Shown piece by piece: positions 1-35,710 of a stretch of 35,710 bases of DNA. This DNA is from Erysipelotrichaceae bacterium. GTDB taxonomy: Bacteria; Bacillota_I; Bacilli_A; Erysipelotrichales; Erysipelotrichaceae. Both the position numbers and the translations under genes were made by a program. Within the stretch, counting starts at the first letter, position 1, and every line of letters begins with the position of its first letter. Below the pieces are notes generated by a model, which was given only the letters and a program-made list of their open reading frames with translations, searched no databases and had not been told where the DNA came from. The DNA is taken from NCBI GenBank assembly GCA_021209625.1, contig JAJOHZ010000029.1, positions 1 through 35,710 on the forward strand, read 5' to 3'.

Positions 1-62
1 GCGCCCAGTTCGCCACCTTTCTTTAACAAATCTCGTAACTGCCGATCTGCCTGCTTGCTCAT
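1..62 (-). CDS. Partial outward-facing reading frame in foreign-looking left end
   Basis: On the minus strand an ATG at 62 preceded by AAAGGGG starts a frame beginning MSKQADRQLRDLLKK that runs off the left edge. The bases from 1 to about 120 are richer in G and C than everything to the right and do not continue the sugar-binding protein that begins near 122. The family is not recognised. It could be the 5' end of a real gene of another replicon joined here. Confidence 0.35.
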   Translation of the reverse strand, partial: MSKQADRQLRDLLKKGGELG

Positions 63-121
63 CGCCAGCCCCTTTATCAATCCAACTCACATGCGCGAAT
101 CGTATCGACATAACGAGCTGG

Positions 122-697
122 AATCAAGTTTCACCTGCATCAACACTTGACTGGCCTTGGGACAATGTTTTGAATAATGAAACTGCTCCACTCGGTCTAG
201 TTGGAACTTGGATGAATGTTGAAGCAGCTAAAGAAGCTACTGGTTCTGAATACGCCATCACACGTATGCCTACATACAACGGCAATCAATTACGTACATT
301 TGTAAAAACTAAAGGTTTCGTTATTAATGCATACACAGAATTCCGCTCTGCTGCTACTGAATTAATGCGTTTAATTTACAGCAAAGAAGGATTCCAAGCA
401 ATGGTTGATTCTTCAACTTACGCTCCTTCACTAGTTGATGGATCTACATTAGTTCCTAATCTTGTTGAAGGTGGAGTTCAATCGCAATTCATGGTTGGAT
501 TATCAGTATCTTATCCAGAACCTGCATTAATGTTACCTAATAACCCAAGAATGAAGGCACTTGATGCTGCATACTATCCATTTATGGGTAACCTTATGAA
601 AGCTGTCTATGATGGTACTCTTACTATCGAAGAGGCAGTTGCTCAAATTATCTCAGATTCAAATGAGAAAATTGCATTAGACAACCAAGCTCAATAA
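122..697 (+). CDS. Extracellular solute-binding protein of a sugar ABC transporter, C-terminal part
   Basis: This is the C-terminal ~190 residues of a family 1 carbohydrate-binding lipoprotein. Features typical of that fold's second lobe are the TLDWPWDNVL segment, the GLVGTWMN loop, an RTFVKTKGFVIN segment before a helical stretch, and a final run of helices ending in IISDSNEKIALD. The frame stays open back to base 2, but residues encoded upstream of about 122 do not look like this family and the DNA is GC-richer there, so the true N-terminus (signal peptide and first lobe) is missing at a probable junction. A TTG at 170 is not a credible start. The protein should capture maltodextrin-like oligosaccharides for a permease energised by the MsmK-type ATPase at 4699. 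No permease subunits are in the window; they probably lay upstream. Confidence 0.75.
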   Translation, partial: NQVSPASTLDWPWDNVLNNETAPLGLVGTWMNVEAAKEATGSEYAITRMPTYNGNQLRTFVKTKGFVINAYTEFRSAATELMRLIYSKEGFQAMVDSSTYAPSLVDGSTLVPNLVEGGVQSQFMVGLSVSYPEPALMLPNNPRMKALDAAYYPFMGNLMKAVYDGTLTIEEAVAQIISDSNEKIALDNQAQ

Positions 698-721
698 GAG
701 ACTTAAACCAAGATATAATCA

Positions 722-749
722 TAATGAGCATCGAAAGATGCTCATTTTT
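722..749 (+). terminator. Hairpin with GAAA tetraloop between binding protein and glucosidase genes
   Basis: ATGAGCATC (724-732) pairs perfectly with GATGCTCAT (737-745) around a GAAA loop, followed by five T residues. This is a short intrinsic terminator or mRNA-stabilising 3' hairpin. It lies just upstream of the glucosidase ribosome site (AAAGGAG at 750-756), so it probably makes the abundant binding-protein message differ from the downstream enzymes through partial readthrough. Confidence 0.7.
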
Positions 750-760
750 AAAGGAGAACT

Positions 761-2440
761 ATGGAAAAAAAGTGGTGGCAAACAAGTGTTGGATATCAAA
801 TCTATCCACGCTCATTCTATGATTCAAACAATGATGGTGTAGGAGATTTAAGAGGCATCATTCAAAAACTTGATTATTTAGACGATTTAGGGGTTAACCT
901 ACTTTGGATTTGCCCTTTCTATAAGTCTCCTATGGATGACAATGGTTATGATGTCAGTGATTATTATTCAGTGGATCCGTTATTTGGAACCTTTGAAGAT
1001 GCGAAAGAACTCATTACTCAGGCAAAAGCGAAAGGTATTCGAGTTATCTTGGATTTAGTCATGAATCAAACTTCGGATGAACATCCTTGGTTTGTGGAGT
1101 CACGTCAAAGCAAAGACAATCCAAAACGTGATTTCTATATCTGGCAAGATCCTAAGTTTAATGAGTTAGGAGAACGCATTCCTCCTAACAACTGGGCTTC
1201 CTTCTTTGGAGGTTCTTGTTGGAATTTTGATGAACACACCAACCAATACTACATGAAGATCTTCTCCAATAAGATGCCAGATTTGAATTGGGAAAATGAA
1301 GAGATGAGAAAAGCCATGTATGAAATGACCAGATTCTGGTTAGAGTTAGGGGTGGATGGTTTTAGAATTGATGCGATTGCACATCTTGCGAAAGATCTTT
1401 CTTTTGAAGACTCCACGATGGAACTCAATGATGATGGTGTCGCACCGGATTGGAAGAAATATTCCAATCGTCCTCGCTTATTTGATTACTTGGCTGAGTT
1501 TCATGATGAAGTGTTATCCAAGTATGACATTGTCACCGTTGGTGAAGTGGGTGGTGGAGCAGATGTGGATGATGCGAAGAACTATGCTGCTTACTCCACT
1601 AAAGGCTTTAATATGGTCTTTAACTTTGATCATTGTTGGTACAATGGGGCTTGGGATGATTTTGGTCGTACTCAAGGAAAATTGGAAGTGGATGTTGTAG
1701 GATTAAAGAAGAGAATGAATCATTGGATTGAAGGTTCACTTCCTCACATGTGGATGCCTCATTACTGGTTAAACCATGATCATCCTCGTGTGATGTCTCA
1801 ATATGGTGATCCTGAGCATTTCCATCGTGAGTCAGGAAGTATGTTAGGCATGATTTTACTTGCACTTCCTGGAACTCCATTCATCTACAATGGTGAAGAA
1901 ATTGGGATGACCAACGTGGATTATGAAGATGTGAATGATTTTAGAGATGTGTGGGTTAAGAATTTCATGGAAGAAGCAGTGAAGCGTCATCCTTATGAGC
2001 AAATCATGAATCACTTAAGACGAACTTCTCGTGATAATGCTCGGACACCTATGCAGTGGAACAGTGAACCTCATGGTGGATTTACCCAAGGTGTTCCACA
2101 CCAAAAATCAGTCAGTAATTATCCAACCATCAATGTGGCTTCCCAACAACAGGATCCGATGTCCATCTTTGGTCGATATAAAGCGATGATTCACTTAAGA
2201 AAAGACAGTGAGTATACGCAAACCTTAGTGTATGGTTCATTTGAGATGTTAGAACCACTTGATCCTCAATTGTATGCTTACAAGCGTGTTGGTGATAAGA
2301 ATTTAGTACTAATAGCTAACTTTTCTCAAGAAAAGAAAGACATATCTCATATGAATCTTAGCGGTAAGGTTGTCATAAACAACTATGATACCTATTCCAA
2401 TGTCTTACTCCCATACCAAGCAGTGTTAATTGAACTTTAA
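761..2440 (+). CDS. GH13 alpha-glucosidase (oligo-1,6-glucosidase/dextran-glucosidase type)
   Basis: A 559-residue cytoplasmic GH13 enzyme predicted to release glucose from the non-reducing end of imported isomalto- or malto-oligosaccharides. The (beta/alpha)8 barrel begins at once (WWQTSVGYQIYPRSFYDSN). The nucleophile is Asp204 in GFRIDAIAH, the acid/base is probably Glu262 in VGEVGG, and the transition-state stabiliser is Asp340 in NHDHPR. Length and the early DSNNDGVGDLRGI calcium-loop-like segment fit subfamily 31. Region I reads DLVMNQTSDEH, so Gln103 stands where the family normally has a conserved His. The start is set by AAAGGAG five bases upstream. There is no signal peptide. It probably forms one operon with the lipoprotein amylase nine bases downstream. 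Trehalose-6-phosphate hydrolase is a less likely alternative because no trehalose PTS is nearby. Confidence 0.9.
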   Translation: MEKKWWQTSVGYQIYPRSFYDSNNDGVGDLRGIIQKLDYLDDLGVNLLWICPFYKSPMDDNGYDVSDYYSVDPLFGTFEDAKELITQAKAKGIRVILDLVMNQTSDEHPWFVESRQSKDNPKRDFYIWQDPKFNELGERIPPNNWASFFGGSCWNFDEHTNQYYMKIFSNKMPDLNWENEEMRKAMYEMTRFWLELGVDGFRIDAIAHLAKDLSFEDSTMELNDDGVAPDWKKYSNRPRLFDYLAEFHDEVLSKYDIVTVGEVGGGADVDDAKNYAAYSTKGFNMVFNFDHCWYNGAWDDFGRTQGKLEVDVVGLKKRMNHWIEGSLPHMWMPHYWLNHDHPRVMSQYGDPEHFHRESGSMLGMILLALPGTPFIYNGEEIGMTNVDYEDVNDFRDVWVKNFMEEAVKRHPYEQIMNHLRRTSRDNARTPMQWNSEPHGGFTQGVPHQKSVSNYPTINVASQQQDPMSIFGRYKAMIHLRKDSEYTQTLVYGSFEMLEPLDPQLYAYKRVGDKNLVLIANFSQEKKDISHMNLSGKVVINNYDTYSNVLLPYQAVLIEL

Positions 2441-2449
2441 GGAGGGTTT

Positions 2450-4060
2450 ATGTTGAAAAGAATTGTATTAAGTGGAGTGGTTGTCATGCTTTTGTTTGGG
2501 TGTGTTAATCAACCCACAGAAGAAGAACCACAAGATTACACCGTCGATGAACTGCGTGAACTCATCAAAGACTACAATGCCCAAAACTTCTTAGAAGAAG
2601 TATCGGTGGCCTACAATATTTTTCCTATTGCCTATGCGGATGGTAATGGAGATAATCATGGTGATTTTAGAGGCATCATTGATAAGTTGGATTATCTTAA
2701 TGATGGTGATCCAACCACCACCACAGACTTAGGTATAACTGCGATTTGGTTTAATCCAATTCATCCTTCCAATACGTACCATAAATACGATGTGTTGGAT
2801 TACTATGCGGTAGATCCTAAGTTTGGAACCATGGAAGATTTTAAGGAACTTGTCACGAAAGCCAATGAGCGTGGTATTAAGATCATTATGGATATGGTGT
2901 TCAATCACAGTGCTTTTGACCATCCTTGGTTTAAAGCGGCCTTGAATGATCAAGCACCGTACAATGAGTTCTATCGTATTGAAAAAACCTTACCAGCGGA
3001 GCAATATCCTAACCGTACAGGATGGCATCAAACCTTTGGAATCAATTACTATGGTGGATTCTGGGATAAAATGCCAGAATTCAACCTAGATAATCCTTTA
3101 GTAAGAGAAGAATTCAAGAACATCATTACGTTTTGGTTAGAACTTGGCGTCAGTGGCATTCGCTATGATGCGGTGAAACATGGATATGATCGTAGAGAAT
3201 GGCCAGATGGGACACCAACGTTACAGAAGAATCTTCAGTTTTGGATGACCCTTCAAAAACATGCGAAAACTGTTAATCCTGATGCGTTTGTGGTGGCAGA
3301 GATGTGGGATACTAACCTCAACATGCAACCGTATGCGCAAGCGTATGATTCCTTGTTTAATTTTGACTTTGGAGACATGGTCATCAGTGCACTCAATTCA
3401 GGTTCGGCTTCCAATTTTATGGCCACTCAAGTGAAGAACTTGGAGGGATTACGAAGTCGTAATCCTAACTATGTGGATGCGCCTTTCCTAAAGAACCATG
3501 ATCAACCTCGTATCTTTAATGAACTTGGTTTTGATTGGGATAAAATGCGTTTAGCTTCTGTTTTCCTTCTTACTCAAGAAGGGGTTCCTTTCATTTACTA
3601 TGGTGAAGAACTTGGTATGAGAGGCATTAAACCAGATGAGCGAATCCGTGAGCCAATGCGTTGGAACAACTCCATTTCTTCTGAAGTGGCGTATTGGACA
3701 CAGTGGGAATACAATTGGGATACCCCAACGGTTGAAGATCAAGATCAAGATCCTAACAGTCTACTCAATCATTATCGTCGTTTAATCAACTTAAGACACA
3801 ACTCCAGTGCGCTTCGTCATGGAAGCACTGAAGTGTTCAGTGTCTTTAACTCCTCACTTGTGGCATATACCCGCACCAGTGACGATGAGCAAATGGTAGT
3901 GTTAGTTAACGTCTATAATGGTCCTGTCAGTGGAGAAGACCGTGAAGGTCGTTTAAGTAACATTGACATCGTTTCTTCTTATGGAGACTTTACCTACAAT
4001 GATGATGGTACCTTTAGACTCGGTGCACGTGGTTATGTGATTGGACGTGTTAAGCCATGA
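2450..4060 (+). CDS. Surface lipoprotein GH13 alpha-amylase/neopullulanase-like enzyme
   Basis: 536 residues with a lipoprotein signal: basic start MLKR, hydrophobic core and lipobox LLFGC with Cys18 as the predicted lipidation site, then an acidic linker. The GH13 barrel follows from about residue 50. The nucleophile is Asp240 (GIRYDAVKH), the acid/base Glu284 (VVAEMWD) and the third carboxylate Asp351 (LKNHDQPR); region I has the normal FNHSAFDH. It should cut starch or glycogen-like alpha-glucan at the outer face of the membrane, giving oligosaccharides for the binding protein encoded upstream. The start follows AAGGAGG. The stop overlaps the next gene by four bases (ATGA), so the regulator is translationally coupled. 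Confidence 0.9.
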   Translation: MLKRIVLSGVVVMLLFGCVNQPTEEEPQDYTVDELRELIKDYNAQNFLEEVSVAYNIFPIAYADGNGDNHGDFRGIIDKLDYLNDGDPTTTTDLGITAIWFNPIHPSNTYHKYDVLDYYAVDPKFGTMEDFKELVTKANERGIKIIMDMVFNHSAFDHPWFKAALNDQAPYNEFYRIEKTLPAEQYPNRTGWHQTFGINYYGGFWDKMPEFNLDNPLVREEFKNIITFWLELGVSGIRYDAVKHGYDRREWPDGTPTLQKNLQFWMTLQKHAKTVNPDAFVVAEMWDTNLNMQPYAQAYDSLFNFDFGDMVISALNSGSASNFMATQVKNLEGLRSRNPNYVDAPFLKNHDQPRIFNELGFDWDKMRLASVFLLTQEGVPFIYYGEELGMRGIKPDERIREPMRWNNSISSEVAYWTQWEYNWDTPTVEDQDQDPNSLLNHYRRLINLRHNSSALRHGSTEVFSVFNSSLVAYTRTSDDEQMVVLVNVYNGPVSGEDREGRLSNIDIVSSYGDFTYNDDGTFRLGARGYVIGRVKP

Positions 4061-4617
4061 TGTGCGCTTGGGTGAGTTCTCCTCATTCTCATCACTTGGA
4101 TGAGATGATCAAAGCGACATACACCCTCTTTGATGAGGATGTGTGTGATCGTTTGGATGCTCATCATTTGTGTGTGATTGCGGACATCAGTGCACTCGAT
4201 TTACTCACTTCCTTGTTTGCGACCTTACAAAGCCAAGGATTACATTTAAGGATGGTTATTGGATATGCTTATGATGCAGTGCTGAAGGCAGGGGTCATGA
4301 GTGCAGGGGAAGTGTATGACCATCAATGGGTGCATTTGTATCAGTTGTTTCTACATGAACTTAAGCATTCACAACATCATCTTATTGATGCTTTAAAGCT
4401 AAAGATGGAAGCCTTGGATCATGATGATCGTTTAACTTTGAAGACGTATCTGGATTATCATGGCAATGCGATACTGGCGTCTGATGCTTTGTATGTGCAT
4501 CGTAATACCTTCAATTATCGTTTGAATAAAGCCATTGAACACAGTGGTATTGATGTGAGGATTCATCCTTATGGACTCCTAATAACCTTATACTTTGCTT
4601 ATGATCAACTAAGATAA
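4057..4617 (+). CDS. PucR/CdaR-type helix-turn-helix regulator, short form
   Basis: 186 residues. The last ~65 residues (LTLKTYLDYHGNAILASDAL then YVHRNTFNYRLNKAIEHSG) match the C-terminal HTH domain of PucR/CdaR regulators, in which a carbohydrate-diacid or purine-regulator DNA-binding helix carries the HRNT-x-Y-RL signature. The first ~110 residues are a small alpha/beta region rich in His and Asp that I cannot assign, much shorter than the usual sensor domains. The gene overlaps the amylase lipoprotein by four bases (a second ATG at 4060 is equally possible) and is closed by a strong terminator. Context suggests it is the local regulator of alpha-glucan use, possibly acting at the 17-bp palindrome at 4635. 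The ligand is unknown. Confidence 0.75.
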   Translation: MMCAWVSSPHSHHLDEMIKATYTLFDEDVCDRLDAHHLCVIADISALDLLTSLFATLQSQGLHLRMVIGYAYDAVLKAGVMSAGEVYDHQWVHLYQLFLHELKHSQHHLIDALKLKMEALDHDDRLTLKTYLDYHGNAILASDALYVHRNTFNYRLNKAIEHSGIDVRIHPYGLLITLYFAYDQLR

Positions 4618-4636
4618 CCCCACGGTTATCTTTTTT
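4611..4636 (+). terminator. Rho-independent terminator after the PucR-type regulator
   Basis: AAGATAACC pairs with GGTTATCTT around a CCAC loop, followed by a run of T. It closes the first glucan operon. Confidence 0.85.
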
Positions 4637-4651
4637 GTGCACTGTGCACAA
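4635..4651. promoter_or_regulatory. 17-bp perfect palindrome, candidate operator for the MsmK operon
   Basis: TTGTGCACTGTGCACAA is an 8+1+8 perfect inverted repeat placed 22 bases upstream of a TATAAT box (4673-4678) that serves the ATPase gene. The symmetry and position fit a dimeric regulator site overlapping or next to the -35 region. Which regulator binds is not visible; the PucR-type protein encoded just upstream is one candidate. Confidence 0.55.
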
Positions 4652-4663
4652 TATTGTGATTGG

Positions 4664-4678
4664 TGTAAGCGCTATAAT
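4664..4678 (+). promoter_or_regulatory. cre-like site overlapping a -10 box
   Basis: TGTAAGCGCTATAA resembles the CcpA catabolite-responsive element (core AAGCGCT) and overlaps TATAAT at 4673-4678. Binding here would block the promoter of the ATPase gene when glucose is plentiful. No convincing -35 hexamer is present. Confidence 0.55.
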
Positions 4679-4698
4679 AGAGTCAAAGGAGATTATAT

Positions 4699-5793
4699 AT
4701 GGCAAATCTATCATTAAAGAATATCAATAAGATCTACGACAACAACGTCCAAGCGGTGTTTGATTTCAATCTTGAAATCAGTGATAAAGAGTTTATCGTT
4801 TTAGTTGGTCCATCAGGATGTGGTAAATCCACAACACTTCGTATGGTGGCTGGTCTTGAAGAAATTACCAGTGGAGATTTAGTGATTGATGGCAAACGCA
4901 TGAACAACGTTCAGCCTAAAGATCGTGATATCGCAATGGTGTTCCAATCCTATGCGCTTTATCCACACATGTCTGTGTATGACAACATGGCCTTTGGGTT
5001 AAAACTTCGTAAAATGCCTAAACAAGAAATCGACAAACGCGTTAAAGATGCTGCGAAGATTCTTGAAATTGAAAACTATTTGGATCGTAAACCAAAAGCA
5101 TTATCTGGGGGTCAACGTCAACGTGTTGCGTTAGGTCGTGCAATTGTTCGTAATGCGAAAGTGTTCCTCATGGATGAGCCTTTATCCAACCTTGATGCGA
5201 AACTACGCGTCAACATGCGTTCTGAAATCATTAAACTTCATGAGCGCATTGGTGCAACCACCATTTACGTTACCCATGACCAAACTGAAGCGATGACCAT
5301 GGCGGATCGTATCGTCATCATGAAAGATGGCTATATCCAACAAATTGGGTCACCAAAAGAAGTGTACAATAAACCAGTTAACATGTTTGTGGCTAATTTC
5401 ATTGGTGCTCCAGCTATGAACTTCATTCACGGTGTCTACAAACAAGGTCGTTTTGAAGTCAATGGCAAATCCTTTGGGGTGCCAGAGATGTATCATTCAG
5501 ATCTTAAATCCTATGATGGTAAAGAAGTGGTCTTAGGCATTCGTCCTGAAGACATTCATTACGAAGGCATCGTAGCTCAAACCTTCCCAGAAACACCATT
5601 TAACTTTGAAGTTGAAGTGGCGGAACTTCTTGGTCATGAATTCATTCTTCATGGACAGTTTGCAGGTCAAAAGATTTTAGCTAAGGTTTCAGCACGTGTT
5701 GATGTGAAAGCTCATACCGTTATCCCTCTTGCGATGGAAATGACTAAGCTTCATTTCTTCGACAAAGAAACATCTTGGGTTATCACTAAATAA
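4699..5793 (+). CDS. msmK: MsmK/UgpC-type sugar ABC transporter ATPase
   Basis: 364 residues of the shared carbohydrate-uptake ATPase family. Walker A is GPSGCGKST (about residues 38-46), the Q-loop is MVFQSYALYPHMSVYDN, the signature is LSGGQRQR, Walker B is VFLMDEPLSNLDAKLR and the switch His is in YVTHDQTEAM. The C-terminal ~120 residues form the regulatory OB-like (TOBE) domain with the family's GIRPEDI motif. It hydrolyses ATP to drive CUT1-type import, here presumably maltodextrin delivered by the binding protein at the left end. RBS AAAGGAG. It has its own promoter with a cre-like box, which fits an ATPase shared among several transporters. It overlaps the next GH13 gene by one base (TAATG). 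Confidence 0.93.
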   Translation: MANLSLKNINKIYDNNVQAVFDFNLEISDKEFIVLVGPSGCGKSTTLRMVAGLEEITSGDLVIDGKRMNNVQPKDRDIAMVFQSYALYPHMSVYDNMAFGLKLRKMPKQEIDKRVKDAAKILEIENYLDRKPKALSGGQRQRVALGRAIVRNAKVFLMDEPLSNLDAKLRVNMRSEIIKLHERIGATTIYVTHDQTEAMTMADRIVIMKDGYIQQIGSPKEVYNKPVNMFVANFIGAPAMNFIHGVYKQGRFEVNGKSFGVPEMYHSDLKSYDGKEVVLGIRPEDIHYEGIVAQTFPETPFNFEVEVAELLGHEFILHGQFAGQKILAKVSARVDVKAHTVIPLAMEMTKLHFFDKETSWVITK

Positions 5794-7082
5794 TGGCAGT
5801 CGAAACAAAGAAATCACTTTCACATCAAACGATTTATCAAGTTTATCCTCGTAACTACAGTCAAGAGGGCACTTTTCATGGCGTGACTCAAGACTTAGAA
5901 CGAATCGCCTCCTTAGGGGTGGATATCGTCTACTTACTACCAATTCATCCGATTGGGGTGGTGGCGCGTAAAGGAGATTTAGGAAGTCCTTATTCCATTC
6001 AAGATTTCCGTAAGGTGAATCCTGAATTAGGAACAAAAGATGATTTGAAAGTGCTCATTGATAAGGCTCACTCCTTAGGACTCAAAGTCATGATGGACAT
6101 TGTGTTTAATCATACGTCCCGTGACAATCCTTGGATGAAACAATATCCTGATTATTACTATTATCGTGATGGTCAGTTTGCGAACAAAGTCGGAGACTGG
6201 TCAGACATCTGTGATCTTAACTACAACTACAAACCACTTTGGGAAGAGATGATTGACATTCTCAAAGGTTGGGCTGTCTTTGGTTTTGATGGATTCCGTT
6301 GTGATGTCGCTCCTTTCGTACCGATTGAGTTTTGGAAAGACGCTCGTCGTGTGATCAATGGACTCAAGCCAGATTTCATTTGGTTTTCTGAATCTGTTCA
6401 TCGCTCCTTTCTTAAAGTCATGAGAGATGAAGGATTCTTATGTCACAGTGATGCGGAGATGTATCAAGTGTTTGATGTCTTGTATGATTACGACATCATT
6501 CATGAAGCAGAAGCGTATTGGGAAGGTAAGAAACCATTAAGTGCATTCATTGAACAACTTAATCTTCAAGAAGTCATTTATCCAGCGAATTATCTTAAAG
6601 CCCGTGCTTACGAAAATCATGATGTCCCTCGACTCATGAAACGAACTGGCAGTGTGGAAAAGACAAAAAACTGGGTTGCGGCCATCATGACTTTAAAAGG
6701 TATGGGATTTCTCTTTAATGGGATTGAAACCTTAACAGACATCTTGCCTAACCTCTTTGATAAAGATCCTATTCCTTGGCATCAAACAAATGATGAGTGG
6801 GTAAAAGAGTTAACCCGCCTCATTGAGCTAAAGAAACGCCCCATTTTTTCAGAATACACCACCTATGTCTTAGAAGACACAGGGCTAGATATCTTCCACA
6901 TCACGTATAAGAAAGATCGTGAAGTCTTAGTTGCGTTATGCAATGTCGGTCAAGTTCAAGATGATGTGAAGGTGGATTTGAATGATGGTGAATATGCTAA
7001 TGAATTTGATGGTAGTCTTGTGAAGGTATCCTCTGGAAGAGTACGATTATCATCTAAACCTATTATTATTCATAAGATGTAA
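5793..7082 (+). CDS. Cytoplasmic GH13 alpha-amylase-family glycosidase
   Basis: 429 residues, compact for GH13. The barrel starts at TIYQVYPRNYS. Region I is DIVFNHTSRDNPW, the nucleophile is Asp171 in GFRCDVAPF, the acid/base Glu200 in WFSES and the third carboxylate Asp277 in ENHDVPR. There is no signal peptide, so it should act on imported maltodextrin. The small size, the short B domain and the absence of the 100-residue C-terminal extension of alpha-glucosidases make the exact specificity (maltogenic or maltodextrin-degrading) uncertain. Translation is coupled to the ATPase gene by a TAATG overlap. A long terminator hairpin follows. Confidence 0.87.
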   Translation: MAVETKKSLSHQTIYQVYPRNYSQEGTFHGVTQDLERIASLGVDIVYLLPIHPIGVVARKGDLGSPYSIQDFRKVNPELGTKDDLKVLIDKAHSLGLKVMMDIVFNHTSRDNPWMKQYPDYYYYRDGQFANKVGDWSDICDLNYNYKPLWEEMIDILKGWAVFGFDGFRCDVAPFVPIEFWKDARRVINGLKPDFIWFSESVHRSFLKVMRDEGFLCHSDAEMYQVFDVLYDYDIIHEAEAYWEGKKPLSAFIEQLNLQEVIYPANYLKARAYENHDVPRLMKRTGSVEKTKNWVAAIMTLKGMGFLFNGIETLTDILPNLFDKDPIPWHQTNDEWVKELTRLIELKKRPIFSEYTTYVLEDTGLDIFHITYKKDREVLVALCNVGQVQDDVKVDLNDGEYANEFDGSLVKVSSGRVRLSSKPIIIHKM

Positions 7083-7085
7083 CAT

Positions 7086-7122
7086 AAAAGGTTGGTTCCC
7101 TTGTTGGAACCAACCTTTTTTT
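7086..7122. terminator. Strong bidirectional terminator between convergent genes
   Basis: A 14-bp stem (AAAAGGTTGGTTCC with GGAACCAACCTTTT) around CTTGTT ends in a T run on the plus strand and has an A run on its 5' side, so it can end transcripts from both the GH13 gene and the convergent maltosyltransferase operon. Confidence 0.9.
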
Positions 7123-7672
7123 ATCTTAAGTATTGTTCTCTTTCAAACCGTTTCATGATGGAAGAAAAGAGATGATATTCATATCGATAAGACAAATGAT
7201 TAAGGTTGCGAGCCCGTGCTCGTATATGCCTCAAATCCAAAATAAGTTGTTTCACTAAGCTTTTACCCTGTAGTGCTAATCGTTTTGATGCTTTCTCAAA
7301 ATCTTCTAAACGATTTTCTTCTAAGAGTTCATGGGTGAGTGTGTTACGCTCAATGACCCAACCTTTAATGGTTTGATACAAGGTGATATCACACTCTTGA
7401 AATAAAACGTGGTTATGTTGTATGGCTTTGACGAGTGTTTCTAACTCTTTGAATAAACCAAAATGCTCGGGATCTTTCACAAACCGCAGTTGTTTCACTT
7501 CAGGAACCACACTCAGGATCTTATAAACACACTCTTCAATCACATTGTATTCAATGATAATGGCTGAGCCATAGTCATCTTCCTTCAGCTGGGTGTTAAT
7601 GTGTTTGACTGCATTGGCTAAGGTGAGTATGGACTTGAGTTGTTGCTCCAAAGCACGTTGTGTTGCATCCAT
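7121..7672 (-). CDS. Unassigned all-helical protein with HEPN-like RNxxxH motif
   Basis: 183 residues with no signal peptide or membrane segment, predicted almost entirely helical. I do not recognise the family by full-length similarity. Residues 109-114 read RNTLTH, preceded by GWVIE and followed by EL. This is the R-N-x3-H arrangement typical of HEPN-domain nucleases and HEPN-like helical bundles, and the following 45 residues fit another amphipathic helix pair. The start ATG lies three bases after the stop of the maltosyltransferase gene, so the two are certainly cotranscribed. No MNT nucleotidyltransferase partner is adjacent, so a toxin-antitoxin role is not supported. A regulatory or scaffold role tied to glycogen/maltodextrin metabolism is possible. 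The function is open. Confidence 0.6.
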   Translation of the reverse strand: MDATQRALEQQLKSILTLANAVKHINTQLKEDDYGSAIIIEYNVIEECVYKILSVVPEVKQLRFVKDPEHFGLFKELETLVKAIQHNHVLFQECDITLYQTIKGWVIERNTLTHELLEENRLEDFEKASKRLALQGKSLVKQLILDLRHIRARARNLNHLSYRYEYHLFSSIMKRFEREQYLR

Positions 7673-7675
7673 AGT

Positions 7676-9775
7676 TTAAAGAATCTCTAGTTCAAAACAA
7701 ACCACTTCAGCTGGAGCACAATGAATCATGAGCACTTTATGCTCATTCACATGGGCATGTAGATGAGGGTTGTTTTCACTTGAGAATGCTAAGTTACAAC
7801 GCACGTGTTGTCCAAAGAATTCTCTTGGTAATGAATCCAGTTTCACAGTGTGAGTTTGATGGTTGTAGACATCTGTATTAACCACCGCAATGAGGGCTTT
7901 CTTACCACTCACAAATCCCATGCCTGCGGCAGGATCCCAAGGAGCTGAGAAGCCTAATGGATAAGTATGTTCTTTAGAAATGATTGAATCAACGTACTGT
8001 TTTCTTAAAGCCGTGGCTTTCTCAAGTAAGTTTGGAATCACGAAACGTTGTTTATGATTCATATGGAAAGCGTACTTATCAAACAAGGCTAATTTACCAT
8101 AGTATGGATCATCTTCACTGAGTTGATAAGCTTCATCAGGACGACAATCCAACCCTGTATTCATTGGTTGACGTTCAAACACTTCTTGTCCACTGTTAAG
8201 GAAAGGAATGGTATTAGGAATAAACAGAGAGAACAGCGTAATCATCTTAGCCAGTTTCTCGCCACCTTCACGGGCAGCCAAGCGAGGGGTATCATGCGTT
8301 TCTCCAACCGCAAAGAGTGGAGATTCCATGTTCATGGAAGAATACACAAAGTTATTGAAGAAACCTTGAGCTACACGTGGAAGACGGATGAATCCATCTC
8401 CAATGATCATATTGTAGCCTTTCTCCATGGAGACTTTGGCATTCTCCACATCCAATTCTTCCGCAATGAAACAGAAGTTAGGATCAATCTCACGTGCTTT
8501 GGATAAAATCATGGAAACCAAATCTTCAGGTAAAGCATGCCCCATGTCAATGCGTGCTCCATCAATACCAAAGTTTCTTTGGAAGAAAGGAATAATGTCT
8601 GTGAGTGTATCCCATAACGGTTGATTCACCACACTGCCTGGATTATACGAAGATTTCGCGACATCAAAGAGAATGTATGGTTCCACATGACCAATCTTCT
8701 CAAGGAAAGGTTGAGCATTTAAAGGATGGTCTAAAAACAATCTAAAGAAGGTGACATCACTCCATGCGGGTTGAGGATCATTGATTCCATCTGAGAAAGC
8801 AGGGGCAATGGTCAATCCAAACATGTCTTGAACCAAGTCTAATATCTCAACGGTTCCCTTCGCTTCATGCCACTTGGCAACCACTTTATCCCATTTCTTA
8901 GGATCAATGGATTGAGGGTTGGGTTTAAACTTCTTAATATGCGCAATGACTTCCTCGCTCTTATACACATCTTCTAAGTAAATCGCCTTAGCAGGAAGCA
9001 CACTTTCAAGTGTAGGCACATGTGGTGGTTTATAATCGGATAAATCTTCATGATTAATCCAATAGAACCATTCAGGATGATCAACAATCAAGTCTGAATT
9101 CACGGAGTTGGTTCGTGGAATAATATCAATGATGACTTTCATGTCTAAGCGATGACACGCTTCCACAAACGCCTTAAACTCATCTTCAACGTTCAAGGCA
9201 TCACCAGTCATTGGGTCTTTTAATCCTTCATCAAGTTTAAAGAAGTTGGATACCCCATAAGGAGATCCTAACTCCCCTTTTTTATCTTTAAGTGAGTATT
9301 TTGAAATAGGAAGCATGTACACCACATCAATCCCCATTTTCTTAAGCAATGGCAGAATCGCAATGGCTTTCACAAAAGTGCCTGTTTCTTTTAATCCATA
9401 CAAGTTTTCGTTCTCTAAATGACCTGAGCGATCATGATCATAACTTGCGGAAGAGCGAATCATCATGGAGTAAGCATAGCTTTGTCTAATCCATGCACCA
9501 TCGCTGAGTCCTTTAGGAAGCTTTTTTGGTTGTCCTAAGAAATAGGAGGTATGATAGTCCACTTTTGAAGATCCTTGTTTGAGGATCACGTTGTTGATGA
9601 TTTCCTTATAAAACTGAAATGGATTAACAATCACATTGCCATCGTTGACATTGATTTTGGAATCCACACAGACAGCTTCATGATCCCATAAATCTGGAAT
9701 CGCATAATTGAATACGGTTTTATGTTTTTTTTCTTGAGCAGCTAAAGCTGCAGAGACTTTCTTTAAATAACTCAT
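7676..9775 (-). CDS. GH13 maltosyltransferase, Thermotoga MTase type
   Basis: 699 residues. The layout and several long motifs resemble the Thermotoga alpha-1,4-glucan maltosyltransferase as I recall it: IIPRTNSVNSDLI in place of the usual region I, HPEWFYWI, FSDGINDPQPAWSDVTF, the nucleophile region GIDGARIDMGHALP (Asp410), the acid/base region FIAEELD (Glu439 or Glu440) and region IV GETHDTPR (Asp495). That enzyme moves maltosyl units between maltodextrins, and I recall it also accepting phosphate to give maltose-1-phosphate. No signal peptide is present, so it should act in the cytoplasm on imported or stored glucan. Transcription opposes the other GH13 genes. RBS GAAAGGGAA precedes the ATG. 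The small helical protein is encoded three bases downstream. Confidence 0.85.
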   Translation of the reverse strand: MSYLKKVSAALAAQEKKHKTVFNYAIPDLWDHEAVCVDSKINVNDGNVIVNPFQFYKEIINNVILKQGSSKVDYHTSYFLGQPKKLPKGLSDGAWIRQSYAYSMMIRSSASYDHDRSGHLENENLYGLKETGTFVKAIAILPLLKKMGIDVVYMLPISKYSLKDKKGELGSPYGVSNFFKLDEGLKDPMTGDALNVEDEFKAFVEACHRLDMKVIIDIIPRTNSVNSDLIVDHPEWFYWINHEDLSDYKPPHVPTLESVLPAKAIYLEDVYKSEEVIAHIKKFKPNPQSIDPKKWDKVVAKWHEAKGTVEILDLVQDMFGLTIAPAFSDGINDPQPAWSDVTFFRLFLDHPLNAQPFLEKIGHVEPYILFDVAKSSYNPGSVVNQPLWDTLTDIIPFFQRNFGIDGARIDMGHALPEDLVSMILSKAREIDPNFCFIAEELDVENAKVSMEKGYNMIIGDGFIRLPRVAQGFFNNFVYSSMNMESPLFAVGETHDTPRLAAREGGEKLAKMITLFSLFIPNTIPFLNSGQEVFERQPMNTGLDCRPDEAYQLSEDDPYYGKLALFDKYAFHMNHKQRFVIPNLLEKATALRKQYVDSIISKEHTYPLGFSAPWDPAAGMGFVSGKKALIAVVNTDVYNHQTHTVKLDSLPREFFGQHVRCNLAFSSENNPHLHAHVNEHKVLMIHCAPAEVVCFELEIL

Positions 9776-9837
9776 AGTTCATTCCCTTTCGTCTCTATTC
9801 TATCACATCTAGCTCATTTCTAAGTCTTTGAATTCAT

Positions 9838-9870
9838 GAAAAAAGGATATCTCAATGAAGATATCCTTTG
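9838..9870 (-). terminator. Terminator of the oxidoreductase-PTS IIA operon
   Basis: Read on the minus strand, AAAGGATATCT pairs with AGATATCCTTT around a six-base loop and is followed by a run of T, twelve bases past the IIA stop. Confidence 0.85.
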
Positions 9871-9881
9871 TGAAATGGGGG

Positions 9882-10247
9882 CTACTTGATAAAACGAATA
9901 CTGTCTCCAACCTTCACTTCTGGAACTTGATAAGGGGATAATAAAGCACTTCCAGGGAGTAAATTGGTTCCTTCTTCTAAACCAAAATACAATGAGATAT
10001 GACCTAAATCATACAAGGTTTGATTGGCCACATGACCAATGTCTTCCACAGTATAAGTGGTGTTACCAAACATGATTTTAGACCCTTTTTTAAGCATGTC
10101 TTTTTGCGGTTTGTCTTTGAAATCATGAATGATGGAAATTTCTCTGAATTCTGCTGGTGCAGTGCTGTTGAATAAGATAAGAATAGGATAGTCCTCTGAA
10201 ATGGCAAGTTCACCGATCTCAACAATCTTTGATGAAATCATGCTCAT
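9882..10247 (-). CDS. srlB: PTS glucitol/sorbitol-type IIA component
   Basis: 121 residues matching the SrlB/GutB family: FNSTAPAEFREISIIHDF contains the conserved His41 expected to accept the phosphoryl group from HPr, followed by the GHVANQTLYDLGHISLYF segment and the C-terminal PGSALLS...VKVGDSIRFIK strand pair. It passes phosphate to the IIB domain of the IIBC protein at 12700. The chosen start at 10247 makes an ATGA overlap with the oxidoreductase stop and follows AGGAGG inside that gene; upstream in-frame codons would sit inside the oxidoreductase. It is separated from the other PTS subunits by the divergent promoter, so the PTS is built from two operons. Confidence 0.9.
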   Translation of the reverse strand: MSMISSKIVEIGELAISEDYPILILFNSTAPAEFREISIIHDFKDKPQKDMLKKGSKIMFGNTTYTVEDIGHVANQTLYDLGHISLYFGLEEGTNLLPGSALLSPYQVPEVKVGDSIRFIK

Positions 10248-11485
10248 CCTAAGAGTTCCTCCTGTAATTGACGTAGTTTCCAAACGGTAGTAGTGATATC
10301 AAGGGAGACATCATCCAAGGTTACGAATGTTCCATTAGGGATATCACGTTTCGCAACACAGTTACCCGCAATGAGTCCAATTGGAATGTATTGTTTCTCT
10401 TTGGTAACTTGATGTGATTCAATGACACCACGGACACAATAGCCACCAATACCATCCAAACGCTCTCCAGCTTTAATGTCTTTCTTCGCTACCGCAACGG
10501 TATCAGAGATTTGACCAATAGGAGTAATCGCTGCTTGTTTATTCAATAAGGCACGAGCAATGGTCACTGGAGTTTCAAGACTTGCTAAGTGGTATGGACG
10601 ATAGAGGATGTGATGATCACGATCCACTTTCATCATGTAGTTCATGGTTTCCGCAACACCAGTAGATTGCGCTTTAATGATCGCAAACACCCCTGGAGCT
10701 AAGCCATCCACGTATTCCACAACACCGTATTTATCAAGAACTCCACCTTCAGACTTAAGTCGAAGTTGAGCGACGGTTTCTTCTAAATGTCCTTTAATCC
10801 CATGCATGCCAGTGACATCAGCCACATAACCGGTCGCATTGGAAAGCAATGTCATTTCAGCCATGGTCTTTGTTCCATCGGCGAAGGAAGCTAACATGTG
10901 AGCTGACATGTTTCTTTCTCTTGCTTCATCTCCTACGGAAGTAGGATTGGCTTCTGGACGAAGCTTATTGTTTTTACCTTTACCTAAGACCAAAACTTCA
11001 AATCCCATGGTCTTCGCAAATTCATACAATTCAAAGGTGGATGCAGGTTCATCCCCATCACTACCGGTATACATTAATCCAGCAGCAGAGAAGAGTTTAT
11101 GTAAGAGTGGGCCCACCGTAATATCAATCTCAACGTTAAGTAAGACTAAATGTTTCTTCGCCATTAAACATGCTAAGGCAAGTTTGGCTCCTACTTCAGG
11201 AACACCCGTCGCATCAACCAACACTTCCACGTTAGGATGATTCACAACGTCTTTAAAGTTAGTGGATAAGAATACATCATAAGGTAAGGTTGCTTTTTCA
11301 TCAAAGGCTTTCTTTGCCTTAAGGGCATTCTCCATATTGATATCCGAAATCCCTGCTACGACCATACCAGGAATGGATGCGATTTGCGCAATCATGCCAA
11401 AACCCATCTGACCAGCACCGATGACCCCAACACGAATTGGGTTATTTGCTTTTTCACGTTCTAATAATTGTGTATAAATGCTCAT
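10244..11485 (-). CDS. SAF-domain NAD(P)-dependent oxidoreductase, DXR-like (DRL)/COG4091 family
   Basis: 413 residues. The N-terminal Rossmann domain carries GAGQMG at 23-28; the middle holds the family stretch with GKGKNN and SVGDEARERN; the C-terminal ~100 residues are a SAF domain (KKDIKAGERLDGIGG and AKRDIPNGTFVTLDDV). Such proteins are often labelled homoserine-dehydrogenase-like, but the group includes DRL (DXR-II) enzymes that interconvert 1-deoxyxylulose 5-phosphate and 2-C-methylerythritol 4-phosphate. Here the gene overlaps a PTS IIA gene and diverges from the PTS permease, so a catabolic role on a PTS-made sugar-alcohol phosphate is far more likely than homoserine metabolism. The start is the ATG at 11485 after GGGAGG; a longer frame to 11545 lacks a ribosome site. 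The substrate is inferred. Confidence 0.85.
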   Translation of the reverse strand: MSIYTQLLEREKANNPIRVGVIGAGQMGFGMIAQIASIPGMVVAGISDINMENALKAKKAFDEKATLPYDVFLSTNFKDVVNHPNVEVLVDATGVPEVGAKLALACLMAKKHLVLLNVEIDITVGPLLHKLFSAAGLMYTGSDGDEPASTFELYEFAKTMGFEVLVLGKGKNNKLRPEANPTSVGDEARERNMSAHMLASFADGTKTMAEMTLLSNATGYVADVTGMHGIKGHLEETVAQLRLKSEGGVLDKYGVVEYVDGLAPGVFAIIKAQSTGVAETMNYMMKVDRDHHILYRPYHLASLETPVTIARALLNKQAAITPIGQISDTVAVAKKDIKAGERLDGIGGYCVRGVIESHQVTKEKQYIPIGLIAGNCVAKRDIPNGTFVTLDDVSLDITTTVWKLRQLQEELLG

Positions 11486-11560
11486 AATACCTCCCTTATG
11501 GCTTTTTATGATTGAAGTGTATGTCAATGCGGTAACAAAAATCAAGTTTTATGAGCAAAG

Positions 11561-11574
11561 ATGACATTTGTTAC
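11561..11574. promoter_or_regulatory. Operator-like site 1 (ACATTTGT core)
   Basis: ATGACATTTGTTAC is an imperfect 6+2+6 inverted repeat in the divergent oxidoreductase/PTS promoter region. Its 12-base core ACATTTGTTACA recurs exactly at 14579 in front of the SorC-type gene. Confidence 0.6.
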
Positions 11575-11591
11575 ACAATTGTGAGAAAATG

Positions 11592-11637
11592 TGTGATAAT
11601 CACATGATAGAAAATGCGATTTTTTCACATTTGTGAA
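11592..11637. promoter_or_regulatory. Two inverted repeats including operator-like site 2
   Basis: TGTGATAATCACA (11592-11604) is symmetrical about a single base, and TTCACATTTGTGAA (11624-11637) is a perfect 6+2+6 inverted repeat sharing the ACATTTGT core of the SorC-linked sites. Both lie between the divergent genes and upstream of the PTS promoter. Confidence 0.55.
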
Positions 11638-11663
11638 TGAAGCGTGGAAGTGAATCGCTTTTG

Positions 11664-11724
11664 TTGACAATGAACCTTGAAAAAACCTAAACTTAAGTTA
11701 ACTTGAAAGATAAAGCGCTTTCAA
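11664..11724 (+). promoter_or_regulatory. PTS promoter region with cre-like box
   Basis: TTGACA at 11664-11669 is followed after 18 bases by TAAACT (11688-11693), a weak -10. TAAAGCGCTTTCAA at 11711-11724 is a near-consensus CcpA cre element with the perfect palindrome AAAGCGCTTT, placed downstream of the -10 where bound CcpA would act as a roadblock or prevent initiation. Confidence 0.55.
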
Positions 11725-11737
11725 AGGGGAAAGAGAG

Positions 11738-12159
11738 GTGTTGTTTTGGGATTACACACGACTCATCTGGGCCTTTGCTGCTTTATGGTTAACTCAATCC
11801 ATCTTGCTTTCATTCAAAGCCGATCCATGAGTAAGAAGATTCTGGAACTGCAACGTTCACACAGTGTTGGTCATATGGGGATAGGACTATCACGTGCAAA
11901 GTACAATGCAGGCAAAGGAATCATCCTCACTGTGATTACAGACATGGAAGGGAAAATTGTAGAGTTTCAATTGCTTTCTGGATACACCGTAATGGCTCGC
12001 TTCAAAAGCATCCCAAAATTTGTTGGTTTGATGCCACATGAAGTGGTCGCGTCGATGACATCGAAGAAAGATAAACGCCTTAGTCGTGCCTTTATCCAAG
12101 CGATCGAAAAGATCAACGACGAAAGATTGAAGCAGGGATTATCGCAGTTAGTTGTTTAA
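11738..12159 (+). CDS. gutM: GutM-like glucitol-operon activator membrane protein, split by an apparent frameshift
   Basis: GutM proteins have one N-terminal membrane helix followed by a ~90-residue cytoplasmic domain. The helix (LIWAFAALWLTQSILLSF) is read from a GTG at 11738 or TTG at 11741 after an AG-rich ribosome site and stops at TGA 11828-11830. The soluble domain (MSKKILELQRSHSVGHMGIG ... VMARFKSIPKFVGLMPHE) is read in another frame whose first ATG, at 11827, overlaps that stop as ATGA. Together they make a normal-length GutM of about 140 residues. A missing base near 11822-11830 would rejoin them; alternatively the protein is truly encoded as two coupled pieces. It heads the PTS operon, as gutM is linked to glucitol PTS genes elsewhere. 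Confidence 0.75.
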
Positions 12160-12181
12160 AACCTATATAAGGAGGAACATT

Positions 12182-12695
12182 ATGGATTTCTTAGTTGAAT
12201 TAGCTGAAGGGTTTATTGGGATATTCAATGCGGGTGGTGGAGTATTAACATCACTTGTAACTGGTATCTTACCAACCCTCATCGTCTTGTTGACATTTGT
12301 TAACGCCCTCATCGTCTTGATTGGTGAAGAACGTGTAACTGGATTCGCTCGTCTGATGACAAAAAACATTGTCTTACGTTACACTGTGTTCCCAGTCCTA
12401 GCTGTTTTCTTCTTAACAAACCCAATGTGTTATTCATTTGGTAAATTCGTTGAAGAAAAAACAAAAACCAGCTTTCTATGATGCAGCGGTATCATTTGTT
12501 CACCCAATTACTGGATTATTCCCACATGCGAATGCTGGTGAATTATTCGTTTGGATTGGAATCTCCTCTGGTCTTACTACTTTAGGATTAAGCTTAGGCC
12601 CATTAGCACTTCGCTACTTTATCGTAGGGGTAATCGTCATCTTAATTCGTGGTATCGTCACTGAAACCCTCACTAAGATGATGTGGAAAGACTAA
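12182..12695 (+). CDS. srlA: PTS glucitol/sorbitol-type IIC component, with apparent +1 frameshift
   Basis: Joined, the two frames give ~170 residues collinear with SrlA: MDFLVELAEGFIGIFNAGG, GILPTLIVLLTFVNALIVLIG, TNPMCYSFGKFVEEK, then KPAFYDAAVSFVHPITGLFP, ELFVWIGISSGLTTLGL and a last membrane helix. It is part of the membrane channel for the sugar alcohol together with the IIBC protein. The first frame runs into a stop at 12479-12481; the second begins to match right at the A-run at 12456-12461. Deleting one A restores a single frame. The start is the ATG at 12182 after AAGGAGG; an upstream ATG at 12152 overlaps gutM and lacks a ribosome site. A homopolymer consensus error is most likely. 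Confidence 0.85.
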
Positions 12696-12699
12696 GATT

Positions 12700-13707
12700 A
12701 TGGCAGATGTAAAAGTCGTCAAAGTCACCAAAGGTAAAGGAGGATGGGGTGGCCCATTACTTCTAGCAGAAACTGACAAAAAGAAAATTGTTGCTTCTGT
12801 CACTGGTGGTGGAATTCATCCTGTAGCTCAACGTATTGCTGATTTACTTGGCGTCGAAGCTAGAGATGGTTTTAGTACTAAAGTAGAAGTCGATGAAATG
12901 ATTTGTGCTGTTATTGACTGTGGTGGTACAGCTCGTTGTGGTGTTTATCCAAAACTTGGAGTTCTCACCATTGACTTGCATGCAATTACACCATCAGGTC
13001 CTCTTATGAAATTCATGAACGAAGAAAACTTCGTCTCAGGTGTTCGTGTTGAAGACATTGCAATGGCGGATGGAAGTACTCCACCACTACCGGTGACTCC
13101 AACTAAAGAAGAAAAGAAAGCACATGTTAAAGCTGTAAAAGAGGAGGTCAAAAAAGAAATGGCTAGTAAACAAAGCCCTGTGGCTGCATTAATTAATAAG
13201 ATCGGCCGTGCTGTTGGTGGAGTCGTAGGAGCATTCTACCAAGCAGGACGTGAATCCGTTGATATCGTTATTAAAAACGTCTTACCATTCATGGCATTCA
13301 TTTCCATGATGATTGGTTTAATTACCTTTACTGGTGTTGGTACCGTAATTGCGGAAGCCGTCAAACCTCTATCTGGAAATATCTTTGGAATGGTTGTCTT
13401 GTCCTTCATTGCAGCAATCCCATTCTTATCTCCTGTATTAGGTCCAGGCGCTGTTATTGCTCAAGTTATTGGTGTGTTGTTAGGGGTTGAAATTGGTGCA
13501 GGACGTCTTGCTCCATCCATGGCTCTTCCAGCATTATTCGCCATTAACGCTCAAGTAGGTGCTGACTTCGTTCCTGTAGGATTAACGCTTGCAGAAGCAG
13601 AACCTAAAACTGTTGAAGTGGGTGTCCCTGCGGTATTATTCTCACGTTTAATCACCGGCCCAATCTCAGTTATCATTGCTTACTTATTCAGCTTCGGTTT
13701 ATATTAA
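12700..13707 (+). CDS. srlE: PTS glucitol/sorbitol-type IIBC component
   Basis: 335 residues matching SrlE. The N-terminal IIB domain (1-~130) has GKGGWGGPL and the hallmark VIDCGGTARCGVYPK with Cys74 and Cys80, one of which should carry the phosphoryl group. A charged Lys/Glu linker (~130-155) leads to the membrane domain with VLPFMAFISMMIGLI, FLSPVLGPGAVIAQVIGVLLG and LPALFAINAQVGADFVPVGL. It takes phosphate from the IIA protein at 9882 and phosphorylates the polyol during entry. It starts four bases after the IIC stop. The linker is somewhat longer than in Escherichia coli SrlE. The family transports polyols; the exact substrate here need not be glucitol because no glucitol-6-phosphate dehydrogenase is present. 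Confidence 0.93.
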   Translation: MADVKVVKVTKGKGGWGGPLLLAETDKKKIVASVTGGGIHPVAQRIADLLGVEARDGFSTKVEVDEMICAVIDCGGTARCGVYPKLGVLTIDLHAITPSGPLMKFMNEENFVSGVRVEDIAMADGSTPPLPVTPTKEEKKAHVKAVKEEVKKEMASKQSPVAALINKIGRAVGGVVGAFYQAGRESVDIVIKNVLPFMAFISMMIGLITFTGVGTVIAEAVKPLSGNIFGMVVLSFIAAIPFLSPVLGPGAVIAQVIGVLLGVEIGAGRLAPSMALPALFAINAQVGADFVPVGLTLAEAEPKTVEVGVPAVLFSRLITGPISVIIAYLFSFGLY

Positions 13708-13744
13708 TCTTGATTAAACAACGCTTCAACTTTCCAAAAAGATC

Positions 13745-13776
13745 AAAAGTAGGTATGATATACATGCCTACTTTTT
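13745..13776 (+). terminator. Terminator of the PTS operon
   Basis: AAAAGTAGGTATG pairs with CATGCCTACTTTT (one G-T pair) around ATATA, followed by T residues. It ends just before the ribosome site of the LipL-like gene. Confidence 0.85.
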
Positions 13777-13789
13777 CCTTGAGGTATCT

Positions 13790-14488
13790 ATGAACTATCA
13801 TTGCATCTACATACATCAAAAAGGACCTTTAGCGCAACTTGTGCATCAAGATCGTTTGTTTGCGAAAACATTGCAAAACAATGAAATAGGACTTCGATTC
13901 TATGAAACTAAAGGGGTTATATTAGGCAAACTGGATCAGATGTGTGCCCAGTTTGATCAAGGAGTTGCCTATCTTCATCAACAAGGATATGAAACCACCA
14001 TTCGTGAACAAGGTGGTTTAGGCGTCGTGGTGGATGAAGGGGTTCTTAATGTCAGTCTTATTCTACCCACATCCCTTAAACCGTACAGTGGCTTGTATGA
14101 AGCATATGATACGTTAGTGATGCTGCTTCAAAGAGCATTTAAAGAGAGTCCCCATAAACTGTATTTCTATGAAATTGAACATTCCTATTGTCCAGGAAAG
14201 TATGATGGGGTGATTAATGAAAAGAAATGGTGTGGCATCGCACAAAAAAGAATGAAGGACAAAGTCATTGTCTCTGCAACACTCATGATCAGTGGAGATC
14301 AAATGCAAAGAGGGGAATTAATGAAAACCTTCTATGACATTGCGAACACCACCCAAGATCCTCGCTTTCCCACCATTGATCCAACATGCATGAGCACACT
14401 CTCACACGCAATGTCACAACCCTTAACCAATGAAAAGGTCATTACGATTCTTTTTAACACAATCAAAACATGGGTTCAAGAGTTGTGA
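13790..14488 (+). CDS. LipL/LplA-family lipoyl or octanoyl transferase
   Basis: 232 residues of the biotin/lipoate protein ligase fold. REQGGLGVVVDEGVLNVSL corresponds to the acyl-binding glycine loop and SYCPGKYDGVINEKKWCGIAQKR to the family core. Cys134 in SYCPG aligns with the active-site cysteine of the Bacillus LipL/LipM transferases, favouring transfer of a lipoyl or octanoyl group between carrier proteins over ATP-dependent ligation. Its target is very likely Lys43 of the E2 protein at 18985, encoded in the operon that follows. The gene sits between the PTS terminator and the SorC-controlled promoter. The start ATG follows GAGG. Lipoate-protein ligase is the alternative reading. Confidence 0.8.
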   Translation: MNYHCIYIHQKGPLAQLVHQDRLFAKTLQNNEIGLRFYETKGVILGKLDQMCAQFDQGVAYLHQQGYETTIREQGGLGVVVDEGVLNVSLILPTSLKPYSGLYEAYDTLVMLLQRAFKESPHKLYFYEIEHSYCPGKYDGVINEKKWCGIAQKRMKDKVIVSATLMISGDQMQRGELMKTFYDIANTTQDPRFPTIDPTCMSTLSHAMSQPLTNEKVITILFNTIKTWVQEL

Positions 14489-14494
14489 AACAAC

Positions 14495-14589
14495 GTAACA
14501 TTTGTGACGTAACATGTGAAATATTCACAAAAAAACACTAGGTTTGTAACATTTGTTTGTTTCAAACCTTTTAATTTGACATTTGTTAC
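14495..14589. promoter_or_regulatory. Three operator-like sites upstream of the SorC-type regulator
   Basis: GTAACATTTGTGAC (14495-14508), GTAACATTTGTTTG (14546-14559) and TTGACATTTGTTAC (14576-14589) share the ACATTTGT core with two sites at 11561 and 11624. The third overlaps the -35 hexamer. A further inverted repeat, GTGAA-ATA-TTCAC, lies at 14516-14528. Their arrangement fits a SorC-family effector-controlled regulator acting on its own operon and on the PTS operon. Confidence 0.65.
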
Positions 14590-14604
14590 AGTGCGTTTTA
14601 TGAT
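14576..14604 (+). promoter_or_regulatory. Near-consensus sigma-A promoter of the SorC-dehydrogenase-transketolase operon
   Basis: TTGACA (14576-14581), a 17-base spacer and TATGAT (14599-14604). An operator-like repeat covers the -35, so bound regulator would repress. Confidence 0.85.
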
Positions 14605-14639
14605 GTGAGCGAAGATGTAGTTTTCACAATGGAGGCCGT

Positions 14640-15587
14640 ATGACGAACAAAGATGATTTACGCCTGCTGATTGACATTGCGCAAATGTATTATGGTGAAG
14701 AAGCCACTCAAGATGATGTAGCTAAACGCTTTAACATTTCTCGCTCCTTAGTGTCGAAGTACCTTTCGCGTGCTCGAGATTTAGGAATTGTTGAAATCAG
14801 AGTGCATGATGAATTGTTCCATCCTTACAAGCAATTGGAGGAGAGGATCAAGAAAAAGTATGACTTGGAGACAGTGATTTGTGTTAATGCTGCAGATCCT
14901 TCACAAGTCAAACAACGTATTGGTGATGCGACTGCCAAGTATCTTTCAAAGGTGATTCAATCGGATTCCATCATTGGTGTGAGTGCTGGAACGACTGTGT
15001 ATGAGGTAGCTTCAAACATGTATTTGAATGTTACCATGAACAATTTAACCTTTGTCCCTTTAGTGGGAGGTCTTGGTAAAGAACACACTGATATTCAAGC
15101 GAATGTGGTGTGTGATATCTTTGCTCGTCGTACTGGCGGTGTGTCCGTGGATCTGCATGTTCCAGTGTTGGTGGACAATCCCATGGCCAAACAAGTGCTT
15201 TTATCCCAAAACTTCATTAAAAAGACGTTTGATTTAATGAAGCGTGTGGATATTGCCTTAGTGGGTATTGGAGGAGCTCCTGTCTACGATGAAATGACAG
15301 GTGCATACTTGCATAAAGTGGATCCTACCGCACTAGAAAACAAAGAGAGGGTAACAGGGGATATTTGTTACAACTTCTTTGATAAAGAGGGCCAATACAT
15401 TGATACCGATTGGAATAAGCGGGTCATGGCCATTGATTTAGAAGAAATCAAAAAGATTCCACTGGTGATTGGAGCCTCAGGTGGCTTGCATAAAGTGGAA
15501 GGCATTAGAGCGGCTTTAAAAGGTCAGCTTATCAATGTCTTAATTACGGATATTAATACCGCTCGTGAATTACTGAAAGAGGAGTAA
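14640..15587 (+). CDS. SorC-family sugar-responsive transcriptional regulator
   Basis: 315 residues. The N-terminal HTH (about 20-50: ATQDDVAKRFNISRSLVSKYL) is followed by the SorC sugar-binding domain, which resembles a phosphosugar isomerase fold: VIQSDSIIGVSAGTTVYEVA, FVPLVGGLG, VDIALVGIGGAP and IPLVIGASGGLHKVEGIRAALKGQLINVLITD. These proteins sense a phosphorylated sugar intermediate and release or bind DNA. It is the first gene of the operon with lpdA, E1, E2 and transketolase genes, and its own promoter carries the ACATTTGT sites also present at the PTS/oxidoreductase promoters, so it probably coordinates the whole pathway. The start ATG follows TGGAGG. The effector is probably the PTS product or the derived ketose phosphate. 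Confidence 0.88.
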   Translation: MTNKDDLRLLIDIAQMYYGEEATQDDVAKRFNISRSLVSKYLSRARDLGIVEIRVHDELFHPYKQLEERIKKKYDLETVICVNAADPSQVKQRIGDATAKYLSKVIQSDSIIGVSAGTTVYEVASNMYLNVTMNNLTFVPLVGGLGKEHTDIQANVVCDIFARRTGGVSVDLHVPVLVDNPMAKQVLLSQNFIKKTFDLMKRVDIALVGIGGAPVYDEMTGAYLHKVDPTALENKERVTGDICYNFFDKEGQYIDTDWNKRVMAIDLEEIKKIPLVIGASGGLHKVEGIRAALKGQLINVLITDINTARELLKEE

Positions 15588-15593
15588 GACACC

Positions 15594-16979
15594 ATGAACA
15601 AAACATTAGAGACAGTGATTATCGGTTCAGGTCCTGGAGGCTATGTGGCTGCGATTCGTGCAGCGCAACTGGGTCAAAAGGTAACGGTAATCGAAAGAAA
15701 CGATATTGGTGGAACATGCCTTAACGTAGGGTGTATTCCATCCAAAGCCTTACTTCATGTGGCGCATGACTTGCATAAAGCCCATGGAAACAAAGATTTA
15801 GGGATTAAAACAGGTTCAGTTGAGTTTGATTTTGCCACGGCACAAAAATGGAAAAACAATCGTGTGGTGAAGAAATTAAGACTTGGTGTGACAGGATTAC
15901 TGAAAAAGAATGGTGTGGAAGTGATCAGTGCGAGTGCATCCTTTAAGAATGCGAACACACTTATCCTAAGCACAGATACGGGAAGTGAAGAAGTGAGCTT
16001 CAAACACTGCATTATTGCGGCGGGGTCATCCCCGATTGTGCTTCCATTCCTACCTAAGTCAGAACATATTTTAGATTCAACCGGACTCCTTAACATTGAA
16101 ACCTTACCAAAGCGTTTAGCGATTGTGGGAGCTGGATACATTGGTAGTGAACTAGCTCAAGCTTTTGCGATGATGGGCAGTGAAGTGACCCTCATTGAAG
16201 GCACCGATCGTATTCTTCCTGGATTTGAATCAGATATCAGTGGTTTAGTGAAGAAAGCCTTTGAGGGTTTAGGCATGAAAATGCTGACCAGTGCAAAGCT
16301 CATGAAGGTTGAAGAGAAAAACAATGAACTTCACTTGTTCATTGAAGGTCACAATGAACCACTGGTGGTGGACAAGTTGATGATTTCTGTGGGAAGAAAA
16401 GCCAACACTCAAGCTTTAGGCCTTGATAAAGCAGGGGTTAAAGTGAGTGATAAAGGACTCATTGAAATCAATGAACAAGGACAAACCAGTGTTAAGAACA
16501 TCTATGCGATTGGGGATGTGGTTGCTGGGTTGGCTTTAGCACACAAAGCCAGTTATGAAGCGAAGATTGTGGCTGAAGTGATCAGTGGACACAAGAGTGT
16601 CATTGATTATAAAGCGATGCCTGCGGTGTGTTATACCACGCCTGAAGTAGCCACAACGGGGTTAACCCTTGAAGAAGCGAAGAAAGCTGGATATACTGCG
16701 AAACAATCCACGTTTCCTATGGTCGCAAACTCACGAACCACAGCCAATGGTGGTGGTGAAGGGTTTGTACGAATTGTCTTTGATGAGAAGACACAATTGG
16801 TCTTAGGAGCACAAATTGTGGGTGAACAAGCGGGTGAAATGATTACCGTGTTGACCACTGCGATTGAAACTTCACTCACCGTTGAAGACATTGCGTTAAC
16901 GATTTTCCCTCATCCAAGTTTAAGTGAAGCCATTATGGACAATGCTGAACTTGCGATGGGTTATCCGATTCATTTATAA
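15594..16979 (+). CDS. lpdA: Dihydrolipoyl dehydrogenase (E3)
   Basis: 461 residues. FAD-binding GSGPGGYVAAIRAA near the N-terminus, the redox disulfide in GTCLNVGC (Cys42 and Cys47), a second Rossmann motif GAGYIGSELAQAF for NAD, the YAIGDV FAD motif, and the C-terminal FPHPSLSEAI catalytic His-Glu pair. It reoxidises the dihydrolipoyl arm of the E2 protein at 18985. No lipoyl domain is fused to its N-terminus. Placing E3 before E1 differs from the aco order (E3 last) of Bacillus. It follows the SorC gene by six bases with GAGGAG as ribosome site, so it belongs to the regulated operon. Confidence 0.95.
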   Translation: MNKTLETVIIGSGPGGYVAAIRAAQLGQKVTVIERNDIGGTCLNVGCIPSKALLHVAHDLHKAHGNKDLGIKTGSVEFDFATAQKWKNNRVVKKLRLGVTGLLKKNGVEVISASASFKNANTLILSTDTGSEEVSFKHCIIAAGSSPIVLPFLPKSEHILDSTGLLNIETLPKRLAIVGAGYIGSELAQAFAMMGSEVTLIEGTDRILPGFESDISGLVKKAFEGLGMKMLTSAKLMKVEEKNNELHLFIEGHNEPLVVDKLMISVGRKANTQALGLDKAGVKVSDKGLIEINEQGQTSVKNIYAIGDVVAGLALAHKASYEAKIVAEVISGHKSVIDYKAMPAVCYTTPEVATTGLTLEEAKKAGYTAKQSTFPMVANSRTTANGGGEGFVRIVFDEKTQLVLGAQIVGEQAGEMITVLTTAIETSLTVEDIALTIFPHPSLSEAIMDNAELAMGYPIHL

Positions 16980-16996
16980 ACAAGGAGGACACAAGT

Positions 16997-17986
16997 ATGC
17001 CAATATCAATACCTAATAAAGCCAATTTTGATGATGCGAAATTAAAAGAATTATTTGAAACCATGTGGGTGATTCGTTTGTTTGAGGAGAAGGTGGACTT
17101 CTTCTTTGCGAAGGGCATGATTCATGGTACCACTCACTTAGCGGTGGGACAAGAAGCGTCTGCGACAGGTTCTGGAGCTGTGTTGAATACCACGGATTGG
17201 ATTACTGCTTCCCATCGCGGACATGGTCAAACCATTGCGAAAGGGACGGATGTTCCTCAAATGATGGCGGAGCTTTTTGGTCGTCAAAATGGGACGAACC
17301 GTGGTAAAGGGGGATCCATGCACATTGCGGAAATGGCGACTGGAAACCTTGGAGCGAATGGGATTGTTGGGGGAGGATTTCCCATTGCGGTTGGAGCAGG
17401 GTTAACCTCTAAACTTAAAAAAGATGGCAAAGTGACGTTGTGTTATGCGGGTGATGGAGCGACCAATGAAGGAAGCTTCCATGAATCCTTAAACATGGCT
17501 TCCATTTGGGATTTACCGGTGATTTTCTTCATTGAAAACAACAAGTATGGTATGAGTGGTCCTGTGGATAAAATGACCAACATTAAAAACTTATCTGAAC
17601 GTAGTGCTGCGTATGGTATTCCTGGGATTACCATTGATGGTAACGATTTAATTGAAGTCATCAATGCAACGTATGATGCGGTACAAAGAGCTCGTAATGG
17701 AGAAGGTCCTACGCTGATTGAATCCTTAACGTATCGTTGGAAAGGTCACTCTAAATCCGATGCGAAGAAGTATCGTACCCGTGAAGAAGAAGAGATGTGG
17801 CGTACTTCTAAAGATCCAATTGCGTTAGCGCAAGCACGTTTCATTGAAGCAGGGGTCTTTACCTTGGAGGAAGCCCAAGCAATCAAAGAAAAAGCAGAAG
17901 CTCGTATTGAAGCGGCAGTTGAATTTGGCTTGAGTGGTGAAGTGGCATCTATTGATGATCTTTACACTCATGTCTATGCGGACTAA
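16997..17986 (+). CDS. acoA: TPP-dependent dehydrogenase E1 alpha, acetoin-dehydrogenase type
   Basis: 329 residues. The TPP/Mg motif runs from GDG (152-154) to NN (181-182). Several blocks match AcoA rather than pyruvate dehydrogenase E1 alpha as I recall them: [31 protein letters not shown] and [20 protein letters not shown]. Acetoin-type E1 cleaves an acyloin between the carbonyl and hydroxyl carbons, hands the acyl part to the E2 lipoyl arm and releases an aldehyde. Given the PTS and DXR-like enzyme under the same putative operators, the physiological substrate may be a ketose phosphate instead of acetoin. The start ATG follows AAGGAGG. The symbol is by family resemblance only. Confidence 0.88.
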
Positions 17987-17999
17987 GGAGGGCATGATC

Positions 18000-18983
18000 A
18001 TGAGAGAACTAACGTATTTAGAAGCAGTTAAAGAAGCCTTAAGAGAAGCAATGCAAGAAGATGAGAATGTGTATGTGATGGGTGAAGACATTGGGGTTTA
18101 TGGTGGTGCCTTTGGGGTGACACGTGGACTCATTGATGAATTTGGACCTGAGCGTATCATCTCTACTCCCATTTCAGAGAGTGCGATTGCGGGAGCTGCA
18201 GTGGGTTCAGCCATTACTGGAATGAGACCTGTGTTTGAACTTCAATTCTCTGATTTTGTGACCATTGCCTTAGACCAAATTGTGAACCAAGCAGCTAAGA
18301 TTCATTACATGTATGGTGGTGCAGTGAGTGTGCCTTTAGTCATGAGAACCCCAGGGGGCTCAGGCACTGGTGCAGCAGCACAACACTCCCAAAGCTTAGA
18401 AAACTGGACAGCGCATATTCCTGGTTTGATTGTGATTCAACCAAGCACCGCCTATGATGCGAAGGGATTACTGCACAGTGCGATAGAAAACAATAATCCA
18501 GTCATGTTTTATGAACACAAGTTATGTTACAAAACATCTTCCGTGGTCCCTGAAGGAAAATACACTATTCCCATTGGGGTAGCTGACTTCAAACGTCGTG
18601 GTAAAGATGTGAGTATTGTGGCGACAGGTATTATGGTGCATAAAGCCATGGCAGCTGCGGAAGTCTTAGAAAAAGAAGGTATTGATGTGGAAATTGTAGA
18701 TCCACGTACCTTGGTTCCTTTGGATAAGAAGACCATTGTGGAATCGGTGAAGAAGACGGGTAAAGTGTTGATTGTGACTGAAGCAGTTAAACGCAGTGGG
18801 TTCAGTGCTGAACTTGCGGCGGTCATTGCGGAAGAAATGAGCTTTGATTACTTGGATCATCCAATCGTGCGCTTAGCGGGAGCTGAAGTGCCAATTCCAT
18901 ATCAACCAGATCTTGAAAAGAAAGCTGTTCCTCAAGTTGAAGACATCATTGAAGCGGTACGCAAGATGATGGGAAGGGAGTAA
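18000..18983 (+). CDS. acoB: TPP-dependent dehydrogenase E1 beta, acetoin-dehydrogenase type
   Basis: 327 residues from the ATG at 18000, which stands eight bases after AAGGAGG; an ATG six bases earlier is too close to the ribosome site. [37 protein letters not shown] and especially [19 protein letters not shown] are characteristic of AcoB. The C-terminal transketolase-like half contains [23 protein letters not shown] and the end [14 protein letters not shown]. It pairs with E1 alpha as a heterotetramer whose TPP sites lie at the subunit interfaces. The gene is 13 bases after E1 alpha and one base before E2. Confidence 0.92.
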
Positions 18984-18984
18984 T

Positions 18985-20217
18985 ATGGCAAAAGAAGTCT
19001 TAATGCCTAAACTGAGTTCCACCATGGAGACAGGTTATGTCACAGAGTGGATCAAAAAAGAAGGCGATAAAGTTAAAGTTGGTGATCCAATCTTTGAAGT
19101 CATGACCGACAAGATTGCGATTGAAGTGGAAGCCTATGATGAAGGGGTGCTTCTTAAGGTTCTTGTGAAAGAAAATGAAGTGGTGCCTGTAAATTCAGTG
19201 ATTGCCTACATTGGACAGCCTGGAGAAGTGGTTGACACTTCTAAAGTAGCTTCTACACCTGAAGTGAAAGAAGAAGTCAAAGCAGAGGTGAAGGAAGAAG
19301 TGAAGAGTGCTCCTGTTGCTTCTACAACTTCAGTGAAAGTAGACGTAAAAGATGTGCGTGCTACCCCCGCGGCTCGTCGTTTAGTACGAGAAAAAGGGTT
19401 AGATTTAGCCACCGTTTTCGCAAGCATGCAGCCAAGTCCACGTTTAGTGGTGGCGGATGTCTTGGCCTTTGAACAACAAAAGCCTAGTGCTCCTGTCATT
19501 AACACACCACAAGCTACACCAACGCCTTTAGTGGATGAGGTTACCTTTGTGCCTTGGAAAGGCATACGTAAGCTTGTGAAGGAGCAAATGGTCAAGAGTG
19601 CTAGCACGATTCCTCATGTGACCTTGCACGCGAAAGTGGATGCTCGTGAACTGCTTAAACTCAAAGATGAACTTACCAGTTCAACACAAAAGATCACCTT
19701 AACTCACTTAGTGGCGTACTTTGTGTCTCGCACCTTACTCAAACATCCAAACTTGAATGCACGTACCAGTGAAGAAGGAATCTCATTGATCAAGAGCATT
19801 AACTTAGGGATTGCGACAGCGCTTGAAGAAGGGTTGATTGTACCTGTGGTTCATGGTGCAGACAAACTTAACTTAACTGATTTAGCACGTTCTATTTCAA
19901 ATGTTGCATCCAAAGCACGTAAAAATGAACTATCATTGGATCAACTTAAAGGTGGTACCTTTACCATTACCTCATTAGGAGCATCCAAAGTGGTTCACTT
20001 CAATCCAATCATTAATTTCCCTGAAGTGGCCATCTTAGGAGTTTCTACCACGACCGATGAACTTCGTTTAGAAAACAATCAAGTGGTCAATGTTCCTGTG
20101 TTTAATTTCTCATTATCCTTTGATCATCGTGCCATTGATGGCTCACCAGCTGCCGCATTTTTAAGTGATCTTGTGGCTGTGTGTGAGAAACCAAGTCATG
20201 TGATTTTGATTCAGTAA
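18985..20217 (+). CDS. acoC: Dihydrolipoyl acyltransferase (E2) of the TPP-dependent dehydrogenase complex
   Basis: 410 residues. One lipoyl domain (1-~80) with Lys43 in VMTDKIAIEVEA as the lipoylation site; an Ala/Val/Lys/Glu-rich linker; an E1/E3-binding peripheral domain (RATPAARRLVREKGLDLATV to SPRLVVADVLAF); a second linker; and the catalytic domain ending with FDHRAIDGSPAAAFLSDL, where the HxxxDG motif marks the active site. It transfers the acyl group formed by E1 to CoA. Lys43 needs the LipL-like enzyme at 13790. The E1 types suggest acetyl transfer, giving acetyl-CoA. The gene starts one base after the E1 beta stop. Confidence 0.93.
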   Translation: MAKEVLMPKLSSTMETGYVTEWIKKEGDKVKVGDPIFEVMTDKIAIEVEAYDEGVLLKVLVKENEVVPVNSVIAYIGQPGEVVDTSKVASTPEVKEEVKAEVKEEVKSAPVASTTSVKVDVKDVRATPAARRLVREKGLDLATVFASMQPSPRLVVADVLAFEQQKPSAPVINTPQATPTPLVDEVTFVPWKGIRKLVKEQMVKSASTIPHVTLHAKVDARELLKLKDELTSSTQKITLTHLVAYFVSRTLLKHPNLNARTSEEGISLIKSINLGIATALEEGLIVPVVHGADKLNLTDLARSISNVASKARKNELSLDQLKGGTFTITSLGASKVVHFNPIINFPEVAILGVSTTTDELRLENNQVVNVPVFNFSLSFDHRAIDGSPAAAFLSDLVAVCEKPSHVILIQ

Positions 20218-20227
20218 TGAGCCTTCA

Positions 20228-20256
20228 TCGTGTATAATGGTGTCATTGGAGGAAAC
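20228..20256 (+). promoter_or_regulatory. Possible internal -10 and ribosome site before the transketolase genes
   Basis: GTGTATAATGG holds a perfect TATAAT hexamer in the 40-base gap after the E2 stop, without a good -35. TTGGAGGAAAC then fixes the transketolase start at 20258 instead of an upstream GTG or TTG. The split transketolase may thus be expressed partly on its own. Confidence 0.4.
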
Positions 20257-20257
20257 A

Positions 20258-21082
20258 ATGGACAAACAACAATTATCAATCATTGCGAATAACATTCGTA
20301 AACACGTCCTTAACATGGTGTACTCTGCGAATTCAGGTCATATTGGAGGTTCATTCTCTGGAGCTGAATTGCTTAGCGCATTGTATTTTAAAGAGGCTAA
20401 CATTACCAAAGAAAACGCAGCTGATTTAGAGCGTGATAAATTCGTGCTCTCTAAAGGGCATGCGAGTCCACTATTGTATGGGGTACTGGTTGAAAAGGGG
20501 ATACTTCCTGTAGAAGAGTTAACCACGTTTAGAAAAGTGGATTCTCGTCTTCAAGGGCACCCTTCCATGTCTTACATTAAAGGGGTGGACATGTCGACAG
20601 GTTCACTTGGACAAGGGATCTCTGCAGCGGTAGGCATGGCTTTATCGTATAAAGCTAAAGAGCTTCCTTATCGCGTTTACACCTTAGTGGGTGATGGTGA
20701 AGCACAAGAAGGTCAAGTGTGGGAAGCAGCCATGGCTGCGGCACACTATAAATTGGATAACTTATGTCTCATGTTGGATTTCAATGGCTTACAAATTGAT
20801 GGGGATATTACCAAAGTCATGAATCCTAATCCGTTAGATAAGAAGTTTGAAGCGTTTGGTTGGCATGTGATCCAAATTGATGGTCATGATTTTGATCAAA
20901 TCTTCAAAGCCTTTGAAGAAGCAAGAAACACCAAAGGACAACCCACTGCCATCATTGCGACCACAGTGAAAGGTAAAGGCGTTGACTTTATGGAGAACAA
21001 CTATGCTTGGCATGGGGTTGCTCCAAATCAAGAACAGTATGAGAAGGCAATGGCTCAACTTAATGAGGTGAAACATGGCTAA
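20258..21082 (+). CDS. Transketolase, N-terminal (TPP-pyrophosphate) subunit
   Basis: 274 residues from ATG 20258. SANSGHIGGSFSGAELLSALYF, SKGHASPLLYG, GSLGQGISAAVGMALSYK and the TPP motif GDGEAQEGQVWEAAMAAAHYKLDNLCLMLDFNG identify the N-terminal half of a two-subunit transketolase. Such split enzymes include the housekeeping archaeal-type form and the AptA/AptB apulose-4-phosphate transketolase of apiose pathways. It transfers a two-carbon ketol unit between sugar phosphates. The gene overlaps the second subunit by eight bases (ATGGCTAA). Its place behind a DXR-like/PTS regulon favours a pathway-specific role, but the substrate cannot be read from sequence. Confidence 0.9.
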   Translation: MDKQQLSIIANNIRKHVLNMVYSANSGHIGGSFSGAELLSALYFKEANITKENAADLERDKFVLSKGHASPLLYGVLVEKGILPVEELTTFRKVDSRLQGHPSMSYIKGVDMSTGSLGQGISAAVGMALSYKAKELPYRVYTLVGDGEAQEGQVWEAAMAAAHYKLDNLCLMLDFNGLQIDGDITKVMNPNPLDKKFEAFGWHVIQIDGHDFDQIFKAFEEARNTKGQPTAIIATTVKGKGVDFMENNYAWHGVAPNQEQYEKAMAQLNEVKHG

Positions 21083-22010
21083 AATGGCAACTCGTGAAGC
21101 CTATGGTAAGGCTTTAGCAGTCTTAGTACAAGAAAGAAACGATATCTTTGTCTTGGATGCGGATTTATCCAAATCCACTAAATCAGCGGATGCGCAAGCC
21201 GTGAAACCAACCCGTCACTTCAACATGGGGATTGCGGAAGCCAACATGATGGGGGTGGCAGCAGGGATAGCAACAGGAGGAAACACCGTGTTTGCCTCAT
21301 CCTTCGCTATGTTTGCGGTAGGTCGTGCGTTTGAGCAAGTGCGCAACAGCATTGCTTATCCTAAATTAAACGTGAAGATTTGTGCAACCCATGCTGGGGT
21401 AACCTTGGGTGAAGATGGAGCATCCCATCAAGCCATTGAAGACATAGCGCTCATGAGAGCGGTGCCTAACATGCGTGTTATTGTACCTGCGGATGATATT
21501 GAAACAGCGCAAGTAATTCGAGCTGTGGCTGATCAAAAAGGGCCTTTCTATGTTCGTTTAGGTCGTGCTGCAGTCAATACCGTACACAGTGATGATTATG
21601 TCTTTGAGGTTGGTAAAGGTAAAGTGCTTTCCTCAGGCAAAGACATTGCGCTAGTGGCCTGTGGGGTCATGGTTGAACAAGCCCTTCTTGCGAAAGAAGC
21701 CTTGAAAGAACATGGCTTGGATGTCACGATAGTAAACATGGCTACCATTAAACCTTTGGATAAAAATCTGATGGTAGAGCTTGCAAAGACGCATAAAGGC
21801 ATTGTGACCTGTGAAGAGCATAACGTCTTAGGTGGTCTTGGTGGTGCTGTGGCTGAAGTCTTAGCACAAGAACATCCAACCAAGATGTTGATGATTGGGG
21901 TTAATGATACCTTTGGGGAAAGTGGAACACCAGGAGCACTACTTAAGAAGTATGGCCTCAGTGCTGAAACGATCACTGAAAGAGTCTTGGCTTTTTCTAA
22001 AACACTATAA
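21075..22010 (+). CDS. Transketolase, C-terminal (pyrimidine and C-domain) subunit
   Basis: 311 residues. NMGIAEANMMGVAAGIATGG contains the catalytic Glu that activates TPP; FASSFAMFAVGRAFEQVRNSI, THAGVTLGEDGASHQAIEDIALMRAVPNMRVIVPAD and the C-terminal domain (DIALVACGVMVEQALLAKEAL, IVTCEEHNVLGGLGGAVAEVL, DTFGESGTPGALLKKYGLSAE) complete the enzyme made with the preceding subunit. Length equals other split transketolases and DXP-synthase-like C halves. It is translationally coupled to the N subunit and followed by a terminator, marking the end of the SorC operon. Confidence 0.92.
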   Translation: MAKMATREAYGKALAVLVQERNDIFVLDADLSKSTKSADAQAVKPTRHFNMGIAEANMMGVAAGIATGGNTVFASSFAMFAVGRAFEQVRNSIAYPKLNVKICATHAGVTLGEDGASHQAIEDIALMRAVPNMRVIVPADDIETAQVIRAVADQKGPFYVRLGRAAVNTVHSDDYVFEVGKGKVLSSGKDIALVACGVMVEQALLAKEALKEHGLDVTIVNMATIKPLDKNLMVELAKTHKGIVTCEEHNVLGGLGGAVAEVLAQEHPTKMLMIGVNDTFGESGTPGALLKKYGLSAETITERVLAFSKTL

Positions 22011-22017
22011 TGATGTG

Positions 22018-22042
22018 ACCTTCCTTAACAGGAAGGTTTTTT
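22018..22042 (+). terminator. Terminator of the SorC-dehydrogenase-transketolase operon
   Basis: ACCTTCCT pairs with AGGAAGGT around TAAC and is followed by five further T residues. Confidence 0.9.
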
Positions 22043-22199
22043 AATGGTGTAGAAATGAAAACGAACTTTTTTAGTGAATAAAGACAACACCTCAGCCATT
22101 TAAGATCGGATCATTGTTTTCTGTGATCACTTAACTAACCAGTTGAAATTGCCTTTTAAAAGGAATACACTTTGCATAGAAAGTGATTTTGTGATCAAC

Positions 22200-23021
22200 A
22201 TGGAATGGTTTGTACAGTTAAGTCCAATAATTCAAGCCTTATTAGCGACCTTATTTACCTGGGGTGTAACCGCTTTGGGAGCTTCAATTGTCTTCTTCTT
22301 TAAGAGCATTCATAAAGAGGTGCTTAATGCGATGTTAGGGTTTGCGGCAGGAGTCATGATTGCGGCAAGCTTTTGGTCACTACTTGCTCCTGGTATTGAG
22401 TTGGCTGAGCAATTAGGACAAGTGGCCTACATCACTGCAAGTCTTGGCTTTCTAGCCGGTGGTTTATTCTTGTATGGTGTGGATAAGATTCTACCTCATC
22501 TTCATATTGGGGAAGAAACGCATCAAGCAGAAGGGATTAAAACGTCTTGGCAACGCTCTGTGTTGTTGGTTTCTGCGATCACACTGCATAATATTCCTGA
22601 AGGATTAGCCGTAGGGGTCGCTTTTGGGGCTGTAGCTTCAGGATTATCGGCAGGTGGAACGTTGACTGGTGCCATAGCCTTAGCCATTGGGATAGGCCTA
22701 CAAAACTTCCCTGAAGGGGCTGCGGTTTCCATACCTTTGCGCCGTGAAGGCTTTAGTCGTATGAAAGCTTTCCTTTATGGACAAGCTTCAGGGATTGTTG
22801 AGCCTATTGCGGGTATGCTGGGTGCCTTTGCGGTCATGCAAATGCAAAGCATCTTACCTTTTGCGCTTTCCTTTGCGGCTGGAGCAATGATTTATGTGGT
22901 GGTGGAAGAATTGATTCCTGAAGCACAACGTGAAACTGGAGGATCAAAAACTGACATTGCGACTTTAGGAGCTTTGGTTGGGTTTACCGTCATGATGATA
23001 TTGGATGTGGCGTTAGGATAA
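22200..23021 (+). CDS. ZIP-family divalent metal transporter
   Basis: About 273 residues from ATG 22200 (a GTG at 22191 is possible; the frame extends upstream to 22143 without better support). Eight hydrophobic segments are visible. The metal-binding signatures are [15 protein letters not shown] in helix 4 and [14 protein letters not shown] in helix 5, typical of GufA-like ZIP proteins, with a short His-containing loop ([10 protein letters not shown]) before helix 4. It should import zinc or a similar metal into the cytoplasm. It is an isolated gene between two terminators. No Zur/Fur-like site was recognised upstream. Confidence 0.88.
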
Positions 23022-23037
23022 AATAACAATAAATGAT

Positions 23038-23063
23038 GACCTTCCTTCATGGAAGGTTTTTTT
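23038..23063 (+). terminator. Terminator after the ZIP gene
   Basis: ACCTTCC pairs with GGAAGGT around TTCAT and is followed by a run of T. The stem nearly repeats the one at 22018. Confidence 0.88.
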
Positions 23064-23297
23064 GTTTGGATACACTAAGGACTCGATGGAAAGATTTGAC
23101 AAAGTAAGTAAAAAATAACAGATAATGCATTGATCTAACAAACACAATGATAGATTAATAATCTGTCTGTTATATTACCTCTATGTGTGATGTGTATGGA
23201 TTAAAAAAAAGTTAAACTGGTTTGTTTTAAATACGACAATTGTCTCATACCAATAATAAATGATGAAGTTGAATGAATCGTGTGATAAAATGCAATC

Positions 23298-24377
23298 ATG
23301 AAACGTGTTAAGGGGAACCTTTGGTTTAATATCATTCTCATCTTTGCCTTGACGTTGGTAGGGTTGTTTGTTGCACTTTATGATAGTTATGAGATTGTTT
23401 TTGAATCTTTAAAAGCGCTTAATCCAGTGCGATTAGTTTTAATTGTGTTGTGGGGAATGTCTCCTACGCTCATTTGGGGATACAGTCTTACTCTCATGGC
23501 AAAAAAGATTCATCCTTCTTACACCTACAAACAAGGGCTTATTAATGCTTTTGTTGGAGCATTCATGGCGGGGATTACCCCATCCAGTACAGGTGGACAA
23601 TTGGCACAAGTCAACACGTATAAGAAACAAGGACTACGATCGTCTCAAGGGGTTGGAATTGTTTGGATGGATTTTTATCTCTACACCATCACCATTGTAT
23701 TCATGACTTTATTGCTTTATCTACTCAATATTCAACGATTTCAAAATGCATCCATTACGCTCCTATTTGGATTTGGTCTCAGTGTCAATATCTTTATCAT
23801 TGTTGTATTGTCACTTATTGTAGTGAATCGTAAGGTTTCTGAAAAAATCACCTTTTGGGGAATGAACCTGATTACCAAATGGGCTTGGATTAAAAACAAA
23901 ACCAAAGCAAGAGAAAAATGGAGTGGTTCACTCCATCGTTTTCATGATGCGATCATGGAAATCCAAACAAAGAAAACCATGATAGGTCAATTACTTGGAT
24001 TAAATGTCTTAAGACTGTTGGTGTATTATGCAACTCCTTTTGCGATCAGTCGTGTGATCGGCTTGGAACTGTTTTGGCGTGATCTTCCACATTTCCTTGC
24101 TTTATCTGCATTTGTCATGACAGCCAACACCTTTGTACCTCTACCTGGTGCTTCAGGAGTGACAGAAAGCGTGTTTGTGTTAGCCTATTCAACCGTGGTT
24201 GGCAAAGCCACTGCGGCCTCAACCATGATCTTATGGCGTTTTGCGACGTTTCATGTGGTGGTATTAATAGGGGCAGTCTTCTTTTTGAGAATGAGAGGCA
24301 TGAAGTTAAAAGACCTTAAAACCACCACCATTCAAAGTGTTGAAGTTGAAGAAGAAATCAACAATCATGAAGGATAG
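23298..24377 (+). CDS. Lysylphosphatidylglycerol synthase TM-region/flippase family membrane protein
   Basis: 359 residues with about eight hydrophobic helices. The family hallmarks are FVGAFMAGITPSSTGGQLAQVNTY in the first third and FVPLPGASGVTESVFVLAY near the C-terminus, both found in the UPF0104/YbhN and MprF flippase membrane domain. The soluble synthetase domain of MprF is absent, so it is probably a lipid or polyprenyl-lipid transporter of the cell membrane. A short basic linker and an acidic tail (VEVEEEINNHEG) follow the last helix. The 280 bases upstream contain no gene. It may be read with the UBA/DUF4342 gene downstream, since no clear terminator separates them. Confidence 0.85.
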   Translation: MKRVKGNLWFNIILIFALTLVGLFVALYDSYEIVFESLKALNPVRLVLIVLWGMSPTLIWGYSLTLMAKKIHPSYTYKQGLINAFVGAFMAGITPSSTGGQLAQVNTYKKQGLRSSQGVGIVWMDFYLYTITIVFMTLLLYLLNIQRFQNASITLLFGFGLSVNIFIIVVLSLIVVNRKVSEKITFWGMNLITKWAWIKNKTKAREKWSGSLHRFHDAIMEIQTKKTMIGQLLGLNVLRLLVYYATPFAISRVIGLELFWRDLPHFLALSAFVMTANTFVPLPGASGVTESVFVLAYSTVVGKATAASTMILWRFATFHVVVLIGAVFFLRMRGMKLKDLKTTTIQSVEVEEEINNHEG

Positions 24378-24464
24378 AGCTTTTTTAATTGAATTTTAAT
24401 CTTGGTTGAAGGAGGCTTTAATGATTGAGGAGTATACTGCAATCATTCAATAAGGAGAATGATC

Positions 24465-25019
24465 ATGGTTACATTTGAACAAGTCGAAAAGCTAAGAGGC
24501 ATTACTGGGGTATCCTTTAATGATGCAAAGGAAGCATTAGAGAAGTGTGATGGGGACATGTTAGAGGCGGTATTGTTGTTGGAAAGAAGTGGTAAGGTTA
24601 AATCTAATGAACAAACGGCTTCCACCTCTTCAACATTTCAAGAACAAAAACAAGAAGAGAAAACCAATCCAAAGCAAGAGGATGGCTTAACCAAATTCAT
24701 TGATTGGTTAAAGCATGTGCTTCATTTAGGTAACATTAATGATTTTGTTGTGTATAAATCTGATCGTGACGTGATTGCGATTCCATTAACTATTTTTGTG
24801 ATTTTACTGGTGTTTGCAGCTGTGTGGGTGGTCTTCCCATTAATGATCATTGGGTTGTTCTTTGGGTACCGTTATCGTTTTGCGGGACCTAATTTCAGTG
24901 ACAATAAAGTGAATCGTTCCATGGACATTGTCAGTGATGCAACACTGAAAGCTGGAAACATTGTGAAAGAGAGTGTTGAATCCATATCTAAAGAATTTAA
25001 GAAAGATGATCAATCATGA
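24465..25019 (+). CDS. UBA/TS-N plus DUF4342 membrane protein
   Basis: 184 residues from ATG 24465 (seven bases after AAGGAG; an ATG six bases earlier is too close). Residues 1-40 (TFEQVEKLRGITGVSFNDAK, EALEKCDGDMLEAVLLLE) form a UBA/TS-N three-helix domain like that of elongation factor Ts. A polar Gln/Glu/Lys linker leads to a DUF4342 region with a strong membrane segment (IPLTIFVILLVFAAVWVVFPLMIIGLFFGYRY) and an amphipathic cytoplasmic tail. The gene overlaps the response regulator by four bases (ATGA), implying a shared role, perhaps in sensing envelope state or translation-linked stress. The biochemical function is unknown. Confidence 0.8.
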   Translation: MVTFEQVEKLRGITGVSFNDAKEALEKCDGDMLEAVLLLERSGKVKSNEQTASTSSTFQEQKQEEKTNPKQEDGLTKFIDWLKHVLHLGNINDFVVYKSDRDVIAIPLTIFVILLVFAAVWVVFPLMIIGLFFGYRYRFAGPNFSDNKVNRSMDIVSDATLKAGNIVKESVESISKEFKKDDQS

Positions 25020-25696
25020 AAAAGGTATTACTCATTGAAGATGAGCCACAAATTGCCCGGTTTGTTCAGTTAGAACTTCAACATGAAGGGTATGATGTTA
25101 CACTTGCGTATGATGGACGGGTAGGATTAGAGGTGTTTAAAGCCTCTTCCTTTGATGTGGTGTTGTTGGACATCATGCTTCCCTCTTTGAATGGCATTGA
25201 AGTCTTACGACGGATACGATTCACCTCCACAGTGCCCATCATTATGTTAACAGCTAGAGACAGTGTCATGGACAAGGTCTCTGGGTTAGACAATGGAGCT
25301 TATGATTATATTACTAAACCATTTGCGATTGAAGAGCTGCTTGCACGATTAAGAAGTGTCTTAAGAAAGCATTCTGTACCAACCTTGCTTTCCTTTAAGG
25401 CACTGACGTTGGATGTGGATCAGCATGAATGTTTTGTACAGAAAGAAAAAATAGAACTCACAAAAAAAGAGTTTGAGCTGCTTCATTTACTACTGATCAA
25501 TAAGAATAAAGTTCTTACACGAGAAGTCTTGCTTGAAAAGATCTGGGGATATGAGTTTGATGGTACAACCAATGTGGTGGATGTGTATATCAGGTATTTA
25601 CGCTCAAAGATTGAAGATCCTTTTAATCTTAAGTTCATTCATACCGTTCGTGGGATAGGCTACATCATTAAAGATGAGGTTGAACCTCATGAATAA
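25016..25696 (+). CDS. OmpR/PhoB-family response regulator
   Basis: 226 residues. The receiver domain has the acidic pair in LLIEDEPQIAR, the phospho-acceptor Asp52 in VVLLDIMLP, the Thr in IIMLTARD and the Lys in YDYITKPF. The C-terminal winged helix shows LTKKEFELLHLLLINKNKVLTREVLLEKIWGYEF, NVVDVYIRYLRSKIED and VRGIGYII. It is phosphorylated by the overlapping sensor kinase and should bind direct repeats at its targets. It is coupled at both ends: ATGA overlap with the UBA/DUF4342 gene and eight-base overlap with the kinase. Confidence 0.93.
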   Translation: MKKVLLIEDEPQIARFVQLELQHEGYDVTLAYDGRVGLEVFKASSFDVVLLDIMLPSLNGIEVLRRIRFTSTVPIIMLTARDSVMDKVSGLDNGAYDYITKPFAIEELLARLRSVLRKHSVPTLLSFKALTLDVDQHECFVQKEKIELTKKEFELLHLLLINKNKVLTREVLLEKIWGYEFDGTTNVVDVYIRYLRSKIEDPFNLKFIHTVRGIGYIIKDEVEPHE

Positions 25697-27116
25697 ACAA
25701 TCACAACACATCGCACGTTCCTTAACCTTATCTACGTTCTTTTCATTCTTATCACTGTTCATTGTGTTAAACCTGTTTTTTGTGGGCTTATTAACGTATG
25801 GCTTGCTCAGTGAAGTGGAAGAACAAGTCTCTCTTGTGCGTGAGCACATCACGTTTGTAAATGATGAGTGGATATTTCCACAAGATCAAAATCAAATCAT
25901 CACGTTTGAAACATCCAAGATGGTGAGAGAAAGTAGAATCCTGAATGTGTTATTCTCAGGATCTGCCATGAATGACATCACTTATCGTAGCTTAGAGTTT
26001 CAACCAGGCTTCAACATGACTCAACCTTATACCTATCATGAACTGTCTTATAAGCTTCAATGGATTGATCAAGATCAACCCATTATTGCGACCATTAACT
26101 TACAATCACGTTTACCACGTTATTATGTGATTTACTTAGGGTTTGTGTTCTTCCAATTCTTGGTGCTGATTTCTAAAACCATTGAACATTCATTGCGTTT
26201 TCATCGTCAATTGCATCCTTTAAAATCATTATCAAGCACGACCAAAGAGCTGAAGAAAGACATTGCTCAGTTGGCGGTCAGTGTGGACATGGATCAACTT
26301 CAATCCATTACGAAAGCCATTGAAGACATTGATGCCTACAAGTTGGATTCACCAATACAGGTGAAAGCCAATTCGCAGGCTTTAACTGCACTGACAGAAA
26401 CCATCAATGACATGCTTATTCGCATTAATCAAGCGGTTATTTTACAAACCGAGTTTGTCTCCAATGCATCACATGAACTGCGTACACCGATTTCTGTCAT
26501 TCAAGGGTATGTGAATCTGTTGGATCGCTGGGGGAAAGAGGATCCAGCCACCTTACAAGAATCCATTGATGCGATTAAGAATGAAACTGAAAACATGAAG
26601 ACACTTGTTGAGAACCTCCTTTTCTTAGCCAGAGGAGACTCCGATAATATCCAACTGCTGCTTGAACAAGTGCACATGAGAGCTTTACTGGAAGAAATCA
26701 TTAAAGAAACAGCCTTGATTGATCAAAGCAAACAAATCAACATTTTCTGTGATGAAACTTTAACGTGTGTTGCGGATCGTCAACTGCTCAAACAAGCGAT
26801 TCGTATTATCATGGACAATGCATTGAAGTATTCAAAACAGGATTCATCCATCTTTATTCGGGTTAACACTCAAGACAATGCCATCACTTTATCCATCACG
26901 GATGAAGGTATAGGCATTAGTCCTCAAAGCATTGATAAAGTGTTTGATCGCTTCTATCGTGATGAACAAGCTCGTGTGGTGAAGACCAAGGGTGCAGGAT
27001 TAGGCTTATCCATTGCCAAGTGGATTGTACAGAAGCACCAAGGCACGATTCACATCATCAGTCGTCAAGACATTGGGACGAAGGTTTCCATGACTTTACC
27101 CTTACTTAATCGATAA
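25689..27116 (+). CDS. Membrane sensor histidine kinase
   Basis: 475 residues from ATG 25689. Two membrane segments (about 12-38 and 145-165) enclose a ~105-residue extracytoplasmic sensor; a HAMP-like linker follows. The HisKA domain has the phospho-accepting His262 in SNASHELRTPISVIQGYV, and the ATPase domain has the N box DNALKYSKQ, the G1 box DEGIGISPQ, FDRFYRDEQA and KGAGLGLSIAKWI. It phosphorylates the response regulator encoded upstream. The extracytoplasmic domain has no recognised ligand motif; overlap with a membrane UBA/DUF4342 gene suggests envelope stress sensing. A perfect long hairpin ends the operon. Confidence 0.92.
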   Translation: MNKQSQHIARSLTLSTFFSFLSLFIVLNLFFVGLLTYGLLSEVEEQVSLVREHITFVNDEWIFPQDQNQIITFETSKMVRESRILNVLFSGSAMNDITYRSLEFQPGFNMTQPYTYHELSYKLQWIDQDQPIIATINLQSRLPRYYVIYLGFVFFQFLVLISKTIEHSLRFHRQLHPLKSLSSTTKELKKDIAQLAVSVDMDQLQSITKAIEDIDAYKLDSPIQVKANSQALTALTETINDMLIRINQAVILQTEFVSNASHELRTPISVIQGYVNLLDRWGKEDPATLQESIDAIKNETENMKTLVENLLFLARGDSDNIQLLLEQVHMRALLEEIIKETALIDQSKQINIFCDETLTCVADRQLLKQAIRIIMDNALKYSKQDSSIFIRVNTQDNAITLSITDEGIGISPQSIDKVFDRFYRDEQARVVKTKGAGLGLSIAKWIVQKHQGTIHIISRQDIGTKVSMTLPLLNR

Positions 27117-27120
27117 ACAG

Positions 27121-27156
27121 ACAAGACCCTAAGTGCTCACTTAGGGTCTTGTGTTT
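27121..27156. terminator. Bidirectional terminator between convergent kinase and ligase genes
   Basis: ACAAGACCCTAAGTG pairs over 15 bases with CACTTAGGGTCTTGT, separated by CT. The stem contains the stop codon of the minus-strand ligase gene. T residues follow on the plus side, though the run is broken. Confidence 0.8.
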
Positions 27157-28470
27157 CTTGCACAATAAACCGTTTATACTTTGCTTTGTCTTGAGGAAGA
27201 GGGATGGCTTTGAAGGTAACTTTTATCTTGAGATGAATCTGATATTCCAAACAGGCTTGGGTTAATCGCTCAATGAGTTGAGCTTTAAGATGCGATAAAT
27301 CATTATGAATTATAGGATCTATGATGAGCTCACAGGATTCATCATTGTGTTGAATAAGTTGATATTCACGAATGTTTTCAGAGGTGGTAATGATCCAACG
27401 GCTGATTAAGTCAGGAAATAAAGGTTGTTTGGTACCATCTTCTAAAGTAAAGAAGAACACATCATCATGTCTTCCTAACACATGTTTGATGGTTCTAAAA
27501 TGACTGCCACAAGGACATGGATCATCCAAAAACAATCAAAATCATTCATTTCATAGCGAATGAGTGGTTGGGCAACGTTAACTAAGTTAGTGATAATCAT
27601 TTTGTGGGCAACCACATGGGGCTGGGTGATTTCATTCATGTCTTGATCTTTCAGTTCCACCAACACCATGTCTTCATTAATGTGGAGACGACCGTGAGAA
27701 CAAGCACTAGCCATTTGACCTTCACTGGCTTGGTAGATTTCAATGACTTTGCACTGGAAGGCCGAAGCTAAACGCTGTTTCTCCTCTTCCTCCAAGACTT
27801 CTGCATAAGTGACAATCATGTTTAATGGTCTATGAATGTGGTGAACTTGGGGAAGCAGTAAACGACACAAGCTTGGGGGAGCCATAAGAATGTTGATCTT
27901 GTGTGTATTGATCTGATCCATAATCTCATCCACAGGTGTCATGGTCGAGAGGTATTTTAAGGAAATCATAGGTGCATTGATGTCATTGAATCCTTGAGAG
28001 AACACTCGAAGCATGAATAAGATACGATAAGGCAGAAAACGCAGTGGTAAACCACTGCGTGCTAAAAAAACAAAAGGAAGTTTTTTGGTGAGTGACTTAG
28101 GGGTAATGAACAATCCTTTATTACCGCTGGTGCCACTGGATAAGCCTAAGACAAAATGGTCTTGATAGTATCCTAAGTAGTCTTTGTTTTTCTCTTTCTC
28201 TACTGCAATCTTCATGGCTTCATCTTTGTGAATACCTACCGTATTGATGGTGTCAAAGTGTTCCATAAGAATGGCTTTATTGATGAGAGGAAGTTGATTC
28301 AGTTCATTTAAACTTGTAAGTGGGTGAAGTGTTTTCTGATAATAAGGAGCATGCTTTTTAGCATGGTTAATGAGTTTGTTCAATTGCTTGAGTTGATAGG
28401 CTTGAATGTGCTTATGTGAAAACAAGTTGCGATGAACAATCAGTCTAAAGAAATCAACTAGCCCATTCAT
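27137..28470 (-). CDS. PaaK-like adenylate-forming ligase (CoF synthetase-type), with apparent frameshift
   Basis: The joined frames give about 444 residues of the phenylacetate-CoA ligase/CoF synthetase family: N-terminal helices with HAPYYQKTLHP, the nucleotide loop LGLSSGTSGNKGLF, IYQASEGQMASACSHGRLHINED, VNVAQPLIRYEMNDFD, and a C-terminal domain DPCPCGSHFRTIKHVLGRHDDV. It should activate a carboxylic acid as an acyl-adenylate. The reading frame breaks at the A-run 27528-27532 (T-run on the coding strand), where one more T would rejoin it. The gene overlaps the membrane acyltransferase by four bases, suggesting that the activated acyl group is used for modification of an envelope polymer. 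The substrate is unknown. Confidence 0.8.
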
Positions 28471-29693
28471 AGTAAGGTTTCAAGCAGCTTGTCTTCTTTG
28501 TTGCTGCCCCCTGTGGGTTTAAGAAAGCGAGTATAGTAGTATTCAATACCATATTTATATCCATGCCTTTCCCATAACATGAGGATTCCACCCCAAAGCA
28601 AGGCGAGGACTAAACCAAAAAGCAACGCTTCAGGGATACTTAAACTTAAGGAAGGAATGAATAGTTTAAGAAGTGAGAAAATGAGGGTACTGATGACACT
28701 TTCAATGAAAAAAATCGATAACCCCGCTACCCCAAAGCGCTTTAAGAAGGTTGAAACACCATTAAGGGGTTTAAGTGGATGGGTATCATATACTTTTAAG
28801 AATAAAAGAATCAACAGCATGAACAACCCATTTTGGGCCATCATGAGCGCAAACCACACAGGATCAATGGCTCGCTCAAGCATGGTATCTGGTAAAGTAA
28901 TGTATAGCACAATACCACTCACAAACAATAGGATGCCTACAGGAAGAACTCGTTTAACGACTTCTTTAAAATCATGTTTGATCAGTAGTGTAGCCATCCA
29001 TGCTCCAAACAAGGCAAAGGATAAGTAAGGAAAGATGGGATTATTCTTATTCACAAACCAATTTAATGCTAAAACAAGGATCATGTTGCCTTGATCTAAG
29101 GCCGAGAGATAAAGGTTGTATAAAGGAATACGAATGAGGGATAAAGCAAAGAAGCCTAATCCTGAGAGAAGATAAAAGAGGGGTTGAATGGTTTTTAAGA
29201 AAGCGTGTTGGAAGCGATAGAATAAGCCTAATAGAAGAATGTTCATACCAATCATGACTAGACTGTCAATGTAGAGAACACGCTCTATATTGGTTCCAAT
29301 GAGCGTTCCTGAAGCAAAGAGTTCCACTAGAATACTGTTGTTCATGAAACGTTCTGCCATGTTGACGACACCTGGTCCTGTGAAGATGAAGTATAAATAG
29401 GCAATAAGAAGAATGAACATACCACTTCTTAGATTATGTTTAAGTGTGGTTTTGATTGGAAGTTGTGTTTCTTGGATTTTTCTAAAGTGTTGGTGAGTGT
29501 GCACTAGACCACTGATCATCGCAAACACGCCCGCAAACATAAGCATTAATCCAATTAAAGTGACGATTAAAGGAGGATTGCTTAAATCCAGATCATACAA
29601 TCCATCAAAGTGATAGAAAGCTGTATGCATGATGAGTAACACAAAGATGCCTAAGCCACGCAACACATCCAAACCTTTGTAGTTCTTTTTCAT
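28467..29693 (-). CDS. Multi-pass membrane acyltransferase (heparan-alpha-glucosaminide N-acetyltransferase-like)
   Basis: 408 residues with about ten to eleven hydrophobic helices. The N-terminus (YKGLDVLRGLGIFVLLIMHTAFYHFDG) has the LDxLRG plus His23 arrangement of the HGSNAT/DUF1624-type and related membrane acyltransferases that move an acyl group from a cytoplasmic donor across the membrane to a sugar. The C-terminal tail is basic and cytoplasmic. It is the first gene of a two-gene minus-strand operon with the PaaK-like ligase, joined by an ATGA overlap, so the two probably form one acylation unit. The start ATG at 29693 lies after an AGAGGAC-like ribosome site. Confidence 0.75.
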   Translation of the reverse strand: MKKNYKGLDVLRGLGIFVLLIMHTAFYHFDGLYDLDLSNPPLIVTLIGLMLMFAGVFAMISGLVHTHQHFRKIQETQLPIKTTLKHNLRSGMFILLIAYLYFIFTGPGVVNMAERFMNNSILVELFASGTLIGTNIERVLYIDSLVMIGMNILLLGLFYRFQHAFLKTIQPLFYLLSGLGFFALSLIRIPLYNLYLSALDQGNMILVLALNWFVNKNNPIFPYLSFALFGAWMATLLIKHDFKEVVKRVLPVGILLFVSGIVLYITLPDTMLERAIDPVWFALMMAQNGLFMLLILLFLKVYDTHPLKPLNGVSTFLKRFGVAGLSIFFIESVISTLIFSLLKLFIPSLSLSIPEALLFGLVLALLWGGILMLWERHGYKYGIEYYYTRFLKPTGGSNKEDKLLETLL

Positions 29694-29772
29694 GGTGTTG
29701 TCCTCTGTAAGTTATCTTCATCATATCACTTCTGTTTGAAAAGGAAAGAAGGGAAAAGAGTGGAAAACTTGT

Positions 29773-29827
29773 AAAAAATTGCAAAATGCAAATAATTACC
29801 TATTAAAAAATTGCAAAATGCAAATAA
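29773..29827. repeat. Two 23-bp perfect direct repeats 32 bp apart, each with an internal inverted repeat
   Basis: Copies at 29773-29795 and 29805-29827 are identical; each contains TTGCAAAATGCAA, a TTGCA-AAA-TGCAA inverted repeat. The 32-base period is three helical turns, so two dimers would sit on the same DNA face. They lie about 50-105 bases upstream of the acetyltransferase start and in front of a TACAAT -10-like box at about 29852, which fits an operator. Confidence 0.75.
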
Positions 29828-29878
29828 ATACAAGTTTGCGACTGTTCATTTGATACAATAAAGCAAAGAGGTTAACCC

Positions 29879-30340
29879 ATGATTACATTACAAGACGTGA
29901 GTTATGAGAATTTAAGAGCCGTTATTAAGATTTATGAAACGCTCTCTGAGAGTGATAAGAAGCATGTTGCACCTAATGTGGTGTCTTTAGCTGAAGCTTA
30001 TCTTAACTATGATATCGCATGGCCAAAAGCCATTGTATTGGATGAAACCATCATAGGATTTGTCATGTTAGGACTAGATAATTACATTGCAAAGGAAGAA
30101 GATTGGCCTGTGTATTTCTTGTGGCGTTTTATGATTGGTGGTGAATACCAAGGTAAAGGCTATGGGAAAGCAGTCTTAAAAATGCTTGTGGATAAATGCA
30201 AAGCAGAAAACATACGATATCTTTATGTGTCATCAACTAAGTATGATCCAATGCCTTATGAGATGTATACTAAGTATGGATTTGTGGATACAGGGGAAGT
30301 GGATGATGGGGAACAGGTGTTGAAGTTAAAGATAGAATAA
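29879..30340 (+). CDS. GNAT-family N-acetyltransferase (BltD/spermidine-acetyltransferase-like)
   Basis: 153 residues. The acetyl-CoA site is in FLWRFMIGGEYQGKGYGKAVLKMLVDK, with the R/Q-x-x-G-x-G/A loop as QGKGYG. The WPVYFLWRFMI strand and SSTKYDPMPYEMYTKYGFVDTGEVDDGE end resemble BltD and related polyamine acetyltransferases, where an acidic rim binds a polycation. It should acetylate a small amine in the cytoplasm. It is a single gene with its own terminator; the start follows AGAGG. The tandem operator-like repeat just upstream suggests dedicated regulation. The substrate is inferred from resemblance only. Confidence 0.85.
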   Translation: MITLQDVSYENLRAVIKIYETLSESDKKHVAPNVVSLAEAYLNYDIAWPKAIVLDETIIGFVMLGLDNYIAKEEDWPVYFLWRFMIGGEYQGKGYGKAVLKMLVDKCKAENIRYLYVSSTKYDPMPYEMYTKYGFVDTGEVDDGEQVLKLKIE

Positions 30341-30366
30341 AGCCAGAGGGAACTCTGGCTTTGCTT
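30341..30366 (+). terminator. Terminator immediately after the acetyltransferase stop
   Basis: AGCCAGAG pairs with CTCTGGCT around GGAA, followed by TTGCTT. A second short hairpin (GTTCCC with GGGAAC) lies in the 55 bases before the convergent lipoprotein stop. Confidence 0.75.
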
Positions 30367-30420
30367 ATGGTTCTATGACTTCAGGTTCCCACAGAGGGAA
30401 CACACCTGCTTGCTTCTCGA

Positions 30421-30819
30421 TTAATACACCCATGTATAAGGATCTTCATTTCCATCATTATCGGATATCATCACTTCCACTGTGATGGAGTTAATGGTAG
30501 TCCAATCATTGGTGGCATTGTTTACGACGATAGAAACAACAGTCTGTTCTTGTTCTTCATAGTATTCAATGATTGGGTCAATGATATTCTCTTTTAGATT
30601 TGATAGGTCACTTTCACTCCAAAAGATTCTTCCTTGGATGTAGATTTGAGGTAATACAAGTCCTTCAGGAAAAGGATTCACAGGACATTCTTCACATACT
30701 TCACATTCATCACAGATTGGACATTCTTCAACCTCATCACAAGGTTCTGGTTGTGTGGGAGCACATGCGCTTAGTAATAAACTCATTATCGCAATGATAA
30801 GCATTGAATGTGATTTCAT
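30421..30819 (-). CDS. Small Cys/Glu-rich lipoprotein
   Basis: 132 residues with a lipoprotein signal (MKSHSMLIIAIMSLLLSAC, lipobox LLSAC, Cys19). Directly after it comes a cluster of acidic residues and regularly spaced cysteines (PCDEVEECPICDECEVCEEC) in which CxxC-like pairs recur every three to six residues, then a ~75-residue domain without cysteine that looks like a small mixed alpha/beta fold ending in NEDPYTWVY. The cluster could bind metal or form disulfides outside the membrane. I do not recognise the family. The start ATG follows AAAGGAGGCCC. Confidence 0.7.
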   Translation of the reverse strand: MKSHSMLIIAIMSLLLSACAPTQPEPCDEVEECPICDECEVCEECPVNPFPEGLVLPQIYIQGRIFWSESDLSNLKENIIDPIIEYYEEQEQTVVSIVVNNATNDWTTINSITVEVMISDNDGNEDPYTWVY

Positions 30820-30892
30820 TATGGGCCTCCTTTATCATTGTTTGAATCCATTATAGCATGACTAAAAGAAGTGATAATGAAGGCATTTGAGA

Positions 30893-31021
30893 TTACATAC
30901 CTCTTCTGCGTTTTGAACCATACATGGAGTGTCCAGCAGAAGTAATCCCATATATAAAGATGAAGGACATGGTTAAAAAGCCAAGGATGATCCAAAATAG
31001 TACTTTAAAGATGAGTTTCAT
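30893..31021 (-). CDS. 42-residue membrane peptide
   Basis: From an ATG at 31021 preceded by AGGAGGGGACACT, a small protein with one long hydrophobic segment (LIFKVLFWIILGFLTMSFIFIYGI) and a short basic tail (GSKRRRGM), so the C-terminus is probably cytoplasmic. A longer in-frame version to 31111 lacks a ribosome site. No family is recognised. It stands alone between the Cys-rich lipoprotein and the acid-sugar promoter. Confidence 0.5.
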   Translation of the reverse strand: MKLIFKVLFWIILGFLTMSFIFIYGITSAGHSMYGSKRRRGM

Positions 31022-31228
31022 AGTGTCCCCTCCTAGAATAATCATAACCAATGGTAAGTAAAAGAAGCTCATTGAAGTATAATTATTGTGTATTAGAGTA
31101 ATATTGTACACGTATAAGTGTAAATAGAAGAATGGTGAGAGTATATTGGTACAGTAGTATCAATCCACCAATGATTAATAAAAATGCTTAAGAAACAAGA
31201 TTAGGTTAACAACTGGTCAAACACTTTC

Positions 31229-31254
31229 GTTCATAATTCAATCAAAATATGAAC
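31229..31254. promoter_or_regulatory. Inverted repeat upstream of the acid-sugar promoter
   Basis: GTTCATA and TATGAAC are perfect inverted arms 12 bases apart, about 40 bases upstream of the -35. With the ATTCAT-TTT-ATGAAT repeat downstream of the -10 it could be a paired operator for the DeoR regulator encoded at 34672. Confidence 0.45.
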
Positions 31255-31293
31255 CATTTCATTCAAAAGTTAGTCAAATTTTAAACAAAAGTG

Positions 31294-31350
31294 TTGACAA
31301 TGTAAGCGCTTTGCTCTACTATGTAGTCAAAAGTTATTCATTTTATGAAT
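31294..31350 (+). promoter_or_regulatory. Promoter of the acid-sugar operon with cre box and downstream inverted repeat
   Basis: TTGACA (31294-31299), a 17-base spacer and TACTAT (31317-31322). The spacer holds TGTAAGCGCTTTGC (31301-31314), a cre-like element, so CcpA would occlude polymerase. ATTCAT-TTT-ATGAAT (31336-31350) is a perfect inverted repeat just past the start point, in the position of a repressor site. Confidence 0.75.
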
Positions 31351-31382
31351 GAATAGTGATTGATTTTCGAAAGGAGAACGAG

Positions 31383-32322
31383 ATGAAGATCAAGAAGAGC
31401 ATTGAAAGAATTCCGTGGGGGAATGATGGTTGTACCTTTACTGATTGGTGCAGTCCTTAATACATGGTTTCCTTCCGCATTAGAAATAGGAGGATTCACA
31501 ACCGCCATTGCACGTGGTGCAAGTCCACTCATTGGTGTATTCTTATTCTGTATGGGGGCTGGTATTAGCTTTAAAGCCGCACCTAAAGCATTGATACGTG
31601 GTACTGCGATTACGTTCACTAAGTTTGCGATTGGGGTAGTGATTGGCTTAGCGGTTGCTGCTTTATTCCCAGTGAACGGGTTGTTTGGACTTTCCTCCAT
31701 TGCGATCATTGCCGCAATGACCAACAGTAATGGTGGTTTGTATGCAGCATTGGTTGGACAAATGGGAGATGAAACAGACATTGGGGCTATTTCTATCCTA
31801 TCAGTCAATGATGGACCATTCTTAACACTCATTGCTTTAGGAACTGCTGGTTTGGCTAGTATTCCATTAATGACTTTAGTAGGTGTGATTATGCCTATTC
31901 TATTAGGGATGATTTTAGGTAACCTTGATGATGATATGAGACAATTCCTTACTAAAGGTGGCCCAGTCTTAATTCCATTCTTTGCGTTTGCATTAGGAGC
32001 TGGATTAAACTTTGGAACCATCTTAAGTGCAGGTTTCGCTGGGGTTCTATTAGGTGTCTTAACAACTGTCGTCGGTGGTGTATTCAACGTCTTAGCTGAT
32101 AAAGCTTCAGGTGGTACAGGTGTGGCTGGTGCTGCGGCTTCTTCAACAGCAGGCAATGCGGTCGGAACACCTGCAGCTGTCGCTTTAGCAGATCCTAGCT
32201 TAGCGGCTGTCGCTACAGTAGCCACTGCACAAGTTGCTGCTTCTGTGATCACAACAGCTTTACTTACTCCACTCTTTACAACCTTTGTGAAGAAGCAATT
32301 TCCAAAAAAAGTGAAAGCATAA
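31383..32322 (+). CDS. kdgT: KdgT-type acid-sugar permease, with apparent frameshift near the start
   Basis: About 312 residues when corrected. The ATG at 31383 follows AAAGGAG and encodes MKIKKSIERIP, matching the KdgT N-terminus; the expected continuation GGMMVVPLLIGAVLNTWFP is in another frame from 31417. One surplus base in CCGTGGGGG would account for this. About ten membrane helices follow, with FFxxGLxGLSSIAIIAAMTNSNGGLYAAL-like family segments and AAASSTAGNAVGTPAAVA near the end. KdgT is a proton symporter for 2-keto-3-deoxygluconate; beside a DUF1537 kinase and PdxA2 it more likely imports threonate or erythronate. An unshifted TTG start at 31402 lacks a ribosome site. Confidence 0.88.
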
Positions 32323-32338
32323 ACATCAAGACAGAGTG

Positions 32339-32373
32339 AAAGAATCAAAGCCTTGGTTTTGATTCTTTCTTTT
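32339..32373 (+). terminator. Intra-operon hairpin between kdgT and the kinase gene
   Basis: AAAGAATCAAA pairs with TTTGATTCTTT (11 bp), followed by CTTTT. It is a likely partial terminator lowering expression of the enzymes relative to the permease. Confidence 0.75.
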
Positions 32374-32396
32374 AACACATGAAATGAGGTGCAGGT

Positions 32397-33650
32397 ATGA
32401 AATTAGCCATCATTGCGGATGATTTTACAGGATCCAATGATACTGGAGTGCAGTTTGCGAAAAAGGGATTAAGAACAGTAGTGACCACTCATCTTGATGA
32501 GTTAGGAGAGAACATCTTAAATGCGGAAGTGGCGGTTATTGATACCGAAAGTCGTTTTGATACCCAAGAGAAGGCGTATCAAAAAGTGTTTGAGGTTTCA
32601 AAGAAATTAAGCGACCATTCGATTCCTTTTGTTTATAAGAAATTAGATTCCACTTTCAAAGGTAATGTGGGTGCTGAGATTGCAGCATGCATGGAAGGCT
32701 TTGGATATGATTTTGCGATACTCATTCCTGCACTTCCTTCCAATGGTCGTCAGACCATTGAAGGTAATGTGGTGGTAAACAACACTTTACTTCATTTAAC
32801 TGAAGTGGCCAATGATCCAAAGACCCCTGTGAAGCAATCGTACATTCCAGATATTCTATCAGTACAGACACAAAAGAAATCGTTGGTGGTGGTTAAACCC
32901 AATCATGGTTATGATGTCTTGGAGGTGGTGGAACTCATTAAACACCATCGCACATCTGGAGTTGAAGTGTTGATTTTTGATGCACATGATAATGAAGATT
33001 TGAAACATTTAGCGGCAGCTTTAAGGGTGTATAATGAGAGATGTTTAATCGTAGGGACTGCAGGTTTAGCTGAGTTTTTAACGGATGCCTTACAACTTAA
33101 ATCTCGTCGTTGTGTTTTATCCATCATTGGCAGTGTCAGTGATGTGACTCGTCAACAAATCGAGTATGCAACAAAACATCATCAACTCATGATTGTGGAC
33201 TATTCTATTGAAGCCATGCATGATGAAGCACTCAGTCATGAGTTGATTGCTCAAGTAGTGAAAGAATTAAAGAGTGGGGGTCATGTGGTGGTCAGAACCG
33301 CGGGTTCGAAAGAGGATGTGCTGAAAGCACAAGCTAAAGCGAAAGAATTAGGGTTAACCCCATTTGAAATGAGCGATCGTATTGCGGAGAAATTGGGTGA
33401 TTTAACCTCGCGTGTCGTGGATGAAGCGAGTGATGTGCTTAGTGGTATTTATATTACAGGAGGGGATACCCTCATTAAGATAGCTAAGCATTTAGGGATT
33501 GAAGGAATGGTCATCGTGAAGGAAGTGCTTCCTGCGATTCCTTTAGGACGTTTCATTTCTTCAAAGTATCAAGACATTAATATTGTGACTAAAGCAGGTG
33601 GTTTTGGGAAGGTGGAAGCCTTCGAAGTCATATTAAACGAATTGAGGTAA
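32397..33650 (+). CDS. dtnK: DUF1537 four-carbon acid-sugar kinase (threonate/erythronate kinase)
   Basis: 417 residues. The N-terminal domain begins LAIIADDFTGSNDTGVQFAKKG, the signature acid-sugar-binding strand-loop, and contains FVYKKLDSTFKGNVGAEI and LIPALPSNGRQTIEGNVVVN. The C-terminal nucleotide-binding domain has GIYITGGDTLIKIAKHLG and the final TKAGGFGKVEAF. DUF1537 enzymes phosphorylate C4 acid sugars at O4. Adjacent PdxA2 fits D-threonate or D-erythronate kinase; OtnK-type kinases would instead need an OtnC aldolase, absent here. The start follows GAGGTG. The gene ends four bases before pdxA2. Confidence 0.88.
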   Translation: MKLAIIADDFTGSNDTGVQFAKKGLRTVVTTHLDELGENILNAEVAVIDTESRFDTQEKAYQKVFEVSKKLSDHSIPFVYKKLDSTFKGNVGAEIAACMEGFGYDFAILIPALPSNGRQTIEGNVVVNNTLLHLTEVANDPKTPVKQSYIPDILSVQTQKKSLVVVKPNHGYDVLEVVELIKHHRTSGVEVLIFDAHDNEDLKHLAAALRVYNERCLIVGTAGLAEFLTDALQLKSRRCVLSIIGSVSDVTRQQIEYATKHHQLMIVDYSIEAMHDEALSHELIAQVVKELKSGGHVVVRTAGSKEDVLKAQAKAKELGLTPFEMSDRIAEKLGDLTSRVVDEASDVLSGIYITGGDTLIKIAKHLGIEGMVIVKEVLPAIPLGRFISSKYQDINIVTKAGGFGKVEAFEVILNELR

Positions 33651-33654
33651 AACA

Positions 33655-34638
33655 ATGAACAACAAACCAATTATTTTAACCATGGGAGATCCTGCAGGGA
33701 TTGGACCAGAAGTCATTCTTCAAAGCTTTAAAAAACCAGAAGTGAATTCACTTCCAGTGGTGGTTTTTGGTGACTTTGAAGTGATGGCGTTGTTCAAGCA
33801 ATTACTGAACATCACAGAGTTTGAATTGAAAGCATTGTCTTCGATTGAAGAAGCCTCTTTTGATGCTCATGTGTTGAATGTCGTGGACTTCAAGAACATA
33901 GACATGGCTTCCTATAAGATGGGTGAAGTGAGTCGTATGTGTGGACAAGCTGCGTTTGAATACGTGATCGCATCCATTAAGGCTGTGCAAGCAGGGCTTG
34001 CCCGTGGAGTGACCACAGCACCACTTAACAAAGAAGCGATGCATTTAGCAGGTCATTATTACCCAGGACATACTGAAATCTTTGCAGAATACAGTGGTTC
34101 AAGTGATTATGCGATGATGTTGTATGATGAAAAATTATCCGTGATTCATGTTTCCACTCACATCTCTTTATCTCAAGCGATTTCAACGTTGACTCAAAAA
34201 CGAGTTGAACAAGTCATTGAACTGGCTGGTGTGAATGTTGAGAAGATTAAAGGGCGAAAAGCAAAGATTGCGGTAGCAGGATTGAATCCTCATGCGAGTG
34301 AAAATGGATTGTTTGGTGATCAAGAAGAAAAGATCATTACACCTGCGATTGAAGCCATGAAGTCAAAGTGTGATGTGATTGGTCCTATTTCACCTGATAC
34401 CGTGTTTGTGAGAGGACTAAAGAAAGACTTTGATATTGTGGTGGCCATGTATCATGATCAAGGGCATATTCCTTTCAAGTTATATGCGTTTGATTCAGGA
34501 GTGAATACTTCTGTAGGACTTCCTATTGTTCGTACCTCAGTGGATCATGGTACTGCCTTTGATATTGCGGGACAAGGGATTGCAGGGGATAGCAGTATGG
34601 TTGCCGCGATTTTATTGGCAAATAAACTAAGCCTATAA
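33655..34638 (+). CDS. pdxA2: PdxA2-type 4-phospho-threonate/erythronate dehydrogenase
   Basis: 327 residues of the PdxA family. MGDPAGIGPEVIL begins the fold; the three metal-binding histidines lie in YYPGHTEIFAE, YHDQGHIPFK and TSVDHGTAFDIAG; TTAPLNKEAM and GLNPHASENGLFGDQE are further family blocks. In acid-sugar operons this enzyme oxidises the 4-phospho-tetronate with NAD, and spontaneous decarboxylation yields dihydroxyacetone phosphate. Vitamin B6 synthesis is unlikely because no pdxJ or other pdx gene is near and the gene is four bases after a DUF1537 kinase. Confidence 0.9.
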   Translation: MNNKPIILTMGDPAGIGPEVILQSFKKPEVNSLPVVVFGDFEVMALFKQLLNITEFELKALSSIEEASFDAHVLNVVDFKNIDMASYKMGEVSRMCGQAAFEYVIASIKAVQAGLARGVTTAPLNKEAMHLAGHYYPGHTEIFAEYSGSSDYAMMLYDEKLSVIHVSTHISLSQAISTLTQKRVEQVIELAGVNVEKIKGRKAKIAVAGLNPHASENGLFGDQEEKIITPAIEAMKSKCDVIGPISPDTVFVRGLKKDFDIVVAMYHDQGHIPFKLYAFDSGVNTSVGLPIVRTSVDHGTAFDIAGQGIAGDSSMVAAILLANKLSL

Positions 34639-34644
34639 TATAAT
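34615..34644 (+). promoter_or_regulatory. Promoter for the DeoR regulator
   Basis: TTGGCA (34615-34620) inside the end of pdxA2, an 18-base spacer and TATAAT (34639-34644), overlapping a second TATAAT at 34634-34639. It would allow regulator synthesis independent of the operon. Confidence 0.6.
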
Positions 34645-34671
34645 CATATCAAAGAAGATTGAGGTGTTCCT

Positions 34672-35427
34672 TTGATTGAGAAATTAAACAAGATACAAGA
34701 GTATATCTTTGCGCACAAACAAGTCAGTTTAAAGGATTTGATGGAGGTCTTTGAGTTATCGGAAAGTACAGTACGACGTTACATTAATAAACTGGAAGAA
34801 CAAGATCTTATTCGTAAAGAGTATGGGTATGTCTTGGCTAATACCAATGATAACTTAGTGAACATTAAAGCACGCATCGATTATCTATCTAGTGAGAAGC
34901 AAAAGATTTCTCAACTGGCTTCTTTTTACATTCATGATGGGGATACCATATTTGTGGATTCAGGGACCACCCACATGCATTTAACGCAGTGGTTAAAAGA
35001 CAAGAAGGATGTCACTGTAGTGACTAATAATCTTTTGTTTGCGATTAAAGCCGTGGACGAAGATATACCATGTGAGGTGATCCTAATGCATGGTTCAGTG
35101 AACAAGAAAACCATCTCTGTCTCAGGAGATGCCTCCATTAGATTATTGGATGAGTTTTACTTTGATGCTTGTTTCATTACAGTGAGTGGGATTTCACTTA
35201 CTAATGGTTGTTCAAACAGAACATCTCCTGAAGCACAGATAAAACGAAAAATATTAAGTAGAAGTAAACTAAAGGTACTGATGGCTGATAATTCGAAGTT
35301 TGATCATGTCTTTCCTTTCTCATTTGGAAAGATCAATGATTTTGATGTGATTCTCACTAATGAAAGGCCTTCCCTTGAATACTTAGAAGAAGTGAAAGCA
35401 GGGAAGACAAGGATAGTGTGGGAGTAA
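34672..35427 (+). CDS. DeoR-family transcriptional regulator
   Basis: 251 residues from a TTG start preceded by GAGG. The N-terminal winged HTH (VSLKDLMEVFELSESTVRRYINKLEEQDLIRKEYGYVLA) is followed by the DeoR sensor domain with its hallmarks IHDGDTIFVDSGTTHMHL, VTVVTNNLLFAI, LMHGSVNKKTISVSGDAS and VLMADNSKFD. The sensor domain resembles phosphosugar isomerases and binds a phosphorylated intermediate. Its position at the end of the kdgT-kinase-pdxA2 set suggests it represses that operon, with 4-phospho-tetronate or a related compound as inducer; candidate sites are the inverted repeats at 31229 and 31336. Confidence 0.9.
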   Translation: MIEKLNKIQEYIFAHKQVSLKDLMEVFELSESTVRRYINKLEEQDLIRKEYGYVLANTNDNLVNIKARIDYLSSEKQKISQLASFYIHDGDTIFVDSGTTHMHLTQWLKDKKDVTVVTNNLLFAIKAVDEDIPCEVILMHGSVNKKTISVSGDASIRLLDEFYFDACFITVSGISLTNGCSNRTSPEAQIKRKILSRSKLKVLMADNSKFDHVFPFSFGKINDFDVILTNERPSLEYLEEVKAGKTRIVWE

Positions 35428-35602
35428 GACATAACGTAAAACTTAATTACTTGACAATTTTAAAATAATAAGAATTATATAGGTATTTTAATGATGTGAT
35501 GTACATGGATTAAGAGCTTTTTTCTTCGATTATTATTTTTCTATATTATTGATTTATTGACTAATTAGTTCACAGACATAATGATTGAAATACAATTTAA
35601 AA

Positions 35603-35710
35603 TTACTCGGGTTGTTCTGGGTACAGCCGTTTGATCGTGACATCCTGAGCCTTGTCATTTGCAAGTCGCAGATTGCGCACCGAACTCTCAAGCGCTTTCT
35701 TGGTTTTTTG
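35603..35710 (-). CDS. Partial reading frame (C-terminus) in foreign-looking right end
   Basis: On the minus strand an open frame enters from the right edge and ends KRLYPEQPE at a TAA (35603-35605). It encodes about 35 residues that look helical and Arg/Lys/Leu-rich. Like the left end, this piece is richer in GC than the AT-rich 170 bases beside it. No family is recognised. It runs in the same direction as the left-end frame, so the two could be neighbours in one foreign locus with the interior inserted between them, or simply unrelated chimeric ends. Confidence 0.35.
   Translation of the reverse strand, partial: QKTKKALESSVRNLRLANDKAQDVTIKRLYPEQPE

Follow-up and report, generated by a model that had tools for sequence, protein, structure and literature searches.

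A 183-residue protein encoded directly behind a maltosyltransferase (MTase) gene in this Erysipelotrichaceae genome probably adds a new member to the HEPN superfamily, in a place that is unusual but not unprecedented. The explanation that we consider best, and hold tentatively, is that it acts as a solo HEPN protein in the regulation of the maltodextrin/MTase operon, perhaps as an RNase; we present this as a lead and not as a demonstration. Both genes lie on the minus strand of the window, by which we mean the whole stretch of DNA analysed (35,710 nucleotides):

7121-7672, minus strand: small protein gene, probable solo HEPN (183 aa; ATG at 7670-7672; motif R109-N110-T-L-T-H114; E46 in helix 2)
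7331-7348, minus strand: codons for residues 109-114 (RNTLTH), which form the putative active site and are invariant in 3/3 full copies
7676-9775, minus strand: Thermotoga-type maltosyltransferase (GH13), first gene of the pair (699 aa; TAA at 7676-7678)

The 699-aa open reading frame is clearly a Thermotoga-type maltosyltransferase by sequence, as its homology to 1gju spans the catalytic length; a structure library search matched residues 23-600 to the maltodextrin glycosyltransferase of PDB entries 1gju/1gjw (E 1.9e-140). Three bases (7673-7675) separate its stop codon from the start of the small gene. This spacing, the type of the upstream enzyme and the presence of RNTLTH at residues 109-114 had all been reported in the earlier note, and they agree with the ORF coordinates, the sequence and the 1gju match. 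The small ORF is a real gene, since copies with 68-71% identity lie behind the MTase in two further genomes, and a fragment of 58 residues, cut by a contig end, was found in a third. Comparison of the three full copies gave pN values of 0.17-0.22 against pS values of 0.75-0.78, by which the gene is under purifying selection; it evolves faster than the MTase gene, for which pN is 0.075-0.087.

The survey of Anantharaman et al. 2013 (PMC3710099) describes the HEPN motif as Rx4-6H; it stands where helix 3 ends, and its Arg is followed by a polar residue, most commonly N, D or H. Many families also have an acidic residue in helix 2, typically within Ex3[KR], and inserts are frequent between helices 2 and 3. 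RNTLTH fits this motif, polar residue included. R109, N110 and H114, of which the earlier note proposed to check the Arg and the His, are invariant in an alignment of the three full copies, but this is a weak test because the copies are ~70% identical overall. E46, in predicted helix 2, is invariant in all four copies, the fragment included, and stands in an Ex4K context (E46-x4-K51), so that it departs from Ex3[KR]. A count of the pattern R[NDH]xxxH in 198 mechanical ORFs of at least 200 aa (75,262 residues) gave 16 occurrences, or 0.039 per 183 aa; this set came from part of the loci, some of them HEPN-bearing, and may contain spurious ORFs. By itself, the RNxxxH motif is weak sequence evidence for a HEPN domain.

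An AlphaFold model of the small protein (model 1, mean pLDDT 62) has helices at residues 3-28, 34-54 (with E46), 96-117 (with the motif near its end), 122-156 and 163-182, and short ones at 57-60 and 73-85. This fits the helix order of the HEPN four-helix up-down bundle with an insert between helices 2 and 3, and it places the motif near the end of helix 3. Using VIA-align, HEPN/HepT chains were found at ranks 1-5, 7, 10, 15 and 18 of 50 rows. The top five were 8yuf (Z 8.7), 6m6w (Z 8.4, rmsd 2.8 over 114), 8xdj, 7bxo and 1jog, at Z values in a range where helical bundles may share only a common arrangement; 1wty stood at rank 7, 7ae9 at rank 10 and a gp41 five-helix bundle at rank 6 (Z 8.0). 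Five of these nine HEPN rows are identified by title, and four (7bxo, 1jog, 1wty and 2q00) we take to be HEPN proteins. The helix order of a second model (pLDDT 51) is similar, and its structural match to HEPN is weaker: PA28 occupied ranks 1-5, and HEPN chains stood at ranks 6, 10, 19 and 36 of 50, the last being 1wty, again presumed to be HEPN. No Foldseek match in the PDB or BFVD reached E<=0.001.

In 7ae9 the motif reads RNRLVH, at 102-107 by PDB sequence count, and in the Shewanella HepT protein SO_3166 it reads RNIAVH, at 97-102; we take 6m6w to be SO_3166. The VIA-align end offsets are 10 and 17 for 6m6w and 6 and 9 for 7ae9, so R109 of the model could meet R97 and R102, respectively, a placement drawn from aligned end points in which entry numbering may differ from the sequence count. 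We consider it fairly likely, on moderate support, that the small protein has a HEPN fold. The HEPN-like fold proposed in the earlier note is thus favoured by the position of the motif, the helix order and the five best VIA-align rows, and weakened by the low pLDDT of both models and the lack of a library match at E<=0.001.

A rival explanation is some other all-helical protein, for example an adaptor or a protein-protein regulator, carrying RNxxxH by chance. The background frequency of the motif given above, the lack of a library match at E<=0.001 and the low confidence of both models fit this explanation, as do the presence of gp41-type bundles beside the HEPN rows of model 1 and the lead of PA28 in model 2. 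Against it, several features coincide: the motif is present and lies where helix 3 ends, helix 2 carries a Glu, an insert parts helices 2 and 3, and HEPN chains lead the rows of model 1. We regard this explanation as rather unlikely.

Profile searches of the small protein against Pfam, NCBIfam, PADLOC and PHROGs gave no match at E<=0.001, with a query profile that has only three similar sequences. The weaker matches were to phrog_13885, a phage family of 97 positions with no known function, over residues 94-138 in the motif region (E 0.0022; E 0.0054 for the L003 copy and none for the third copy); to a CfxA beta-lactamase model, with one copy (E 0.0046); to PADLOC PDC-S02, with the L003 copy only (E 0.015); and to the Pfam RnlA DBD domain, with residues 4-75 of the L002 copy (E 0.012, 16.4 bits versus a cut-off of 27; none with the other two copies). 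The end coordinates of this last match would place E46 near the helix-2 Glu of RnlA.

Comparison by hhalign of the small-protein profile with HepT (18 of 25 loci used, three having no ORF that fitted the motif pattern and four being dropped for length or shape), RnlA (E. coli and three of eight loci) and MtlR (six sequences) gave tiny probabilities over short or unrelated regions and is not convincing. In a first HepT profile comparison the score (7.45) was lower than the best of 60 shuffles (18.68). In a later comparison the observed score was reached by 6/100 column shuffles for HepT, 20/100 for RnlA and 1/100 for MtlR, the last of which lends no support because the alignment joined non-corresponding regions. 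A joint MAFFT alignment placed RNTLTH and E46 on the motif and Glu of RnlA and not on MtlR, neither of which is evidence alone.

Could the small protein be a HepT-type toxin that belongs to an MNT-HEPN pair, with the antitoxin encoded at another locus? The best structural rows of model 1 are indeed HepT-type. However, there was no PF01934 match and no PF18765 match in its own genome (60% complete), and its neighbours are GH13 enzymes. The Tyr of the HepT Rx4HxY motif is AMPylated; in SO_3166 it is Y104, and all three full copies of the small protein have Leu116 in its place. The spacing from the helix-2 Glu to the Arg also differs, being 63 residues in the small protein and 24-26 in 18/18 HepT sequences; it is 60-65 in 4/4 RnlA sequences, so by sequence spacing the small protein is nearer to RnlA than to HepT. 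We therefore consider an MNT-linked HepT very unlikely and largely refuted, with no MNT gene found among the neighbours or in the 60%-complete genome.

The MTase/small-gene pair has a convergent maltodextrin cluster on one side and a sorbitol-type PTS cluster on the other, and the features around it are as follows:

761-2440: GH13 enzyme of the convergent maltodextrin cluster
2450-4060: GH13 lipoprotein-like protein of the same cluster
4057-4617, plus strand: PucR-type HTH protein (186 aa, HTH C-terminal)
4699-5793: MalK-like ATPase of the same cluster
5793-7082, plus strand: GH13 alpha-amylase-like enzyme at the end of the cluster
7086-7119, no strand assigned: hairpin separating the small gene from the GH13 gene at 5793-7082 that converges on it; terminator-like when read on the plus strand
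9780-9802, minus strand: -10-like TAGAAT/TAAAAT and Shine-Dalgarno block GAAAGGGAATG before the MTase start, alike in three genomes
9842-9869, minus strand: hairpin with a T run, behind the upstream gene gutA (fold z -3.84; varied stem; not in the terminator-scan list)

The spacing from the MTase gene to the small gene is +3, +7, -4 and +6 nt in the four genomes, and because of this close spacing and the hairpins on both sides, the two genes probably form one two-gene transcript. The cotranscription claimed in the earlier note fits both observations, as an inference from sequence. The hairpin at 7086-7119 was listed for the plus strand only by the terminator scan (2 sites found, 2.0 expected in the region), and it probably ends the minus-strand transcript as well. 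Folded as the minus strand it has -21.9 kcal/mol (z -5.84), and the same place in relatives L062 and L063 holds hairpins followed by T-rich stretches. On the upstream side, the hairpin and T run after gutA suggest that the MTase and the putative HEPN gene may be a separate unit. The block at 9780-9802 is absent from the list of the consensus promoter scan.

Two other genes in the window deserve mention. The gene for the PucR-type HTH protein shares 4 nt with the GH13 gene before it and is followed by that of the MalK-like ATPase; its product, 62-69% identical between genomes, had the highest pN of five compared genes in two of three pairs and may be a DNA-binding regulator of the maltodextrin cluster. 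A gene at 30421-30819 on the minus strand encodes a small protein, probably a lipoprotein, that has a stretch rich in Cys and Glu, CDEVEECPICDECEVCEECP, and matched nothing in Pfam.

We found the small protein in four of the six genomes of its genus and in 4/272 genomes of Erysipelotrichaceae, all four being from this one genus, and the MTase in 41/272. All four MTase-bearing genomes of the genus have the pair, and the two members that lack the small protein (83% and 65% complete) had no MTase match either; in the family's 37 remaining genomes with an MTase, the small protein was not found. Conservation of the pair, which had been suggested as a check, thus holds throughout the MTase-bearing members of the genus and was not seen in the rest of the family. 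Among 30 loci of the family inspected behind the MTase, the gene is present in the four from the genus, while all 26 from outside it have other genes downstream. Close behind the MTase, L040 and L061 carry a gene on the same strand (285 and 243 aa, respectively) that is unlike the small protein, L055 has a 92-aa ORF that overlaps an opposite-strand frame, and the flank at L039 spans only 318 nt. In a sister genus (L037, L038, L041 and L042), a gene for a probable lipoprotein of 343-348 aa lies behind the MTase on the opposite strand.

A general MTase-HEPN linkage is rejected for Erysipelotrichaceae, with the small protein in 4/41 MTase-bearing genomes, because MTase genes occur elsewhere in the family without it. 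When 315 genomes of the order were searched with a profile, the matches outside the genus were only partial and weak (24 genomes, best E 0.0065). A search of genome contigs matched the same three relatives only (Erysipelothrix sp., Erysipelotrichia and Erysipelotrichaceae MAG records), and no homologues were found in the viral contigs, phages and plasmids searched.

This narrow distribution bears on the possibility that a selfish or defence HEPN RNase of toxin-like character arrived between the two converging sugar genes and, having no part in sugar metabolism, simply rides on the MTase promoter. A range of one genus, with no copy beside the MTase in the rest of the family, is consistent with such an arrival. 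In L062, a Gp49-like (PF05973) and HTH_3 pair, toxin-antitoxin-like and mobile-like, lies at 8673-9318 on the minus strand, in the same intergenic spot, with the HEPN gene on one side and the converging GH13 gene on the other; it is absent from that spot in the window and in L063. On the other hand, toxin and defence modules tend to be patchy, while the small protein is kept at 67-71% identity beside the MTase in all four MTase-bearing genomes of the genus. The annotated neighbours include no antitoxin-like or MNT gene, and the lack of a PADLOC match at E<=0.001 and of homologues in mobile elements also argues against this origin. In favour of it, PMC3710099 has motif-bearing HEPN domains as predicted RNases, many of them in toxin or defence systems. 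We judge a toxin-like stowaway to be an unlikely explanation here.

We therefore return to a solo HEPN regulator, which we favour because MtlR is the best analogue and the mtlD/mtlR arrangement is much like that of the MTase and the small gene. The small protein would be a divergent, genus-restricted solo HEPN protein, probably translated from a two-gene message with the MTase, and would most likely regulate the maltodextrin/MTase operon. A HEPN dimer with an RNxxxH site would bind RNA, and perhaps cleave it, since the full site is kept; its target might be, for example, the message of its own operon, acted on as the sugar state changes. Its role would be analogous to that of MtlR, a HEPN repressor encoded directly after mtlD. 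The dimer, the RNase or RNA-binding activity and the target are putative. Of the regulatory or protective partnership envisaged in the earlier note, the regulatory half has a precedent in MtlR, while nothing was found in support of the protective half.

A more specific and improbable version would have the small protein as an active HEPN RNase, translationally coupled to the MTase and inhibited by the MTase or its glucan products, that cleaves maltodextrin-operon messages upon shortage. If true, this would be a HEPN switch wired into alpha-glucan metabolism, with a metabolic enzyme in the place of an antitoxin.

The literature searched held no report that joins HEPN with a maltosyltransferase, or with glycoside hydrolase, operon and glycogen, and, judged by titles, no work on HEPN with maltodextrin on the same subject; for HEPN, sugar operon, MtlR and RNA-binding together, PMC3710099 was the only match. 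HEPN proteins have been known mainly for their roles as toxins and defence RNases, with MtlR as a listed sugar-operon case. A second, unrelated-looking HEPN protein with a full RNxxxH site in a Gram-positive maltodextrin operon would, if true, suggest repeated recruitment of the superfamily to sugar-operon control, and it would offer a case for a direct test of RNase activity in a sugar-operon HEPN protein.

Among known systems, the Thermotoga maritima maltosyltransferase (1gju) is a clear homologue of the upstream gene product, in which we saw nothing notably different, whereas Thermotoga-type homologues elsewhere in Erysipelotrichaceae have no detected HEPN partner. HepT/DUF86 proteins (PF01934; Shewanella SO_3166, 6m6w) resemble the small protein in the RN-x3-H motif and provide the best structural rows of model 1; in SO_3166 the Arg, the His and the Asn after the Arg are described as needed for toxicity. 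The small protein differs from them in having no MNT partner found, no AMPylatable Tyr and no profile match, and in its longer stretch from the helix-2 Glu to the motif. The HEPN domain of RnlA/RNase LS (PF19034) is close in its Glu-Arg spacing, which is 60 in E. coli RnlA (E258-R318, where we take E258 to be an active-site residue) and 63 in the small protein. However, RnlA has 357 aa, further regions and an RnlB antitoxin; the small protein lacks a PF19034 match above the cut-off and this architecture, and the hhalign and HMMER comparisons were not significant.

MtlR (PF05068; reference structures 6kcr, from E. coli, 3brj and 3c8g) is the best working analogue by this comparison. PMC3710099 lists it among the HEPN families, places it mostly within mannitol operons, and describes it as a repressor without detectable promoter/operator interaction, whose mode of repression was unsettled in that survey. 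MtlR continues to be described as a transcriptional repressor in later work: that of Vibrio cholerae lowers mtlA mRNA and protein (PMC5845740), and that of E. coli binds HPr and responds to the sugar state through it (PMC6763467). The small protein differs in having no established sequence similarity to MtlR and no PF05068 match, a family matched in 0/195 genomes of the same phylum, and in belonging to an alpha-glucan rather than a mannitol operon, while E. coli MtlR binds HPr. It is alike in that MtlR is HEPN-listed, is similar in size (195 aa) and has its gene in a sugar operon, immediately behind that of a sugar enzyme, with E. coli mtlR starting on the last base of mtlD (one shared base).
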